This document shows positions 1 to 64,000 of a stretch of 64,000 nt of DNA, in pieces. The stretch comes from Terriglobia bacterium (GTDB lineage: Bacteria; Acidobacteriota; Terriglobia; Acidiferrales; UBA7541): positions 372,001 to 436,000 of the forward strand of contig JAIQGG010000001.1 in the NCBI GenBank assembly GCA_020072785.1, in the 5' to 3' direction. Below the pieces are notes generated by a model, which was not told the DNA's origin, searched no databases, and saw only the letters and a program-made list of their open reading frames with translations. Position 1 is the stretch's first letter. Each line of letters begins with the position of its first letter. The translations under genes and the position numbers were made by a program.

Positions 1-102
1 CGCAAGCCCCTCGCCTGGCTCCTGCGCATCGCCGCCGCACTTTTTCCCGGCGAAACTCTCCTCGGCGACAATCAGATTCTGGTCCTCGGGCGCCGTCCAT
101 GA
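1..102 (+). CDS. C-terminal end of an upstream gene (partial)
   Basis: An open frame enters from the left edge and stops at the TGA at 100-102, which overlaps the ATG of the next gene (ATGA). The 33 visible residues end in a hydrophobic stretch followed by GDNQILVLGRRP. That would suit the last strand of a small methyltransferase, but this is too little to assign. The 4-base overlap suggests translational coupling with the polymerase-like gene downstream, so it probably belongs to the same polysaccharide cluster. Confidence 0.6.
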   Translation, partial: RKPLAWLLRIAAALFPGETLLGDNQILVLGRRP

Positions 103-1679
103 GTTTTGCTGGTCACGCCGTTCGCGGGGGGCTGCGCTCCGGCCAACTTCTGGTCTCCTTTATTGTTCTCTGCGGGCTGTTGCTGGGCTACTTTTCGGTC
201 ACCTCGATTCTCGACGGCAAGTCCAATCAGCTGCTATTCGTGTTGCTGGGCTTTGCCGGCTTGCTCGTGGTCCTGGCCACAGTCAGAAGCTGGAGAAACG
301 GTCTCTACCTCTTCCTGGGTTGGCTGCTGATTGAAGATTTGGTCCGCAAATATCTCGGCAACAACATGGCCGTCTACTTCGGCAAGGATATCCTGGTCGC
401 CCTGGTCTATCTGTCGTTTCTGGCGGCCGTGCGCCGCAAGGAAGTCCAGGTTTTCCGTTTTCCCTTCTTTCGTCCGCTCTCTATTTTTATCTGGTTCGGC
501 GTCCTTCAGGTGTTCAATTTCGCATCGGGAAGCGTGGTCTTCGGTCTGCTGGGTCTGAAGCTGTACTTCTATTATGTGCCCCTGCTCTTTATCGGCTATG
601 CGCTCTTCGAATCGGAAGCCGATCTCCGCCGCTTTTTTTCCTTCAGTGCCCTGCTGGTCCTGGCCATTGGCGGCCTGGGCATTGCCCAATCCATTCTCGG
701 GCCCACCTTCTTGAACCCGGCGATCCTTGGCGAAGACATCCGCGGAGTGAGCACTCTCTACCGTATAGCTCCGCTCTCAGGAGCTCTCGCTTACCGCCCC
801 AATTCGGTCTTTGTCAGCTCTGGTCGCTTTGCCAACTACATGATCCTCTCCGCGATGGTCGGATTCGGATACGCGGCCTATCTTTTGCTGCGTCATCGTA
901 AGGGACGCACACTGGCCTTTGCCGCCCTTACCATGGCCACCGCCGCTGCCATCATGACCACCTCGCGCGGCGCTTTTCTCTGGACCCTGGGCAGCCTCTT
1001 TCTGGGAGCCGTGGCCTTCGTATGGGGCGCACCGTGGCGTCAGGGGGAGGTGATCCGTACCCTCCGCGCCCTCCAGAGAACCGTGCTCTTCGCGGGCCTT
1101 GCGCTGGTCGGCATCCTGCTCAGTTATCCGGAGGCTTTGCTCTCCCGCCTTGCGATCTATTCCGAGACTCTTTCGCCATCTAGCTCGGCCAGCGAGTTGA
1201 CGCACCGCGCATGGGATTACCCGCTGCGCAATTTTCTGATGGCCTTTGATTATCCGCGCTGGCCCTATGGCTACGGCATCGGCACCGCCTCCCTCGGCCT
1301 GCAATACATCAGTCGCATCCTGCATATCCCGGCCATGGGTATCGGCGTCGAGAGCGGTTATGGCGGTCTCGTTGTCGAGCTGGGTGTTGTCGGCCTGATC
1401 CTCTGGCTTGTCTGGACCGCCGCGCTCGTCTTCTCTGCCTGGGGCGTGGTGCGCAAACTCCGCGGCTCCCCTTGGTTTCCCCTGGCCTTTATGATCTTCT
1501 GGTATTCGTTCCTGCTCTTGTTTCCCATCACCTTTACCAGCTTTGCGGCCTACCAGGATTTTGTCTTGAATGCCTATCTCTGGCTCCTCGTCGGCATCCT
1601 CTTCCGCCTGCCGCAGATGGCCCGCTCCGCGCAGATGCAAACCGCGGTGCCGCCTGCAAACTTTTCACAGGTCCGCTGA
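99..1679 (+). CDS. O-antigen ligase/polymerase-like membrane protein
   Basis: A 526-residue integral membrane protein with roughly a dozen hydrophobic segments and a large loop between about residues 365 and 420 (containing HRAWDYPLRNF and GYGIGTASLG). This layout, with a GxGxG-like motif in the large periplasmic loop, is typical of the O-antigen ligase/Wzy polymerase family, which joins or polymerises lipid-linked glycans on the periplasmic face. The start at 99 overlaps the upstream stop. The next gene, a glycosyltransferase, starts two bases after this stop, so the two are an operon. Ligase (WaaL-like) and polymerase (Wzy-like) activity cannot be told apart from sequence alone. Confidence 0.75.
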   Translation: MSFAGHAVRGGLRSGQLLVSFIVLCGLLLGYFSVTSILDGKSNQLLFVLLGFAGLLVVLATVRSWRNGLYLFLGWLLIEDLVRKYLGNNMAVYFGKDILVALVYLSFLAAVRRKEVQVFRFPFFRPLSIFIWFGVLQVFNFASGSVVFGLLGLKLYFYYVPLLFIGYALFESEADLRRFFSFSALLVLAIGGLGIAQSILGPTFLNPAILGEDIRGVSTLYRIAPLSGALAYRPNSVFVSSGRFANYMILSAMVGFGYAAYLLLRHRKGRTLAFAALTMATAAAIMTTSRGAFLWTLGSLFLGAVAFVWGAPWRQGEVIRTLRALQRTVLFAGLALVGILLSYPEALLSRLAIYSETLSPSSSASELTHRAWDYPLRNFLMAFDYPRWPYGYGIGTASLGLQYISRILHIPAMGIGVESGYGGLVVELGVVGLILWLVWTAALVFSAWGVVRKLRGSPWFPLAFMIFWYSFLLLFPITFTSFAAYQDFVLNAYLWLLVGILFRLPQMARSAQMQTAVPPANFSQVR

Positions 1680-1680
1680 C

Positions 1681-2892
1681 TTGCGCCTCGCCGTCGCCAC
1701 TCCGTTCCTCGACCGCCGCCACGGCACCGAGCGCGCTCTCGCCGAACTTCTCGAGCGCCTGGTCCGCGATTATCGCTGCACCGTCTATCTCTATGCCCAG
1801 CGCGTCACGGATTGCTCCCCCGCGCTTCTCGGCCCCCTTTCCGGCGATGCCCCTCGCGTCGTCTGGCGCCGCGTCCCCTCCCTCCCCGGACCGCACCTCC
1901 TGCGATTCGCCGCCTGGTTCGTCCTCAACACCTTGCTGCGCAAGTGGGACGCCCTTGTCCGCGGCCTCCGCTTCGATCTCGTTTTTTCCCCCGGCATCAA
2001 CTGTCCCGACGCCCAGGTCGTCCTCGTCCACGCCGTTTTTCACCGCCTCGCCGCCCTGCAGCATTCCCAGCCCCTGCTCCGCGCGCTCCCCTTGTCCGCC
2101 TGGCCCGCCATCCTCCACCGCGGCCTTTACTACCGGTTCATCCGCTTTCTGGAGCGGCGTATCTACGCCAATCCTGCGGTCACGCTTGCCGCTGTCTCCC
2201 GTCGCACCGCCCGGCAGCTCGAAGAGTTCTTTACCCGCCGCGAAGTTCCCGTTGTCTGGAATGGCGTCGATACCGCCGTCTTCCACCCCGCGGCGCGCCA
2301 CTCGCGCCGCCTTTCCGCCCGCCAACGCTGGAACTTCCGCGAGGACGAAACCGTCTTCCTGCTCATTGGCAACGACTGGAAAAACAAAGGCCTCCCCACG
2401 CTGCTCCAGGCCGCCGCCCTCTGCAGCGATCTCCCCCTGCGCCTTCTCATTGTCGGCGAAGAAGACCCCGCACGCTTTGCCGCTGCCCTCGCCAGTTGTA
2501 ACCTCCAGCAACGCGTCTCCTTCTCCTCTCCCGTCGCCGACGTCGTGGATCTCTATGCCGCCGCCGACGCCTACGCCGGCCCTTCCCTCGAGGACTCCTT
2601 CAACCTTCCTGCCCTGGAAGCCATGGCCTGCGGCCTTCCCATCATCCTCAGCACGTCTGCCGGATTGAGCGACGCCCTTCACGACGGCGTGGATGCCCTG
2701 CTGCTCCAGAATGCCCAGGACCCCGCCGAACTCGCCGCTTTGCTTCGTAAACTCCTCCAGAATCCCGCGCTCCGCGAACGTTTGGGAACGCAAGCAGCCG
2801 CCACCGCCCACGGACTTTCCTGGGAAGAGCATGCCCGCCGCATCCACGCACTCCTGGAAACGCGCCTCGCGGCTTCGCGCACGCTCTCTTGA
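1681..2892 (+). CDS. GT4-family glycosyltransferase
   Basis: A 403-residue cytoplasmic glycosyltransferase of GT-B fold. The N-terminus (LRLAVATPFLDRRHGTERA) is the usual first strand plus glycine/His loop of GT4 enzymes. The C-terminal half carries LLIGNDWKNKGLPTLLQA, LLIVGEEDP and the nucleotide-sugar binding EX7E region (PSLEDSFNLPALEAMACGLPI, about residues 300-320). I chose the TTG at 1681, two bases after the previous stop, because the conserved first strand begins there. A longer in-frame start at 1570 would only add residues overlapping the upstream gene. It probably transfers a hexose to the glycan handled by the adjacent polymerase/ligase. Donor and acceptor are unknown. Confidence 0.85.
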   Translation: MRLAVATPFLDRRHGTERALAELLERLVRDYRCTVYLYAQRVTDCSPALLGPLSGDAPRVVWRRVPSLPGPHLLRFAAWFVLNTLLRKWDALVRGLRFDLVFSPGINCPDAQVVLVHAVFHRLAALQHSQPLLRALPLSAWPAILHRGLYYRFIRFLERRIYANPAVTLAAVSRRTARQLEEFFTRREVPVVWNGVDTAVFHPAARHSRRLSARQRWNFREDETVFLLIGNDWKNKGLPTLLQAAALCSDLPLRLLIVGEEDPARFAAALASCNLQQRVSFSSPVADVVDLYAAADAYAGPSLEDSFNLPALEAMACGLPIILSTSAGLSDALHDGVDALLLQNAQDPAELAALLRKLLQNPALRERLGTQAAATAHGLSWEEHARRIHALLETRLAASRTLS

Positions 2893-2974
2893 CGCTGCTT
2901 CTCTAGTGTGTAGAGTAGTGCTGCACCGGACGGATTTTTTGCAGGCTAGAGTAATAGATAGGCAAAGGAACGGA

Positions 2975-3715
2975 ATGACCGAGAAGCTTGATCGCGCGGT
3001 GGCCATCCAGCGGCAGTACTACAAGGAAACGGCGGCTCGCTACGATGACATGCATGCCCATGAGGGGGACGATGCCATTGCCAGCAGCAAGCTCCTGCAC
3101 TCCCTGGTGCGCATGGTTGATGCCCGCACTCTTCTGGATGTCGGCGCCGGCACGGGTCGTGGAATTCGCCACCTGCTGGACGCTATGCCCCATCTTTCCG
3201 TTCTCGGCGTTGAGCCGGTGGCCGCTCTTATCGCGCAGGCGGTCGCGAAAAACGGCATTCCCCCGGGAATGATCCTGCAAGGAGTCGGCGAGGCCCTGCC
3301 TTTTGCGGATGCCAGTTGCGACGTGGTCTGCTCCTTCGGCATTCTGCATCACATTCAGAGGCCCGATGCCGTCATTCGCGAGATGTTGCGCGTAGCCAAG
3401 AAAATGGTGCTCATCGCCGACAGCAACCGCTTCGGCCAGGGGAGTTACGCCACCCGCCTGCTGAAGCTGGCTCTTTACAAAGCCAAGCTCTGGCCCTTTG
3501 TGAACTTTCTCAAGACTCGTGGGCGGGGCTATCAGGTGACTCCCGGAGATGGCCTCGCCTATTCCTACAGCGTTTATGATTCCTTCGACTGCATTGCGGA
3601 ATGGGCCGACCAGTTGATCCTTGTCCCTGCGCCAGGCAGCAAGGCCGGCAGCTGGCTACATCCTCTGCTCACTTCTCCCGGCGTGATCGTTTGCGCCCTG
3701 AAGGAAATTCCCTAG
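2975..3715 (+). CDS. Class I SAM-dependent methyltransferase
   Basis: A 246-residue protein with a Rossmann-type methyltransferase core: motif I LLDVGAGTGRGIRHLL (about residues 50-65), acidic residue at the end of strand 2 (VLGVEPVAAL), and the post-motif region CDVVCSFGILHHIQRP. The start ATG at 2975 follows AAAGGAACGGA, a usable ribosome-binding site; the same frame is open upstream but shows no family similarity there. It lies 83 bases downstream of the glycosyltransferase and may methylate a glycan or lipid intermediate, which is only an inference from position. Its stop overlaps the stop of the convergent gene by four bases. Confidence 0.8.
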   Translation: MTEKLDRAVAIQRQYYKETAARYDDMHAHEGDDAIASSKLLHSLVRMVDARTLLDVGAGTGRGIRHLLDAMPHLSVLGVEPVAALIAQAVAKNGIPPGMILQGVGEALPFADASCDVVCSFGILHHIQRPDAVIREMLRVAKKMVLIADSNRFGQGSYATRLLKLALYKAKLWPFVNFLKTRGRGYQVTPGDGLAYSYSVYDSFDCIAEWADQLILVPAPGSKAGSWLHPLLTSPGVIVCALKEIP

Positions 3716-4644
3716 TTCACCTTTGCCGCAGCCCGCGCGGCATCTCCGCCCGCAGTCTTGTGCTCCTTCTCTTCCACCGCTTTGCGCGTGGCCTCCAGCG
3801 TGAAGGTCAGCGATTCACGCGGGATGCTGGTGATAAACGGGCCGATCAGCCAGCCCAGCGCAACCGGGATGTCCCGGGTGAGCGAAGCCGCCTCGCTCTG
3901 CACGTACACGCCGCCGTCGCGCTCCTCCATTCGCCACCACGTCTCCATCCTCCACAGGAAGCCGTCATCGTCGCCCGCGGGTCTCTCCCTCTCATTGCTC
4001 TGCCCCGCGTTCTCCACCTGCGCAATGCGGATCGCCGAGCTCCGGCTGTGCGCCCGTACTGCCGAATCCCGGTAATACTGCACATCGTGCTCCGTGTTCA
4101 GCACCACGGTGATTACCTGGTGCCGCCGGAAGCGCAGAAATACCCGGAAATGATCGCCGTCCCGCGTCTCCAGCCGCGACCGTTCCACGTCCGGCGAGTA
4201 GTAATTCGCGTGGTGATCATAATCCTGCAGCACCTCGAGCACTCCGTCCAGCGTCGCTCCCGGAATGAACACCAGCCCCACCCAGTGATGGATCATCCCT
4301 CCGGGGCAGGCAATTTTCCGCCCCGCATCCCACGTCTCCAGCCGCTGCATCTCCACCCCGCCCCGCCGCAACTCCGCGTAAGCTGCCGCGCGTTCCGCCT
4401 CCGCCAGGCCGTCCACCCATAGCCACGGCGCGCCCCTGTGCTGCTCCTCCTCGTTCCGCGCCTCCGTCAACTGCACGTAGCGCTTGAACGCCGCGGCTGT
4501 CTCGGTACGCGGCCGCTGCGCCTGCGCCACCGCGGCTCCCCCGGCCGCTCCGCAAAGCAGTAGCGCCAGCCAGGCGTAGCCCCACAGGCTTCCCCTGCCG
4601 CGTACGGGCAGCAGATGGTGTCCAGGCGTGTCAATCACTCCCAA
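3712..4644 (-). CDS. Secreted or membrane-anchored protein of unknown function
   Basis: 310 residues with one hydrophobic segment near the N-terminus (about residues 20-40, WLALLLCGAAGGAAVAQAQ), which reads as an uncleaved or cleaved export signal. The rest is soluble and contains WLWVDGLAE, GGMIHHWVGLVFIPGATLDGV, LQDYDHHANYYSPDVERSR and a polar C-terminus. The middle resembles the ligand-binding helix-grip (START/SRPBCC-like) arrangement, but I cannot prove that. The start at 4644 is the only Met before the hydrophobic segment. Convergent with the upstream methyltransferase. I recognise it only as a type of hypothetical protein common in Acidobacteriota. Confidence 0.65.
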   Translation of the reverse strand: MGVIDTPGHHLLPVRGRGSLWGYAWLALLLCGAAGGAAVAQAQRPRTETAAAFKRYVQLTEARNEEEQHRGAPWLWVDGLAEAERAAAYAELRRGGVEMQRLETWDAGRKIACPGGMIHHWVGLVFIPGATLDGVLEVLQDYDHHANYYSPDVERSRLETRDGDHFRVFLRFRRHQVITVVLNTEHDVQYYRDSAVRAHSRSSAIRIAQVENAGQSNERERPAGDDDGFLWRMETWWRMEERDGGVYVQSEAASLTRDIPVALGWLIGPFITSIPRESLTFTLEATRKAVEEKEHKTAGGDAARAAAKVN

Positions 4645-5168
4645 AGCTTGCTCCCTAAACCCCGCAGGATCATACGCAAGCAGTCCCTTGCCCTTGGCAT
4701 GCCCCTTCTATGGATGCACGCCCAGGACCATTGGTTTTCAGGGTGTTCTTTCCGCTGCGCAGGCCCACGGAAGGCGCTGTCCTTCCGGCGCTCATTGCGT
4801 GGAGCCGTTTCCGGCCTGGGGACGGGAAATAACCGGGTTGGGTAGCTGCACACGGCCCCTCGCGGAGCCGTTGTCCCCGCGCGGCCCCCAACCCGTTCGT
4901 GAAAGCTTAAGGGCAGCCCCTCTAGGGCTCAATGGACCAACCGAGCCAGTTTCCACGGTACGCAGGTATTAGTACGTTCTCCTGGACCGTCCGCAGAGAT
5001 CCCCTAAATCTAAAGTATGTGCTGCGTTTTCAGCTTGTTATGGAATACCACGAGGGGTGCGGATCTAGCCCGTTGTTCCTGGACTTTAGCCATGCCCCAG
5101 ACTTTAGCGCCTTGCCAGTCAAGATTCACAGGGCAGCGCGATGAAACAGAAAAGGCCAGCCCGCGCTC
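4645..5168. other. Gene-free stretch containing a structured inverted repeat
   Basis: No convincing gene is seen in these 524 bases. The main structure is an inverted repeat, AACCGGGTTGGG at 4831-4842 against CCCAACCCGTT at 4887-4897. It encloses a smaller GC hairpin (ACGGC...GCCGT around 4851-4870), so a structure of about 67 nt could form in RNA from either strand. It sits upstream of the leftward gene at 3712-4644 and downstream of the leftward gene ending at 5169. It could be a leader, a small RNA or a degenerate repeat. Confidence 0.3.
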
Positions 5169-5768
5169 CTACTGCAACGCATCGATGCTCATTGTCAGCG
5201 ATGCGGGAGTCTGTTTCGTCTCTTCGTTGACCATATCGGGTGCGGTATCAATCATGAAGCGGTTATCCAGGGCCTGTAGCGTTACATGGACTCTGCCATT
5301 CACTCCGATGACATACCATGTTTCGTCGTGAGTCTTTTCGGCGCCTTTGGACCCTTCCTTAAACTGCAGGCCGGCATCGCACGCCTGCAGTTCCGCTTTG
5401 ATCCGCTCATACTCTGGCTTGATCTCGGCCATCGTCTTCGCGCGCCCCATGTGACAGGCGTACAACGCCCGCGTCATCCTGCCCTTAACCTCTCCATGCG
5501 GCCAGACGTTGCAGGTGGCTTGGGCATCCGGCGTGAGCTTGCCCTCATAGTTTCCGAAAAGTTCATCCGCCTTCTCCGTGCGGATCGCTGCGAAATCATC
5601 CGTCTGGGCAGCCAGTACCTTCTCGATGAACTCGCAGAGCGCCGGCTTGGCCGTTCTTTCTTTCGCCGCAGCCACATTCTTCGGTTTATCCGGCTCCGCC
5701 TTCTGCTGCGCCAGAACTGCTGCGCCCGCCGCCAGAATCATGATCATGAGTGGCCACTTCCGCATCAT
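5169..5768 (-). CDS. Secreted protein with one LC-(E/K)FIEKV...EIKPEYER domain
   Basis: 199 residues with a signal peptide (LMIMILAAGAAVLAQ). The mature part holds one copy of a domain beginning LCEFIEKVLAAQTDDFAAIR and continuing through ATCNVWPHGEVKG, LYACHMGRAKTMAEIKPEYERIKAELQAC and LTMSIDALQ. Four conserved cysteines may form two disulphides in the periplasm. The same domain occurs twice in the adjacent gene at 5798-6916, so the pair arose by duplication. Same strand, 29 bases downstream of that gene, probably one transcript. Function unknown. Confidence 0.7.
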   Translation of the reverse strand: MMRKWPLMIMILAAGAAVLAQQKAEPDKPKNVAAAKERTAKPALCEFIEKVLAAQTDDFAAIRTEKADELFGNYEGKLTPDAQATCNVWPHGEVKGRMTRALYACHMGRAKTMAEIKPEYERIKAELQACDAGLQFKEGSKGAEKTHDETWYVIGVNGRVHVTLQALDNRFMIDTAPDMVNEETKQTPASLTMSIDALQ

Positions 5769-5797
5769 CGTCTCCTTGATTCTGTATTTGGCGAACG

Positions 5798-6916
5798 CTA
5801 CTGCAGGAACTGGATCTGCAGGGCCAGCGACACGGGCGCCTGCTTGGTTTTGGCGTCCACCTTTTCCGGGTCGGTCTTCAGCATGTAACCGTCGTCGCGC
5901 GCCTCCACCGTGAGCTGGTAGAGCGCATCCTTTCCCGAAAAGAACCAGATGTCGGCGTGTTCTCCCTCGCTGTCATTTATATTTTCATCGAACCTCAGGT
6001 TGGAGTAGCACGCTCGCAGCTCGGTCTTCAGCCGCTCATACTCCGGCTTGATCTCCTCCATCGTCTTCGCCCGGCGCAATTCGCAGAGATAAAACGCCTG
6101 TTTGTTGCCGGCCGACTTGGGAGGGTAGACCCTGCACGTGGATTGCGCATCCGGCCGCAGCGTGCCCGCCACGGCCCCCGGGGCTTCCGCCGGCTTGGCC
6201 GAGCGGAGCGCTGCGTAATCCTTCGCTTGTGCCGCCCGCACCTTCTCGATGAACTTGCAGAGCGGCAAGTTGGCCGTCATCTCCTGCGCCGCCGCCGTTT
6301 TGGGCTTTTCCTTTTCCGGGAGCGTGTCGGTCACTTCCAGGTGCACCATCACGCCCGGCTCGCCGGAGGGTTTTCCGTTGAGCATGTCAGCCAGATTTCC
6401 CCAGTCATACAGGTTGAGTTTCACGGTGAAGCCGGCCTGTTCGGCGCTCAATGTCCAGCTTTCTTCCCGCTTCGATTCGTCTCCTTTTCTCTTCTCCTCG
6501 AATTTCCAGTTCGGAAATCCGGCGCGCAATTCCGCGGCTGCTTTTTCGTACACCGGCTTGGCGTCCTGGAGCGTTCGCGACGGACCCAGTTGGCAGGAGT
6601 AGAGCGGAGGGTTTTCCATTTTATCGCCGCGCCGCGTGTGCAGCGTGCATTTGGAATCGGCGTCCGGCGCCAGCGTGCCTTTAAACATGTTGTGATTATC
6701 TTTGCCGAGGGTTGTATCTTCTTCGCCCTTGAGCCCGGCGAACTCGCCCGGCGCGGCGGCGATCACCTTTTTCACGAACGTGATTAACGGCGCGTCCGCC
6801 GCCTGCGCCGCTTTGCCTGCGTTCTGCGACGCGCTCGCTCCCGCGTATAAGACTGTGCAAGCACCAGCGACGATCAGGGAAATGGGCAGAGCCGCGTTGC
6901 GCAGGCCAATGTTCAT
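5798..6916 (-). CDS. Secreted protein with two tandem copies of the same cysteine-containing domain
   Basis: 372 residues: a signal peptide (ISLIVAGACTVLYAGASA), a divergent first domain (LITFVKKVIAAAPGEFAGLK...SKCTLH...LYSCQLGPSRTLQDAKPVYEKAAAEL), and a second domain (LCKFIEKVRAAQAKDYAALR...STCRVYP...YLCELRRAKTMEEIKPEYERLKTEL). The second copy is closer to the single domain of the gene at 5169-5768 than to the first copy here, which suggests a stepwise duplication history. The paired cysteines are kept. Function unknown; an exported binding or structural role is possible. Confidence 0.7.
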   Translation of the reverse strand: MNIGLRNAALPISLIVAGACTVLYAGASASQNAGKAAQAADAPLITFVKKVIAAAPGEFAGLKGEEDTTLGKDNHNMFKGTLAPDADSKCTLHTRRGDKMENPPLYSCQLGPSRTLQDAKPVYEKAAAELRAGFPNWKFEEKRKGDESKREESWTLSAEQAGFTVKLNLYDWGNLADMLNGKPSGEPGVMVHLEVTDTLPEKEKPKTAAAQEMTANLPLCKFIEKVRAAQAKDYAALRSAKPAEAPGAVAGTLRPDAQSTCRVYPPKSAGNKQAFYLCELRRAKTMEEIKPEYERLKTELRACYSNLRFDENINDSEGEHADIWFFSGKDALYQLTVEARDDGYMLKTDPEKVDAKTKQAPVSLALQIQFLQ

Positions 6917-6960
6917 GTTCTTGTCCTCGTGCTTTCTCTTGGGGTTTTAGAAGGTCCAGG

Positions 6961-7380
6961 TCAATTCTTGTATTTCTTGTTCTTCAGCGGGGCGCGGGAA
7001 TAGACGAGCTGCAGCGTGATGCTCTTCGTTTCGCCGGCCTGCAGCGTTACGTTTTTTACCCACTCCGAAAAGATGCCCTTGGACGACGCCCGCAGGTCAT
7101 AGTTCTCCGCCTCCAGGTGCGCGATCGAAAAGCGCCCCCGGGCATCGGCGTGTACCGCATGGGGCATCGCCCCGAACGACGACTGGTAGGTAATGCTGGC
7201 GTGCGGCACCGGCTTATCGTCCGGCCCGATCACCACCCCGCGCAGGGTCGAGTGGCCCTTGTGCTGCGGCGCGGCATACACCGGCGCTTCGAAGACGAAC
7301 CCGCTGAACGCCGCAAACGATCCGCTGGCGCACAGCAGGATGATGGCATGCATGGCGATTCGGCTGAGAGTACGCGGCAT
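6961..7380 (-). CDS. Secreted carboxypeptidase-regulatory-like (beta-sandwich) protein
   Basis: A 139-residue exported protein. After a signal segment (IAMHAIILLCASGSFAAFSGF) it has one Ig-like beta-sandwich of the carboxypeptidase regulatory type: LRGVVIGPDDKPVPHASITY, then HADARGRFSIAHLEAENYDLRAS and a final strand KSITLQLVY. I place the start at 7380 (MPRTLSRIAMHA), directly before the signal peptide. The frame is open further upstream but that part is highly charged and unlikely. In Acidobacteriota such single domains are common periplasmic or surface proteins, often linked to TonB-dependent transport. No partner is visible here. Confidence 0.7.
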   Translation of the reverse strand: MPRTLSRIAMHAIILLCASGSFAAFSGFVFEAPVYAAPQHKGHSTLRGVVIGPDDKPVPHASITYQSSFGAMPHAVHADARGRFSIAHLEAENYDLRASSKGIFSEWVKNVTLQAGETKSITLQLVYSRAPLKNKKYKN

Positions 7381-7536
7381 AGTGGTTGGCTCCGTTCGCT
7401 TGGCCTGCACCCATCTTAAGCGGGGAGCGCTGCCGTGCGCGCAATCCCGCTCGCGCATGTGCCGCGCTGCCAACCTGACTCTTCGTACAGGTGCCGAACG
7501 TCAGCAGTTTGAATCCGCTGAAGCGCAGTGCGCATG

Positions 7537-8727
7537 TCATCGGGTGGCGGCGGCAGGCTGCAACTTTTCTTCCTGTGGCTGGGAGTGTTCGGGCAGAGAG
7601 AGCGACAGGAGCCAGGCAAAGACGGGGAGAACGGCCAGGAGCAGAAACATCGCGGGAAGCCCGTAGTGGTCGGCCAGGCGGCCGAGAAGCGGGGCGAAGA
7701 GTCCGCCGACGGTGATGGCCAGGCCAAAGGTGACCCCGGAAGCGGTGCCCAGGCGCGTGGGCAGATATTCGTGGCTGAGGACGACCATCACGCTGAACGG
7801 CGCGAACAGCACCAGGCCCACGGGAATCAGCAGCAGGCTGGCCAGCGGGGTGTGCTGCGCCAGCAGCAGCAGGCCCAGGAGCGGGCCGAGCAGCCCGTAG
7901 GTCCAGAGCAGCAGGCGGCGGTGGCCGATGATGTCCGCGGCCCAGCCGCCCGCCAGGGTGCCCACGGCGCCGGCGCCCATGAACAGGGCAAGCGCCAGGC
8001 CGCCGGCGGCCTTGGTGGAGCCGAGAACGCGGATCCAATAGAGCGGGACAAAGGTGTTCAAGCCAAAAAAAATGACCGAGCGGAACATCACCGCTCCGGT
8101 CAGGCGCAGGAACGGCGGCCACTGGTCCTTGCCGGTGATGGGGTGCGCCGCGATGCGCACCGCGTGGGATTTCGACAGCGCGGCGAAGTCCGCCATGCCG
8201 GTTAGCAGCGCAATCCCCCCGAACAGGGGCGCCAGGAGAAGCCATCCCGAACCGTGCAGGCCGAACGCCACGGCCAGCGCGGTGACGGCCAGCGGCCCGA
8301 CGGCGAATCCCACGTTGCCGCCCACGGTGAAAAGGCTCATGGCCGCGTTGCGGCTGGCTCCGGCGGCGAAGCTCGTCAGCCGCGCGGCCTCCGGATGGAA
8401 GATGGCGCTGCCTATGCCCGCGAGGACCAGCGCGAGGAACAGCGCGGGGTAGTGCGTCAAAAAGCCCGATCCGGCAACGCACACGCCCGCCAGGAGCAGC
8501 CCGAAGGGCATGAGCCACGGCGCGGAGCGCCGGTCGGCGAGATGCCCGAACGCCGGCTGCAGCACGGACGAGCTGATATTGGCGGCAAAGATCAAGCCGC
8601 CCGCCGCGGCGTAGGAGATGTGCAGCTCGCTGACGAAGAAGGGCAGCAGCGCCGGGATGGAACCCTGGCAGAAGTCGATCCACAGATGGCCCGAGGCCAG
8701 CAGCGCAACCAGGCGGCGCTGCATCAC
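7537..8727 (-). CDS. MFS exporter, fosmidomycin-resistance (Fsr) type
   Basis: 396 residues, about 12 hydrophobic segments in two halves joined by a cytoplasmic loop (ITGKDQWPPFLR, about residues 200-215). The N-terminal GHLWIDFCQGSIPALLPF and the block AGIGSAIFHPEAARL are hallmarks of Fsr-like drug antiporters in the major facilitator superfamily. The second half has GHEYLP-like VVLSHEYLPTRLGTASG. It would export small toxic compounds using the proton gradient. It stands alone. The start is the double ATG at 8727/8724. Confidence 0.82.
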   Translation of the reverse strand: MMQRRLVALLASGHLWIDFCQGSIPALLPFFVSELHISYAAAGGLIFAANISSSVLQPAFGHLADRRSAPWLMPFGLLLAGVCVAGSGFLTHYPALFLALVLAGIGSAIFHPEAARLTSFAAGASRNAAMSLFTVGGNVGFAVGPLAVTALAVAFGLHGSGWLLLAPLFGGIALLTGMADFAALSKSHAVRIAAHPITGKDQWPPFLRLTGAVMFRSVIFFGLNTFVPLYWIRVLGSTKAAGGLALALFMGAGAVGTLAGGWAADIIGHRRLLLWTYGLLGPLLGLLLLAQHTPLASLLLIPVGLVLFAPFSVMVVLSHEYLPTRLGTASGVTFGLAITVGGLFAPLLGRLADHYGLPAMFLLLAVLPVFAWLLSLSLPEHSQPQEEKLQPAAATR

Positions 8728-8905
8728 GAGTTTCTCCGCGCGGCGCGGTGGCGCGGCGCTATGGAAACCATGGAGAGATGGGGCTTCATGTTTCCGGGTA
8801 CACCCTGAATCCAGGAATCTCTTGCCGCCGCAAACGGCGGCAGAAGAAAAACTGTACAGGAAAAGAGAAGCCGAAGGAAGGAGAGACAGGACGGTGCCGC
8901 AACCT

Positions 8906-9076
8906 CTACCGCAGATCGCCGGGGGAGAGGCCGGCTTTGCGGGCGGCTTCTTCGAGGGTGTCGAGCTGGGCTTGGAGCTGGGTCCTTTTGGCGGCGAGCT
9001 GGCGGAGCTGTTCTTCGGAGGAGGTGGAATTTGGGAGGCGGTTGCGCGGGAGGCCAGGGGAAGGCGAAGAGCGAAA
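8906..9076 (-). pseudogene. Coiled-coil coding remnant without a start codon
   Basis: On the minus strand a frame that reads like real protein (EEQLRQLAAKRTQLQAQLDTL and then EEAARKAGLSPGDLR before a stop) lies between a stop at 9077-9079 and a stop at 8906-8908. It has heptad-like leucine spacing. No ATG, GTG or TTG start is available in the open part. I read it as the surviving C-terminus of a small gene whose 5' part has decayed into the purine-rich repeat next to it. It could still be translated from a non-standard start. Confidence 0.35.
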
Positions 9077-9077
9077 T

Positions 9078-9238
9078 TAGGATTTCGAAATTCGAAAAAT
9101 GAAATTCGAAAAACAAAAGACGAAATTCGAAAAGCGAAAAACGAAATTCGGAAGAAAGAAGAAAGAAGAAAGAAGAAAGAAGGAAAAAGAAAGAAGAAAG
9201 AAGGAAAGAGGAAGAAGGAAGAAGTGAGGAAGAAAATG
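9078..9238. repeat. Purine-rich short tandem repeat tract
   Basis: About 160 bases of almost pure purine on the plus strand. The first half repeats units such as GAAATTCGAAAA (at about 9082, 9101, 9121, 9143), and the second half repeats GAAAGAAGAAAG. This is simple-sequence DNA, not a gene. It ends right at the stop of the next leftward gene (9239) and borders the coiled-coil remnant. Length variation between strains is likely. Confidence 0.75.
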
Positions 9239-10219
9239 TCAGGGGGTGGGCTTGGGCGCGGCCCCGACTGGTGGCCGGGGAGTGGCGGGTGAGGCGGGGG
9301 CGAGTTCGGCGCGGAAGAGGGGGAGGGCTTCGCTGGGGGGGCCGATGCGGCGGTAGCGGGTGGCGAAGGTGCGCTCGTGGATGGCTACGCTGGAGAAAAA
9401 TTTGCGGCCGTCGAAATCGTACTCGGTGAAGGAGGCCAGCCAGACGCCGGGAGCGACTTCGAAGCGCTCCTGCAGGAAGTGGCTGCCCTTGTAGACCTTG
9501 GCGAGGAAGAGGCCGATGGAGATGTCGGAGATGACTTCGCCTTCGACGCGCACTAGCTGGGCGGAAGCCTCGTCAATCCAGAGAGTGCCGCGCACCTTGG
9601 CGAACATGGCGGTGGCGCGGGAGACCGGTTTGTAGGCGGGGTTGGGTTCGAGGTGGAATTTGGCGAGGAGGCGGCCGGCGCCGGGTTCGCGGGCGACGAA
9701 GGTGAAGAGAAAAGCGGAGCGCGTGGCTTCGATCACGGCGTTGCGGTCTTTCTTCCTGCGGGCGAATTTTTCGAAGGCGTCGCGCTGCGGGCGGCCGGAG
9801 CGCGTGGCCCACTCCAGGACCTTGAGGAGGTTTTCGAGGCTGGCGCGGTAGGCGGCGGGATCGGCGGGCTGGCCGTCGGAGCCGAGGGCGATGCGGTAGT
9901 TGCCGGTGCCGGAAGGAACGATGCGGAAGACGCGCACTTCGGAGGGCTGGGCGTCGCCGGGGTGGCGGCGGATCTCCAGGCGCTCGATGCGCTCGTAGAG
10001 ATCCAGCGCGGCGTCATCCTGTTTCAGGTTGGCGACGGCGCGGTCGAGGAGCGCGTTCTGCTCGGCTGCGCTGGGAGCGGCGGCGGGCGCGGGTTCCTGC
10101 GCGGGGGCAAAGCCCGCGAGGGTCAGGACGAGCGCTGCAGCCAGGGTTGACCGCTTCGCGGTCACCCGTACTGCTGACCGCTTTGCGGCCACCCCTACAA
10201 ATGAAGTGCATGCGCGCAT
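9239..10219 (-). CDS. Secreted protein of unknown function, repeat dimer inside its N-terminus
   Basis: 326 residues from the ATG at 10219. The export signal (LAAALVLTLAGFAPAQ) comes only after 25 residues. Those upstream residues include AAKRSAVRVTAKRST, which is the translation of two copies of the dispersed palindromic repeat at 10146-10192. A GTG inside the first repeat (10163-10165) is in frame and would give a normal-length signal peptide, so the repeat may supply the start codon. The mature part has beta-rich segments (RGTLWIDEASAQLVRVEGEV, FLQERFEVAPGVWLASFTEY), reminiscent of periplasmic LolA/LolB-like lipoprotein-binding folds. That resemblance is weak. The C-terminus is Pro/Ala rich. 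Confidence 0.65.
   Translation of the reverse strand: MRACTSFVGVAAKRSAVRVTAKRSTLAAALVLTLAGFAPAQEPAPAAAPSAAEQNALLDRAVANLKQDDAALDLYERIERLEIRRHPGDAQPSEVRVFRIVPSGTGNYRIALGSDGQPADPAAYRASLENLLKVLEWATRSGRPQRDAFEKFARRKKDRNAVIEATRSAFLFTFVAREPGAGRLLAKFHLEPNPAYKPVSRATAMFAKVRGTLWIDEASAQLVRVEGEVISDISIGLFLAKVYKGSHFLQERFEVAPGVWLASFTEYDFDGRKFFSSVAIHERTFATRYRRIGPPSEALPLFRAELAPASPATPRPPVGAAPKPTP
10146..10192. repeat. Palindromic repeat family A, dimer with 27-bp period
   Basis: GTTGACCGCTTCGCGGTCAC at 10146-10165 followed by a variant (GCTGACCGCTTTGCGGCCAC) at 10173-10192. The start-to-start distance is 27 bp. The core TGACCGC/GCGGTCA forms a 7-bp stem with a 3-nt loop. This dimer lies inside the 5' end of the gene at 9239-10219, in frame. 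Confidence 0.9.
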
Positions 10220-10358
10220 AAGTTCACGGAAAAAAGTTCTGCCAGCGTGCTGGGGATTGGATTCCGCGACCGGCGTGGCTGTTGCATGGCCGGGAACGGG
10301 AGAGGGCGCGGAGCAGACCCTCTCCCGTCTGGCGGAGCATCCGGCCGGAAAGAAAAAC

Positions 10359-10985
10359 TTACGGCTTGGGCTGCTCGTCGTGCTGGTGCTGCTCTTTTTC
10401 TTTCTCTTTCTTCTGCTGATCGGCGGTCCACGGCGGCACCACGCCGTTCATGCGCGCGTAGGCGATGGACTGGCCGAGATGCTCGCCAAGATGCGCGGCG
10501 ATGTGGAAGAGAACGCCGCGCTGGGTGGTCTTCTGTCCGAAGAAACTGGCGGGCTTGTCGAGGTCGGCGTCGCTCAATGCGGTGACGGATTTTTGCATGA
10601 AGGCGAAGGAGTCCTTGAGCGCCTCGACCGTCTTGGCCTTGTCGTGGCCCCCGGCCATGATGGCCTTGGGGTCCACGCCGGCCGGAGGCTGGACGCCGAG
10701 CATGCGCAGGAACATGTAGTTGCCTGCCGCGACATGGGCGAAAACTTCGCCTACGGAACGCACGCCCTCGCCGGGACGCCAGGCGTACTTTTCGGCCGGC
10801 ATGGCCTCGGCCAGGCGGGTGAAGCGCCCTTCGAAATAGGCCACCTGCCCGAGAAATTCGCCGCGGGCCCCAGTGACAGGAGCGGCTGCGGCCGGGGCAG
10901 CGGGCTTCTCCTGGGCCCGGGCGGGTGTCACCAGGCCTGGGGTGAGTAGCGCAACTGCTAGACAATACATGAACATACGTCGCAT
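10359..10985 (-). CDS. Exported DinB-family protein
   Basis: 208 residues: signal peptide (YCLAVALLTPGLVTPARAQ), then a four-helix DinB/YfiT-like bundle. The likely metal-binding histidines are in VGEVFAHVAAGNY and HIAAHLGEHLGQSIAYARMNGVVPPW. The last 20 residues are a highly charged tail (QQKKEKEKEQHQHDEQPKP). DinB-like proteins bind a divalent metal through three His and many act as thiol transferases; export of such a protein is frequent in Acidobacteriota. Its substrate is not known. It faces away from the permease operon. Confidence 0.8.
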   Translation of the reverse strand: MRRMFMYCLAVALLTPGLVTPARAQEKPAAPAAAAPVTGARGEFLGQVAYFEGRFTRLAEAMPAEKYAWRPGEGVRSVGEVFAHVAAGNYMFLRMLGVQPPAGVDPKAIMAGGHDKAKTVEALKDSFAFMQKSVTALSDADLDKPASFFGQKTTQRGVLFHIAAHLGEHLGQSIAYARMNGVVPPWTADQQKKEKEKEQHQHDEQPKP

Positions 10986-11162
10986 TTGGATCTCCTTGCC
11001 TGATTTTTGCCGGGGCCTGACGGAGGCCCGGCAGTGGTCGAAGAGTCTTGGACTGCCAAGGCAGGGGCAAGGTTACACCCAGAAAGGTTGAAAGAAAAGG
11101 GACGTTGCAAACGTCTAAGATAAAAGGAACAGGAACGACCGGGGTTTCGTCTTACCATAAAG

Positions 11163-11182
11163 GTTGGCCGCTTCGCGGTCAC
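11163..11182. repeat. Palindromic repeat family A, single copy
   Basis: GTTGGCCGCTTCGCGGTCAC, one copy with a G in place of A at position 5. It lies between the DinB gene and the permease genes, about 130 bases before the preferred permease start and 12 bases before the alternative GTG. Confidence 0.85.
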
Positions 11183-11310
11183 AGAGATAAAGGGTGGAGG
11201 TCCGTCTGGGTATTGCTCCCATGGAAGGATTGAGCGGGGCACCGCGGGTGGCGGCGCGCGGGAGGAGTTCTGTGCGGACCGCGGGCAGACTGCGCCGCGC
11301 CGCGATAACC

Positions 11311-12528
11311 ATGCTGGAGACACTGCTGCAGGCGCTGGATACGCTGCGCGCGCACAAACTCCGCAGCCTGCTGACGCTGCTGGGAGTGATCCTGGCGGTG
11401 ACCACGCTGGTAACGGTGATGAGCGTGGTCGCGGGGCTGAACTTCTATGTGGCCGACCGCGTGGCCAACCTGGGCGCGAACGTCTATGTGGTGGACCGCT
11501 TTGGGATCATCACCAGCTTGGAAGCCTGGACGAAGGCGCAGAAGCGCCCGCTGATCACCATGGACGAGTATGAGCGGCTGAAGGAGGCGATGCGCACGGC
11601 CGGCCAGATCGCCGCGACGGAACGGAGCATCAGCGACGTGCGCTCGGGCAACGAGCTGCTGGAAAGCACCGAGGTAGTGGGAGTATCGCCGAACTACGCG
11701 GAAATCCGCAGCCTGAATCTGGCCGCGGGGCGCTTTCTGACCGCAGCGGATGAGCTGCACCGCGCGCCGGTCTGTTTTATCGGCGCGGACGTAGTCAAGA
11801 AATTTTTTCCGAATGTGGACCCCATCGGGAAGACCATCCGCGCGGGCACGCACAGCTACCAGGTGGTCGGAGTGGCGGAGGCCATCGGGAGCGCGTTCGG
11901 GCAGTCGCAGGACAATTTCATGCTGATCCCGCTGGGCACCTACTACAAGGAATGGCACCGCCAGAGCGAGTCCCTGCTGCTGTTCATCCAGGCGCGGAAC
12001 ACGGAGATGATCGCGGCGTCGGAGGACGAAGCGCGCATGCTGCTGCGCGCGCGGCGGCACGTGCCGTGGGACGCCCCGGACAATTTCGGCATCGTGGGCT
12101 CGGACTCCATCATGGGATTGTGGAAGGAGCTGACAGGCAACCTGTTTGCGGTGGCGGTGTCGCTGACGTCGGTGTTTCTGGTGGTGGGCGGGATCGTGAT
12201 CATGAACATCATGCTGGCCAGCGTGACCGAGCGCACCCGGGAGATCGGGATCCGGCGCTCGCTGGGGGCGCGGCGAAAGCACATCCTGGCGCAGTTCGTC
12301 ACCGAGTCGGCGGTGCTTGCGGCCACCGGCGGGCTGATCGGGATCGCCCTGGCCTACGCGCTGGTGGCCATTGCGCGCGCGGTGACGCCCATCCCGGTGC
12401 GCACGCCGCTGAGCGCGGTGCTGCTTTCGCTGGCGGTTTCCACCGGCGTGGGACTTTTCTTCGGCATCTATCCGGCGATGCGCGCGGCCAGGCTGGACCC
12501 CATCGAAGCGCTGCGCGCCGAGAATTAG
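11311..12528 (+). CDS. MacB/FtsX-type ABC transporter permease
   Basis: 405 residues: first transmembrane helix after LDTLRAHKLRSLLTLLGVIL, a periplasmic MacB core domain (about residues 45-270), then three helices of the FtsX domain with the signature NIMLASVTERTREIGIRRSLGA and the ending YPAMRAARLDPIEALRAEN. I start at the ATG at 11311 because it fits the family's N-terminus. GTG 11194 (after GGTGGAGG-like sequence) and ATG 11221 are in frame and would add up to 39 residues. Such proteins move substrates or transmit force across the envelope together with a cytoplasmic ATPase. No ATPase gene is next to it. Confidence 0.85.
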   Translation: MLETLLQALDTLRAHKLRSLLTLLGVILAVTTLVTVMSVVAGLNFYVADRVANLGANVYVVDRFGIITSLEAWTKAQKRPLITMDEYERLKEAMRTAGQIAATERSISDVRSGNELLESTEVVGVSPNYAEIRSLNLAAGRFLTAADELHRAPVCFIGADVVKKFFPNVDPIGKTIRAGTHSYQVVGVAEAIGSAFGQSQDNFMLIPLGTYYKEWHRQSESLLLFIQARNTEMIAASEDEARMLLRARRHVPWDAPDNFGIVGSDSIMGLWKELTGNLFAVAVSLTSVFLVVGGIVIMNIMLASVTERTREIGIRRSLGARRKHILAQFVTESAVLAATGGLIGIALAYALVAIARAVTPIPVRTPLSAVLLSLAVSTGVGLFFGIYPAMRAARLDPIEALRAEN

Positions 12529-12537
12529 AGAGCAACC

Positions 12538-13776
12538 ATGGCCCAAGCCTACAGCGAAAATCTGAAGCAGGCGCTGGACACCCTGCGCGAGCACAAAATG
12601 CGCAGTGCGCTCACGGTTTTCGGCGTGGTGCTGGGCGTGAGCGTGATCATGCTGGTGGCGGCGCTGATCCAGGGGCTGGACGAGCAGATTCAGGAGAACA
12701 TCAAGCAGTACGGCGCGAACACCGCGTTCATTGCGCGCTTCGACATGGGGCCGAACAACGACCGGCGGCCCAAGGAAGAGCGCGAGCGCAAACCGCTGAC
12801 GTTGGAGGATGGCCGGGCGATCCTGGAAGGCGCGCCGGCGGTGAAAAACGTGACCGTGTGGATCTCCTGGTGGGAACAGCCGCACACCATCCGCACCAAG
12901 GCCGGGGAGGTCACGGGCGTCGACTACCGCGGGGTGCAGGCCAATTTCGGGCAGGTGTATGCCAACGCGGCCACCCTGGAAGGGCGCTTCGTCAGCGAAG
13001 GCGACGATCTGCACCGCGAGAAAGTGGTGATGCTCGGGGAGAATGTGGCCCCGGTGCTGTTTCCGGAGGGCGCGCCCATCGGGAAGGACGTGTTCATCGA
13101 CGGCTCGGCCTTCCAGGTGATCGGCGTGGTGGAAAAGCCCAAGGGCGGCTTCGCCCTGGGCGACGAAGACCGCCGCGTGCTCATTCCCTACAACACTTTC
13201 CGCAAAATCTATCCCGGGGCGTACGAAAATTTCATCCGCATCCAGGCGGAGAAGAACCTGCTGGACCAGGCCGTGGACCAGACGCGCGAAGTGCTGCGGC
13301 GGCGGCGCAACGTGGCCTACGACCAGAAGGACAGTTTCTCCATTCAGACGGCGCAGCAGCAGGTGCAGGAGTTCCACAACATCGTGGCCATGGTGGCGAT
13401 CGCCATGGTGGTGCTGAGCTCGATCGGGCTGCTGATCGGCGGCGTGGGGGTGATGAACATTATGCTGGTGAGCGTGACCGAGCGCACGCGGGAGATCGGG
13501 GTGCGCAAGGCCATCGGCGCGCGCCGCGGCGACATCACCTGGCAGTTTCTGCTGGAGGCGATGACCCTCACCGGGGCCGGCGGAGTCCTGGCCCTGCTCT
13601 TCGTCTACAGCCTGGTGCTGCTGATCCGCGTGGCGACGAGCTGGCCCGCCAGCGTGCCCCTGTGGGCGGTGGCCGCCGGGCTGATCGTCAGCGTCTCGGT
13701 CGGCCTGATCTTCGGCGTGTGGCCGGCCAGGAAGGCCGCCAAGCTCGATCCCGTCGAAGCCCTGCGCTACGAGTAG
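12538..13776 (+). CDS. MacB/FtsX-type ABC transporter permease, second subunit
   Basis: 412 residues with the same plan as the gene nine bases upstream: LKQALDTLREHKMRSALTVFGVVL, periplasmic core, and the FtsX signature NIMLVSVTERTREIGVRKAIGA ending in WPARKAAKLDPVEALRYE. The two genes are paralogues and probably form a heterodimeric permease. Start at ATG 12538 after AGAGAGCAACC. The periplasmic part is clearly diverged between the two copies, so each may contact a different partner. Confidence 0.87.
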   Translation: MAQAYSENLKQALDTLREHKMRSALTVFGVVLGVSVIMLVAALIQGLDEQIQENIKQYGANTAFIARFDMGPNNDRRPKEERERKPLTLEDGRAILEGAPAVKNVTVWISWWEQPHTIRTKAGEVTGVDYRGVQANFGQVYANAATLEGRFVSEGDDLHREKVVMLGENVAPVLFPEGAPIGKDVFIDGSAFQVIGVVEKPKGGFALGDEDRRVLIPYNTFRKIYPGAYENFIRIQAEKNLLDQAVDQTREVLRRRRNVAYDQKDSFSIQTAQQQVQEFHNIVAMVAIAMVVLSSIGLLIGGVGVMNIMLVSVTERTREIGVRKAIGARRGDITWQFLLEAMTLTGAGGVLALLFVYSLVLLIRVATSWPASVPLWAVAAGLIVSVSVGLIFGVWPARKAAKLDPVEALRYE

Positions 13777-13869
13777 CCGCGCGGGTTACTGTTTGCGAAA
13801 CCTATTCGAAGTTATCCTTTGTCCGAATGCGCGCAGGAGCCATCATGGCAGTGCGTGTGGCTGGCCTGC

Positions 13870-14721
13870 ATGATGGACAAACAGAAGACAAAACCGCTCC
13901 ACACCGAAGGACCCGCTGCAAGCGCCGAACAGATTCGGCAGGGGATTCGGTACATCGAACGCCGCCAGCGGTCGCTGTGGTCCTCGGCTATACTGATTAC
14001 CCTGCTGCTGGCCGTTGGTTTTGCTTCCTTTGCGTTTCCCGGGCTGCTGACCTCCGGCGACGACTTCTATTCCTTCTACCTCAACCAGACGCTCCGGAGC
14101 CTCATCGGCATGGTCCTGATTTTCAATGTCTACACGATCTACCAGCAGGTGCAGATCCACCGGCTGCACCGGCAGATCACCGGGCAGATTGATCAGCTGG
14201 CCCGCGTGGAATCGCGCACCGAAGAAGTCTACAAATTGGCCGCTCGCGATTCCCTGACGGGCCTCTACAACCGCGGATTTGGCGAACAGCGGCTGGCGGA
14301 GGAAATTTCCCGGTCGCAACGGCACGCCCGCCCGCTCAGCGTGATTCTTTTCGACCTGAACGACTTGAAGCAGACCAACGACCAGTTCGGCCACGCCGCC
14401 GGCGATGAAATGCTCAAATACTTTGCCTGGCGGCTCAGCCGCGCCATCCGCCATTCGGACCTGGCGGTGCGCCATGGGGGCGATGAGTTTCTGGCGATTC
14501 TGCCGGAATGCCGGCTGGAGGAAGTGCAGCACGTCCTGGACCGGCTGAAGGATTTGAGTGTGGACCGCGGCGATCAGAAGCTCGAATTCACGTACTCGGG
14601 CGGCTGGACCACCTACATGGAGGGCGAATCGCGCGAGGAGTTGCTGCAGCGCGCGGATGAAGCGCTCTATGCCAACAAACGCTCTCTGAAAGCGGTCCCC
14701 CTCCTGACCCCGCAGGACTAG
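13870..14721 (+). CDS. Membrane-bound diguanylate cyclase (GGDEF)
   Basis: 283 residues: two transmembrane helices (about 38-60 and 76-92) with a short extracytoplasmic loop, a coiled linker, then a complete GGDEF domain starting at ARDSLTGLYNR. The active-site GGDEF motif is intact (residues 203-207) and an inhibitory I-site RxxD (RHSD, 194-197) lies exactly five residues upstream. It should therefore make cyclic di-GMP from two GTP and be product-inhibited. Start is uncertain: ATG at 13870 or 13873, or a TTG at 13819 that would add 17 residues. It has no EAL partner in the window. Confidence 0.88.
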   Translation: MMDKQKTKPLHTEGPAASAEQIRQGIRYIERRQRSLWSSAILITLLLAVGFASFAFPGLLTSGDDFYSFYLNQTLRSLIGMVLIFNVYTIYQQVQIHRLHRQITGQIDQLARVESRTEEVYKLAARDSLTGLYNRGFGEQRLAEEISRSQRHARPLSVILFDLNDLKQTNDQFGHAAGDEMLKYFAWRLSRAIRHSDLAVRHGGDEFLAILPECRLEEVQHVLDRLKDLSVDRGDQKLEFTYSGGWTTYMEGESREELLQRADEALYANKRSLKAVPLLTPQD

Positions 14722-14767
14722 AGCGCTCCCCCGCCGGCTGCCTTCTCCTTCCGTTCCCTTTGTATGT

Positions 14768-14787
14768 GTGACCGCGAAGCGGTCAAC
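14768..14787. repeat. Palindromic repeat family A, single copy (inverse orientation)
   Basis: GTGACCGCGAAGCGGTCAAC, the exact reverse complement of the family A consensus, 46 bases after the stop of the GGDEF gene. A hairpin here could act as a 3'-end stabiliser of that mRNA. The rest of 14722-14969 contains no gene I can defend. Confidence 0.88.
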
Positions 14788-14969
14788 CGACTGCACGCTA
14801 TTCCCTGCTCAGCAGCTTTCCGTCCTCCGCGTGCGCCACCCTCGTCACGGCCTTCCAGGGCCATGCAATGCCGGTTGGAAATGAGATAGAGTGACGCGGG
14901 TATCGCGAACGCCTGGAAGGGTCCGGTGACGACGATGAGAAGAGCGCCGAGAAGAGCCCGAGGGCCAGT

Positions 14970-15191
14970 GTGAGTCCCCTCGCGGCGTTTGGCTTGTTTG
15001 CGGTTACGGCGATGTTGGTGTGCTACGCGCTCGAGAAGCGCAGCCCGTGGTTCATCCTGGGATTCGCTGCCGCCTGTGCCCTGGGGTCGGCCTACGGATT
15101 TCTTCAGGGAGCCTGGCCGTTCGGGCTTGTTGAAGCGGTCTGGGCGGTAGTGGCCGCGCGCCGCTGGTGGCTGGCCGCACGGGCGCAGTGA
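14970..15191 (+). CDS. Small two-helix membrane protein
   Basis: 73 residues from a GTG start, with two hydrophobic helices (AAFGLFAVTAMLVCYALE and WFILGFAAACALGSAYGFLQ) and a C-terminal part, WPFGLVEAVWAVVAARRWW. The pattern AYGFLQGAWPFGLVEAVW...RRWW recurs in small hypothetical proteins of many bacteria as I remember them, which supports it being real. Function unknown. There is no strong ribosome-binding site, only GAG/AGAG purines upstream. Confidence 0.65.
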   Translation: MSPLAAFGLFAVTAMLVCYALEKRSPWFILGFAAACALGSAYGFLQGAWPFGLVEAVWAVVAARRWWLAARAQ

Positions 15192-15269
15192 TACCTCTTC
15201 CGCGGCGGCAACAATCAGTGGAAAGGATAGGAGATAGGGCCGTCTTGAACGGCCCTGTCTCCTTGAGGT

Positions 15270-15289
15270 GTGACCGCGAAGCGGTCAAC
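15270..15289. repeat. Palindromic repeat family A, single copy (inverse orientation)
   Basis: GTGACCGCGAAGCGGTCAAC between the small membrane protein and the convergent kinase gene, 11 bases from the kinase stop. A perfect inverse copy. Confidence 0.88.
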
Positions 15290-15300
15290 TATCCCAACAA

Positions 15301-16896
15301 TCAGTTCAAGGACGCCGGGATAGCGGCGGCGCGGGCGGCGGAACTGGCGTCGGGATAGGCGGCGGCATCCGGCCAGGTCACTTCCAGAGCGTTATCGTGC
15401 AGGAGGAAGAAGCGCGAGTGGCGGCGGATCTGGATGGCCAGCTTGTTTTCCGTATCCCCGCGGATTTCCGCCAGGCCTTCTTTTTCGGTCTGCAGGCTCC
15501 GGTCGGAGCGATAGATGGCCACGCGGAACTGGTGCGGGCCGAGCGGCACCTTGCGCTCCACGCGCAGCGGGACATCCGGGCCGTCGGCCGAGAGCGTCGT
15601 GGTGAAGAGCAGTTCGCGGTCGGCAAAGACGGCCAGGGTGACGCCCGCGACGTGGGCTTGTATCTCGATCTGCAGCGGCGCGCGGTGCGTCTCCGTGATC
15701 ATCGCTGCGGGAAAGGCCGGGCCCGGCGCCGGGGCGGGTAGCTGGGGCTGCGTCTCGCTGGCGGCCACGGTTTGCAACGCAGCAGGCCGCGGGCGGGCCG
15801 CCGCGTTGCTGTGCCGGGGCGCCTTCTTGACCGCGATCTCCGCGGGAACCATGAGCTCCGCCGATGCCGGCACTTCCGCCAGGGGCTCTTCCTTGGCATA
15901 GCCAAGAAGGTCCGCCGGGGCCATGGGCAGGTACACGACGGCCGCCGGGGCGGGCGGAATGCGCAGGTGCGCGCGCACCTGCGGCGCGGCCGGAAAATAG
16001 CCGGCGGCGATAAGCGCCAGCGCGCCCGCGGCCCAGACGGCGCCGCGCAGGAGGGGCTGCGCGGTCCACAGCCGCCGCCAGGGGGAAGCGGGTTGCGGGA
16101 CGCTGCGCGCGAAGGGGTAGAGGTCGCGGGCCAGCTCTTCGCCCGTGGCGTAGCGCTTGTCGGGGTCTTTGGCCAGGCAGCGCTGAATTACCCGGTCAAA
16201 TGCCGGCGGAATTTGCGGGTTGAGGCGGGAAGGCGGCAGCGGCGTGGCGTTAAGGATTTGGGCGCAGACCGCGCCGAGCGAGGTGCCGTCGAAGGGGCGC
16301 TGGCCGGTGACCAGTTGGTAGAGCAGGATGCCCAGGGAGAAGAGATCGGAGCGGCCATCCTGCGCCTTGCCTTCGATCTGCTCGGGCGAGAGATAGGCGG
16401 GCGTGCCCAGGACCTTGCCGGAGCAGGACATCTGGGTGACGAAGCGGGCGATGCCAAAATCGCCCAGTTTGACGCGGCCTTCTTCGGTGACCAGGATGTT
16501 CGCGGGCTTCACGTCGCCGTGGATGATGCCGGCCTGGTGCGCGCGGGAGAGCGCCTTGGCCAGATCGGCGCACCAGATGCAGGCCTTCTGCAGGGAAACC
16601 CGGTCGCTGGCCAGGACCGGCTCAAGCGTCTTGCCCTCCACGTATTCCATCACCAGATAGGGGTTGCCCTGCTCTTCGATGCCCACGTCGAAGAGCCCGA
16701 TAATGGAGGGATGGTTGAGCTGGCCGATGATGCGCGCTTCGTGAAGAAATTTTTCAGGGGAACCGATCTCGGTGAGTTCGCTGAGCAGGATCTTCAGGGC
16801 CACGATGCGGCCAATGCGCGTGTCGCGCGCCTTGACGACGCGGCCGGCGGCGCCGCTGCCGATGGTTTCCAGGACCTCGTAACGCCCATTTTCCAT
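15301..16896 (-). CDS. Transmembrane Ser/Thr protein kinase
   Basis: 531 residues. Kinase domain at about 5-270: glycine-rich IGSGAAGRV, catalytic Lys35 (VALKI), catalytic loop IIHGDVKPANIL with Asp128, DFG at 146-148, and YLSPEQIEG. The usual HRD is HGD, so it is a non-RD kinase. One transmembrane helix follows (about 288-305, AVWAAGALALIAAGYF). The 200-residue extracytoplasmic part is Pro/Ala rich and then beta-rich (HVAGVTLAVFADRELLFTTT). I start at 16896 (MENGRYEV), which matches the start of the neighbouring kinase; an upstream ATG at 16929 would add 11 residues. It probably senses an envelope signal. Confidence 0.87.
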   Translation of the reverse strand: MENGRYEVLETIGSGAAGRVVKARDTRIGRIVALKILLSELTEIGSPEKFLHEARIIGQLNHPSIIGLFDVGIEEQGNPYLVMEYVEGKTLEPVLASDRVSLQKACIWCADLAKALSRAHQAGIIHGDVKPANILVTEEGRVKLGDFGIARFVTQMSCSGKVLGTPAYLSPEQIEGKAQDGRSDLFSLGILLYQLVTGQRPFDGTSLGAVCAQILNATPLPPSRLNPQIPPAFDRVIQRCLAKDPDKRYATGEELARDLYPFARSVPQPASPWRRLWTAQPLLRGAVWAAGALALIAAGYFPAAPQVRAHLRIPPAPAAVVYLPMAPADLLGYAKEEPLAEVPASAELMVPAEIAVKKAPRHSNAAARPRPAALQTVAASETQPQLPAPAPGPAFPAAMITETHRAPLQIEIQAHVAGVTLAVFADRELLFTTTLSADGPDVPLRVERKVPLGPHQFRVAIYRSDRSLQTEKEGLAEIRGDTENKLAIQIRRHSRFFLLHDNALEVTWPDAAAYPDASSAARAAAIPASLN

Positions 16897-17042
16897 ATGT
16901 GGAAGACCAACCTCTGCCCCTTTCAGCATGGCCGGCAGAGCCGGGAAAGGGAATGCCCCGGAAGTCCCAAAAACACGGAACTTTGGTACCAGCGCCGAAA
17001 TAGAACGAATCTGCCCTGCGCGGCTCTTTTGGCGGGTGGCGT

Positions 17043-17921
17043 TTAATAGGAACGGGAGCGGCGCGGTTCGGTCCCAGCAGCGGGCGGTGTGGCCGGGGCG
17101 GTCGCGGGCTGGGCCGGCGGCTTGCGGCGCGCCAGGGGAAAGAGCTCCGCGGCCAGGGCTTCGCCAGTGGGATAGCGCTCGTTGGGATTCTTAGCCAGAC
17201 AGCGCAGGATTACTTTGTCGAGCGCCTCCGGGACCGCCGAATTCACCGCGGAGGGCAGCGGCGGGGGCGTGGACAGAATGTGCCCACAGATGGCCTGCAG
17301 GGTATCGCCCTGGAAAGGCGTCTGGCCGGTCACGATCTCGTAGAGGATGACGCCCAGGGAGAAAAAATCGGACCGCGCATCCTGAGGCCGGGCCACGATC
17401 TGTTCCGGGCACCAGTAGGCGGGCTTGCCGAGCAGGGGGTTTTCCACCGCTTCGCGGCTGGCCAGCCGGGCCATGCCGAAGTCAGTGACCTTGACGCTGC
17501 CCCCTTGGGCGATAAGGATGTTCGAGGGCTTGAGGTCGCCGTGGATGATGCCTTTGCGGTGCGCCACGCCCAGTGCGGTGGCGGCTTGCCCGATCCAGGC
17601 GCACGCCTTGGCGGGGGGGATGCTGCCGTTGCTGAGCAGGCGGTCCAGCGGGTGCCCGTCAATGAATTCGAAGACCAGATAGGGCGTGGAAGTGGCTTCG
17701 TCGATGCCCACGTCGTGCAGGGCGACGATCCCGGGGTGCGAGAGCTGGCCGGCGACCCGCGCTTCGTCCAGGAACTGCTGGCGCGTATTGGGGCGGGCGA
17801 ACTCGGGCGCCAGAAGCTTGACGGCCACCAGGCGGTCGATCATGGGATCGTGGGCGCGCGCGACTCGTCCGGAAGCGCCTGCGCCGAGGATGTCGAGAAT
17901 TTCGTAGCGGCCGACGCGCAT
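17043..17921 (-). CDS. Soluble Ser/Thr protein kinase
   Basis: 292 residues, kinase domain only: LGAGASGRV, Lys35, IIHGDLKPSNIL (Asp129, again HGD instead of HRD), DFG 147-149, YWCPEQIV, and a short Pro/Ala-rich, basic tail without a membrane helix. It is a paralogue of the kinase downstream (146 bases between the two frames, same direction), so one may regulate the other. The ATG at 17921 (MRVGRYEI) is equivalent to the chosen start of the paralogue. Confidence 0.86.
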   Translation of the reverse strand: MRVGRYEILDILGAGASGRVARAHDPMIDRLVAVKLLAPEFARPNTRQQFLDEARVAGQLSHPGIVALHDVGIDEATSTPYLVFEFIDGHPLDRLLSNGSIPPAKACAWIGQAATALGVAHRKGIIHGDLKPSNILIAQGGSVKVTDFGMARLASREAVENPLLGKPAYWCPEQIVARPQDARSDFFSLGVILYEIVTGQTPFQGDTLQAICGHILSTPPPLPSAVNSAVPEALDKVILRCLAKNPNERYPTGEALAAELFPLARRKPPAQPATAPATPPAAGTEPRRSRSY

Positions 17922-18112
17922 GCAGCAAATTCCTTCCCGCAGACAGCGGTCGGCTCGATTATAAAGTTTCCGGCGCGGGGGATGGCGGCAATGTGCGGGG
18001 AAGTGCGCACTTGGGCACTACGGCGGAGCGTGCCGCGGAGCGGCGCGGGAGAAAAAGGACCACTACAGATAGACGTGGTACGAAAAAGACACCCACATTT
18101 AGCGTTTTCCTC

Positions 18113-18141
18113 TTGACAACTTTTCCTCCTCCCTCGATACT
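18113..18141 (+). promoter_or_regulatory. Strong sigma-70-type promoter upstream of nrdJ
   Basis: TTGACA (18113-18118), exactly 17 bases, then GATACT (18136-18141). Expected transcription start near 18148-18150. This is the best -35/-10 pair I found in the window. It gives nrdJ a 5' leader of roughly 340 bases, or drives a separate small RNA ending at the terminator at 18292-18343. Confidence 0.7.
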
Positions 18142-18147
18142 GCACTC

Positions 18148-18343
18148 CCAGATTCGGGGGAACGTGGAAGCGCCGGACGGATCGAGTCGGGGGTGTCTTA
18201 CGGTCCGCGAAGAGGCCACGAAGCCAGCCCGGATTCAAGCAAAAAACTGAGCGAAAAGTGCTGCTTCCCGCCGCGCGCGCGAAGCGAGCGATGCCGTGAG
18301 GCCCAGCCTCGGGAAGGCGGGCCGCGGCAGGGCATTCTTTTTT
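18148..18343 (+). ncRNA. Candidate structured leader or small RNA upstream of nrdJ
   Basis: About 195 bases lie between a consensus promoter and an intrinsic-terminator-like hairpin, without a credible reading frame. The segment has several complementary GC blocks (for example GGTCC..GGCC near 18201-18213) and the long terminal hairpin. nrdJ begins about 150 bases after the terminator. The arrangement fits either a regulated leader (terminator-controlled nrdJ expression) or an independent small RNA. A partial likeness to cobalamin-riboswitch 3' sequence (GAAGCCAG near 18219) is not enough to call one. Confidence 0.4.
18292..18343 (+). terminator. Intrinsic terminator hairpin in the nrdJ leader
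   Basis: Nested stem: TGCCG (18292-18296) with CGGCA (18325-18329), GGCCC (18300-18304) with GGGCC (18319-18323), GCCT (18306-18309) with AGGC (18315-18318), five-base loop CGGGA. It is followed by ATTCTTTTTT (18334-18343) and a second T run after GACTC. Such a hairpin plus T-tract is a standard rho-independent terminator form. Confidence 0.65.
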
Positions 18344-18491
18344 GACTCTTTTTTCGCTGCAGCGCTTCCCGAACCGCTGCAGCGAGCCGTGCCGGCGAAT
18401 GCCCGGCGTGGTGCTCCTGCTTGCTGCGGGAGGAGTAAACTATAGGGGTTCCCCCGCGAAAGGGTGGGAGCCTGGTACGCGGAGGATAGAG

Positions 18492-21305
18492 ATGGCCACG
18501 ACGAAACAGGCATTGGAAAAGAAAGCGTTGGAGATGGGCATGACTCCGCGAAGCAATTCAACAAGCAATTCAACAACAGGAACAGGAAAAGGATTGGAGT
18601 TTCCGCGGTACTTCACGGACGGCAAGATCGCGCCGTTCGACGCCGTGGAATGGGAGCTGCGCACCGCGCAGATCAGCAACGAAAAGGGCGTGACGATTTT
18701 CCGCCAGGAAAATGTCGAGGTGCCCAAGTCCTGGTCGCAGACCGCCACCAACATCGTCGCCAGCAAGTATTTCCACGGCAAGCCCGGCAGCAGCGACCGC
18801 GAAGGCTCAGTGCGGCAGCTGATTGGCCGCGTGGTGAGCAGCATCGTGCGCTGGGGCGAAGAGGGCGGCTATTTTGCGTCGGCCGAAGCGCGCGAGATCT
18901 ACCGCGACGAACTGACGCACCTGCTCGTGGAGCAGAAGATGGCCTTCAACTCCCCGGTGTGGTTCAACGTGGGCGTGCAGGCCAAGCCGCAGTGCTCCGC
19001 GTGCTTCATCAACTCCGTGCAGGACAGCATGGATTCGATCATGAACCTAGCCAAGACCGAGGGCATGCTCTTCAAGTGGGGCTCGGGCACGGGCACCAAC
19101 TTCTCCACCCTGCGCGGCAGCAAGGAACCCCTTTCCGGCGGGGGCATCGCCTCCGGCCCGGTCAGCTTCATGAAGGGCTTTGACGCCTTCGCCGGCGTGA
19201 TCAAGAGCGGCGGCAAGACGCGCCGCGCCGCGAAGATGGTCATCCTGAACATCGACCACCCGGACATCGTGGACTTCATCGAGTGCAAAATGCGGGAAGA
19301 GCACAAGGCCCAGGTGCTGATCGAGCAGGGCTACGACGCCGCGATCGACGGCGCCGCCTACAGCTCGGTCTTTTTCCAGAACGCCAACCACTCGGTGCGC
19401 GTCACCGACGAATTCATGCGCGCGGTGGAAGAAGGCCGCGACTGGTGGACCAAGAACGTGGCCGACGGCCAGCCCGTGGAGAAGTACCCGGCGCGCGAGT
19501 TGCTGCACAAGATTGCCGAATCCACCTGGCAGTGCGGCGATCCCGGCATGCAGTACGACACCACCATCAACCGCTGGCACACTTCCAAGAACACGGCGCG
19601 CATCAACGCCTCCAACCCCTGCTCGGAATACATGTTCCTGGATGACACGGCCTGCAACCTGGCTTCGCTCAACCTCATGAAGTTCATGGGGCCGAACGGG
19701 CAGTTCAACGTGGACGCTTTCCAGCACGCGGTGGACGTGACCATTACGGCGCAGGAAATCCTGGTGGACAATGCCAGCTATCCCACGCCGAAGATCGCGC
19801 AGAACTCGCACGATTTCCGCCCCCTGGGCCTGGGCTACGCCAACCTCGGCGCCCTGCTGATGTCCCTGGCGCTGCCCTACGACTCCGACAAGGGCCGGGA
19901 GATGGCCGCCGCGGTGACCGCGCTGATGTGCGGGGAAGCCTACGCGCAATCCTCGCGCATCGCCGAGCGCCTGGGGCCCTTCGAAGGCTACGCGGTGAAC
20001 CGTGAGCCGATGCTCGAGGTCATCCGCATGCACCGCGAAGCGCTGCGGGCCATCCGTCCCGAGGACGTGCAGCCGCAACTGATGCTGGCCGCGCAGAACA
20101 GCTGGGACACCGCGCTGGCCCACGGCGAGAAATACGGCTACCGCAATTCCCAGGTCACCGTGCTGGCGCCCACGGGCACCATCGGCTTCATGATGGATTG
20201 CGACACCACGGGCATCGAGCCGGACCTGGCGCTGGTGAAGCACAAGAAACTGGTGGGCGGCGGGGTGATCAAGATCGTGAACAACACCGTGCCCCAGGCC
20301 CTGATGAATCTGGGCTACACGCCGGAGCAGATGAGCGAGATCGTCTCGCACATCGACAAGGAAGGGAAGATCGAAGGCGCGCCCTACCTCAAGGCCGAGC
20401 ACCTGCCGGTCTTTGATTGCTCGTTGGCCCCGGCGGGCGGCGGGCGCTCCATCGCCTGGACCGGGCACGTGAAAATGATGGCCGCCACGCAGCCGTTCCT
20501 CTCCGGGGCCATCAGCAAGACCATCAACATGCCCGCGGAGTCCACCGTCGAGGACATCATGCAGGCCTACGTCGAGGCCTGGAAGCTGGGGCTGAAGTCC
20601 GTGGCCATCTACCGCGACAAGAGCAAGGGCTCGCAGCCGCTTTCCGCGGCCGGCAAGAAGGAAGAGAAGATGGCCGCCGTGGCGGCGGTCGAGCCGGAGC
20701 AGCACGAACTGTTTGCGCGGGCGCAGCGGGAAAAGCTGCCCACGGAGCGTGCCTCGATCACCCATAAATTTTCGGTGGGCGGCCACGAGGGCTACGTCAC
20801 CGTCGGCATGTACGAGGACGGGCGGCCGGGCGAAGTGTTCATCAAGATGTCCAAGGAAGGCTCGACGCTTTCCGGAGTGATGGACGGCCTGGCCCTGACA
20901 CTTTCCATCGGGCTGCAGTACGGCGTGCCCCTGAAGGTGCTGGTGGACAAGCTGCTGAACACGCGCTTTGAGCCCTCGGGCATCACCGCCAACGCCAACA
21001 TCCGCTTCGCGACCTCGGTGCTGGACTACCTGGCGCGCTGGCTGGGCGGGCGCTTCATCTCCGCGGACTACCTGAAGCTGAACGGCGCGGCGCACGCGGA
21101 AGGTTCCGCGGCCGCGGCGCCCATGGGGTTCAAGCCGGTGCTGCCGGCGATGCCCGGAGCCTCGCGCGGGAGCGATGCGGTTTCCGGCGCGCCGCGCAAC
21201 GTGCACGAAGGCGCGCCGACCTGCTCGGAGTGCGGCATGCTCATGGTGCCGAACGGGGCCTGTTACAAGTGCGAAAACTGCGGGAGCACCTCCGGGTGCA
21301 GCTGA
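18492..21305 (+). CDS. nrdJ: Class II (adenosylcobalamin-dependent) ribonucleotide reductase
   Basis: 937 residues. Reduces ribonucleotides to deoxyribonucleotides using a radical from adenosylcobalamin, so it needs no oxygen or iron cofactor. Visible features: PQCSACFINSVQDSM near the N-terminal third, the catalytic NPCSEY block with the Cys-x-Glu arrangement, ACNLASLNLMKF, APTGTIGFMMDCDTTGIEPD, a TSCPD-type domain (ITHKFSVGGHEGYVTVGMYEDG) near the C-terminus, and a final Cys-rich tail (CSECGMLMVPNGACYKCENC) that can shuttle reducing equivalents. Start ATG 18492 with GGAGG at 18481-18485; upstream in-frame codons are non-homologous. No cobalamin-independent reductase is seen in the window. 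Confidence 0.95.
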   Translation: MATTKQALEKKALEMGMTPRSNSTSNSTTGTGKGLEFPRYFTDGKIAPFDAVEWELRTAQISNEKGVTIFRQENVEVPKSWSQTATNIVASKYFHGKPGSSDREGSVRQLIGRVVSSIVRWGEEGGYFASAEAREIYRDELTHLLVEQKMAFNSPVWFNVGVQAKPQCSACFINSVQDSMDSIMNLAKTEGMLFKWGSGTGTNFSTLRGSKEPLSGGGIASGPVSFMKGFDAFAGVIKSGGKTRRAAKMVILNIDHPDIVDFIECKMREEHKAQVLIEQGYDAAIDGAAYSSVFFQNANHSVRVTDEFMRAVEEGRDWWTKNVADGQPVEKYPARELLHKIAESTWQCGDPGMQYDTTINRWHTSKNTARINASNPCSEYMFLDDTACNLASLNLMKFMGPNGQFNVDAFQHAVDVTITAQEILVDNASYPTPKIAQNSHDFRPLGLGYANLGALLMSLALPYDSDKGREMAAAVTALMCGEAYAQSSRIAERLGPFEGYAVNREPMLEVIRMHREALRAIRPEDVQPQLMLAAQNSWDTALAHGEKYGYRNSQVTVLAPTGTIGFMMDCDTTGIEPDLALVKHKKLVGGGVIKIVNNTVPQALMNLGYTPEQMSEIVSHIDKEGKIEGAPYLKAEHLPVFDCSLAPAGGGRSIAWTGHVKMMAATQPFLSGAISKTINMPAESTVEDIMQAYVEAWKLGLKSVAIYRDKSKGSQPLSAAGKKEEKMAAVAAVEPEQHELFARAQREKLPTERASITHKFSVGGHEGYVTVGMYEDGRPGEVFIKMSKEGSTLSGVMDGLALTLSIGLQYGVPLKVLVDKLLNTRFEPSGITANANIRFATSVLDYLARWLGGRFISADYLKLNGAAHAEGSAAAAPMGFKPVLPAMPGASRGSDAVSGAPRNVHEGAPTCSECGMLMVPNGACYKCENCGSTSGCS

Positions 21306-21317
21306 GGAGGGAATGGA

Positions 21318-21656
21318 TTGAAGACCGCTGCTGCTCGATCCGCTTTGGTTCTGAAACAGCCGCCTAGCGCCGCCAAGGCGCATGGCTTCCTCCATATCGC
21401 CCGGCACGGCGCCGGAGTGTACGCAACCTATATCCTCACCTATCACCGCTTGGACTGCGCCGGCGCGGCGCCCAAACCGGTGCTGGCGCAGGGCGCGGAA
21501 GCGCTGATCGACCGGCTGGAACGCTTGGGTGTGGACTTCCGGCACCTTGAAGTGCGCGGCGCGCTGGAGGACATCCTGCGCCTGGGCTCGGCGAATATTC
21601 CGGACTTGTGGCTCAGCGACGAGGATTTGCTCGCCAGGGGTCTGGTCGAAAGCTAG
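21318..21656 (+). CDS. Small protein of unknown function downstream of nrdJ
   Basis: 112 residues from a TTG at 21318, preceded by GAGGAGGGA (21304-21312), a very good ribosome-binding site with correct spacing; an ATG at 21314 leads straight into a stop and cannot be used. It has an internal hydrophobic strand (GAGVYATYILTYHRL) and a helix (EALIDRLERLGVDFRHLEV) followed by ALEDILRLGSANIPDLWLSDEDLL. Twelve bases after nrdJ, so co-transcribed. I do not recognise a family; the position suggests a helper of the reductase or simply a passenger. Confidence 0.6.
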   Translation: MKTAAARSALVLKQPPSAAKAHGFLHIARHGAGVYATYILTYHRLDCAGAAPKPVLAQGAEALIDRLERLGVDFRHLEVRGALEDILRLGSANIPDLWLSDEDLLARGLVES

Positions 21657-21672
21657 CCTTTTGCATTCTGCA

Positions 21673-21714
21673 AAAACGAAAACTCCGGAGCGCGCGCTCC
21701 GGAGTTTTCGTTTT
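21673..21714. terminator. Bidirectional intrinsic terminator after nrdJ operon
   Basis: A perfect 42-base palindrome starting AAAACGAAAACTCCGGAG and ending in its complement with TTTTCGTTTT. It has A-runs on the left and T-runs on the right, so it can terminate transcription from both strands. It separates the nrdJ operon from the convergent small zinc-ribbon gene. Confidence 0.9.
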
Positions 21715-21800
21715 ACACCGGCCCAATGCAAAGTTCCGCAAACTGGCAATTCCGGGTGGCGCCACGGCACGGGCCGTGCACAGACGTGCCCGCGCGGGGC

Positions 21801-22022
21801 TTAGCGCGGTCGCAGCGGCGGGCGCGAGATCGTGAGCGGGCGCGGGCGCAGGCGCAATTGCGGGGCCAGCGGCGGCGGCACGGTGCGCAGGGCTTCGCCG
21901 CAGTTGCAGCAGCGATCGTTGCCGAAGGGCGCGTTGCGGCTGGCGTCGGCGCGCAGCCAGTGCCCGCGCGCTTCGCACTGCGGGTTGATGCACTGAACGG
22001 TCCAGCCCGGCAGATACTGCAT
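21801..22022 (-). CDS. Small zinc-ribbon-like protein
   Basis: 73 residues from ATG at 22022, behind a purine-rich GGGGGAAA site. Two cysteine pairs (CINPQC and CCNC) separated by about 23 residues (ARGHWLRADASRN in between) make a probable zinc ribbon. The C-terminus is basic and proline rich (LRLRPRPLTISRPPLRPR). A role in nucleic-acid binding is possible but unproven. The frame continues upstream, but the ribbon starts naturally at this ATG. Confidence 0.6.
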   Translation of the reverse strand: MQYLPGWTVQCINPQCEARGHWLRADASRNAPFGNDRCCNCGEALRTVPPPLAPQLRLRPRPLTISRPPLRPR

Positions 22023-22271
22023 GGCATTTCCCCCTGAAGACCGGCGCGCGGGTCCCGCATGAACCGCAGGGGCGGGCCGCCGCGAAGTCGGGCGCATTCT
22101 GCCGCGCCGCGCCTGTGGTGTCAAGCAAGAAACACACAACATCTAGTGGTGGGGTTGCAGCGGCGGGCTCGTGTCCCCCGTCCCGTGAAGCGCCGCCCCC
22201 GCTGAGACCGCGGGACTCCCTATGGCAGCACCTCCTTTCGAGCGCAGCGCGTTCTTCGCGCTCCGGATGGG

Positions 22272-22325
22272 TTTGCGGAGCGATCGAAGATTCCGACCCG
22301 GTCGGAAGAAATCTCTCTTCGATTG
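22272..22325. repeat. Repeat family C, copy 1
   Basis: About 54 bases (from TTTGCGGAGCGATCG to CTCTCTTCGATTG) are nearly identical to 46595-46648. Inside is a hairpin-forming ATTCCG...CGGAA. It lies in the 337-base gene-free stretch 22143-22479, which also has a further hairpin, GTCCCGA/TCGGGAC (about 22346-22368). No gene is seen in that stretch. Confidence 0.75.
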
Positions 22326-22479
22326 CGGAGAGTGCCCGCGACTCTGTCCCGAGAGAAAGCATCGGGACTCCGCCGGCGAGGACCGCAAGGTTCTCTGTGG
22401 TGCCTGGCGGCAGATAGAGTAAGGTAGGGGACGCAAGCAGGTGCCGCGCGGGTGCTAACGCCGCGCGCTGGAGGATTTC

Positions 22480-23340
22480 ATGGCCAATCCGACGCACACC
22501 GGTTTTGATTTTGGCTCGGGCATGCCGGAGTTTCCTGGTCTGGGCGCGCTGCGTTCGCGGCTGTTGCGCCTGGCCGTGGTTGTCGTGGCCCTGATTCTGT
22601 TCTTCTCGGCGGTCACCTCGATTCCCACCGGCAACGTGGGCGTGCTCACGCTCTTCGGCCGGGTCACCGGCGAGGTGCTCCCGGAAGGCATCCACATGGT
22701 CAACCCGCTGAAATCGGTGCAGAAACTTTCCATCCAGACGCAATCCATCAAGGAGAGCGCCAGCGTGCCCTCCAGCGAAGGGCTGATCCTGGCGCTGGAT
22801 ACTTCGCTGCTCTTCCGCCTGGACCGCAGCATGGCCGCGGAGGTCTACCAGACGGTGGGCGATGACTATGCCGCGAAAATCGTGGAGCCGACCCTGCGCG
22901 CGTCCATCCGCGCTTCGACCTCGGCGCACTCCGCCAACGCCCTCTACACCAGCGCGCGCGAACTGGTGCAGAAGCAGATCCAGGAGGAGCTGACGGCGCA
23001 GCTCGCCAAGCGCGGGGTCATCGTGGAAAACGTGCTGCTGCGCGACGTGCAGCTCCCAGCCTTGCTCAAAGGCTCCATCGAAGCCAAGCAGCAGGCCGAG
23101 CAGGACGCCCTGCGCATGAGCTTCATCCTGCAGAAGGAAAAGCAGGAAGCCGAGCGCAAGCGCATCGAAGCCCAGGGCATCGCCGATTTCCAGAAAATCG
23201 TGGCCCAGGGCATCAGCCCGCAGCTGCTGGAGTGGAAGGGCATCGAGGCCACGGAAAAACTGGCGAACAGCCAGAACGCCAAGATCGTAATCATCGGCAA
23301 CACCAAGAACGGCCTGCCCCTGGTCCTCGAGCCGCGCTGA
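22480..23340 (+). CDS. Prohibitin-like SPFH/Band 7 protein
   Basis: 286 residues: one N-terminal transmembrane helix (LLRLAVVVVALILFFSAV), then an SPFH/Band 7 domain (PTGNVGVLTLFGRVTGEVLPEGIHMVNP...) and a long coiled coil (LLKGSIEAKQQAEQDALRMS... KQEAERKRIEAQGIADFQKIV). The order and the GIHMVNP and EAKQQAEQ motifs are prohibitin-like. Such proteins form large membrane-bound rings that organise lipid domains and protease complexes. Start ATG 22480 with GGAGG nine bases upstream. It stands alone. Confidence 0.88.
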   Translation: MANPTHTGFDFGSGMPEFPGLGALRSRLLRLAVVVVALILFFSAVTSIPTGNVGVLTLFGRVTGEVLPEGIHMVNPLKSVQKLSIQTQSIKESASVPSSEGLILALDTSLLFRLDRSMAAEVYQTVGDDYAAKIVEPTLRASIRASTSAHSANALYTSARELVQKQIQEELTAQLAKRGVIVENVLLRDVQLPALLKGSIEAKQQAEQDALRMSFILQKEKQEAERKRIEAQGIADFQKIVAQGISPQLLEWKGIEATEKLANSQNAKIVIIGNTKNGLPLVLEPR

Positions 23341-23424
23341 GCCGCACCGCGCGGGCGGGCGATCTTTCCACGGTGGGATAGCGGGCGGACGGGCGATTAA
23401 CGCGGCGCGGGCGCGGGCTCTGGT

Positions 23425-24066
23425 TCAGCGCGGGGACGGGGAGGATTTCTTGGCGCGGTCGATCAGTTCCTGCAGCGCGGCGATCTTGGTCTTGAGTTTT
23501 TCGATGTCCTGCTTCTTGTCGCCCAGCTGGTTCTCCCCGGCATCCAGCCGGGCTTTGCCGTCGGAATCGTGCGCGAAGTCCGTCTGCGAATAAAACTGTT
23601 CCTTCTGCAGGGCCAGGTCGCGCTGCTGGATCTCGGCGTCTTTCTGGGCCGTGGCCAGCTGCGCTTTCATCTCCTTGAGCTCGGCTTCCTGCTCGGCGAG
23701 TTTTTTCGCGGCGGCCGCGGCGGCTTCCGCCTCGGAGGCGGCTTCTTCCGCCGTCTTGGCGGCTGCTGGCTGCGCGGGGGCCGCGGCCTGTTCGGTCGCG
23801 GGTTTGGCGGGCGCCGGCTCGCCGCCGGTGATGGGGCCTTCGTGCCGCGCCAGATCGTCATCGGTGAGTTCCTTCACCGGTTTCTGCGATTTCTTCCTGG
23901 CTTCGCGTTCTGCGCGGGCCTTGCGGGCGATCTCGGCGACGGATTGCGGGGCCTCGCTCTGCGATTGGGCGCTGGCCACGAGGGCCGCGGCGGGCGAGAG
24001 CACGACGGCTAGCGCTGCGAGAAGCGCAAGCGGCGAGGAAAAACGGCGCGGGAATTGGAATTGCAT
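23425..24066 (-). CDS. Exported coiled-coil protein
   Basis: 213 residues: signal peptide (LALLAALAVVLSPAAALVASAQ), a basic patch (ARKARAEREARKKSQKPVKELTDDDLARHEG), an Ala/Pro linker, and a long alanine/glutamate/lysine coiled coil (AEEAASEAEAAAAAAKKLAEQE onward) ending with two leucine heptads. Homologues with the ELTDDDLAR-type segment are frequent in Acidobacteriota, from memory. Structural or scaffold role in the periplasm is likely; no enzyme motif is present. Confidence 0.65.
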   Translation of the reverse strand: MQFQFPRRFSSPLALLAALAVVLSPAAALVASAQSQSEAPQSVAEIARKARAEREARKKSQKPVKELTDDDLARHEGPITGGEPAPAKPATEQAAAPAQPAAAKTAEEAASEAEAAAAAAKKLAEQEAELKEMKAQLATAQKDAEIQQRDLALQKEQFYSQTDFAHDSDGKARLDAGENQLGDKKQDIEKLKTKIAALQELIDRAKKSSPSPR

Positions 24067-24198
24067 GGGCAGAGTCTCCTCCCGAATGAAACTTCAGCAT
24101 ACCCCGGGGTCCGGCGGCAGGCAATTGCCTTGCGTGGCGCCGCTGTGAATCAGGCAAGGACCGCGCCCCGGGCACGAGGGGAAGCGTTAGGCAGTAGA

Positions 24199-24696
24199 AT
24201 GGGCGGGATGCGCTTGGCGGAATGGCTCCGGAAGGGACTGCTCGCCGTGGGCCTGACACTGGCGGCTGCGGCGGGTGTTCGCGCGCAGGGCCGCGTTCCG
24301 GCGCTGCCGGCGGGACCTGCGCCGGTTCTGGCGCCCGCCGCTCCGGCGGCCGAAGCCCCCGTGCACCGTTTCGCGGACCGGGAGAACGCCTGGCTGTTTG
24401 CGGGTGTGGGAGCGGCGCGCACCCTGGACTATTTCTCCACGCGGAACATGCGCCGGCGCGGCCGCCACGAGATTCTGCTCACCGACAAGGTGGTGGACAA
24501 CCACGCGGCCTTCGCCGCGATCGAAGCTGCCGCAACCGCGGTTACCATCGGCGCGGCCTATCTCTTTCACCGCCATGGGCATCATCGTCTGGAGCGCTGG
24601 ACGTCGCGGATTCACATTGGCCTCGCCACCGGCGGGGCCATCCGCAACTACGCGCTGCAATCGGCGCACCCGGCGCCGCTTCCGCCGAAGCCGTAA
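24199..24696 (+). CDS. Exported or membrane protein, DYFSTR family
   Basis: 165 residues: signal segment (LLAVGLTLAAAAGVRAQ), Pro/Ala linker, then AWLFAGVGAARTLDYFSTRNMRRRGRHEILLTDKVVDNHAAFAAIEAA with two more hydrophobic helices. The same layout (W..A..G..A...D..STR.A......E.NPL) occurs in the leftward protein at 44852-45493, so the two are distant paralogues. Start ATG 24199; a second ATG three codons later (24208) is equally possible. Function unknown. Confidence 0.6.
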   Translation: MGGMRLAEWLRKGLLAVGLTLAAAAGVRAQGRVPALPAGPAPVLAPAAPAAEAPVHRFADRENAWLFAGVGAARTLDYFSTRNMRRRGRHEILLTDKVVDNHAAFAAIEAAATAVTIGAAYLFHRHGHHRLERWTSRIHIGLATGGAIRNYALQSAHPAPLPPKP

Positions 24697-24860
24697 ACCG
24701 GCCGCGGCGTTCTGCGGACCAAGCGCGGCGAAACCCGCGTGCTGGCGAGTGCGTCTGAATCAGTGAGGAGCATTGCGGGACGCGTGGCCGCGGAGCATAC
24801 TCGCGCGGGTGCAGACAGAGGCGAACTGACCGGGAGGCGCGGAGTTTGCGAAAGGAGTTC

Positions 24861-26240
24861 ATGCGCGGAGTTCTTCGATTCCGCCTTCTTTTGTTGCTGC
24901 TCTGTGCTGCCGGGCTGACGGCTCTTCCCGCCGCGGCCCAGGCGCGCGCTCCGGAGGCGGCCCCGCGCCCCGCTGCGGCCCAGCAGGCTCCGGGCGCCGC
25001 GCCGGCCGCGGAGAAGCCGGCGGCGAAGCCCGAGGAGAACAGACAATCCGGGCAATACACGCTCTCGCACGAGCGCTATGAGAAGGCGGTGGCCTATTCG
25101 CGCGCGCGCTACACCCTCTATTTCGTTTCCTTTGCCTGGGGCCTGCTGATCCTGGTGGTGCTGTTGCGGCTGGGGCTGGCCGCAAAATTCCGCGATCTCG
25201 CCGAGGCGGCCAGCGATAAACGCTTCCTGCAGGCGCTGGTTTTCGTGCCGCTGCTCCTGGGTACGATCGGGACCCTGGAGCTGCCCACGGAAGTCTACGG
25301 CCAGGTGCTTTCGCTGCGCTACGCGCAGTCGGTCCAGGGCTGGGGCTCGTGGCTGTGGGACTGGACCAAGGGCGAATTCGTCGAAATGATTCTGGGCACG
25401 CTGCTGGCGCTTATCCTCTTCGCGGTCATCCGCAGCAGCCCGCGCCGCTGCTGGTTCTACTTCTGGGCCGCCGCGCTGCCCATCGCCCTGGCGACGCTCT
25501 TCCTCAGCCCGTGGGTGATCGACCCGCTGTTCAACAAGTTCGAGCCGCTGGACGCCACGCATCCGGAGCTGGTCACGGCCATCGAGAAGGTGGTGCAGCG
25601 CGCCGGGCTGCAGATTCCGCGGGAGCGCATGTTCTTGATGCAAGCCAGCCTGAAGGAGAACAGCATCAACGCCTATGTCACCGGGTTTGGCGCCTCCAAG
25701 CGCGTTGTGGTGTGGGACACCACCATCCAGAAAGCGACCACCGAGGAGACGCTTTTCATTTTCGGCCACGAGATGGGCCACTACGTCCTGAACCACATCC
25801 GCAACGCCTTCCTGTTTATCGGAGTGGTGCTGCTGGGCGCCTTCTATCTGGCTTTTCGCGGGCTGCACGCGGCGCTGGACCGCTGGGGCCGCCTCTGGAA
25901 AGTGCACGGCGTGGAGGACTGGGCCGCGCTGCCGGTCATGCTGCTGCTGCTCTCGGTCATCCTGTTTCTGCTCTCTCCGGTGTTCAGCGGCTTCAGCCGC
26001 ATGCAGGAGCACGAGGCCGATGTCTACGGCCTGGAAGTGATTCACGGCCTGGTGCCGGACTCGGCGGAGGTGGCCGCGCATGCCTTCCAGGTCCTCGGCG
26101 AAGTGGATCTCTCGGACCCCAACCCCCCGGCGTTCATCACCTTCTGGCTCTATAGCCACCCGCCGCTGGCCGACCGCCTGGTTTTCGCGCACACCTACGA
26201 TCCGTGGTCCAAGGGCCAGGCCCCGCGCTATGTGAAGTGA
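24861..26240 (+). CDS. M48 (Ste24-type) membrane metallopeptidase
   Basis: 459 residues: N-terminal signal-like helix, Ala/Pro linker, several transmembrane helices and a zinc protease core with HExxH (FGHEMGHYVLNH) and the third-ligand motif EHEADVYGLEVIHG. The block LFLSPWVIDPLFNKFEPL is typical of Ste24/CAAX endopeptidases of the M48A group. Acts at the inner membrane, probably in protein quality control; bacterial substrates are generally unknown. Start could be ATG 24861 (AAAGGAG three bases upstream) or TTG 24846. Convergent with the CGNR regulator, 12 bases apart. Confidence 0.87.
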   Translation: MRGVLRFRLLLLLLCAAGLTALPAAAQARAPEAAPRPAAAQQAPGAAPAAEKPAAKPEENRQSGQYTLSHERYEKAVAYSRARYTLYFVSFAWGLLILVVLLRLGLAAKFRDLAEAASDKRFLQALVFVPLLLGTIGTLELPTEVYGQVLSLRYAQSVQGWGSWLWDWTKGEFVEMILGTLLALILFAVIRSSPRRCWFYFWAAALPIALATLFLSPWVIDPLFNKFEPLDATHPELVTAIEKVVQRAGLQIPRERMFLMQASLKENSINAYVTGFGASKRVVVWDTTIQKATTEETLFIFGHEMGHYVLNHIRNAFLFIGVVLLGAFYLAFRGLHAALDRWGRLWKVHGVEDWAALPVMLLLLSVILFLLSPVFSGFSRMQEHEADVYGLEVIHGLVPDSAEVAAHAFQVLGEVDLSDPNPPAFITFWLYSHPPLADRLVFAHTYDPWSKGQAPRYVK

Positions 26241-26252
26241 CGCCGCGCGGAA

Positions 26253-26900
26253 TCACACCCCGCGCCGCGGGCCCTGGCGCCGCGCAAACGCCGCCACTTT
26301 GCTGCGATTGCCGCAAGCGGTCATCGAACACCAGCGCCGGCGCCCGGTCCGCGAAGTGTCGTAGAAGAAAAGCACGCACCCCGCGCTGGCGCATTTGCGC
26401 AGCGGCGCGGCCGGACCCTCGGCCAGAATCTCCGCGGCGGAACGCGCAATCGCCGTCAGCAGCCACTCCGGCCGCTCCTCGCGCGCGATGAAGCGCAGCC
26501 TCCATTCGTGAAGCTCGGAAACCAGTTCGTCGTGGCCTTCGGTTACGCGCAGCAGTTCGTTCAAGGGCTCGATGACCGCGCGCTCCAGGCGCTGCCCGTG
26601 CTCCAGGGCCTGGAAACCCTGGCGCAGGCTGCTGCGCAGCGCCAGGGCCTTATATAGCAGCGCATCCACGGCCTGCGGATCGGCCAGTTCCATGTGCAGC
26701 AGCTCCGCGGTGCGGCGCGGCGAGATGATGCCCACCTGTTCGAGAAAGGCGACCAGCCCGGGCCAGTCGCCCAGAGCGCCCTGGGGTCCGTGCGCGGAAT
26801 GGACGGTGTTGGCAAAATCCACGGCCACGCGCCCGCCAACCAGCAAAAAGCGGCCCGGTGGGAGGCTGGAGACCGCAGAGTCGCGGGTTTGCCTAGGCAC
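26253..26900 (-). CDS. CGNR zinc-finger regulator with ABATE domain
   Basis: 215 residues. The N-terminal two-thirds (FLLVGGRVAVDFANTVHS... LADPQAVDALLYKALALRSSL) matches the stress-induced ABATE region. The C-terminus carries the CGNR zinc finger: RKCASAGCVLFFYDTSRTGR followed by RRWCSMTACGNRSKVAAF, giving four cysteines. These proteins are thought to be DNA-binding transcription factors. No target is visible. Start ATG 26900. Confidence 0.88.
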   Translation of the reverse strand: MPRQTRDSAVSSLPPGRFLLVGGRVAVDFANTVHSAHGPQGALGDWPGLVAFLEQVGIISPRRTAELLHMELADPQAVDALLYKALALRSSLRQGFQALEHGQRLERAVIEPLNELLRVTEGHDELVSELHEWRLRFIAREERPEWLLTAIARSAAEILAEGPAAPLRKCASAGCVLFFYDTSRTGRRRWCSMTACGNRSKVAAFARRQGPRRGV

Positions 26901-27071
26901 AGGCGGGTCCCGAAGCGCGCGGGCATGTTTTTCGCATAACCACTAAATACCACTGGAACGGTTATAGGGCAAGCGGAGATCTTCCCCGGCCTCTGCAGGA
27001 TTTCGTGGCGGAATCTGCCTGCGCAGGGCTAGAATCCTCCTCCGCGTGCCGTTTAACAAGGAGGCGATTTC

Positions 27072-28010
27072 ATGGCCGAACTGCCCACTCTGCCGGCTGC
27101 TCCGCTCGGTCCGGAGGCCGCGCCCGCGCCGCCCTTTTGGCAGCGCCTGATGCGCGGCAATTTTTGGCTGGCCGCGGTGGTGCGGGTGATCCTGTACGGC
27201 GTGTTATTTGCCGGGATCGCCAGCGGCCTCAGCGCGCTCGCGCATTTTTTTCTCGGTCGGGGACACGCGCTGGGTGCACCGCGCGGTTTGTTTGTAGGCG
27301 AGTGCATTGGCGTAGCGGCGGCGCTGGGCGCGGCGCTGCTGATGGCCCTCCTGGAGAAACGCCGGCCCGGCGTCTACGGCCTTCCTCTGCAGGGGGCCTT
27401 TGGGAAATTGTTCTGGCAAGGCGCGCTGGCGGGCTTGGCGGAGATCAGCGTGCTCATGGCGCTGATCTCCGCGTGTGGCGGCTACTCCTTTGGCGGGCTC
27501 GCGGTGCATGGCCTGGAGCTGGCGCGCTGGGCCGGCTTTTGGGCGCTGCTCTTTGTCCTCGTCGGGTTGTTCGAAGAATTTCTCTTTCGCGGCTACGCGC
27601 AGTACACCCTGGGCGCGGGGATCGGTTTCTGGCCGGCGGCGCTGGTTCTTTCGGTGCTGTTTGGCGCCGGGCATCTGCGGAATCCCGGCGAAGGCTGGGT
27701 GGGGGCGCTGAGCATCGTGGAGGTGGGCATCGTCTTGTGCCTGACGCTGCGGCGCACCGGAAATCTGTGGTTCGCCGTGGGGCTGCACGCCAGCTTCGAT
27801 TTCGGCGAGACCTTTCTCTATTCCGTGCCCAATAGCGGTGTCGTCGCCGCGGGGCATCTTTCCAATGCGGCGCTGCATGGCCCCGCCTGGGTCACCGGCG
27901 GTACGGTGGGGCCGGAGGGCAGCCTTTTCAGTTTTCTGACCATGGGAATCATGTTCTACGCGATCCACCTGCTCTATCCGGCGCAAGAAGAAGTAACGCA
28001 TCCCCACTGA
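27072..28010 (+). CDS. CPBP-family intramembrane metalloprotease (Rce1-like)
   Basis: 312 residues with about eight transmembrane helices. The three CPBP motifs are present: EEFLFRG (GLFEEFLFRGYAQ), the second-motif histidine in LFGAGHLRNPGEG, and the third motif in GLHASFDFGETFL. Members are prenyl-protein or bacteriocin-immunity-type intramembrane proteases; here the substrate is unknown. Start ATG 27072 preceded by AAGGAGGCG (27058 onward), a strong ribosome-binding site. Confidence 0.88.
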   Translation: MAELPTLPAAPLGPEAAPAPPFWQRLMRGNFWLAAVVRVILYGVLFAGIASGLSALAHFFLGRGHALGAPRGLFVGECIGVAAALGAALLMALLEKRRPGVYGLPLQGAFGKLFWQGALAGLAEISVLMALISACGGYSFGGLAVHGLELARWAGFWALLFVLVGLFEEFLFRGYAQYTLGAGIGFWPAALVLSVLFGAGHLRNPGEGWVGALSIVEVGIVLCLTLRRTGNLWFAVGLHASFDFGETFLYSVPNSGVVAAGHLSNAALHGPAWVTGGTVGPEGSLFSFLTMGIMFYAIHLLYPAQEEVTHPH

Positions 28011-28050
28011 CAGTTTGTTCTAAGGGCAGGATTTGCTTGGCGGCTCGCTC

Positions 28051-29226
28051 TCAGTGCACGAGCTCCGAAGCGAAGACCAGGCGCACGCCCTGCGCTTCGA
28101 GCTGCGGCAGGAGCTCCCCGAGGGCCTGCAGCGTGGCCGGGTGCGGGTGCCCGATGGCGATCGCCTCGCCTTTGCTCCGCGCCGTGCGAATGGCCAGTTC
28201 CAGCTGCGCGCGCACCGCGGAGACCTCCGCGACGTCGTCGAGAAACGGCACGTTGCGAAACGCCGCGGGCAGCCCGGAGCGCTGCGCCGTCTCGTAAGCC
28301 ACGGTGGCGGCGGTGGTGCGGCTGTCGATGAAGAAGAGGTGGCGCTCGCGCAACACCGGCATCAGTTCGTCCATCAGCGCCGGATCGGCGGTGGCTTGCG
28401 AGCCCTGATGGTTGTTCACCCCCGCCACGTTGGGCACGGAGTCCAGCATGCGCGCCACGAGCGCCGCGACTTCGCCGGACGGCAGCCCGGGGCGGAGTTC
28501 GGCGGGCTCGGGTCTTTCTTCGCCGAGCGACTGCATGGGCAGGTGCAGCATCACCTGATAGCCGCGGCTGTGCGCCTCTTCGGCGATCTCCGCGGAGTGC
28601 GGATGATCGGGCAGGACCGAGAGCGTGAGCGGGTAGGGCAGGGCGAAGATGGCGTCCGCGGCGGCGCGGTCCTGGCCCAGGTCGTCGAGAATGATGGCCA
28701 GGCGGGCGTCGCCCAGCGCGGATTTCGGCGCCGCCGCGGAATTTGCCCGCGCGGCGATGGGCCAGATCACGTGGATGGTGTGCGTGAGCGCGCCGCCGCG
28801 GCGGTAGTCGAAACGCAGCAGCCCGCCGCTTTCCGCGCGCGGCTCCTGCGTCAGGCCGTGGCGCGTGGCCACCGCGCCGAGCGCCTGCAGCACGCGGGCC
28901 AGCGCCGCGCGCCGCGCCGCCTCTGAACCATCCGCGCGCAGCGTGATGTAGAGATGGTCGGGCGTATCGGGGCGGCTCTCGGCGGCGCGCAGGTTGCTGC
29001 GGATGTCCGTGCCGCGGGGCGCCGCGGAAGCCGCCGCGGACGCCAGTTCGCGGGTGATGGCGTGAATGCGGGACGCGCGCAGGCGTTCCTCCGGCTTCCG
29101 GCAGCCGGCCAAGCAGGCGAGAAAGAGAAGCGCCAGGGCAAAAAAAAGCGGCGCGCCGGAGAACAGGCGCGCCGCGGAAAAAACATCAGGTGCTGCGGAA
29201 AGTGGAGGCGCGGTGCGGCGGCCCAC
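28051..29226 (-). CDS. Divergent polysaccharide deacetylase, YibQ type
   Basis: 391 residues: lipoprotein-like or signal N-terminus (LFLACLAGCRKPEERLR, a possible lipobox LAGC), a variable linker, then the divergent deacetylase domain from ARLAIILDDLGQDRAAADAI, with LTLSVLPDHPHSAEIAEEAHSRGYQVMLHLPMQ, GVNNHQGSQATADPALM and FFIDSRTTAATVAYETA. The NNHQGS motif replaces the NHMGS usual in this family. It is six bases downstream of an S41-protease-like gene, the ctpA-yibQ arrangement known from proteobacterial envC-ctpA-yibQ clusters, so a cell-wall role is likely. Confidence 0.83.
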   Translation of the reverse strand: MGRRTAPPLSAAPDVFSAARLFSGAPLFFALALLFLACLAGCRKPEERLRASRIHAITRELASAAASAAPRGTDIRSNLRAAESRPDTPDHLYITLRADGSEAARRAALARVLQALGAVATRHGLTQEPRAESGGLLRFDYRRGGALTHTIHVIWPIAARANSAAAPKSALGDARLAIILDDLGQDRAAADAIFALPYPLTLSVLPDHPHSAEIAEEAHSRGYQVMLHLPMQSLGEERPEPAELRPGLPSGEVAALVARMLDSVPNVAGVNNHQGSQATADPALMDELMPVLRERHLFFIDSRTTAATVAYETAQRSGLPAAFRNVPFLDDVAEVSAVRAQLELAIRTARSKGEAIAIGHPHPATLQALGELLPQLEAQGVRLVFASELVH

Positions 29227-29232
29227 AGACGG

Positions 29233-30468
29233 CTAGGCGGCCTTCTTCGCCGGGGCTTTCAGGAGTTCCAGCGCTTTGCGCAGGATGGGATCTTCAGGAG
29301 AGAGCGGACGCGGCTCGGCCGGCGCTTCTTTCGCGGCCGGGGCGGCCGTTTCGTCGTCGCCGAGATCGCCGTCGCCGGCATCCGCGGCGGCGCGCACCAC
29401 CTCCGTGGGCAGCACGCCTTCCTCGAGAATGGGCTTGCCGTCGCGGTTGGCGTAGTTGGCCACCGTCAGGATGATCGCCGAGCCGTCCTCGAGCGGAATC
29501 AGCTTCTGCTCGGAGGCCAGGCCGAAAGTGCGCTCGCCCACGACATCGCCGCGATGATTCGCCGCGATCGCCGATGCGAACACTTCCGCCGCGCCCGCCG
29601 TGGTCGTGGAAATCAGCACGGAGACAGGATGCTTCCAGACCACTTTCGCGGGGTCCGCGGCAAAGGTCTGCCGGGAAACGGTCTGGCCTTGCAGCGTGGC
29701 CAGCGTGCCGGAGGGCACAAAGAGTTGCGCCAGGGCGATGGCTTCGGAAACCTCGCCGCGCCCGCAGTCGCGCACGTCCAGAATGACCTTGTGCAGGCCC
29801 TGCTTCTCCGCCTGCAGCAGGCGTTCGCGCACCTCGGCCGCGCGCCCCGCGTCTAGCGCGGGCAGGCGCAGCACCAGCGTATCCGGCTCGATCCTGGCGG
29901 TGACGATTTTCTGCGGCGCGAGCTTCTCGCGGACAATCTCCACGTCCTGCGGGTCGGTGCTCCCGCGGCGGATCACGGAAAGCTTCACGCCCGTGCCCGG
30001 CGCGCCGGAGAGCAGGTTGAGCGCCTGGCCCACGGACATGTCCCGGGTGGTGAAGCCGCCGATGGATTCAAAGATGTCCGCACTGTGAATGCCGGCCTTT
30101 TGCGCCGCGCTGTCCGGCAGAACCGAAACCACGATGATGTAGCCGTAGCGTTTGCTGAGCGTCAGCCCGCTCTCGCCCACCGCGGAGTTCTGCAGCTTCT
30201 GCTTGTACTCGGTATATTCGCGCGGCGTCAGGTAGCCGGACTGCGCGTCCAGGGATTCCAGCAGGCCGTGCAGCGAGCCCGCCGTTACCAGGTGCATGTT
30301 CGGAGTATCCACGTAATCCTGCTGGATCTTCTGCAGCACTTCGCTGTAGACGGTGAGCGAGCGGTAGGTCTTCTCGTCGTCGCTCTTGCCGAGCACGTGG
30401 CCCAGCCCGGCATAGCCGAAGACCAGGATGGACAGGCACAGCAGCGTAAGTTTCGTGAAACGATTCAT
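29233..30468 (-). CDS. S41 (CtpA-like) protease homologue lacking the catalytic dyad
   Basis: 411 residues: signal/anchor helix (LTLLCLSILVFGYAGLG), N-terminal helical region, PDZ domain (about 100-180, YIIVVSVLPDSAAQKAGIHSADIFESIGG) and an S41 protease core. In active CtpA the nucleophile lies in GGSASASE and the general base in TFGKGSVQ. Here the aligned sequences are TTTAGAAE (Thr290 for Ser) and TFGLASEQ (Leu317 for Lys). Both catalytic residues are therefore replaced, so it is probably a non-proteolytic PDZ scaffold. It is the first gene of the pair with the YibQ-like deacetylase. The repeat cluster at 30496-30756 lies upstream. Confidence 0.8.
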   Translation of the reverse strand: MNRFTKLTLLCLSILVFGYAGLGHVLGKSDDEKTYRSLTVYSEVLQKIQQDYVDTPNMHLVTAGSLHGLLESLDAQSGYLTPREYTEYKQKLQNSAVGESGLTLSKRYGYIIVVSVLPDSAAQKAGIHSADIFESIGGFTTRDMSVGQALNLLSGAPGTGVKLSVIRRGSTDPQDVEIVREKLAPQKIVTARIEPDTLVLRLPALDAGRAAEVRERLLQAEKQGLHKVILDVRDCGRGEVSEAIALAQLFVPSGTLATLQGQTVSRQTFAADPAKVVWKHPVSVLISTTTAGAAEVFASAIAANHRGDVVGERTFGLASEQKLIPLEDGSAIILTVANYANRDGKPILEEGVLPTEVVRAAADAGDGDLGDDETAAPAAKEAPAEPRPLSPEDPILRKALELLKAPAKKAA

Positions 30469-30495
30469 GCGATGTCCGTGGACTGCGTCAAAAAC

Positions 30496-30756
30496 GTTGA
30501 CCGCTGCGCGGTCACAGAAAATAATACTGGACCGCTTTGCGGTCTCACAAAATAAAGTATACCACCTTCACTTGCTTTCGACGCGCGCCCGGTACCCGGG
30601 AGAGCCGGAATGGGCCCCGCGCCGCCAGCGCTACAGGAATTCCTGTCGCCTGCGCAGCAGATAAATCCACAGAAGACCGAGCAGCGGAACCCAATGGCGC
30701 CTGGAGGAAAGTTGACCGCTTCGCGGTCACAAAAATAGTTGACCGCTTTGCCTCAC
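30496..30756. repeat. Cluster of four family A palindromic repeats
   Basis: Copies at 30496-30515 (GTTGACCGCTGCGCGGTCAC), 30527-30548 (variant), 30711-30730 (consensus) and 30738-30756 (GTTGACCGCTTTG, then degenerate CCTCAC). The last two have the 27-bp period. They fill the 455-base divergent gap (30469-30923) between the S41-like gene and lpxC, where no gene is visible. The promoters of both genes must lie among or beyond them. Confidence 0.88.
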
Positions 30757-30923
30757 AGAAGAAGAGGTCAATCAGGTGAGCCTAAGACACAGGGAATCGA
30801 GAAAACGTTGCATTTTTACAACACCTGATGGACAATCTCTCCTCGTCCGTCTGTAAGTACAAGAAAACACAGTGGAAATTGTATTCCAAACTGGACCCAT
30901 AAGTGCTTTATTATCAGGTACCA

Positions 30924-31856
30924 ATGTCCTTTCAGACCACTATCCAGCGGCCCGTGGAGATCTCCGGCATCGGACTACACACCGGCGTTCCGGGTCATGT
31001 ACGGCTGGTGCCGGCTCCCGCGGATACCGGGATTCTCTTCCGCCGCAGCGACCTGGACAATTTCCCGATCGAAGCCCAGGGGCACAACGTGGCCCGCGTG
31101 AGCTACGCGACGAGCCTCATGAAGCAGGGCGTGCTGCTTTCCACCACGGAACACCTGCTGGCCGCTCTCTATTCCAGCGGCATCGACAACATCTATGTGG
31201 ACATTGACGCTATCGAGGTGCCCATCCTGGACGGCTCGTCCGAACCGTTCATGGAGATGCTCGACAAGGCGGGCACCAGGCAGTTGCGGCGCAAGCGCCG
31301 CTACCTCAAGGTGCTCAAGCCGGTGGAGCTGGAAGAGCCGGATCCGCAGGTCGCCGGGCAGGTGCGGCGCATGGGCATCTATCCGGCCCAGGAATTTCGC
31401 CTGCGCTGCTACGTGGATTTCGCGCACCCCCTCGTGGGCCAGCAGGAAGTGGAACTGGTCGTGGGCCGGGAAGCTTTCCGGCAGTGGCTGTCGCGGGCCC
31501 GCACCTTCTGTTTCGAACGGGACATCGAGCCGCTCAGGGCCATGGGCCTGATCCGCGGAGGTTCCCTGGACAACGCCATCGTGTTGACCGACGATGGGGT
31601 GATGAACGGTCCGCTGCGCTTCGCCGATGAGTTCGGCCGCCACAAGGCGCTGGACCTGATCGGCGACCTGGCCCTCATGGGCCTGCCCCTGCTGGGCCGC
31701 GTGGTGGCCTACCGCGCCGGCCATGCCATGCATACCCAGCTGGTCAGCCGTCTCCTCGCCGATCCCTCCGCCTGGGCTATCACCACGGAAGCCCCGGCCG
31801 CAGCCCCGGCGCGCAGCGGTTTGTCCGCCCTGGCGCCCGCCGCAGCCACGGATTAG
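30924..31856 (+). CDS. lpxC: UDP-3-O-acyl-N-acetylglucosamine deacetylase
   Basis: 310 residues. Catalyses the committed zinc-dependent step of lipid A synthesis. Visible: the N-terminal FQTTIQRPVEISGIGLHTG, the first zinc histidine in STTEHLLAALYSSGIDN (His77), DGSSEPFMEML, CFERDIEPLRAMGLIRGGSLDNAIV, and the second zinc site FGRHKALDLIGDLALMG (His...Asp). The last ~40 residues are an Ala/Pro-rich tail. Start ATG 30924; a GTG at 30903 in frame is less likely. First gene of a housekeeping block running to purM. Confidence 0.95.
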   Translation: MSFQTTIQRPVEISGIGLHTGVPGHVRLVPAPADTGILFRRSDLDNFPIEAQGHNVARVSYATSLMKQGVLLSTTEHLLAALYSSGIDNIYVDIDAIEVPILDGSSEPFMEMLDKAGTRQLRRKRRYLKVLKPVELEEPDPQVAGQVRRMGIYPAQEFRLRCYVDFAHPLVGQQEVELVVGREAFRQWLSRARTFCFERDIEPLRAMGLIRGGSLDNAIVLTDDGVMNGPLRFADEFGRHKALDLIGDLALMGLPLLGRVVAYRAGHAMHTQLVSRLLADPSAWAITTEAPAAAPARSGLSALAPAAATD

Positions 31857-31931
31857 CTTCCCGCACCCCGGCCCGCGCAACGCATTGCCAAACCCCTCCC
31901 GGGTCACGCAGAATGCGATGTAGTCAGGGAA

Positions 31932-31978
31932 GTTGACCGCTTCGCGGTCACGGAAATAGTTGACCGCCTCGCGGTCGC
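31932..31978. repeat. Palindromic repeat family A, 27-bp-period dimer
   Basis: GTTGACCGCTTCGCGGTCAC (31932-31951) and GTTGACCGCCTCGCGGTCGC (31959-31978), between lpxC and glmU, ending 17 bases before the glmU start. Confidence 0.9.
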
Positions 31979-31995
31979 AGGGACAAAGGACAACC

Positions 31996-33456
31996 ATGGC
32001 CGCTTCCGATCTGGTCGTCGTCATTCTCGCTGCGGGCAAAGGCACGCGGCTGAAATCCAGCCTGGCGAAAGTGCTGCACCGCGCGGGCGGGCGCCCGCTC
32101 GTGGAGCACGTGGTGCGCGCCTGCCAGCCGCTCGGCGCAAAGAAAATCTGCGCCGTGGTGGGCCACCAGGCCGGGGAGGTCACTGCGGCGGTCGCCCCGC
32201 TGCGGGTGGAGACGGCGTTGCAGCAGCCGCAGCGCGGCACGGGCCACGCCATGCAGGTCGTGCGCCGCGCGCTGGGCCACGCCAAAATCGCTCTGGTGCT
32301 GCCGGGGGATGCCCCGTTGGTGCGCACTGAGACGCTGCGCGCCATGATCGCCGCGCACCGCGCCGGCCATGCCGCCGCCACCGTCCTCACCGCCGTGCTC
32401 GAGGATCCCTCCGGCTACGGGCGCATCGTCCGCCGCTCGGGGACAACGGTGGCCGCCATCGTCGAGGAATCCAAGCTCACGGAAGAGCAGCGCGCGATCA
32501 ACGAAATCAATTCCAGCATCTACTGCTTCACCCTGGAGAAGCTGTGGCCGGCGCTGGCCCAGGTCAAGCCGGACAACAAGCACCACGAGCTGTACCTGAC
32601 CGACGCCATCGCGCTTCTCAGCGCCAAGGGCGAAACAGTCCTCGCGCAGGTGGCCGCCGACGCCCAGGAAGTCCTCGGCTGCAATACCCGCGCAGACCTC
32701 GCCGAAGTCGATCGCATCTTCCGCGCCCGCAAGCGCGCCGCCCTGATGGACGCCGGCGTCACCATCCAGTTGCCGGAGACCGTGCTCATCGATCCCGACG
32801 TGACCGCCGGCGAGGATACGGTCATCGAGCCCTGCGTGCAACTCCTGGGCCAGACCCGGATCGGCGCGCGCTGCACCATCCGCACCGGCAGCGTGCTGCA
32901 CGACGCCGCGCTCGGCGAAAACGTGACCGTCGAAGCCCACTGCATGGTCTCCGAGAGCCGCCTGGACACCGGCGCGGTGATCGGGCCGTTCGCGCGGCTG
33001 CGCGGCGATACGCACCTCAAGCCCGGCGTGCGCATTGGCAACTTCGTGGAGCTGAAGAAGACTGTGGTCGGCGAAGGCGCCAAGGCCATGCACCTGACCT
33101 ACCTGGGCGACGCGCACATCGGCGCGAGGACCAACATCGGCGCCGGCACCATCACCTGCAACTACGACGGTTTCCACAAGCACCCCACGACCATCGGCAG
33201 CCGCGTCTTCATCGGCAGCAACACCGCGCTGGTGGCCCCGGTGCGCGTGGGCGACGCCGCCTATGTGGCCGCCGGCTCCACCATCACCGAAAACGTCCCG
33301 GCCGAAGCCCTGGGCATCGCCCGCGGCCGCCAGGTCAACAAGCCCGGCTGGGCCGCCCAGAAGCGCCGCGAACTCGCCGCCGCGGAGAAACCCATCAAGA
33401 AGCCCCCGCGCAAACCCGTCCGCCCCCGCAAGAAGGCCAGGCCCCGCAGGAAATGA
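31996..33456 (+). CDS. glmU: Bifunctional UDP-GlcNAc pyrophosphorylase / glucosamine-1-phosphate acetyltransferase
   Basis: 486 residues. N-terminal uridyltransferase with the nucleotide-binding LAAGKGTRLKSS and PGDAPLVR; C-terminal left-handed beta-helix acetyltransferase with repeated hexapeptides (VIGPFARLRGDTHL, NFVELKKTVVGEG, THLTYLGDAHIG, NIGAGTITCNYDG). Makes UDP-GlcNAc for peptidoglycan and lipid A. The C-terminus ends in an unusual Lys/Arg/Pro-rich tail (KKPPRKPVRPRKKARPRRK). Start ATG 31996; upstream in-frame codons run into the repeat. Confidence 0.95.
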   Translation: MAASDLVVVILAAGKGTRLKSSLAKVLHRAGGRPLVEHVVRACQPLGAKKICAVVGHQAGEVTAAVAPLRVETALQQPQRGTGHAMQVVRRALGHAKIALVLPGDAPLVRTETLRAMIAAHRAGHAAATVLTAVLEDPSGYGRIVRRSGTTVAAIVEESKLTEEQRAINEINSSIYCFTLEKLWPALAQVKPDNKHHELYLTDAIALLSAKGETVLAQVAADAQEVLGCNTRADLAEVDRIFRARKRAALMDAGVTIQLPETVLIDPDVTAGEDTVIEPCVQLLGQTRIGARCTIRTGSVLHDAALGENVTVEAHCMVSESRLDTGAVIGPFARLRGDTHLKPGVRIGNFVELKKTVVGEGAKAMHLTYLGDAHIGARTNIGAGTITCNYDGFHKHPTTIGSRVFIGSNTALVAPVRVGDAAYVAAGSTITENVPAEALGIARGRQVNKPGWAAQKRRELAAAEKPIKKPPRKPVRPRKKARPRRK

Positions 33457-33528
33457 GTCGAACACGTGCCCGGGAGCGTCGTGTGTTAAGATAGAGCTTC
33501 CCAGAACGCTTCAGGGAGCCACCAGCGC

Positions 33529-34233
33529 ATGAAATTTGGAGTCGTCGTCTTTCCCGGGTCCAATTGCGACCACGACGCGTTTTACGCCATCAGCAACGTC
33601 CTGCAGCAGCCTGTCGAATTCATCTGGCACCAATCCGAAAATCTGGCCCATTGCGACGCCGTCATTCTCCCCGGTGGCTTCTCCTACGGCGACTACCTGC
33701 GCACCGGCGCCATCGCCCGCTTCTCCCCGGTGATGAAGTCGGTCGAAAAATTCGCCAAAAGCGGCGGCCTGGTCCTGGGCATCTGCAACGGCTTCCAGAT
33801 CCTGTGCGAAGCGGGCCTCCTGCCCGGCGCCATGCTGCGCAACGCCGGCCTGCGCTTCATCTGCCGCCCCGTGCACGTCCGCGTGGAGCAGACCGACACC
33901 CCCTTCACCTGCGCCGCGCAGAAGCGCCAGATCCTGAAAATTCCCATCGCCCATTCCGACGGCAACTACACCTGCGACGCCGCCACGCTCGCCGAACTCG
34001 AAACCAACCGCCAGGTGATCTTCCGCTACACGACGCCGGACGGAAAAAACGATGCTGCCGGCAATCCCAACGGCTCGCTGAACAACATCGCCGGCATCTG
34101 CAACCGCGAACGCAACGTCGTGGGCCTGATGCCGCACCCCGAGCGCGCCGTTGAATCGGCGCTCGATTCCGCGGACGGCCTGGTGGTCTTCCGCTCCCTG
34201 GCCGAAGCGCTGGTCGGCACGGCCAAAGCGTAA
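33529..34233 (+). CDS. purQ: Phosphoribosylformylglycinamidine synthase, glutaminase subunit
   Basis: 234 residues, class I glutamine amidotransferase. Start [17 protein letters not shown], nucleophile Cys in [18 protein letters not shown], and the His-x-Glu end of the triad in [11 protein letters not shown]. Supplies ammonia to PurL for step four of purine synthesis. Start ATG 33529 with CAGGGAG upstream. It precedes purL; no purS was noticed in between. Confidence 0.95.
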
Positions 34234-34336
34234 GGGAACGTGGCCCGTGTTTCATGACCCGGTAATTTTCGAGTTTTGCAGGAGCACGATGTATCGTGCC
34301 CCTGCGGTTTCTAGTCTTGGCAGGCGTTGAGGCGCA

Positions 34337-36635
<2,299 letters not shown>

Positions 36636-36640
<5 letters not shown>

Positions 36641-36655
36641 CCGCTTTGCGGTCAC
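36636..36655. repeat. Palindromic repeat family A, single copy overlapping purL stop
   Basis: GTTGACCGCTTTGCGGTCAC. Its TGA (36638-36640) is the purL stop codon, and it ends eight bases before the purF ATG. It occupies almost the whole purL-purF junction, so a hairpin there could affect purF translation. Confidence 0.92.
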
Positions 36656-36663
36656 ACATAGCA

Positions 36664-38148
36664 ATGACCAACTGGCACGACATTCCCGACGATCATTTCC
36701 ACGACGAATGCGGCGTGTTCGGCGTCTTCGGCCACCCCGAAGCGTCCAAGGTCGCCTACCTGGGCATCTACGCCCTGCAGCATCGCGGCCAGGAGTCCGC
36801 GGGGATCATCACCAGCGACGGTGGCGAGCTGCACGCGCACAAGGCCATGGGCCAGGTCGCGGAGATTTTCCAGCCCGGCGTGCTCGCCAAGCTTCCCGGC
36901 AGCTCGGCCATCGGCCACACCCGCTATTCCACCGCCGGCGACAAGGCCCTGATGAACGCCCAGCCCTTCGTCATCGACTGCAACAAGGGCAAGATCGCCG
37001 TGGCGCACAACGGCAACCTGACCAACGCCGGCGACTGGCGCCGCAAGCTCGAGCATCGCGGCTCCATCTTCCAGACCAACAGCGACACCGAAGTGATCGT
37101 GCACCTGGTGGCCAAATCCGCCTCCCGCAATCTTTCCAGCGCCCTGGGCGACGCCCTCAACCAGGTCGAAGGCGCCTATTCCCTGGTGGTGCTGACCGCG
37201 GAAGAGCTCTTCGCCGCGCGCGATCCCCGTGGTTTCCGCCCCTTGGTGCTGGGCCGGCTGGCCGCGCCCGGCGGTGGCGAAGCCTGGCTCATCGCCTCGG
37301 AAACCTGCGCGTTCGATCTGCTCAACGCCGAATACGTGCGCGAGATCGAACCCGGCGAGATGGTGCGCATCTCGCGTTCCGGCGTCGAATCCATTCACTT
37401 TGCTCCGGAAAAGCCGCGCCAGCAGTGCATCTTCGAGCATGTCTATTTCTCCCGCCCCGACAGCTTGATCTTCGGCCGCTCCGTGAATGATTCCCGCGAA
37501 ATGCTCGGCCGCCTGCTGGCCCGCGAGCATCCCGTGGCCGCGGACGTGATCGTGCCGGTTCCCGATTCCGGCGTGCCCGCGGCGGTGGGCTTCGCCATGG
37601 AGTCCCAGGTGCCCTTCCGCATGGGCCTGATCCGCAACCATTACGTCGGGCGCACTTTCATCGAGCCCTCCCAGGCCATCCGCGACTTCGGCGTGAAGCT
37701 CAAGCTGAACCCGGTGCGCGAACTGATGGCCGGCAAGCGCGTCGTCCTCGTGGACGATTCCATCGTGCGCGGCACCACCAGCAAGAAAATCGTGCGCATG
37801 GTGCGCGAAGCGGGCGCCCGCGAGGTGCACGTGCGCATCAGCTGTCCGCCCACGATTTCCCCCTGCTACTACGGCGTGGACACCCCCACGCGCGAGGAGC
37901 TCATCGCTTCCTCGCACACTCCCGCGGAGATCTGCAAATACCTGGGTGCGGATTCCCTGGGCTACATTTCGCTGGGCGCGCTGAAGCAGGCGGTGCACGA
38001 CACTGATGCGACGTTCTGCACCTCGTGTTACACCGGAGTTTATCCCACCGACCTCGTACAACTCGAAGTGCGGGAAAACTCGTCCAATGGTAAGGCGGGC
38101 GAAAGCCTCCAGGAAAAGACGTCCGTAACGGTGCCCCGTGAAAGCTGA
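36664..38148 (+). CDS. purF: Amidophosphoribosyltransferase
   Basis: 494 residues. First enzyme of purine synthesis, makes 5-phosphoribosylamine from PRPP and glutamine. The sequence HFHDECGVFGVFGHPEASK shows the N-terminal Cys16 that becomes the nucleophile after removal of a 15-residue propeptide. The PRPP-binding motif VVLVDDSIVRGTTSKK is intact. Cysteines in SCPPTISPCYYG and TFCTSCYTGVYP fit the iron-sulphur-containing subclass. Start ATG 36664 right after the repeat; no clear ribosome-binding site. Confidence 0.95.
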   Translation: MTNWHDIPDDHFHDECGVFGVFGHPEASKVAYLGIYALQHRGQESAGIITSDGGELHAHKAMGQVAEIFQPGVLAKLPGSSAIGHTRYSTAGDKALMNAQPFVIDCNKGKIAVAHNGNLTNAGDWRRKLEHRGSIFQTNSDTEVIVHLVAKSASRNLSSALGDALNQVEGAYSLVVLTAEELFAARDPRGFRPLVLGRLAAPGGGEAWLIASETCAFDLLNAEYVREIEPGEMVRISRSGVESIHFAPEKPRQQCIFEHVYFSRPDSLIFGRSVNDSREMLGRLLAREHPVAADVIVPVPDSGVPAAVGFAMESQVPFRMGLIRNHYVGRTFIEPSQAIRDFGVKLKLNPVRELMAGKRVVLVDDSIVRGTTSKKIVRMVREAGAREVHVRISCPPTISPCYYGVDTPTREELIASSHTPAEICKYLGADSLGYISLGALKQAVHDTDATFCTSCYTGVYPTDLVQLEVRENSSNGKAGESLQEKTSVTVPRES

Positions 38149-38827
38149 AGCAAAAAACAAAAATTCCGAAGCCTCGCTGTCGATGAGCAAGCGCGTCCAG
38201 AGCGAGGTCATCGCCTGGCTGTGGGTTGCCGCCATCTTCCTGCTCATCAACGGCACGGTCGGCCAGGCCCGCGTCATCCCCTCGGGCTCCATGGAGCGCA
38301 CCCTGCTCGTCGGCGATCACCTGATCATGAGCCGCCTGGGCTACGACGCCGGCGTGCCCTTCACCCACTGGCACGTGCCCCTGTGGCGCAATCCCTACCG
38401 CCAGGAAATCGTGATCTTCAAGCCGCCTTTCGCCCCGGACACCCCCGACTACGTCAAGCGCGTCATCGGCCTGCCCGGCGACACTCTGGAGATTCACGGC
38501 GGCGCGGTGTGGATCAACGGCAAGAAGCTCAACGAGCCCTATCTCGACGGTCCCATGGATCCCCAGGAGCATTTCGGGCCGCTCACGGTGCCGCCGGACA
38601 ACTACTTCGTCATGGGCGACAACCGCCAAAACTCCTACGACAGCCGTTACTGGGGCTTCGTGCCGCGCCATGCGATCATCGGGGCGCCGGTGCTGATTTA
38701 CATGTCCCTGAATGCGCCCCCTTCGGCCTGGGAGCCGGGGCAGTTTCGCGAGCGGATCTTTGCCTACGCCAACGCCGTGATTCATCCGGGCCTGGTGCGC
38801 TGGAAGCGCCTGTTCCATACGTTTTAA
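38138..38827 (+). CDS. lepB: Signal peptidase I
   Basis: 229 residues: one N-terminal membrane anchor (EVIAWLWVAAIFLLING), the catalytic Ser51 in IPSGSMERTLLVGD and the general-base Lys107 in YVKRVIGLPGDTLE, and box E-like GDNRQNSYDSRYWGFV. Removes signal peptides outside the inner membrane. The GTG start at 38138 overlaps the purF stop by 11 bases; an ATG at 38183 is an alternative. Its place inside a purine operon is unusual but it reads in the same direction with overlap. Confidence 0.93.
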   Translation: MKAEAKNKNSEASLSMSKRVQSEVIAWLWVAAIFLLINGTVGQARVIPSGSMERTLLVGDHLIMSRLGYDAGVPFTHWHVPLWRNPYRQEIVIFKPPFAPDTPDYVKRVIGLPGDTLEIHGGAVWINGKKLNEPYLDGPMDPQEHFGPLTVPPDNYFVMGDNRQNSYDSRYWGFVPRHAIIGAPVLIYMSLNAPPSAWEPGQFRERIFAYANAVIHPGLVRWKRLFHTF

Positions 38828-39000
38828 GCGGCGGAAGCTGCGCCTGTGTTTCGCGGGTGGTGGCCGGCGGCTCTTCCGCGGCCGGTCCTGCGTGGTGACT
38901 CGTGACGCCTGACTGCGGGAAGAGATCTCCCGGAACATTCGTCCCGCTGTCGGAAGAAGCCGCACCCAGTTCCAGATCGGAATCGAGACTTGCCGACACC

Positions 39001-40047
39001 ATGAAATACGCAGACGCCGGAGTGGACATCAAGGTCGCGGACGACGCCAAGCAGCGCATCCGCCACCTCGCCAGCCGCACCTTCACCCCCGCAGTGCTCG
39101 GCGGGATTGGCGGTTTTGGCGCGCTCTTTGCCCTGGACAAGAAGAAGTGGAAAGAGCCGGTGCTGGTCTCCAGCGCCGACGGGGTGGGCACCAAGCTCAA
39201 AGTCGCCATGGCCATGAAGGTGCACTCCACCGTCGGCGGCGATCTCGTCAACCACTGCGTGAACGACATTCTGGTGCAGGGCGCCGAGCCGCTCTTCTTT
39301 CTCGACTACCTGGCCATGGGCAAGCTCGATCCCCAGGTGATCGAGCAGCTTGTCGACGGCATGAGCCGCGCCTGCCGCAAGGCTGGCTGCGCCCTGATCG
39401 GCGGCGAGACCGCTGAGATGCCCGGCTTCTACCCCCCGGGCGAGTACGACCTCGCGGGTTTCATCGTCGGCGCCGTGGAACGCAAAAAGCTCCTCAACGG
39501 AAAGCACGTGCAGCCGGGCGACGTGCTCCTCGCGCTGCCTTCGGCGGGGCTGCACACCAACGGCTATTCCCTGGCGCGCAAGCTGGTTTTCGAAACGGCG
39601 GGCCTCAAGCCCGGCACCTACGTCCCCGAAGTGGGCAACAAGATCGGCGCGGAGCTGCTCAAGCCGCACCTCTGCTATGCCCCGGCGCTGCGCACCATCC
39701 TCGCGCGCGGCTGGGTTTCCGCTCTCGCGCACATCACCGGCGGCGGCATTCCAGGCAATCTCCCCCGCGTCCTGCCCGCGGGCGTGCGCGCGCAGATCGA
39801 TCTGAGCTCCTGGCCCGTCCCGGCGATCTTCCGCTACCTCGCCAAGGTTGGGAAAATCGAGCGCGACGAACTGCTGCAGTCCTTCAACATGGGCGTGGGC
39901 ATGATCCTGGTCGTGCCGCCGGCGCATAGCAAGCAGGCCGAGGCCGACCTCAAACGCCGCCGCGAAAAGTTCTTCCGCATCGGTCGCATCGAACGCGCCG
40001 ACGCCACCCGCACTCGCGTCGTCTACTCCGGCTCCCTCAACCTTTAA
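39001..40047 (+). CDS. purM: Phosphoribosylformylglycinamidine cyclo-ligase
   Basis: 348 residues. Closes the imidazole ring (AIR synthesis), step five of purine synthesis. Start KYADAGVDIKVADDAKQRI is the standard N-terminus; VSSADGVGTKLKVAM, GGDLVNHCVNDIL, GCALIGGETAEMPGFY and AHITGGGIPGNLPR are family motifs. The ATG at 39001 is chosen by homology; the frame stays open upstream to 38902 but that part looks unrelated. Confidence 0.95.
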   Translation: MKYADAGVDIKVADDAKQRIRHLASRTFTPAVLGGIGGFGALFALDKKKWKEPVLVSSADGVGTKLKVAMAMKVHSTVGGDLVNHCVNDILVQGAEPLFFLDYLAMGKLDPQVIEQLVDGMSRACRKAGCALIGGETAEMPGFYPPGEYDLAGFIVGAVERKKLLNGKHVQPGDVLLALPSAGLHTNGYSLARKLVFETAGLKPGTYVPEVGNKIGAELLKPHLCYAPALRTILARGWVSALAHITGGGIPGNLPRVLPAGVRAQIDLSSWPVPAIFRYLAKVGKIERDELLQSFNMGVGMILVVPPAHSKQAEADLKRRREKFFRIGRIERADATRTRVVYSGSLNL

Positions 40048-40125
40048 TAGGTTGTGCAAAAACTCAATTAAGAATTAAAGGTGTCATCCAGTCTCTGACG
40101 AATTTGGCCCTCTCAAGCCACACGT

Positions 40126-40240
40126 GTCATCCTGAGGCCCCGATGTTTTTATCGGGGCCCGAAGGATCTCAACTGTAAGTGTTTGCAATACGTGAAACTG
40201 AGATTCTTCGCCCATCCTCATCGGATGGGCTCAGAACGGC
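40126..40240. repeat. Inverted pair of GTCATCCTGAG-type repeats (family D)
   Basis: Left copy 40126-40170: GTCATCCTGAG, a GC hairpin (GGCCCCGAT...ATCGGGGCC), then GAAGGATCTC. Right copy 40200-40240 is the inverse with a different hairpin (GCCCATCC...GGATGGGC) between GAGATTCTTC and CTCAGAACGG. Flanks are conserved and stems differ, so selection is on structure. Found downstream of purM in a gene-free gap of 247 bases. A third member is inside the methyltransferase gene (50369-50394). Confidence 0.8.
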
Positions 40241-40294
40241 AGATTCTACTTTTTCCGCAGACTGCCAGCAGGGCGGGAACGCCTGTCCCGCCGC

Positions 40295-40777
40295 CTACCG
40301 CGCCACGTCCTTCAGAATGTCTACAATCACGTTGGTATTCCGGTTGACGATCATGATGTGCGCCCCGAGCACGACGCGCCGATAGCCGGCTGGCAGCCGC
40401 GGCAACTGCCGCTCCAGTTCCTCCGGGCAGGGCTGCACGCGCTTCTGCAGGCCCGGCGGCAGCGTGCCGTCGCGCTCCAGATGTTTTTCGAGGCCCGGGG
40501 GAAGATTGCCGCCGCGCTTGGCCAGGCCTGGCGGGAGATTCGAGTTGCGATGCGTGTAGTAGCGGGAGATCAGTTCCCGGTCGTGCGCGCCGAAAACGAT
40601 CCGCACGCGCGTCTTTCCTCCGCGCCCGCCCTGGTCGTCTTCATCATCCCGGTCTTTCTTGTGCTTCTGGTGGCCCTTTCCCTGGCCCTGGCTGTTGCCC
40701 TGGGAGTAGCACGGGTTGAGGACCAGAGCCAGGGCGGCCAATCCGAAGAAGCAGTACCGCAAAAAACGTGCAGGCAT
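40295..40777 (-). CDS. Exported protein with three LPPGL repeats
   Basis: 160 residues: signal peptide (RYCFFGLAALALVLNPCYSQ), a highly charged Gly/Lys/Asp linker (QGQGKGHQKHKKDRDDEDDQ), then three LPPGL repeats (SNLPPGLAKR, NLPPGLEKHL, TLPPGLQKRV) and a C-terminal RcnB-like strand region (GYRRVVLGAHIMIVNRNTNVIVDIL). This pattern is common in exported hypothetical proteins; a periplasmic stress role is possible. The last gene before a divergent pair. Confidence 0.7.
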   Translation of the reverse strand: MPARFLRYCFFGLAALALVLNPCYSQGNSQGQGKGHQKHKKDRDDEDDQGGRGGKTRVRIVFGAHDRELISRYYTHRNSNLPPGLAKRGGNLPPGLEKHLERDGTLPPGLQKRVQPCPEELERQLPRLPAGYRRVVLGAHIMIVNRNTNVIVDILKDVAR

Positions 40778-40837
40778 TTTCGTCTCCTTGAGGGCTTGGG
40801 GGCTGCTAGAAAGTGTACTTCGCTGCTGTCTGAATTC

Positions 40838-41248
40838 CTATGCCCTGGTTTTTCGCGGGTGTCGCTTGGAGAACGTGCGGACCGACCGCCTCTCGTCCGC
40901 CGATTCTCCGCTGCTCTTCGGGCTGCTGTTCGTCGGACGCGGAGCAGCCTGCGCTTTGCGCTTCCGGCTCCAATACCACCACCAACACTGCTCCGCGGGA
41001 AGCCGCGGGTTGCGCGCCTGCGCCACCGCCGCGCAAAAGACATCCAGGCAGCAGATGTCCACACGCTGGCCCGTTGCCCGGCACAGTTTTTCGTACAGGC
41101 GTTGCGGATTCTGCCGCGCGAGCTGCGCCACGCTGCGGATGCCGAGCCGTTCGAAATCACGCAGCATCGCCGGGCCGATGGAGAGGAGGCTGGCCAGTTT
41201 CCGGGTCCCCGGCATTCTTCGCTTTACTTTCGCTATAGCCATGTCCAC
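40838..41248 (-). CDS. Helix-hairpin-helix (Cdd1-type) protein
   Basis: 136 residues. Middle part LLSIGPAMLRDFERLGIRSVAQLARQ is a helix-hairpin-helix; LYEKLCRATGQRVDICCLDVFCAAVAQAR with AEQCWWWYWSRKRK fits the small Cdd1 ('pathogenicity locus') family. The C-terminal 45 residues are basic and of low complexity. Presumed DNA-binding or scaffolding; no known reaction. Start ATG 41248 or 41242. Transcribed away from the VOC gene. Confidence 0.7.
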   Translation of the reverse strand: MDMAIAKVKRRMPGTRKLASLLSIGPAMLRDFERLGIRSVAQLARQNPQRLYEKLCRATGQRVDICCLDVFCAAVAQARNPRLPAEQCWWWYWSRKRKAQAAPRPTNSSPKSSGESADERRSVRTFSKRHPRKTRA

Positions 41249-41291
41249 AATCTACGCCAAGCGAGTGGCCGAGACAAGGGGGGAGAGCGCC

Positions 41292-41807
41292 ATGCACACA
41301 CGAACAAGACTTCTGGCGGCGCTGCTGGCGACAGGGTTTCTGTTGGCGGGCGCGCTGCTTTCCGGGAAAAGTCAGGTCCAGCCGGAAGGAGGCAAGGCGA
41401 TGGATATACCCATGGTCAAAAGAATAACGCCGGTGCTGTTCGCCGCGGAGATCGAGCCCTGCGTGAAGTTCTGGGTGGAGCGCATGGGCTTCGAGAAAAC
41501 CGTGGAAGTGCCCGAGGGCGACAGGCTGGGCTTCGCCATCGTGCAGCAGGGCGGCGTCGAGCTGATGTACCAGAGCTACGCCAGCGCGGAGAAGGACCTC
41601 CATGCCGCCGCCCTGGGCATCCGCAAGGGCCCCACTTTTCTTTATGTCGAGGTCGAAAATCTCGACGCCGTCCTGGCCGCGATGAAGGGTGTGGCCATCG
41701 CGCAGCCGCTGCGCACCACCTTCTACGGCGCCAAGGAGTTCGGCGTGCAGGATCCCGCCGGCCACAGCGTGATGTTTGCGCAGATGGTCGCGCCGCCGCA
41801 GCACTGA
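41292..41807 (+). CDS. Glyoxalase/VOC-fold protein
   Basis: 171 residues from the ATG at 41292, which gives a clear signal peptide (LLAALLATGFLLAGALLSG). The VOC domain spans about 40-165 (ITPVLFAAEIEPCVKFWVERMGFEKT... and DPAGHSVMFAQMV). A second in-frame ATG at 41400 has a perfect AAGGAGG (41386-41392) seven bases upstream and would give a 135-residue cytoplasmic VOC protein. Both starts may be used. Metal ligands are only partly conserved, so the activity (glyoxalase, dioxygenase, resistance or binding) is open. Confidence 0.75.
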   Translation: MHTRTRLLAALLATGFLLAGALLSGKSQVQPEGGKAMDIPMVKRITPVLFAAEIEPCVKFWVERMGFEKTVEVPEGDRLGFAIVQQGGVELMYQSYASAEKDLHAAALGIRKGPTFLYVEVENLDAVLAAMKGVAIAQPLRTTFYGAKEFGVQDPAGHSVMFAQMVAPPQH

Positions 41808-41881
41808 GCCGCGGCGGGCCGCTCCCGTGGCGCCACGCCCCGTTTTGCGCCGCCGCGCGGATATGCTAACGTTTTGCGCTT

Positions 41882-42490
41882 ATGAAGAAGCGCATCGGCG
41901 TCCTGCTCAGCGGCCGCGGCTCGAATTTCGAGGCGTTGGCGGATGCCGCTGCGGCGGGGCGCATCCCCAACGCGGAGATCGCCCTGGTCCTCAGCAATCG
42001 CGAGGACGCCCCGGGAATCGCCCGCGCCCGCACCCGCGGCATCGCCGCGCAGGTGATCCCCTCGAAGGGCCTGCAGCGCGAGGCCTACGACCGCCTGGCG
42101 GTGGCGGCGTTGCGCGAAAAGCAGGTGGACCTGATCTGTCTGGCAGGCTTCATGCGCCTGCTTTCGCCCTATTTCATCCAGGCCTTCCCGAATCGTATCC
42201 TGAATATCCATCCCTCGCTGCTGCCGGCGTTTCCCGGCCTCGAAGCGCAGCGCCAGGCCCTGGACTACGGGGTGAAATTTGCCGGCTGCACCGTGCATTT
42301 TGTGGACGAGAGTCTCGACGCCGGCCCCATCGTCCTGCAGGCGGTCGTCCCCGTGCAGGACAACGACACCGAGGAGACGCTTTCCGCGCGCATCCTCGCC
42401 GAAGAGCATAGAATTTACTCCCAGGCGGTGCGCATCGTTCTCGAGGGCCGCTACACGGTCGCCGGCCGCCGCGTGCTTCGCACGCAATAA
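41882..42490 (+). CDS. purN: Phosphoribosylglycinamide formyltransferase
   Basis: 202 residues. Transfers formyl from 10-formyl-tetrahydrofolate to GAR, step three of purine synthesis. N-terminus KRIGVLLSGRGSNFEAL, catalytic block CLAGFMRLLSPYFI, NIHPSLLPAFPGL with the Asn-His pair, and GCTVHFVDESLDAGPIVLQ. Start ATG 41882. Separated from the main pur block by three unrelated genes. Confidence 0.95.
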   Translation: MKKRIGVLLSGRGSNFEALADAAAAGRIPNAEIALVLSNREDAPGIARARTRGIAAQVIPSKGLQREAYDRLAVAALREKQVDLICLAGFMRLLSPYFIQAFPNRILNIHPSLLPAFPGLEAQRQALDYGVKFAGCTVHFVDESLDAGPIVLQAVVPVQDNDTEETLSARILAEEHRIYSQAVRIVLEGRYTVAGRRVLRTQ

Positions 42491-42528
42491 GAGAGAAACA
42501 TCTGCGAGCGCCGGATAAGAATGAAGAG

Positions 42529-43761
42529 ATGACACAGACGAAATTCAAACCCGTGGACGAACAGCTCGCCTGGCTGCGCAAGGGCGCGGCGGAGATCATT
42601 CCCGACGATGGCCTGCGCGCCAAGCTCGAGAAGTCCGCGAAGACCGGCAAGCCCCTGCGCGTCAAGCTCGGCGTGGACCCCACCGCCCCGGATATTCACC
42701 TCGGCCACACCGTCGTCATCCGCAAGCTCAAACACTTTCAGGAGATGGGCCACACGGCCATCTTCCTCATTGGCGATTTCACGGCCATGGTCGGCGACCC
42801 CACCGGGCAATCCGAGACGCGCCCCCCGCTCACCCGCGAGCAGGTCGACGCCAACGCCAGGACCTACCTCGATCAGGTCTACAAGATCCTCGGCCGCGAA
42901 AACACCGAGGTCCGCTACAACAGCGAGTGGCTCGGCAAGCTCAGCTCCTACGAAGTCGTCAATCTCTGCGCCCATTACCGCCTGGCGCGCATGCTGGAGC
43001 GCGAGGATTTCCGCTCGCGCCTCGCCGGCAATCTGCCCATCGCCGTCCATGAACTGCTCTATCCGCTCTTCCAGGCCTACGATTCCGTCGTCCTGCGGGC
43101 CGATGTCGAGCTGGGCGCCACCGAGCAGAAATTCAATCTCCTCATGGGCCGCGACATCCAGCGCGAATACGGCCAGGAATCGCAAGTGGCCCTGACCATG
43201 CCCATCCTCGTCGGCCTCGACGGCCAGCGCAAAATGTCCAAGAGCCTCGGCAACTACGTGGGCATCACCGAAGCCCCCGGCGAAATGTTCGGCAAGATGA
43301 TGTCCATCCCCGACGCTCTGATGTGGCCGTACTACGAACTGCTCACCGACCGCCGCCCCGGGGAGATTGCCGCGCTCCAGCAGCAGCTCGCCGCCGGCGC
43401 GCTGCACCCCATGGACGTGAAGATGCAGCTCGCCCAGGAGGTCATCACCGGCTTCCACGGCGCCGATGCCGCGCGCAAAGCCGCCGAGGAATTTCAGCGC
43501 GTCTTCCGCGACCGCCAGGCCCCGGAAGAGGCCCCCGAGCGCAAGCTGCCCCGCGGTGCGGCGAAGAAACTCTCCGTCCTGCTGGTGGAGTTGGAATTGG
43601 CGGCGTCCAAGAGCGAAGCCGAGCGCCTCATCAAGCAGGGCGGCGTGGAACTGAATGGCGCGCGCGTGGACGATGTGCGCAAGGAAGTGGATCTGGCTCA
43701 GCCCGGCGCATTCCTCCTGCGCGCCGGCAAGAAGAAGTTCCTGCGCCTCGTCGTCGAATAA
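42529..43761 (+). CDS. tyrS: Tyrosyl-tRNA synthetase
   Basis: 410 residues. Class I synthetase with HLGHTVVIRKLKHFQ (HIGH box) and KMSKSLGNYVG (KMSKS), tyrosine-binding ELLYPLFQAYDSVVL, and a C-terminal S4-like RNA-binding domain (SKSEAERLIKQGGVELNG). The lineage is the TyrZ-like form as far as I can judge. Start ATG 42529. The A-rich and GC-hairpin terminator at 43782-43851 follows. Confidence 0.95.
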   Translation: MTQTKFKPVDEQLAWLRKGAAEIIPDDGLRAKLEKSAKTGKPLRVKLGVDPTAPDIHLGHTVVIRKLKHFQEMGHTAIFLIGDFTAMVGDPTGQSETRPPLTREQVDANARTYLDQVYKILGRENTEVRYNSEWLGKLSSYEVVNLCAHYRLARMLEREDFRSRLAGNLPIAVHELLYPLFQAYDSVVLRADVELGATEQKFNLLMGRDIQREYGQESQVALTMPILVGLDGQRKMSKSLGNYVGITEAPGEMFGKMMSIPDALMWPYYELLTDRRPGEIAALQQQLAAGALHPMDVKMQLAQEVITGFHGADAARKAAEEFQRVFRDRQAPEEAPERKLPRGAAKKLSVLLVELELAASKSEAERLIKQGGVELNGARVDDVRKEVDLAQPGAFLLRAGKKKFLRLVVE

Positions 43762-43781
43762 GCCGGCACACCCGCACAAAT

Positions 43782-43851
43782 AAAAAAACCGGCCTCCCTC
43801 GGCTGGCCCGGGATTCCTTCCGGGGCAGCGGGGAGGCCGGCAGAGTCTTTT
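43782..43851. terminator. Bidirectional intrinsic terminator between tyrS and the barrel gene
   Basis: A 10-bp perfect stem, CCGGCCTCCC (43789-43798) with GGGAGGCCGG (43831-43840), capped by a second small GC hairpin. An A-run (43784-43788) is on the left and TCTTTT (43846-43851) on the right, so it serves both convergent genes. Confidence 0.85.
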
Positions 43852-43864
43852 GCGCCCGCTCCGG

Positions 43865-44587
43865 CTAGAAGTGGAAGACCACGCCGGAGACGATCTGGAA
43901 GTTGGACTGCGTTTCGCCGAAATAGCGCGTGCCCACCCAGTCGCCCTGGAAGCGGAAAGAGATGCGCGGGCTGTAGCGGTAGTCGTAGCCGCCCCCGGCC
44001 AGAAAGCCGATGGCGTTGCGGCCGCCCATGGAGGTCTGCGGCTGCAGATGCGAGCCGCCGACGATCGCGTGCACCCACGGCTGCCAGTGGTCGCTGCGGT
44101 AAGTGAAGCGCGGCCCCCCGCCATACAGCGCAAATTTGACGTGTTCATTGGCGAATATCGTCGAAGCACTCCCCGCCGCGGTGACCGCGCCTTCCAGGCC
44201 GAACCATCGGTTGACCGCATAGGTCACGGAGGTGTGGATGCCGTTCAGAGACACCCCGCTGATGGGCGTGGAGCTGAAATGCACATAGACGTAGGAGAAG
44301 CCCAGCTGCCAGCGGTAATCATCGTCGCTTCCGTAGGTCACGCGGCGCGGCGGCGCCGGCGCGGCAAACGCCGCGAACGACGAAGCCTCGGCCAGCGGCG
44401 CAGAAAAGGAAGTCGCAACCGGCGCCGCGGGCCAGGCATCCGTGGCGGTGGCCGGTAGTGCCGTTTCCGGGGACGTCGCGCTGAGCCGCGCCAGATCGTT
44501 CACGGCGGAACTGTGCGCGACGTTTTCCTGCGCCAAGCAGGATGTGGCGCAGGCCAACAAAGCCGCAGCAAAGAGGCGCTTCTTCAT
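43865..44587 (-). CDS. Outer-membrane beta-barrel protein
   Basis: 240 residues: signal peptide (KKRLFAAALLACATSCLAQ), a short Ala-rich linker, then alternating beta strands of an 8-stranded barrel (WQLGFSYVYVHFSSTPISG, TYAVNRWFGLEGAV, ISFRFQGDWVGTRYFGE) ending in the aromatic C-terminal VVFHF recognised by the BAM machinery. OmpA/OmpW-sized. I start at 44587 because the signal peptide begins there; the frame is open to 44698. Function as pore or adhesin is open. Confidence 0.82.
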   Translation of the reverse strand: MKKRLFAAALLACATSCLAQENVAHSSAVNDLARLSATSPETALPATATDAWPAAPVATSFSAPLAEASSFAAFAAPAPPRRVTYGSDDDYRWQLGFSYVYVHFSSTPISGVSLNGIHTSVTYAVNRWFGLEGAVTAAGSASTIFANEHVKFALYGGGPRFTYRSDHWQPWVHAIVGGSHLQPQTSMGGRNAIGFLAGGGYDYRYSPRISFRFQGDWVGTRYFGETQSNFQIVSGVVFHF

Positions 44588-44781
44588 GTTGAGTTCCTCA
44601 CCTGAAGGCGTGAATCGTCCTCGCCGGGAACGCTTGCTCCTCGCAGAGCGCGTTCGCGGCAAGCTGGGCGGCCCCACGCCAGCAATTGCCAACGGCATCT
44701 ACGGTAGCGAACCGCCCGGAGCCTTGTCCATGCTCTTTCCCGCGGCCTAAGCCGAAGAGTAACTCGGACGCTTCCCAGCGG

Positions 44782-44817
44782 AAAAAACGATGGCCGGGCG
44801 CCACTTGGGCCCGGCCG
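44782..44817 (-). terminator. Intrinsic terminator for the gene at 44852-45493
   Basis: Read on the minus strand: GGCCGGGC stem, loop, GCCCGGCC, then ATCGTTTTTT. It lies 35 bases past the stop of the leftward gene, inside the 264-base gap 44588-44851, where I see no gene. Confidence 0.8.
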
Positions 44818-44851
44818 CGGGTACGCTTCATTCCGCTGCAGACGCCGCGCT

Positions 44852-45493
44852 TTAGGGCCCGAGGAGGGTGTTGTGCACGCCGCTGCCCAGGGACATCGCC
44901 GTGCCCACCGATTGCGGCAGCCACCACATCCGCCGCAGCCAGGGACGCCGGCTGGTCATCATGCGGTGGCCGAGATAATCCATCAGCGCGGGGCTGGCCT
45001 GCACGGCCACGTAGAGCACATTGGAATGTGCAAACGGGCGCAGCAGCGGATTGGCCTCCTGGGCATAATTATGCGAGAGCGCGCGCCGCGTCGACCACGC
45101 GTCGAAGGCCGCCGCACTGTGCCCGGCAATCGCCAGCGAGTACCACACGCGGTGCCGCACTGGCGATTCCAGCCGCCGCGGGGGTGCAGCGGCCGCCGGC
45201 TCCGCGATGGCGCTGCCGGGGAGCGCTTCGATTCCCGCCGCGGATCCGTTCAGAGCGGGTGCATCTCCCACTGTGTGCAGGAGCGGGAGCGGCGTGAGCT
45301 GACCGGGGAGATAGGAAATCTCCGTTGGCTGCAGCGCCTCTTGTTTTTCAGGGGGATTCGCCGAGGGTGCGGAGTGATCCGGCGCAACACTGGGCGCCGC
45401 GGGAGCCACTGTCGTCGCCACCGCTTGCTCCGGTGCGTCGGGCGGGGCGCTCTGCGGCAGCGGCGAAAGCAAGAGAAGAAGTGCAAAGAGCAT
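44852..45493 (-). CDS. Exported or membrane protein, DYFSTR family paralogue
   Basis: 213 residues: signal helix (LFALLLLLSPLPQSA), a long low-complexity linker, then VWYSLAIAGHSAAAFDAWSTRRALSHNYAQEANPLLRPFAHSN and further hydrophobic helices (VQASPALMDYLGHRMM). The layout matches the protein at 24199-24696 (AWLFAGVGAARTLDYFSTR...), though identity is low. It ends with its own intrinsic terminator. Function unknown. Confidence 0.6.
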   Translation of the reverse strand: MLFALLLLLSPLPQSAPPDAPEQAVATTVAPAAPSVAPDHSAPSANPPEKQEALQPTEISYLPGQLTPLPLLHTVGDAPALNGSAAGIEALPGSAIAEPAAAAPPRRLESPVRHRVWYSLAIAGHSAAAFDAWSTRRALSHNYAQEANPLLRPFAHSNVLYVAVQASPALMDYLGHRMMTSRRPWLRRMWWLPQSVGTAMSLGSGVHNTLLGP

Positions 45494-45793
45494 GTCCTGG
45501 CCTCAATTCTGCGAATAGTTGATGCCGGGTCCTCAGCCAAGTCCTGGGCCACATCCTGACTGCCCCAGGGGAAGCATACTGTCCTTGGGTGCAGGGTGTC
45601 ACTGGCCCATTGGTCCTGGCCGGGTAGTACTCCTTTTCGGGGCTTTGGCGCTCCCTTCTAAGAGATTGCCGGGGGCGCAGTCCCCGCGATCAGCCTGGTG
45701 CCCGTGGTCCGCGGGAAAGCCCTGTTCTGGCGGGACCCCGCGGCAAACCGCTGCGGCTGCCGGGGAGCGCGGCGCTCCGCCGGCGAGTGACTC

Positions 45794-45802
45794 TGCTATA
45801 AT
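45794..45802 (+). promoter_or_regulatory. Extended -10 promoter giving a nearly leaderless mRNA
   Basis: CTGCTATAAT: a perfect TATAAT (45797-45802) with the extended -10 TG at 45794-45795. No good -35 is present. The ATG of the deoxynucleoside kinase is only eight bases downstream (45811), so transcription should begin at or within a base or two of the start codon. No ribosome-binding site exists. The rest of 45494-45810 is gene-free. Confidence 0.65.
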
Positions 45803-45810
45803 CCCGCGCG

Positions 45811-46491
45811 ATGCCGGCCCGCGACTCCACTTCGTCCTCCAAGCCCGGCGCGGGGCAGGCGCCGCGCTTCATTGTCATTGAAGGGCCGCTGCGCGTCGGC
45901 AAATCGACGCTGGCGCGGATCCTCGCCGAACGCCTCCATGCGCGGCGCATCTACGACTGCGAGGACAATCCCTTCCTCGCCGATTTCTACCGCGAAACCC
46001 CCGGCGCCGCCTTTCACACCCAGATGTATTTCCTGATGGAGCGCCAGCGCCGCCTGCGCGATGCCCTGGCCGTCCAGGCTCCCGGCCCGCTGCTCGCCGA
46101 TTTCCTGATGGAGAAGGACCGCATCTTCGCCAACCTCAACCTCGACGATGAGGAGCTGAAGCTTTACGAGCGCTATTACGAAGCGCTCACCCGCGATCTC
46201 CCCGCGCCGGACCTGCTCATCTATCTGCAGGCCAAGCCGGAGGTGCTGCGCGCGCGCATCGCCAAGAAAGGCGCGCGCGAAGAGACGCGCATCGCCGACG
46301 AGTACATCGAAGAGGTCGCCCGCGCCTACGAGCATTTCTTTTTCCGCTACTCGGCCTCCGACTTGCTGGTCATCAACACCTCGGAGATCGATTTCGTCGA
46401 GCGCAACGAAGACCTGCGGCAGCTCCTGCGCCGCCTGCAGGACCCGGTCAAGGGCACCCAGTATTTCCTCCCGCTGGGCCCGTCGGGTTAA
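45811..46491 (+). CDS. Deoxynucleoside kinase
   Basis: 226 residues. Walker A in IVIEGPLRVGKSTLARIL, the dNK-family ERxxx-like LMERQRRLRDAL, ADFLMEKDRIFANLNLDDEE (usual DYLFEKDRIFA type), and LIYLQAKPEVLRARIAKKG. Phosphorylates deoxynucleosides (dGuo/dAdo type) to monophosphates for salvage. The N-terminal 18 residues are Ser/Pro rich and outside the domain. Probably translated from a leaderless message. Confidence 0.88.
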   Translation: MPARDSTSSSKPGAGQAPRFIVIEGPLRVGKSTLARILAERLHARRIYDCEDNPFLADFYRETPGAAFHTQMYFLMERQRRLRDALAVQAPGPLLADFLMEKDRIFANLNLDDEELKLYERYYEALTRDLPAPDLLIYLQAKPEVLRARIAKKGAREETRIADEYIEEVARAYEHFFFRYSASDLLVINTSEIDFVERNEDLRQLLRRLQDPVKGTQYFLPLGPSG

Positions 46492-46517
46492 GCGCCGGCC
46501 ATTTCGATTCGAAGCCA

Positions 46518-46564
46518 GTTGGCCGCTTCGCGGTCACACAAAACGTTGGCCGCTTCGCGGTCAC
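46518..46564. repeat. Palindromic repeat family A, 27-bp-period dimer
   Basis: GTTGGCCGCTTCGCGGTCAC at 46518-46537 and again, identical, at 46545-46564, just after the kinase gene. Both have the G variant at position 5 also seen at 11163. Confidence 0.9.
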
Positions 46565-46594
46565 AGGAGAACTCGGCTACGCGGCCCGGCTAGA

Positions 46595-46648
46595 TTTACG
46601 GAGCGATCGCAGATTCCGGCCCGGCCGGAAAGAATCTCTCTTCGACTC
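46595..46648. repeat. Repeat family C, copy 2
   Basis: Nearly identical to 22272-22325, including GGAGCGATCG, ATTCCGG and AATCTCTCTTCGA. It directly precedes the AAAGGAG ribosome-binding site of the next gene (ATG 46667), so it forms most of its 5' untranslated region. Confidence 0.8.
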
Positions 46649-46666
46649 GCGCAAAGGAGAATACCC

Positions 46667-47890
46667 ATGGACAACTGGACACGCAGGCGCTTCTTTCTCA
46701 CTTCCCTGGCGGGCAGCGTCGTCGCCGGAACCGGAAAGCTCTTCGGGCGCGCCTTGCCGGGCGGCGAAGCGCTGCCCGCAAACGGCGCGGGCGCGGCGCG
46801 CGCCGCCGCAGCCGCCGCCCCGGGCAAGCGCCCGGTGATGATCTCCAGCCTCAACGGACTGAAACAACTGCAGCGCGGCATGGATATCCTGCAGAAGGGC
46901 GGCGACACCCTCGATGCCGTCCTCGCCACGGTCACCGCCGTCGAGGACGATCCCGAGGACACCTCCGTCGGCCTCGGCGGCCTGCCCAACGAAGACGGCG
47001 AAGTCGAGCTCGACGCCAGCGTCATGCACGGGCCCACGCGCCGCGCCGGCGCGGTCGCCTCCGTGCGCCGCATCAAAAACGTCGCGCGCCTCGCCCGCAC
47101 GGTCATGGAGCGCACCAATCACCTCATGCTCGTGGGCTCCGGCGCCACGCGCTTCGCCGTGGACGAAGGCTTCGAGGAGATGAACCTCCTCACCGAAAAA
47201 GCGCGCCTCGCCTGGCTGGCCTGGAAGGCCAAGACCGCGGAAAACTGGCGCCCCGGCCTGGACAGCCCGGAGTGGAAGGAGTTGACCGCTTCGCGGTCAC
47301 CCATATCGTCTACCGCTTCGCGGTCACACCTGCAGACGATGGCCGCGCTCTTCGACACCCCGGAGAAGCGGGCCTGGCTGCCCTGGGCCGAACAAGTGGT
47401 CGCCCATCCGCCGACCGGCACCATCAACTGCCTCGCCGTGAACGAGAAGGGCGAACTCTCCGGCACCACCACCACCTCCGGCCTGGCCTGGAAGATCGCC
47501 GGGCGCGTCGGCGATTCCCCCATCATCGGCGCCGGCCTCTACGTGGATGGCGACGTCGGCGGCGCCGGCTCCACCGGCAAGGGCGAGGAGAACATCAAGG
47601 TCGCCGGCGGCCACACCGTCGTCGAGATGATGCGCAAGGGCCTCTCCCCCACCGACGCCTGCCTCGAAGCCCTGCACCGCGTCGCCCGCAACTACAACAA
47701 TGACAAGAAGCGCCTGCGCCACTTCCACCTCTTCTTCTACGCCCTCAACAAGGACGGCGTGCACGGCAGCGCCTCCCTCTGGAACAATCACTACGACAAA
47801 TCCCCCGCGGCCTATGCCGTCCACGACGGCACGTCCGCCCACACCGCCCTCTGCGCCCCGCTCTTCGATGAATCGGTGATCGAAGACTGA
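46667..47890 (+). CDS. Tat-exported N4-(beta-GlcNAc)-asparaginase / isoaspartyl-peptidase-like Ntn-hydrolase
   Basis: 407 residues: twin-arginine signal (WTRRRFFLTSLAGSVVAG), alpha chain with GDTLDAVLATVTAVEDDPEDTSVGLGGLPN, nucleophile Thr252 in PTGTINCLAVNEKGELSG where self-cleavage should occur, and beta chain with GRVGDSPIIGAGLYVDGDVGGAGSTGKGEE. Hydrolyses glycosyl-asparagine or isoaspartyl substrates in the periplasm. Residues about 205-221 (LTASRSPISSTASRSH) are encoded by a family A repeat dimer inserted in frame, about 30 residues before the nucleophile, in the loop that is normally variable. AAAGGAG lies upstream of ATG 46667. Confidence 0.85.
   Translation: MDNWTRRRFFLTSLAGSVVAGTGKLFGRALPGGEALPANGAGAARAAAAAAPGKRPVMISSLNGLKQLQRGMDILQKGGDTLDAVLATVTAVEDDPEDTSVGLGGLPNEDGEVELDASVMHGPTRRAGAVASVRRIKNVARLARTVMERTNHLMLVGSGATRFAVDEGFEEMNLLTEKARLAWLAWKAKTAENWRPGLDSPEWKELTASRSPISSTASRSHLQTMAALFDTPEKRAWLPWAEQVVAHPPTGTINCLAVNEKGELSGTTTTSGLAWKIAGRVGDSPIIGAGLYVDGDVGGAGSTGKGEENIKVAGGHTVVEMMRKGLSPTDACLEALHRVARNYNNDKKRLRHFHLFFYALNKDGVHGSASLWNNHYDKSPAAYAVHDGTSAHTALCAPLFDESVIED
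47281..47327. repeat. Family A repeat dimer inside the asparaginase gene
   Basis: GTTGACCGCTTCGCGGTCAC (47281-47300) and GTCTACCGCTTCGCGGTCAC (47308-47327) inside the coding region. The 27-bp period keeps the frame, so 16 codons are repeat-derived. Confidence 0.9.
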
Positions 47891-47908
47891 GGTAAGACCG
47901 CTGGCAAA

Positions 47909-48358
47909 ATGAAACGGATCGTTCTCATCACCGACGGCGCGTGCATCGGCAATCCCGGCCCGGGCGGCTGGGCCTGTCTCCTCCGTTACAAAGACCGCGT
48001 CCGGGAGTTGAGCGGCGCCGCAGCGGCCACCACCAACAACCGCATGGAGCTCCAGGCCGTCATCGAGGGCCTGAAAGCGTTGCACGAATCCTGCGCCGTG
48101 GTCATCCGCACCGATTCCCGGTATGTGCGGGACGGCATGACCAGGTGGATTCACAACTGGAAACGCAACGGCTGGGTCCGCAAAGAAAACGGCAAGCCCG
48201 GAACGGAACCCATCAAGAATCGCGAACTATGGGAAGAGCTCGACCGCTTGCACCAACGGCATGAAATCCGCTGGCAATGGGTCAAAGGCCACGCCGCCGA
48301 CCCCGACAACAACCGCTGCGACGCCCTCGCCAACCAAGCCGCCCGCCGCAACCCCTGA
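47909..48358 (+). CDS. rnhA: Ribonuclease HI
   Basis: 149 residues. Catalytic acidic residues visible in ITDGACIGNPGPGGWA (Asp), TNNRMELQAVIEGL (Glu), VIRTDSRYVRDGM (Asp) and DPDNNRCDALA (Asp), with the basic handle HNWKRNGWVRKENGKP. Cleaves RNA in RNA-DNA hybrids. Starts 18 bases after the asparaginase stop. The first family B repeat begins two bases after its stop. Confidence 0.95.
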   Translation: MKRIVLITDGACIGNPGPGGWACLLRYKDRVRELSGAAAATTNNRMELQAVIEGLKALHESCAVVIRTDSRYVRDGMTRWIHNWKRNGWVRKENGKPGTEPIKNRELWEELDRLHQRHEIRWQWVKGHAADPDNNRCDALANQAARRNP

Positions 48359-48360
48359 AG

Positions 48361-48464
48361 TTATGTAGGCGCCGGGCTTTGGCCCGGCCAGTCGGAATCC
48401 CGCCCAATCGGGACTGTAGCCACCCGGCCCCGATGTTATGTAGATGCCGGGCTTTAGCCCGGCC
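48361..48464. repeat. Two direct REP-like hairpins (family B) upstream of the RAYT gene
   Basis: 48361-48389 and 48436-48464. Each has TTATGTAG followed by a GC stem-loop: GCCGGGC, TTT(A/G), GCCCGGC. The GTAG tetranucleotide just 5' of the stem is the hallmark by which REP hairpins are recognised by RAYT transposases. Both are oriented toward the RAYT gene. Confidence 0.88.
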
Positions 48465-48544
48465 CGTCCACCCTCCGGTTCATCATCACCTTCACTATAA
48501 TCGATCCGCTATCCCTCCGAATTTCTCCGTGATAGCCTTCGCCC

Positions 48545-49066
48545 GTGCCCTTCTATCTCAAACGTCTGCGCCTTCCCCGGGAAGACTATCGTGGCCGCCG
48601 CATCTGCTTCGTCACGATATGCTGCGAAAAACGGCGCCCCGTCTTCGCCGATCTTTCCCTGGGCCGCTGCACGCTCTCGTATTTGGCCGAATCCGCCGCC
48701 CGGCGCTCTTTTTCGCTCCATTCCTTTTGCCTCATGCCGGACCATCTTCATTTCCTCGCGGAAGGCATGGACGATGCCTGCGACCTCGTGAAATTCATCC
48801 ACGTATTCAAACAACGCACCGCATTTGCCTGCCGCCGCTCAAACTCCCAGCAACTCTGGCAAACGAGATTCTACGACCATATCTTGCGCAGAGCGGAGGC
48901 CATCGAGGATGTGGCCTGCTACATCCGGATGAACCCGGTTCGCCAGGGGCTTTGCACAGACCCGCATCTCTATCCTTTGTCCGGCTCCCAAACAATAGAT
49001 TGGATGAAGCGCAGCCTTGCCAGTACCGAGTGGCTGCCTCCCTGGAAAAGAAAACCGCCGGGCTAA
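48545..49066 (+). CDS. REP-associated tyrosine transposase (RAYT, Y1/HUH family)
   Basis: 173 residues from a GTG. Single-domain Y1 transposase: HUH motif His67-Leu-His69 in FCLMPDHLHFLAEGM, catalytic Tyr110 in LWQTRFYDHILR, and NPVRQGL near residue 130, all typical of RAYT proteins rather than IS200 TnpA. It nicks single-stranded hairpins carrying GTAG. Its stop codon (49064-49066) lies inside an inverse family B hairpin, and two direct copies lie upstream. This is the layout called a REPtron. It probably mobilises or is domesticated to process family B hairpins. Confidence 0.88.
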   Translation: MPFYLKRLRLPREDYRGRRICFVTICCEKRRPVFADLSLGRCTLSYLAESAARRSFSLHSFCLMPDHLHFLAEGMDDACDLVKFIHVFKQRTAFACRRSNSQQLWQTRFYDHILRRAEAIEDVACYIRMNPVRQGLCTDPHLYPLSGSQTIDWMKRSLASTEWLPPWKRKPPG

Positions 49067-49082
49067 AGCCCGGCCTCTACAT
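49055..49082. repeat. Family B hairpin, inverse copy, overlapping the RAYT stop
   Basis: CCGCCGGGCTAAAGCCCGGC then CTCTACAT. On the minus strand it reads ATGTAGAGGCCGGGC..., i.e. GTAG before the stem. Its TAA is the RAYT stop codon. Confidence 0.88.
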
Positions 49083-49153
49083 CCGCCGCCCCTATTTGCC
49101 CTCTTACTGCGCGGCCAGCCCCGCTGAATTGGTTTCGGATTATGTGGGCTGGA

Positions 49154-49284
49154 TTATGTAGGCGCCGGGCTTTAGCCCGGCCCGGATTCCGGTTCCCCCC
49201 GGCGGGTGGTGCCCTTTGTTATGTATTCGCCGGGCGGTATTCATCCCGAGAGATGTTATGTAGGCGCCGGGCTTTAGCCCGGCC
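49154..49284. repeat. Three family B hairpins between RAYT and the methyltransferase
   Basis: Complete direct copies at 49154-49182 and 49256-49284, plus a decayed one at 49219-49236 (TTATGTATTCGCCGGGCG). Same GTAG head and CCGGGC/GCCCGG stem. The last copy and the one at 50664-50692 bracket the methyltransferase gene as direct repeats. Confidence 0.86.
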
Positions 49285-49445
49285 TCTTCGCTCCAGATCC
49301 TGTACCGCCCCCGCCGCCCTTCCGCCCACCGCCCCCCGCACCACCCCTCACGATCATTCTCTTGACACTCGTACCCCTTCGATCAACGATCCCGATCGCC
49401 CGCGCACTTCCCCGTAGCCCGCGGAGAAGACGCCCAAACCACCCC

Positions 49446-50651
49446 ATGACGCCGCCCAAACTCAGCGCGAAGCCCCACGGTTCCCACCCCTCCGTCTCCA
49501 ACCCTCTGCCTCCTCCCGTCTTCCACGACCCCCGCCACAACATCAAAATCTACCAGGGCGATTGCCTCGACATCCTGGAAAAAATTCCCGAAAACTCCGT
49601 GGACCTCGTCTTCGCCGACCCCCCGTACTTCCTTTCCAACGGCGGCATCACCTGCCACGCCGGCCGCATGGTCAGCGTCAACAAAGGCGAATGGGACAAA
49701 TCCAAAGGCCCCGGCGCCAATCACGAATTCAACCGCTCCTGGCTCGCCGCCTGCCAGCGCGTCCTCAAACCCAACGGCTCCATCTGGGTCAGCGGCACCG
49801 CCCACGTCATTCATTCCGTCGGCTTCGCCATGCAGCAGCTCGGTTTCAAGCTCCTCAACGACATTTCCTGGGTCAAACCCAATCCCCCGCCCAATCTCTC
49901 CTGCCGCTACTTTACCCACGCCACCGAAACCATCATCTGGGCCGCCAAGGACAAAAAGTCCCGCCACACCTTCAATTACAAGCTCATGAAGGAAACCAAC
50001 GGCGGCAAGCAGATGAAGTCCGTCTGGACCATCCCTCCTCCCGAGCCCTGGGAGAAGAAGTTCGGCAAGCACCCCACGCAGAAACCAGTGGCCCTGCTCG
50101 AACGCATCCTCCTCGCCTCCTCCCACGAAGGCGACCTGGTCCTCGATCCCTTCCTCGGCGGTGGCACCACCTTGCTCACCGCCTTCCGCCTCCGCCGCCA
50201 CGCCTTCGGCTGCGAACTCTCTCTCGAATCCGTCAGCCTCTCCCTCCGCCGCATCAGTTCCGAATTGGTACAGGTCGATCTTTCTATTTCCTGCCTTCAG
50301 TTTTCCCTTGATCCGTTTCCCGATCCTATGGATCGATCCAATAGCGCCGACGTCTCGCCGGCTCGTTTGTCATCCCGAGCGCAGCGAGGGATCTGCTTTT
50401 CGCTCGGGTGTAGTGGCCGATCTTCAGATCGGCAAGCGAGCGCCAGCGAGCTCTCTTACATGCCGCCTCAGTTCCAACTCGTCCAGCAGGAGCGCCGCTT
50501 CTACTTCATCGGCCGCTCGAAGCGCGAGGTCATCTTCACCGTCCTCGCCGAATCTCTCGACGACGCCTGGCAAAAATTCCGCGCCTCCGGCCGCTCCGAC
50601 TCCGACGCCCTCTTCATCATCAAAACCGAAACCGAAATCTATCTGGCCTAA
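49446..50651 (+). CDS. DpnA-like N6-adenine DNA methyltransferase (beta class) with an added tail
   Basis: 401 residues. Motif IV DPPYFLSNGG (Asp58-Tyr61) precedes motif I (DPFLGGGTT, 234-242), so beta class. The segments HEFNRSWL, NLSCRYFTHATETIIWAAK and YKLMKETNGGKQMKSVW closely follow my memory of DpnA (M2.DpnII), which methylates adenine in GATC on single- and double-stranded DNA. The enzyme core ends near residue 279. The last 122 residues contain translated repeats (family D at 50369-50394, a GTAG hairpin at 50410-50434) and then 63 residues from an internal ATG (50460, PPQFQLVQQERRFYFIGRS...) that could be a separate small protein. Codon use is C-rich, unlike the AT-richer genes that follow. 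Confidence 0.85.
   Translation: MTPPKLSAKPHGSHPSVSNPLPPPVFHDPRHNIKIYQGDCLDILEKIPENSVDLVFADPPYFLSNGGITCHAGRMVSVNKGEWDKSKGPGANHEFNRSWLAACQRVLKPNGSIWVSGTAHVIHSVGFAMQQLGFKLLNDISWVKPNPPPNLSCRYFTHATETIIWAAKDKKSRHTFNYKLMKETNGGKQMKSVWTIPPPEPWEKKFGKHPTQKPVALLERILLASSHEGDLVLDPFLGGGTTLLTAFRLRRHAFGCELSLESVSLSLRRISSELVQVDLSISCLQFSLDPFPDPMDRSNSADVSPARLSSRAQRGICFSLGCSGRSSDRQASASELSYMPPQFQLVQQERRFYFIGRSKREVIFTVLAESLDDAWQKFRASGRSDSDALFIIKTETEIYLA
50369..50434. repeat. Two repeats inside the methyltransferase tail
   Basis: 50369-50394 is a GTCATCCCGAGCGCAGCGAG-type repeat (family D); 50410-50434 is GTAGTG followed by the stem GCCGATCTTCAGATCGGC. Both are read through in frame. The second is a GTAG-headed hairpin whose stem is unrelated in sequence to family B. 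Confidence 0.8.
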
Positions 50652-50663
50652 TCGGCAGTGGTG

Positions 50664-50735
50664 TTATGTAGCCGCCGGGCTTTAGCCCGGCCTCTTCGCT
50701 CTTGTTCTTGCGTAGCGCCGTCCCTTTAGGGCGGC
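50664..50735. repeat. Family B hairpin plus a stem-swapped variant
   Basis: 50664-50692 is a standard family B copy. 50712-50735 keeps GTAG, the spacing and the loop, but the stem is GCCGTCCC/GGGCGGC, so both arms have changed together. Located between the methyltransferase and the DpnI homologue. Confidence 0.85.
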
Positions 50736-50774
50736 ATCTTTCTTCTCGGACGCTACCCGTGATCTAATCCCTGC

Positions 50775-51542
50775 GTGGACCTGCGTATTCCCACTGCTGG
50801 CCTCGACCGCTACAAGAGCGCCTCCCAACGCGCCCGCGTAGGAACGGAAGCATGGGGTGAACTAAATCTTTTCTGTGTGAACTGTACTTCGGATAGTCTG
50901 GACCGCACTCGCACGAACACACCCGCCGTCGATTTTACCTGCCCAAAATGCGCCGAGCGTTTCCAACTCAAAAGCCAGAAAAGAAGGTTGGGCAACACTC
51001 TCACCGACGGCGCTTACGAGAAAATGCAGGAGGCAATTGAGACCGACAAGACCCCTAACATATTAGCCCTCCACTATGAGCCGGAACGGTGGAGCGTGAG
51101 CAACCTCCTTTTGGTTCCACGCTTTAGCTATACGCTTTCTGTAATCAAAAAGCGGAATCCGCTAAGTCCTACTGCTGAGCGGCATGACTGGGTAGGATGT
51201 TCGATAATGCTCGGAGATATCCCCGCTGAGGCCAAAATTCCACTCATAACAAATGGCAGCGTCCACCCCGCAACCCAAGTGAGGAGGCAATACAACAAAC
51301 TACGCGATCTAGGCAAAATGAGCGTTGAAGCAAGGGGATGGACCCTGGACGTTCTCCGAGTCGTGCATTCCTTGGGTAAACGGGATTTTTTCCTGCATGA
51401 TGTGTATGACTTCGAACACGATCTTTTTCGTCTGCACCCCGCAAACCGACACATTCAGCAGAAGATTCGACAACAACTACAAGAGCTAAGAGACATGGGC
51501 ATTCTTCAATTCCTTGGCCGCGGCCGCTACCGCCTCCTCTAA
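50775..51542 (+). CDS. DpnI-family protein with altered catalytic residue (E64Q)
   Basis: 255 residues from GTG 50775. It aligns without gaps to DpnI at the key positions, from memory of DpnI: zinc cysteines 34, 37, 56, 59; Asp53; Lys66; and the C-terminal winged helix (about 190-255) ending IRQQLQELRDMGILQFLGRG, which in DpnI also reads methylated adenine. The nuclease motif is D53...E64-x-K66 in DpnI but here reads D53...Q64-L-K66 (ERFQLKSQK). The Glu-to-Gln change would usually weaken or abolish cleavage, though QxK occurs in active TnsA. The gene has lower GC than its surroundings, a sign of transfer. Confidence 0.88.
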   Translation: MDLRIPTAGLDRYKSASQRARVGTEAWGELNLFCVNCTSDSLDRTRTNTPAVDFTCPKCAERFQLKSQKRRLGNTLTDGAYEKMQEAIETDKTPNILALHYEPERWSVSNLLLVPRFSYTLSVIKKRNPLSPTAERHDWVGCSIMLGDIPAEAKIPLITNGSVHPATQVRRQYNKLRDLGKMSVEARGWTLDVLRVVHSLGKRDFFLHDVYDFEHDLFRLHPANRHIQQKIRQQLQELRDMGILQFLGRGRYRLL

Positions 51543-51656
51543 TTAATTATTCGAATGCCGTTACACAGGCCTCACGCCGTCCATCTCTGCCAGCCGCATA
51601 TTGGACGTGCCATAAACGACTTTACGAGGCCAGTCGTGGTATAGAATCGTTAAGCA

Positions 51657-52586
51657 ATGGCGAATCCTAAGAAATCAAGAATCCTCGATGAACTCCGCCA
51701 GCGCTTTGGAGACGTTCGCAAACTCAAGGGTAGTGAATCGCTGTTCGTCATCGGAGACGAAGCGGCACGTGTCTACTTCCGGTATTCCAAGGTGCATGCA
51801 GGAGGCCGCACTTTCTTCGGACTGCGCGAAGTAGACTTGCGTCAACTCGAAGGACATAACTCGTTTCTGTGCTTCCTCCTCAACGACGGTTCACCACCGG
51901 TCTTCGTTCCGTATCTGGATTTCGAAGAAGTCTTTGCTAATGCCCAGCCAGCAAAGGACGGACAGTATAAGGTTCAGCTTACTAATCAAGCGAATGCTCT
52001 GGAGCTCTACGTGGCCCGGCAAGGAAGATTCAACGTCGAGGCGTATGTCGGATTCGAAACACTTGAGCGCAGCCTGGAGGCCGAAAAACTCCGTGAGGCG
52101 AGTTCTCTCTCACATTCCCAGGTTCAAACGCTCCTTGCCGGAATTGGCCATGCAAAAGGGTATGAAGTATTCGTGCCTGAATCCGACATCGGAAAACTTG
52201 ACTGGTCTCTGACCAAGGACTTTCCACTCCGTCGCCACCTGCCGGAAGGATTTGATCAAGTGCGTGGAATTCTCCGCGAAATTGATGTCGTGTGGGTTGC
52301 GAATGGTAGGAACAAGATTGAGGGCCTGTACGAGGTTGAGCACTCAACGCCTGTCTACTCCGGATTGCTGCGATTCAATGACATCTTGTTGACGGACCCA
52401 AGGGTTTCACGGTTTTCAATCGTGTCGAACGACGTCAGAAGGGACCTTTTCTCGCGGCAACTTTTCCGGCCAACTTTCAAGAAAAGTGGCCTTGCAGAAC
52501 TGTGCAGCTTTCTTGAATACGCTAACGTCTTCGCTTGGCACCGGCGCCTCTTGAAAGGAGATTCACATGATGCGGCGAACCCATAA
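51657..52586 (+). CDS. Putative PD-(D/E)XK-type nuclease with D..ExE motif
   Basis: 309 residues, family not recognised by name. N-terminal part (about 1-135) is a separate beta-rich domain (VYFRYSKVHAGGRTFFGLRE, FLCFLLNDGSPPVFVPYLDF). The C-terminal part has the usual nuclease order: helix with GIGHAKGYEVFVP (162-174), Asp210 in REIDVVWVANG, then EVE (226-228) in GLYEVEHSTPVYSGLLRFND. Asp-16-ExE is the BamHI-like variant of the PD-(D/E)XK active site. Possible -10 TAGAAT (51642-51647) puts transcription almost at the ATG, with no ribosome-binding site. AT-richer than average, like the DpnI homologue. Confidence 0.6.
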   Translation: MANPKKSRILDELRQRFGDVRKLKGSESLFVIGDEAARVYFRYSKVHAGGRTFFGLREVDLRQLEGHNSFLCFLLNDGSPPVFVPYLDFEEVFANAQPAKDGQYKVQLTNQANALELYVARQGRFNVEAYVGFETLERSLEAEKLREASSLSHSQVQTLLAGIGHAKGYEVFVPESDIGKLDWSLTKDFPLRRHLPEGFDQVRGILREIDVVWVANGRNKIEGLYEVEHSTPVYSGLLRFNDILLTDPRVSRFSIVSNDVRRDLFSRQLFRPTFKKSGLAELCSFLEYANVFAWHRRLLKGDSHDAANP

Positions 52587-52755
52587 CCTGAGACTATACA
52601 CTGTGGTTGAAGTCTGGCGCGGCATCGCCGCGGGCGCAAAGAACTTCACTCGATTACGGGATGCGGAGAAGTACATGCGGCGTCTTCGTCAAGGGCGTAA
52701 TTTGGTGGATGACGACGTGCAGCTTTTCCGGAGCTCAGTCCGAGTCTCAGCGTGA
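52567..52755 (+). CDS. Small basic partner protein of the putative nuclease
   Basis: 62 residues, overlapping the 3' end of the nuclease gene by 20 bases, with AAAGGAG (52554-52560) six bases before the ATG at 52567. The peptide (LRLYTVVEVWRGIAAGAKNF, then AEKYMRRLRQGRNLVDDDVQLF) is well formed: one beta strand, then a basic helix and acidic end. The overlap implies translational coupling. A regulatory, antitoxin-like or accessory role is conceivable but unproven. Confidence 0.6.
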   Translation: MMRRTHNLRLYTVVEVWRGIAAGAKNFTRLRDAEKYMRRLRQGRNLVDDDVQLFRSSVRVSA

Positions 52756-52758
52756 ATC

Positions 52759-52917
52759 ATGCCCTGCATCGCGGACGCAGCCCTCTGCGCGAAGGATCAG
52801 AGTTGCACCGACGATGTTATCGCATTCCCTGAACCCATAGTCCGCCAGCAACTGCAGCTCTTGCGGGACATGGGCTTCCTCGAATTCCTCGGCGGCGGCG
52901 ACTACCGCCTGAAGTAA
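52759..52917 (+). pseudogene. Remnant of a second DpnI-type C-terminal winged helix
   Basis: A short frame from ATG 52759 ends VRQQLQLLRDMGFLEFLGGG followed by DYRLK and a stop. It matches the end of the DpnI homologue (IRQQLQELRDMGILQFLGRG, RYRLL) almost residue for residue, but the upstream half (CIADAALCAKDQSC...) has no similarity. I read it as a fragment left by loss or replacement of a second DpnI-like or related restriction gene. Confidence 0.7.
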
Positions 52918-52964
52918 CCCTGTCCCCGGACACGCCTTTCGTCCCCCAACCCGTCATCCAGTCC

Positions 52965-53006
52965 GGCTTCCAGCAAACTCCTTTCCCTACTGCTCTCACG
53001 CCCTCC
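52965..53006. repeat. 42-bp pyrimidine-rich repeat, copy 1
   Basis: GGCTTCCAGCAAACTCCTTT and following bases up to CCCTCC; matches 54330-54371 at about 36 of 42 positions. It lies in the gene-free stretch 52918-53234 between the island and the mddA-like gene. Confidence 0.7.
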
Positions 53007-53093
53007 GATTCCGAAAAAACGAAGAACCCCTCCTTTATTTTCCTGCGAAGCGCGCCGCGATTGCTTCCCCACCGCGTCCGTGGCGATCTGCGC

Positions 53094-53122
53094 TTGACAC
53101 GCGAGGGTGGCCGGCCTATGGT
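53094..53122 (+). promoter_or_regulatory. Promoter for the mddA-like gene
   Basis: TTGACA (53094-53099), 17 bases, TATGGT (53117-53122). Expected start near 53129, about 105 bases before the ATG. Confidence 0.6.
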
Positions 53123-53234
53123 CTTGCCAAAAATAGACTGGCAATCGTCAATTCCGAATCCTTTTTGACCGGCCCACAGGCCCAGTCTTACCACCCACGG
53201 GGTGCAAGCGCGTTCGCTGGCCAGGAGGTTCGCC

Positions 53235-53954
53235 ATGAAGAGAATCTGGGCATTGTTCTATGGTGTGCTGTGCTATCTGGTTTTCTTGGCCAGTTTTTTG
53301 TGCGCGATCTGGTTTGTCTGGACGCTCGACGCGCCGCACCCGGCCGCGCCGTGGCCGCAAAACTTCCTGATTAACACTGGCCTGCTCGCGCTGTTTGCCG
53401 TTCAGCACAGCGTCATGGCCCGCCAATGGTTCAAGCGCATCTGGACGCGGCTTGTTCCGCCGCCGGTGGAACGCAGTACCTACGTCCTGATCGCGAGTCT
53501 CCTGCTGCTCTTGCTGGTTCGTACTTGGCAAGCCATGCCCGCGCTGGTCTGGAGCGTGCAGAGCCCTGCCGGCCGGCTCCTTCTTCACGGCCTCTTCGCG
53601 GCCGGCTGGCTGATTGTCCTGGTTTCTACCTTTTTGATTGATCACTTTGACCTCTTTGGACTGAAACAAGTGTGGACTTACTGGCGCGGACAAGCCTATC
53701 CGCCTCCGGCATTTCGGACCCCCAGCTTCTACAAGTGGGTTCGCCATCCCATCTACCTGGGTTTCATCATCGCCTTCTGGAGCGCGCCGCAAATGACCTT
53801 TGGACATCTCTACTTCGCGGCGATGTGCACGGCGTACATCGTGGTGGCCATCCAATTCGAGGAACGCGACTTGATTACCTTCCACGGCGAGGCCTACCGC
53901 GTTTACCGGAGCGGCGTGTCCATGCTGACCCCCTGGCCCAAGGGAAAGAAGTGA
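53235..53954 (+). CDS. MddA-like (methanethiol S-methyltransferase) / NnrU-type membrane protein
   Basis: 239 residues with five to six membrane helices. Motifs: [12 protein letters not shown] in the second helix region, and the C-terminal SAM-binding part [23 protein letters not shown] with the final [18 protein letters not shown] typical of isoprenylcysteine methyltransferase-like enzymes. In MddA this methylates methanethiol to dimethyl sulphide. Substrate here is inferred from resemblance only. Start ATG 53235 with AGGAGG (53223-53228). Confidence 0.75.
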
Positions 53955-54759
53955 AAGCGTAGAATTCGCCAGCCTGTCCTCAGCGGTGGCGGATAGCCGG
54001 GTGCCGCAAACGCTAGCCCCTCAGACGAATTTGGGTGCCGCATCCTTGCGGTTTTTGCAGGGGTGCGGGTTTTGATTTTGCGTTTCGGTTGCTCGAAGTT
54101 CACTCCCGAATGCACTCCCGTAGCGGGTGTCACTCTGAACGGCTGCTTCGGATTTGTTCTTTCCGGTCCATCCCTTTTCGAATACTACTACTAAATAATA
54201 TTGACGTTCAGTACCGCGTGAATTATACTTCCTGCAGTTTCCGGCGCGGAGGAGACGGAGCCACACTCCTTGTCCGCGCAACCTCCGCCCCATCCATTCT
54301 TCCACCCCGCCCGTCCCTCCTCAGAGAACGGCTTCCAGCGAACTCCTTTGTTTTCTGCTCTTACGCCCTCCTGCCTCCCTTGCACGAATCATCGTCTCCA
54401 CCTATGCGCCGCGGGCCACGAGTCACCAGTCACGAGTCACGAGTCACCAGCTCCTTTTCCTGCCTTCACACCTTCCTTTTTCAAACTTTCAACCTTCAAC
54501 TTTCAACTTTCGACCTCTTCTCTTCATCCCCCTTTCTTTTCTTCATCTTACACACTCTTTTCTCCCACGAACGAACAACAACTCCCGCGCAATCAATCAC
54601 TTCCGCACTCTTTTGCCTACAACGGGGGGGTGGGTAGGGGGTGCTCCCCAAAAATTTCCACTCGATTCCCAAACCCGCTGTTATCAGCGATTTTCGCACC
54701 CCCTGCTTTCCTGCCTGATCGTTCTCATTTCGTTCCTGCTGTCGTATCCTGCTTGGGCG
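53955..54759. other. Long gene-free stretch with pyrimidine-rich simple repeats
   Basis: I see no gene in these 805 bases. From about 54260 on, the plus strand is C/T rich. It includes short direct repeats (CACGAGTCAC/CACCAGTCAC near 54418-54450; CTTTCAAC and TTCAACTTTC near 54485-54510) and a run of G at 54626-54632. The 42-bp repeat copy 2 lies at 54330-54371. It looks like decayed or expanding simple-sequence DNA upstream of the lhgO-like gene. Confidence 0.6.
54330..54371. repeat. 42-bp pyrimidine-rich repeat, copy 2
   Basis: GGCTTCCAGCGAACTCCTTT and following bases up to CCCTCC. Counterpart of 52965-53006, same orientation, 1.4 kb apart, flanking the mddA-like gene. Confidence 0.7.
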
Positions 54760-55887
54760 ATGGACCAGGCCAAAATACTGATCATCGGCGGCGGGGTGGT
54801 GGGCTGCGCGATTGCCCGCGAATTGTCGCGGCGCTGGGACGACGTCTATCTGGTGGAGGCGCTGCCCAAGCCCGGTATGGCCACCAGCACCCGCAACAGC
54901 GGCGTCATCCACTCCGGGCTCTACTACCCCAAGGATTCGCTGAAGGCCCGGCACTGCCTGGCGGGCAACCGCCTGACGTACGAATTCTGCGCCGCGCATG
55001 GCGTGCCGCACCGCCGCACCGGCAAGCTCATCGTGGCGGCGAATGCCCACGAGGCGGAGGAGCTGGCGCCGCTGCAGCGGCGTGGCGAGGCCAACGGCGT
55101 TGCGGGCTTGCGCCTGCTGGACGCGGCGGGGATCCGCGCGCGCGAGCCGCACGTTGCCGGCGTGGCCGCGCTGGAGGTGCCTTCCACGGGGATCCTCTCG
55201 GCGGAGGAGCTGGTGAAGGCCTACGCGCGGGTGGCGGCGGAGCAGGGCGCCAGCATCGTGACCCGCGCGCGGGTGACGGCGCTCGAGCCGCGCGGGGCGG
55301 CCATCCGCGCGGAGCTGCGCATCGGCGACGAGGAGTCGAGCCAGCGCGAGACAATCGAGGCGCGCTGCGTGGTCAACGCCGCGGGGCTGTACTCCGACGA
55401 AGTGGCGGCGCTGCTCGGCAATCGCTCCTGGAAAATCTATCCGGTGCGCGGCGAGTATTGCGAGATGCGCGGCGCGCAGGCTGGGCTGATCAACGCGCTG
55501 GTCTATCCGCTGCCCCACGCCGATATGCTGACGCTTGGCGCGCACTTCACCAAGACACTGTGGGGCACCGTGCTGGTGGGGCCGACGGCGCGCTACATCG
55601 CGGACAAGAACGACTATGAGCATGACCGCCTCAAGCCCGCGGACTTTGCCGCCAGCGCCAGGGTTCTGCTGCCGGAGATCGGGGAGAGCGACCTGCACCT
55701 GGCCTATTCGGGAATCCGGCCGAAGCTGGTGCCGCCGGGCGAGAAGGGCCCGGCGGATTTCGTGATCGCCCGCGACCCCGGCGTGCCGCAGGCCATTCAG
55801 TTGGTGGGGATCGAGTCGCCGGGGCTGACCTCCGCGCCGTCCATCGCCGGGCATGTGGCCGCGCTCGTCGCGGAAGTGCTGGCCTGA
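54760..55887 (+). CDS. lhgO: FAD-dependent oxidase, L-2-hydroxyglutarate oxidase type
   Basis: 375 residues. N-terminal FAD-binding ILIIGGGVVGCAIARELS, then STRNSGVIHSGLYYPKDSLKARHC, which is characteristic of LhgO/L2HGDH. Middle VNAAGLYSDEVAALLG and YPVRGEYCEM, C-terminal IRPKLVPPGE and GIESPGLTSAPSIAGHVA. Oxidises L-2-hydroxyglutarate to 2-oxoglutarate. Start ATG 54760; the frame is open upstream through the low-complexity region but no homology is expected there. A tRNA-Asn gene follows. Confidence 0.87.
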   Translation: MDQAKILIIGGGVVGCAIARELSRRWDDVYLVEALPKPGMATSTRNSGVIHSGLYYPKDSLKARHCLAGNRLTYEFCAAHGVPHRRTGKLIVAANAHEAEELAPLQRRGEANGVAGLRLLDAAGIRAREPHVAGVAALEVPSTGILSAEELVKAYARVAAEQGASIVTRARVTALEPRGAAIRAELRIGDEESSQRETIEARCVVNAAGLYSDEVAALLGNRSWKIYPVRGEYCEMRGAQAGLINALVYPLPHADMLTLGAHFTKTLWGTVLVGPTARYIADKNDYEHDRLKPADFAASARVLLPEIGESDLHLAYSGIRPKLVPPGEKGPADFVIARDPGVPQAIQLVGIESPGLTSAPSIAGHVAALVAEVLA

Positions 55888-55963
55888 GGCCCGCGTTGAC
55901 AGCCTTGCAAAGGCTTCGCTAGACTGAGCCCGTCAGTGCAGCGAGCCTTTCTGCTTCTGCGGT

Positions 55964-56038
55964 TCCCCGGTAGCTCAACGGTAGAGCATTCGGCTGTTAA
56001 CCGAAGGGTTGCAAGTTCGAATCTTGCCCGGGGAGCCA
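55964..56038 (+). tRNA. tRNA-Asn (anticodon GTT), CCA encoded
   Basis: Complete cloverleaf: acceptor TCCCCGG/CCGGGGA, D-arm GCTCAACGGTAGAGC, anticodon stem TTCGG/CCGAA with loop CTGTTAA, T-arm ending GTTCGAATC, discriminator G and encoded CCA at 56036-56038. No attachment-site duplication of its 3' end was noticed nearby. Confidence 0.97.
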
Positions 56039-56080
56039 TTCTCTTCATCACAAATGAATTGAAGGATTTCCGAGCCGCAT

Positions 56081-58945
56081 TTAGAAGATTTGAGTTGAGG
56101 AAAGAAGTTGTGTGGCCTTGCGCGAGACCAGTTCGAAGCCGCGGTCGTGCGTTTCCTTGGCGAGAGCCTGCAGCTGAACGCGGGCGATGCGAGGATTGTA
56201 GCGGAGTTCCAGTTCTCCGAGCGCGAGGCGAGCGGCGCACTCCAGGGTGTAATTTCCCTGCTTTCGTGCAGCGGCAATCACGGTTTGCAGATGCGTTCTG
56301 GCCACTGCGAAAGCTTTGCTGTGAACCTTTGCTGCGGAATCTGTGGCGACTATCAGACGGGCATCCTGAATCGAGAGGCTCATCTGCAGCGTCCAATCGG
56401 AGACGGAGTGACTCAGCTGTTCCGCGCGGAACAGACTCTTGCGCGCGTCATCCAGTTTTCCTTCCCTCTGGAGCGCGCGGCTGAGAAGCAGGAACGCGTT
56501 GCTCGCGCCGCCGGAATCTTTCTGTTGTTCAAAACCGGCAGATAGATTTCGCAGAGATTTCTCCGCTTCGGCAGTATGTTCTTCTTCCAGGGCAACCAGC
56601 GCCAAATTCATTTTCACGCCCGGGAGCAAATCCTGAGCATCCGCTTTGGTATAGATTTCCAGCGCTTCCTGGTATTTCTCCCGAGCTTCAGAGAGATTGC
56701 CTTGCGATTTCAAAATATCGCCCAGCACGCCGATGGCGGAGCCGTTTTGCCGCGCGATCATCTGGGCAGCGCAGGCCTTTAAAGCTGGTTCGATGTGACT
56801 GCGTGCAGTTTGCAAATCCCCCATCGTCACCGAGAGAGAGGCGATGTTGTAATGGGCATAGCAGCCGCGGGAGGGAGAAATGGACTCATCGATCCGCAGC
56901 GCCTCATCGTACGTCTTATAGGCCGCGCGAAGATCGCCAAGGAATACAAGAACGCCGGCAAGGTTGGCAGCGGTTGCGGAGATGCCGCTCTTGTTGCCGG
57001 ATTTCTCGTATTTCTTGCGCGAATCTCGAAAACTTTGTGCGGCTTCTTCCAGGCGGCTCATATTTTCATAGGTATTGCCCATGCCGTTCAAAACGCCAGC
57101 GATTAATTCACTGCCGCCCAGCTCCCGCGCGAGCTGCAATGCTTGTTTCAATGTCTGGAGAGAAAGCTGGTAGTGGCCCTCATCGGATTGCCGGGCAGCT
57201 TGGAGCATGAGCGTTTTTGTAACGCCCGCGCGATCTCCAAGAGTTTCAAAGACGGAGCGTGCTTCATCGCAAGTAGCCATGGCCTCGGCGGGCCGCCCGA
57301 CGAACAATAGATTGGTGCACTCGGAAACTCTTGCCCTGGCATAGAGCAGTTTTTGCCCACGCGCAGCGGCCTTTCGGGCAGTGCTCTCGAGGAGCGCATA
57401 CTGCCGCGGGCGGTCATAGGTGGAAACAGCCCATTGTTCGTTGAAGTCTATGCGCGGATCATCGGAGAGGGGGAAAGGCAATCTGCGAAGCGAGTTCAGC
57501 GTAGCGATTGCGTCCTGCAGATGGCCAGCTTGAATTTGAGCGGCCGATAGAGAGAGGCCGCACTCCAGACAATCAGGGTAATAAGCATAGAGTGCGCCGT
57601 AGTCCGAAGCCGCCTGGTCCATCTGGCCAAGGGTTTCGTAATAGTGGCCTTCGGTCAGTAATTTTTGTGTCGGCGAGAGATTGGCCGACAGATCGAGGGC
57701 TTTCCGTGCTTCCTCCTTTGCTCTCTGCCCATAGCCAAGTTGCTGCCAGGCATCCGAGAGCATGGAGTGAGCGAGGGGAAACTTGGGATCTGCCTTGACC
57801 GCCTGATCCAGGAGTTCGGCGGCCCCGAACGCGTCGAATTGGCGCAAGCGATCGAGACCCAGGGCATAGAAGCGAGCGGCTTCGCGGTTAGCCGGAAGTG
57901 TGGCGAACACGCTTGGTTCGTCCGTTTGCGGAAGATTGGGAACTCCGAGACGGTCACGCATCTTTCCGCCGATGCGGGAGACGAGTTGGAAAAGATCTTG
58001 ATCGCTGCCGATTTCGGCGACTTCCGTCAGGATTTCACCCGTCTTTGCATCCTGGAGGCGCACGTCCAGCCGCAACTGGCGAGATCCACGGCCGCCTATG
58101 CTGGTATAGGCGCCAAGCACCAAGAAATCACTGTTGAGAGACGTGCCGATGCGCGAAGTCGTGAGCTGGCCGAGCGTATCCGCCGGCGACCAGGGAGCAG
58201 ACAACCGCAAATGGGAGACGTCTTCACCCGGCACGAGACGCAGTTTTCCGCCCGCGGCAAGCTCGGTGTTCATCATTTCGGAAAGAGCCGTGGAGAGCCA
58301 GGCGTCCTCCGGCTTGCCGGAGACATTGTAAAAGCCGAGGACGGCGATAGCCCGTCGTGTGAGGACCGGCCTGATCGCTGCTTCGGTGGTACTACCCACA
58401 GATCGCCGGCGGCCATGCCGGCGATACGCAGCGATTCCCGCGAGAGCGAGAAGAGATATTCCAAGAAGGATAGCGATCCGCTGGCCGGATTGCCTGATTG
58501 CCAGCCGCGGAGCTGGGCCGTGAATTGGAGAATGCCTTACTCCGTTTGCGGGAAGGGAAACGAAATCCAAGTTCTGGCGGGAGGAAGCTGCCTGGGGCGC
58601 CTCCCGAGTTACGGGGGCAATGAAACGGTAGCCGCGCTTGGGAATGGTCTCAATGAATTGAGGCTTCTCCGAGGCATCGTTCAGGGCGACCCGCAATTTC
58701 TTCATTGCGGCGTTCAATCCGCCATCAAAATCGACGAAGGTGCCGTCCGGCCAGAGAGTCTGACGGATCGTTTCTCGTGTCACCACCTGGCCGGGATGCT
58801 CCAGGAGCAGGGCCAGGATTCGGAAAGGCTGTTCTTGAAGCTTGACCCGGATTTCGTTGCGGTGCAGCAGACCATTTTGCAGGTCGGCCTTAAAGGTACC
58901 GAACCGCACCGCCGAAGAGGAGAGTACGGGGCCCTGCATCGCCAA
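56081..58945 (-). CDS. CadC-type winged-helix regulator with TPR domain
   Basis: 954 residues: OmpR/PhoB-like winged helix at about 10-115 (FGTFKADLQNGLLHRNEIRV... GGLNAAMKKLRVALND... RGYRFIAPV), one transmembrane helix at about 155-175, an FlgO/guanylate-cyclase-like region with VLGFYNVSGKPEDAWLSTALSEM, and then many TPR units (LLDQAVKADPKFPLAHSMLSDAW onward). DNA-binding inside, sensing outside, as in CadC. Very typical of Acidobacteriota. Start ATG 58945 (or 58939). Divergent from the methyltransferase gene at 59127. Confidence 0.88.
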   Translation of the reverse strand: MAMQGPVLSSSAVRFGTFKADLQNGLLHRNEIRVKLQEQPFRILALLLEHPGQVVTRETIRQTLWPDGTFVDFDGGLNAAMKKLRVALNDASEKPQFIETIPKRGYRFIAPVTREAPQAASSRQNLDFVSLPANGVRHSPIHGPAPRLAIRQSGQRIAILLGISLLALAGIAAYRRHGRRRSVGSTTEAAIRPVLTRRAIAVLGFYNVSGKPEDAWLSTALSEMMNTELAAGGKLRLVPGEDVSHLRLSAPWSPADTLGQLTTSRIGTSLNSDFLVLGAYTSIGGRGSRQLRLDVRLQDAKTGEILTEVAEIGSDQDLFQLVSRIGGKMRDRLGVPNLPQTDEPSVFATLPANREAARFYALGLDRLRQFDAFGAAELLDQAVKADPKFPLAHSMLSDAWQQLGYGQRAKEEARKALDLSANLSPTQKLLTEGHYYETLGQMDQAASDYGALYAYYPDCLECGLSLSAAQIQAGHLQDAIATLNSLRRLPFPLSDDPRIDFNEQWAVSTYDRPRQYALLESTARKAAARGQKLLYARARVSECTNLLFVGRPAEAMATCDEARSVFETLGDRAGVTKTLMLQAARQSDEGHYQLSLQTLKQALQLARELGGSELIAGVLNGMGNTYENMSRLEEAAQSFRDSRKKYEKSGNKSGISATAANLAGVLVFLGDLRAAYKTYDEALRIDESISPSRGCYAHYNIASLSVTMGDLQTARSHIEPALKACAAQMIARQNGSAIGVLGDILKSQGNLSEAREKYQEALEIYTKADAQDLLPGVKMNLALVALEEEHTAEAEKSLRNLSAGFEQQKDSGGASNAFLLLSRALQREGKLDDARKSLFRAEQLSHSVSDWTLQMSLSIQDARLIVATDSAAKVHSKAFAVARTHLQTVIAAARKQGNYTLECAARLALGELELRYNPRIARVQLQALAKETHDRGFELVSRKATQLLSSTQIF

Positions 58946-59126
58946 TTGCTACCTCTGGAGATGACTAGCGCGGGAGTATATCACGAGAACTCAAGCGTGA
59001 CTCGATCGGTCACGTGTTCCGAACTGCTTGAAATGGCGGCAATTAGCAGGTCAGAAAAGAGTCAGTTTTTGGCCCTTTGACGATTCCTTCTCACGGCGTT
59101 AATTACCGTCCTGAGGCGAGGACCCT

Positions 59127-59828
59127 TTGGATGCCTCAACACCAATGATTTGGCAGACGGCGTGTGATTCGATGAGATGGCGTTTTTTCCGGCGGCGGGA
59201 ACGTTCGATCGAGGTCTTGCAGGATTCCCTGTCCACCGTGAAATCGGCGGCGCACTTTTGCTCCACTCCCTGGTCGATAGTGCGGGAGATTCTGGAGCTA
59301 GCGGAAGTGCGTCCCGAGGATGTCCTCTACGACCTGGGCTCCGGCGACGGACGCATCCCGATTCTGGCGGCCCAGGAATTTGGCTGCCGAGCCGTTGGGA
59401 TTGAGAATGATCGCGATTTGTTCCTTTATTCCGCGAAGCGGGTCGTCGAACTGAATCTGCAAGATCGCGTTTCCTTCATCTACGGAAACTTCTTCGAGGC
59501 CGACCTGAGCTCGGCGAGCGTCGTCGTTCTGTACCTGCTGAGTGCCGTCAACGGACACCTGCGGGCGCGCCTCGCCAGCCAGCTGCGCGCCGGCAGCCGC
59601 GTGGTCGCGGTCGATTTCGATGTGCCGGGCTGGCGCGCGGAGCGCACGCTCTCCGTGGTGTCGGATGGAAACGTCGAATACACGCTCTATCTCTACCGGC
59701 GTTCCTCCTCCGGAGCGCTGTGGAAGGACGCGCCCGCGGACAGCGCTGCGCTCCCCGCTGGCAATGCAAACATCAGCATTTCGAAAGACGCACCGGGGAA
59801 AAAACCAAAAGGAAAAGAAAATGCATAA
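59127..59828 (+). CDS. Class I SAM-dependent methyltransferase
   Basis: 233 residues. Motif I VLYDLGSGDGRIPILAAQ, acidic strand 2 VGIENDRDLF, motif II-like VSFIYGNFFEADLSSASVVVLYLL. The tail is basic and Ser/Ala/Lys rich. Start uncertain: TTG 59127 (GAGGA upstream), ATG 59145 or ATG 59172 are in frame. Substrate unknown. Its stop overlaps the start of the next gene by eight bases, so they are translationally coupled. Confidence 0.72.
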   Translation: MDASTPMIWQTACDSMRWRFFRRRERSIEVLQDSLSTVKSAAHFCSTPWSIVREILELAEVRPEDVLYDLGSGDGRIPILAAQEFGCRAVGIENDRDLFLYSAKRVVELNLQDRVSFIYGNFFEADLSSASVVVLYLLSAVNGHLRARLASQLRAGSRVVAVDFDVPGWRAERTLSVVSDGNVEYTLYLYRRSSSGALWKDAPADSAALPAGNANISISKDAPGKKPKGKENA

Positions 59829-61263
59829 AGCGCTATGGATCGCCGTGATGGCACTGCTACTGGCGCCGCTCGCATTCGCACAGATACAAACTACCGCGCC
59901 CCCGCCGCTGAAGGGTGTGCAGCCGCAACCCCACGCATCGAGTGACTCCAGGCTCCGAGCGCCGGCCATGAAGATCAAGCTGGGCCTGCGGAAAACCAGT
60001 CCAAGGATCCTCAATCCGCGTGCCGCGCTGCATGATGCAGCCGTCACCGCTGTGCTGCAGAGGCAAAAGCAGGCGGCGGACATGGAGGCCGCCCAGATGA
60101 AAATCGGAATTCGCCCGGCGGGCCCGGCCGGATTGCCAGCGGTCCAATCCCAGCCAAAATTGCGGCCTCCATTGCAGCCCCAGCCACGGCCGATGCCGGC
60201 GCCCGGCGCCAATAGCCCCAACAAAGCAAAAGCCCCGGCCCCCGCAAACATCCAAAAAGCCCCGGCAACGGGAAGCCTCGCACCCGGGAAAGTTTCTGAC
60301 GCTCCGGGAAATAATCCTTCTTTGTACGCGCAAGCGCATCAAATCGATACCACTGCATTAACCTGCGCCCATGACCCGACCATGAGGATTCTCAAGGTAA
60401 GCGGGGACGCCGCTCCAGCCACGTTTACTCCGATCGAAAAATATAACCTGTACACCATCTCCGGGTGCTCGTTTGGGGGATCCAACGCGAACAACAAGGT
60501 GTACATCTTTGGCAAGGGCAGCTTTCAAGGAAACTTCTTGATTCGATTTTGGAGCGAGAACTCCATCACGATCGCTTTGGATCCGGCTTTAAGCGGAGTT
60601 CCGGATCAGGACAATCTGACTCTGGTTGTTCAGCGTGCAGATGGCACGCAAACCAATAAGAATGGCTTCAAATTCTACGCCGCGAGGGGCGACCTTCAGG
60701 GGAATCCCGTTCCGGTAGCTGCAATTGCTTCCTCACAGTTCAGCGCGAAGATGCCTGTTGACCTGCAGACATTGATCCTGCCGAACACCTATACGTCCCC
60801 TTCGCCGGATTCCACTCCGGCAGACCCAACGACCGAAATAGAGCGGTTGTTTAATACCCCGCCATGGGGGCCGACGACGGATACTTTCCAATTTAGAAAT
60901 CTGGCCGCAGGCTTCCTCCCCGCGAGCGCGAATTTAGTTTACTGGTACATCGTGCCCCCCGATTGCCCCCAGCTCCTGGAAGCGCCGAAGGTTCCGGTGC
61001 GCAAGGTGGGCGATCCCACCCTAGAGGTTCAGGGGAACTGGGATGTGGCGTGGGACGCCGGCAACCTCGTGATCCACACAACTGTGGAAGGATGCCGGCA
61101 ACGCTATGCGGGTCCAGGGGGCAGCGATGCATCGTACTGGACGTCCTTTTCCCGGTACGCAGTCGAGGTGTGGGTACTTGGCCCGCGCTGCGTGAATCCC
61201 TGGACGGGACTTGCAGATCCCCAGTGCGTCAGTGACACCAAGAAACAACTGGGCCAGCTATAG
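59821..61263 (+). CDS. Large exported protein of unknown function, tandem paralogue 1
   Basis: 480 residues: signal peptide (LWIAVMALLLAPLAFAQ), Pro/Gln-rich N-terminal region (APPPLKGVQPQ), helix with AVTAVLQRQKQAADMEAAQM, a Pro/Ala linker, then a beta-rich domain (ILKVSGDAAPATFTP, IALDPALSGVPDQDNLTLVV, NGFKFYAAR) and a C-terminal part ending near VEVWVLGPRCVNPWTG. It shares long identical blocks with the gene at 61292, so the pair is a recent tandem duplication. IPT/TIG-like strand arrangement is possible. Confidence 0.7.
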   Translation: MHKALWIAVMALLLAPLAFAQIQTTAPPPLKGVQPQPHASSDSRLRAPAMKIKLGLRKTSPRILNPRAALHDAAVTAVLQRQKQAADMEAAQMKIGIRPAGPAGLPAVQSQPKLRPPLQPQPRPMPAPGANSPNKAKAPAPANIQKAPATGSLAPGKVSDAPGNNPSLYAQAHQIDTTALTCAHDPTMRILKVSGDAAPATFTPIEKYNLYTISGCSFGGSNANNKVYIFGKGSFQGNFLIRFWSENSITIALDPALSGVPDQDNLTLVVQRADGTQTNKNGFKFYAARGDLQGNPVPVAAIASSQFSAKMPVDLQTLILPNTYTSPSPDSTPADPTTEIERLFNTPPWGPTTDTFQFRNLAAGFLPASANLVYWYIVPPDCPQLLEAPKVPVRKVGDPTLEVQGNWDVAWDAGNLVIHTTVEGCRQRYAGPGGSDASYWTSFSRYAVEVWVLGPRCVNPWTGLADPQCVSDTKKQLGQL

Positions 61264-61291
61264 GCGGCTGAAGTCTTAAGCGAAAGGAACA

Positions 61292-62701
61292 ATGACGATG
61301 AACTTTCCAGCGAAAATGATTTGCGCGACGCTGTGCGGCGCCGTTCTGCTGGCGCCGCCGGCCCTCTCTCAGATACAAAATACAGCACCGCCGCCCCTGA
61401 AAGGGGTGCAGCCGCAAAATGGCCCGACGCGCCAAGGGCAGCCGCAAACCCCCGCTTCGAGCGACCCCAGGCTCCGGGCGTCTGGGATGAGGATCAAGCC
61501 GGGCCCGCCAAAGAGCAGCGCGAAGATCAGCAATCCTCATGCGGCCATACGCGACGCGGCGATCATTGCCGTGCTGCAAAGGCAAAAGCAGGCGGCGGAC
61601 ATCGAGGCGGCCCAGATGAAAATCGGGATTCGTCCAGCAGGCCAGGCGGGGCTCCCGGCGGTCCAATCACAACCGATGTCGAGCCCCGGCGCTAATAGCC
61701 CCAACAAAGCAAAGCCACCTAACCCGAACATCCAGATTTCTCCGGCGACGGGAAGCATCGGGCCTGGAAGAGTTTCCGGGGCTCCGGGGAATAGTTCCTC
61801 TCTGTACACGCAAGCGCAGCAAATCGATACGACGGTTCTAAGCTGCGGCCATGACCCGACCGTGAGGATTCTTAAGGTGAGCGGGGACGCCGCTCCGGCG
61901 ACGTTTACCCCGGACGTGAAATACAACTTCTACACCGTTACGGGATGTTCCTTCGGCAATTTTGGCCCCAATGCCCAGGTCTATGTCTACAAAGGAGGCA
62001 CTTTTCACCAGAAATTTCAGATTCAGGAATGGCACGAGAATTGGATCAAGCTCAATCTCGACCCGGCCCTGAGCGGTGTCCTGGATCAGGACAACCTGAC
62101 CCTGGTCGTTCAGCGCGCCGATGGCATGCAAGCCAGCAAGAGCGGATTCAAATTCTATGCCGCGCGCGAAACGAAGCTGCTGCGCCAAATCCCCCAGCAA
62201 TATTTCTCGCTCGACAAGTTCCGCCCCGACTATGCGGCCACATCGAATTGGCAGGCTACCTACACCTCTCCCTCGTCGGCCTCGGCAGAGCCTTTCTTTG
62301 CTGGTCTGACCGCCGAGGTGAGGTGGCTGTTTGGGGGGCAATCCGAACTGTCCAGCAGCAAGTTTGATCCGTATGTCCTGCGATCGGGGGATGACTTTTA
62401 CGATTTCGGCCATCTGCAGCCGGGCTTCACGCCCGACTCCGCGTGGATGGAGTGGTCGGATATCGGCTGCGATCCGGGCAATCTGGTCACCGCAACCGGC
62501 GGAAAATTTGCGATCGAATGGACGAATGACAACCGGCTGCATGTTTTTTGGACGGGAGAAATTTGCAAAGCCCATCAGGGAGGTTTTGGCGTTCAAAGCG
62601 ATGATTTTCAAGAGCCGCCAGGGTCGATGTACGGAGTGAACGTCTGGGTGACGGGCCCGCGGGGAGTGGATCCCTGGACAGGAAATCAGGCCCGTCCGTG
62701 A
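61292..62701 (+). CDS. Large exported protein of unknown function, tandem paralogue 2
   Basis: 469 residues with the same plan as the gene upstream: signal peptide (MICATLCGAVLLAPPALSQ), APPPLKGVQPQ, KQAADIEAAQMKIGIRPAGQ, then ILKVSGDAAPATFTP and DPALSGVLDQDNLTLVVQRA. The last third (after FKFYAARE) has diverged in sequence although length is kept, which suggests that the C-terminal part carries the specificity. AAAGGA before ATG 61292. Confidence 0.7.
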   Translation: MTMNFPAKMICATLCGAVLLAPPALSQIQNTAPPPLKGVQPQNGPTRQGQPQTPASSDPRLRASGMRIKPGPPKSSAKISNPHAAIRDAAIIAVLQRQKQAADIEAAQMKIGIRPAGQAGLPAVQSQPMSSPGANSPNKAKPPNPNIQISPATGSIGPGRVSGAPGNSSSLYTQAQQIDTTVLSCGHDPTVRILKVSGDAAPATFTPDVKYNFYTVTGCSFGNFGPNAQVYVYKGGTFHQKFQIQEWHENWIKLNLDPALSGVLDQDNLTLVVQRADGMQASKSGFKFYAARETKLLRQIPQQYFSLDKFRPDYAATSNWQATYTSPSSASAEPFFAGLTAEVRWLFGGQSELSSSKFDPYVLRSGDDFYDFGHLQPGFTPDSAWMEWSDIGCDPGNLVTATGGKFAIEWTNDNRLHVFWTGEICKAHQGGFGVQSDDFQEPPGSMYGVNVWVTGPRGVDPWTGNQARP

Positions 62702-62798
62702 GCGTAACGTCCGACTAGCGGCAGCCCACCCTGGAAAGTCAAGGCAGCCAGCGGGCAAGAGCAATGAAATGTGGACGACGCAGACGAGGAGGTGCAGC

Positions 62799-63878
62799 GT
62801 GACAGGAATTAGAAAGACGAAATTGCCGGCGCTTTTGATCCTGGTGCTCGGCGCGGCGCTTTGTCCAGTGATGATCGGCCAGGGATCTCCCAAGCCGCTG
62901 AGCAACGCCGATGTGATCAAGATGGTGAAGAACGGCCTGCCGGAATCGGTGATCATCTCCTCCATTCGATCCAGCGCGTCACGATTTGATTTGTCGCCCA
63001 ACGGACTGATCAGCTTGCACAAGGCAGGCGTCAGCCAAAAGACCATGGATGCGATGATGGCGGCTGGTGAAAGCAAAGCTCCCGCTGAGGCTGCGGCCCC
63101 TCCTTCCGGCGCCGCAGCAACAGCCCGCGCACAAGCGCCTCCGCCGCCCCAGACGAAGTCGAAGATCCCCGTGGCGGCTATATTGCAAAATGGGGCCTGG
63201 CAGAAATTGACCGTGGAGAAGGCGCAATTGGCGCAAACCAAGACCAAGCCAACCTCCATGGCCAAGCTGGCTGCGGACAGCGCGCTGCTGCAAGGCTTTC
63301 AGGCCACGATGAACTCCGCCACGGCGGAAGCGGCCAGCCATATTGGTTCGAGAACCGCGGGTTCCGCGCTGGGACAGGCGGGGGGCGTCTTTTCCGGCGT
63401 ACTGGCTCAGCGCAAGCCAAAAATAACCTACGTCTGGGCGATCGCCAATCCTGCCTCTTCCAACGTCTTGCAGGAGGACACACCGGAATTCGCGGTGAGC
63501 TTCGCGGGCTTGCCGGGCGTAAATGCGGAGGACTTCGAGCCCGCCATCGTCAAACTCACTCCCGCGCAGAATGCGTTCCGGCTTGTCGGCGCAACGCAAG
63601 GGAAAGAGGATGCAACCTCCAGTTTCTCCGCTGACTGGGAGATCTATTCCGGATTTCTCGAGGAGCGGGTCAAGATTCAATCCCAGAAAATCGGAGACGG
63701 CCAATATCAGATCTCTCCCGCCTCGCCACTGGCACCCGGGGAATACGGGGTGGTGGTACGCCCGACATCGAAATCCAAGAAATTCTCCGGCGGAGATGTG
63801 GCGCGGTACCAAGGAGACGGAATGATGTTTGGCTCGGTGTGGTCGTTCCAAGTTTCAGCGGGAGAAAATGCACAATAG
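62799..63878 (+). CDS. Exported protein of unknown function
   Basis: 359 residues from GTG 62799, which has GAGGAGG (62786-62792) at proper spacing; an ATG at 62769 in frame lacks one. Signal peptide (LPALLILVLGAALCPVMIG), a helical motif (LSNADVIKMVKNGLPESVII, then SLHKAGVSQKTMDAMM) seen repeatedly in Acidobacteriota proteins as I remember them, a Pro/Ala linker, and a beta-rich C-terminal domain (ITYVWAIANPASSNVLQEDTPEFAV). Same direction as the duplicated genes, perhaps one operon. Positions 63879-64000 hold no recognisable gene. Confidence 0.7.
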   Translation: MTGIRKTKLPALLILVLGAALCPVMIGQGSPKPLSNADVIKMVKNGLPESVIISSIRSSASRFDLSPNGLISLHKAGVSQKTMDAMMAAGESKAPAEAAAPPSGAAATARAQAPPPPQTKSKIPVAAILQNGAWQKLTVEKAQLAQTKTKPTSMAKLAADSALLQGFQATMNSATAEAASHIGSRTAGSALGQAGGVFSGVLAQRKPKITYVWAIANPASSNVLQEDTPEFAVSFAGLPGVNAEDFEPAIVKLTPAQNAFRLVGATQGKEDATSSFSADWEIYSGFLEERVKIQSQKIGDGQYQISPASPLAPGEYGVVVRPTSKSKKFSGGDVARYQGDGMMFGSVWSFQVSAGENAQ

Positions 63879-64000
63879 GAATTTGGAAAGCAGCGTCACA
63901 GGTAATTTCAACAGGCCACGCGGGCTGCGGTTTGAGCCGCGAGAACCAGGGCCAGGCCGGCTAGCTTGATGGTTCGGAGCGAGGGACATGGACACAACGT

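Follow-up and report, generated by a model that had tools for sequence, protein, structure and literature searches.

How can a DpnI-type protein be kept beside a methyltransferase (MTase) that is predicted to make the very mark the family recognizes? DpnI-type enzymes and GATC methylation are held to be mutually exclusive within one cell (PMC4269198). Yet the window, the whole 64,000-nucleotide stretch of DNA analysed here, carries an intact, predicted GATC-specific DpnA-type MTase directly upstream of a dpnI-like gene, at a kind of locus where DpnI-family members are expected to lack an intact GATC adenine MTase. The dpnI-like protein carries glutamine in place of the catalytic Glu64. The first-pass annotation had described this protein correctly and overlooked the adjacent MTase. 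The features of the locus are listed in Table 1.

Table 1. Features of the dpnI-like locus, in window coordinates.
Feature	Position	Strand	Details and basis
DpnA-type adenine MTase (DPPYFLSNGGITCHAG, DPFLGGGTT), predicted GATC-specific	49446..50651	+	Pfam N6_N4_Mtase 1.7e-57; MTase tree
MTase C-terminal module, ~60 aa (...IIKTETEIYLA)	50463..50651	+	common to most MTases of the group, absent from Firmicute DpnA
REP-like palindromic repeat	50657..50710	+	between MTase stop and dpnI-like start
DpnI homologue with Gln64	50775..51542	+	GTG start, 255 aa; ORF read, Pfam, PADLOC and DpnI structure matches
Active-site stretch Asp53...Cys56-x2-Cys59...Gln64-Leu65-Lys66 (D-x10-QLK)	50931..50972	+	DNA read directly; DpnI alignment
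Methyl-pocket loop RHDWVG, DpnI Arg135/Trp138/Gly140 (window 136, 139, 141)	51180..51197	+	alignment; roles from PMC4117772

Both domains of the DpnI-family architecture are present in the protein, a PD-QXK-type catalytic domain (residues ~1-182) and a winged helix (~185-254), with matches to Pfam DpnI (PF06044, 9.4e-55) and DpnI_C (PF17726, 5.3e-27) far above the cut-offs. The protein also matches PADLOC mREase_II (4e-71) and aligns with the DpnI structures 4esj and 4kyw over residues 8-254 (E=2e-60). This alignment has no gap from residue ~8 to ~103, so window and DpnI numbering coincide up to there; beyond residue 103 the window numbers run one above those of DpnI. C34, C37, D53, C56, C59, L65 and K66 stand at DpnI's own numbers, and Q64 occupies the place of DpnI E64. 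The PD-ExK site of the family (Asp53, Glu64, Lys66) is incomplete, Asp53 and Lys66 being kept and position 64 being Gln. In DpnI, Asp53 and Glu64 are ligands of the site-1 metal, and Lys66 is positioned next to the attacking water (PMC4117772). Gln64 is placed by aligning the protein, gap-free, with the solved DpnI structure; a single-sequence AlphaFold model had a pLDDT of 34, too low to be of use.

The alignment and the PF17726 match bear out what had been noted at first pass, namely zinc cysteines 34/37/56/59, Asp53 and Lys66 at DpnI numbers, a complete winged helix, and a Glu64-to-Gln change, and no other Glu takes position 64 in the alignment. The aligned window protein has the known Gm6ATC-reading residues of DpnI (Ser17, Gln18, Asn48, Arg126, Leu129, Arg135, Trp138 and Gly140), together with the winged-helix equivalents of DpnI Lys229 and Arg231. 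A replacement Glu elsewhere was also considered and rejected: no acidic residue near the active site is conserved only in Gln64 proteins, so the sequence alignment offers no substitute.

A search for PF06044 covering the phylum (396 genomes), the class (399) and the family (89) returned 27 full-length homologues with Gln64 and 15 with Glu64. Whether Gln64 defines a clade, a question put by the first-pass annotation, can be answered positively: 26 of the 27 full-length Gln64 proteins form one clade in this bacterial class (support 100/98), represented in the tree by 27 rows, these 26 and a damaged Gln64 copy from G581. Position 64 is Gln in 26/26 clade members and Glu in 15/15 homologues outside the Gln64 set, as it is in DpnI and gonococcal Drg, and it is the only site fixed differently between the clade and the Glu64 homologues. 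Gln64 is a fixed clade feature, not a chance or one-off change. The 27th Gln64 protein (G730) clusters with the sister group, next to a congeneric Glu64 protein; Gln64 may therefore have arisen twice, or a reversal may have occurred.

Mean identity within the clade is 55%, and 48 of 255 positions are invariant, among them Asp53, Gln64, Lys66, the four Cys, Gln18, Arg126, Leu129, Arg135 and the winged-helix Lys/Arg; Trp138 is kept in 23/26 and Gly140 in 24/26. Judged by these positions, the Gm6ATC-reading residues known from DpnI are essentially unaltered. Pairwise dN/dS is 0.12 for G697-G679, a pair lacking this MTase, 0.09 for G605-G511 and 0.15 for G481-G555, with saturation in other pairs, and these values exclude gene decay. 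Beyond these genomes, viral contigs gave no match to the search pattern and only winged-helix matches in an alignment scan, and phage and plasmid collections contained only Neisseria Drg and one winged-helix fragment.

What the substitution would do to catalysis can be approached from two sides. On one side, the Glu64-to-Gln change is chemically identical to EcoRI E111Q, Glu111 being the ExK glutamate of that PD-(D/E)XK enzyme. EcoRI E111Q binds its site with sub-nanomolar affinity and does not cleave (PMC4742970, PMC5409509), although it was made in the laboratory, whereas Gln64 is natural, fixed in a clade and found in a methyl-dependent family. On the other side stand the PD-QXK modification-dependent endonucleases (Mrr, MspJI, BisI/NhoI/Eco15I), which are active with Gln at this position, where it is said to serve equally well in binding the metal (PMC11347163, PMC12707154). 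Their motif spacing, D-x(10-12)-QxK (PMC4926085), is shared by the D53-x10-QLK of the window protein. By sequence, the Gln64 protein belongs to the DpnI family and not to Mrr or BisI, and it is a putative nuclease. The first-pass statement that such a change usually kills activity holds for EcoRI and fails for the PD-QXK group. The invariance of Asp53, Gln64 and Lys66 favours retained metal and phosphate binding, perhaps with slow or conditional cutting.

The upstream gene encodes a beta-class adenine methyltransferase on the same strand, whose stop lies 123 bp before the dpnI-like start. In the tree it groups (100/100) with the MTases of GATC systems, from Lactococcus pSRQ700, two Staphylococcus plasmid operons and one Lactiplantibacillus plasmid operon, apart from the CcrM/GANTC enzymes. 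It scores 57.9% to the MTase of pSRQ700, which we take to be the LlaDCHI plasmid; the Staphylococcus and Lactiplantibacillus operons have the same Dam-type MTase / MTase / REase layout. Its recognition region, NPxPNLSCRxFTH-TET...KQMKxVW...GKHPTQKP, is that of the GATC-system MTases and lacks the CcrM insertion. A CcrM-like GANTC enzyme is ruled out by the tree and this region, which together point to GATC specificity, and the MTase very probably makes Gm6ATC. The DpnII-type operons (DpnM-DpnA-DpnB; LlaDCHI) likewise contain a DpnA-type MTase, but here neither DpnM nor DpnB is present, the second gene is of DpnI type, and the MTase has an extra C-terminal module.

As in a Type II restriction-modification (R-M) system, a cognate MTase adjoins the nuclease-like gene at the window locus, and this arrangement recurs. 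At 15 of the 27 Gln64 loci, the window included (2 of the 15 are cut by a contig end), the gene immediately upstream, in the same orientation, encodes the DpnA-type MTase; this is so at none of the 15 Glu64 loci (Fisher p = 2e-4, a value behind which, the proteins being related, stand few independent events). Among 89 family genomes, ~22 encode the MTase, 22 match PF06044 and ~12 do both (p = 5e-4). The intergenic gap is 3-10 nt in 10 of the 15 paired loci, which suggests co-expression, and the two genes are probably co-transcribed; the wider gap in the window is accounted for by the REP-like palindrome between them. At a sixteenth Gln64 locus (G605), the MTase lies 3.4 kb upstream with another R-M-like unit in between. 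That insertion (L072, 2775-6145) is a putative R-M/defence unit with an N4/N6 MTase carrying TSPPYNIGKKYEK. The DpnA-type MTases are conserved at 71-84%, with motifs IV and I mostly intact. Two damaged cases were also seen: in G539 (L062, 1140-2435), where the Gln64 dpnI is intact, the upstream MTase is probably inactive, its catalytic DPPY being replaced by DPPN, and in G587 (L073, 8333-8770) the catalytic middle of the MTase is deleted, with the C-terminal module and the downstream Gln64 dpnI retained. GATC avoidance was dropped as a discriminator, because observed/expected ratios are alike in Gln64 loci with the MTase (0.80), Gln64 loci without it (0.79) and Glu64 loci (0.78).

The Glu64 relatives show a different pattern. 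In G307 and G009 a Glu64 dpnI starts where the Dam N-terminus (PFLKWAGGK...EPFxGxGA) breaks off. This dam-replacing layout thus occurs beyond Neisseria, in other classes of the same phylum (L014 of G307, ~7545-7739; L015 of G009, just upstream of dpnI). The gonococcal enzyme Drg, shown to cut GmeATC (PMC4269198), has as its neighbour a DpnA-like MTase that a frameshift divides into pieces of 125 and 92 aa. In these neighbourhoods the Glu64 homologues show the conflict with methylation that an active enzyme should cause. According to a 2024 survey, winged-helix endonucleases rarely have an adjacent MTase, and the directly adjacent m6A/m4C examples that it names are frameshifted (PMC11037411). 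R.DpnI of Streptococcus pneumoniae and Drg/NmeBII of Neisseria share with the Gln64 protein the two-domain architecture, by sequence, the zinc site, Asp53, Lys66 and the Gm6ATC readers. Two things set the clade apart: Gln64 throughout, and frequent pairing with an intact methylase predicted to act on GATC. The Glu64 members examined stand alone or beside broken GATC methylases.

Either gene can also be found without the other. Four genomes that are 94-99% complete (G478, G517, G523, G210) hold an intact Gln64 gene and no match to PF01555 (E<=1e-15) or PF02086 (E<=1e-5), our cut-offs for MTase candidates, so these genomes do not fit a Type II nuclease, which would not be kept without its protecting MTase. 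Cutting of unmethylated GATC is therefore also unlikely, and the Gln64 protein appears, on this gene content, not to be lethal on presumably unmethylated GATC. Intact Gln64 genes without this MTase occur in G697 and G679 as well. Conversely, the MTase is kept with a frameshifted dpnI in G405 and G557, and with only the dpnI 3' end left in G553, G611, G485, G530, G397 and G682; frameshifted or partial dpnI copies are present in G405, G557, G581, G448 and G423. The two genes are each dispensable, and either has been lost independently.

Mobile DNA surrounds the locus. Within 48354-49302 and 50657-50710 the window has six REP-like palindromes of the GCCGGGCTTTAGCCCGGC type, most of them with TTATGTAG in front, and they surround a RAYT-like Y1 transposase gene (48545-49066). 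Downstream, at 51627-52755, an REase-like gene (51657-52586; weak PADLOC REase_II match, 6e-7) and a 62-aa ORF (52567-52755) form a mobile pair with 88% nucleotide identity over 1129 bp to another G605 contig (L161); in other genomes the pair lies away from dpnI. The REase-like gene was accordingly rejected as a third operon member. Just past the pair, at 52834-52914, is a second copy of the last ~27 dpnI-like codons. Comparable copies of the 3' end follow an intact dpnI in G605 (two), G467 and G451, and in six genomes such a copy is all that remains of dpnI behind the MTase. Insertion or recombination may be concentrated at the dpnI 3' end.

Taken together, the best reading remains the one proposed at first pass, binding without cutting or conditional cutting, and the adjacent predicted GATC methylase strengthens it. 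If the Gln64 protein cut Gm6ATC efficiently, MTase-bearing genomes expressing both genes should not survive; the genomes therefore speak for a protein that does no such efficient cutting in its own cell. We give about an even chance to a Gm6ATC binder or a throttled, conditional nuclease able to coexist with its own writer MTase, and rank it, with the same confidence, ahead of the alternatives below. In this two-gene unit, the DpnA-type methylase would most likely place m6A on GATC. Its DpnI-fold partner keeps the whole Gm6ATC-reading surface, contributed by both domains, along with the zinc site, Asp53 and Lys66. With the metal-binding Glu64 fixed as Gln, cleavage would most likely be abolished or strongly throttled, and Gm6ATC binding kept, perhaps even tightened, as with E111Q at the equivalent EcoRI position. 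The Gln64 protein could then serve as a reader of Gm6ATC or as a roadblock; alternatively, it could be a nuclease dependent on a further condition. Either way it would tolerate the methylation produced by its operon partner. Instead of destroying its host, the protein probably reads the mark or tolerates it. More tentatively, the pair may be a natural writer-reader operon, in which the DpnA-type methylase writes Gm6ATC and a cleavage-deficient, DpnI-derived protein reads it; with similar reserve, a single fixed substitution in the active site may have turned a restriction enzyme into a dedicated m6A reader.

Several observations weigh against binding or throttled cutting. The invariant Asp53, Gln64 and Lys66 are what a working PD-QXK nuclease would be expected to show, and Gln64 genes without the MTase (G478, G517, G697, G679) fit stand-alone restriction better than a reader of self-methylation. 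Each gene is often lost alone, and the activity and GATC specificity of the MTase are predicted from homology. The strongest alternative, possible although unlikely, is that the protein is still an efficient Gm6ATC-dependent (type IIM/IV) nuclease with a PD-QXK site, beside an MTase that is silent, inactive, conditional or of other specificity. Invariant reading as well as catalytic residues, the activity of PD-QXK enzymes, intact genes without MTase in several genomes and the DPPN motif of the G539 MTase would all suit such a nuclease. The 71-84% conservation of the MTases, their mostly intact motifs IV and I, their GATC-type recognition region and the co-expression suggested by 3-10 nt gaps argue against it, as does the fact that examined Glu64 relatives never retain an intact adjacent MTase of this type.

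A conventional R-M pair, in which unmethylated GATC has become the target of the DpnI-like protein and the MTase shields the host, is improbable. The tight gene pairing is consistent with it, as are the frequent loss of the nuclease with the MTase kept, including dpnI 3'-end remnants, and the faster divergence of the DpnI-like protein (~55% identity) than of the MTase (~75%). However, a nuclease flipped in this way could not outlive its MTase, and the gene is intact in the near-complete genomes G478, G517, G523 and G210, which have no MTase candidate, and under purifying selection in the G697-G679 pair. The m6A pocket and winged-helix readers are kept, and none of the published DpnI pocket mutants cuts unmethylated DNA (PMC4117772). 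Neutral decay, with Gln64 marking a dead, carried-along gene, is very improbable: the frameshifted or partial copies in G405, G557, G581, G448 and G423 fit it, but across the clade it is at odds with a Gln64 invariant in 26/26 at 55% mean identity, with D53 and K66, and with dN/dS of 0.09-0.15.

A clade that often keeps both genes, with the catalytic Glu as the only fixed difference in the enzyme, contrasts with the supposed mutual exclusion of DpnI-type proteins and GATC methylation. The Gln64 clade is thus a natural experiment in which an active-site residue may settle the conflict between self and non-self. Were the Gln64 protein to bind but not cut, it would represent, in a prokaryote, a dedicated reader of m6A in partnership with the writer of the mark.
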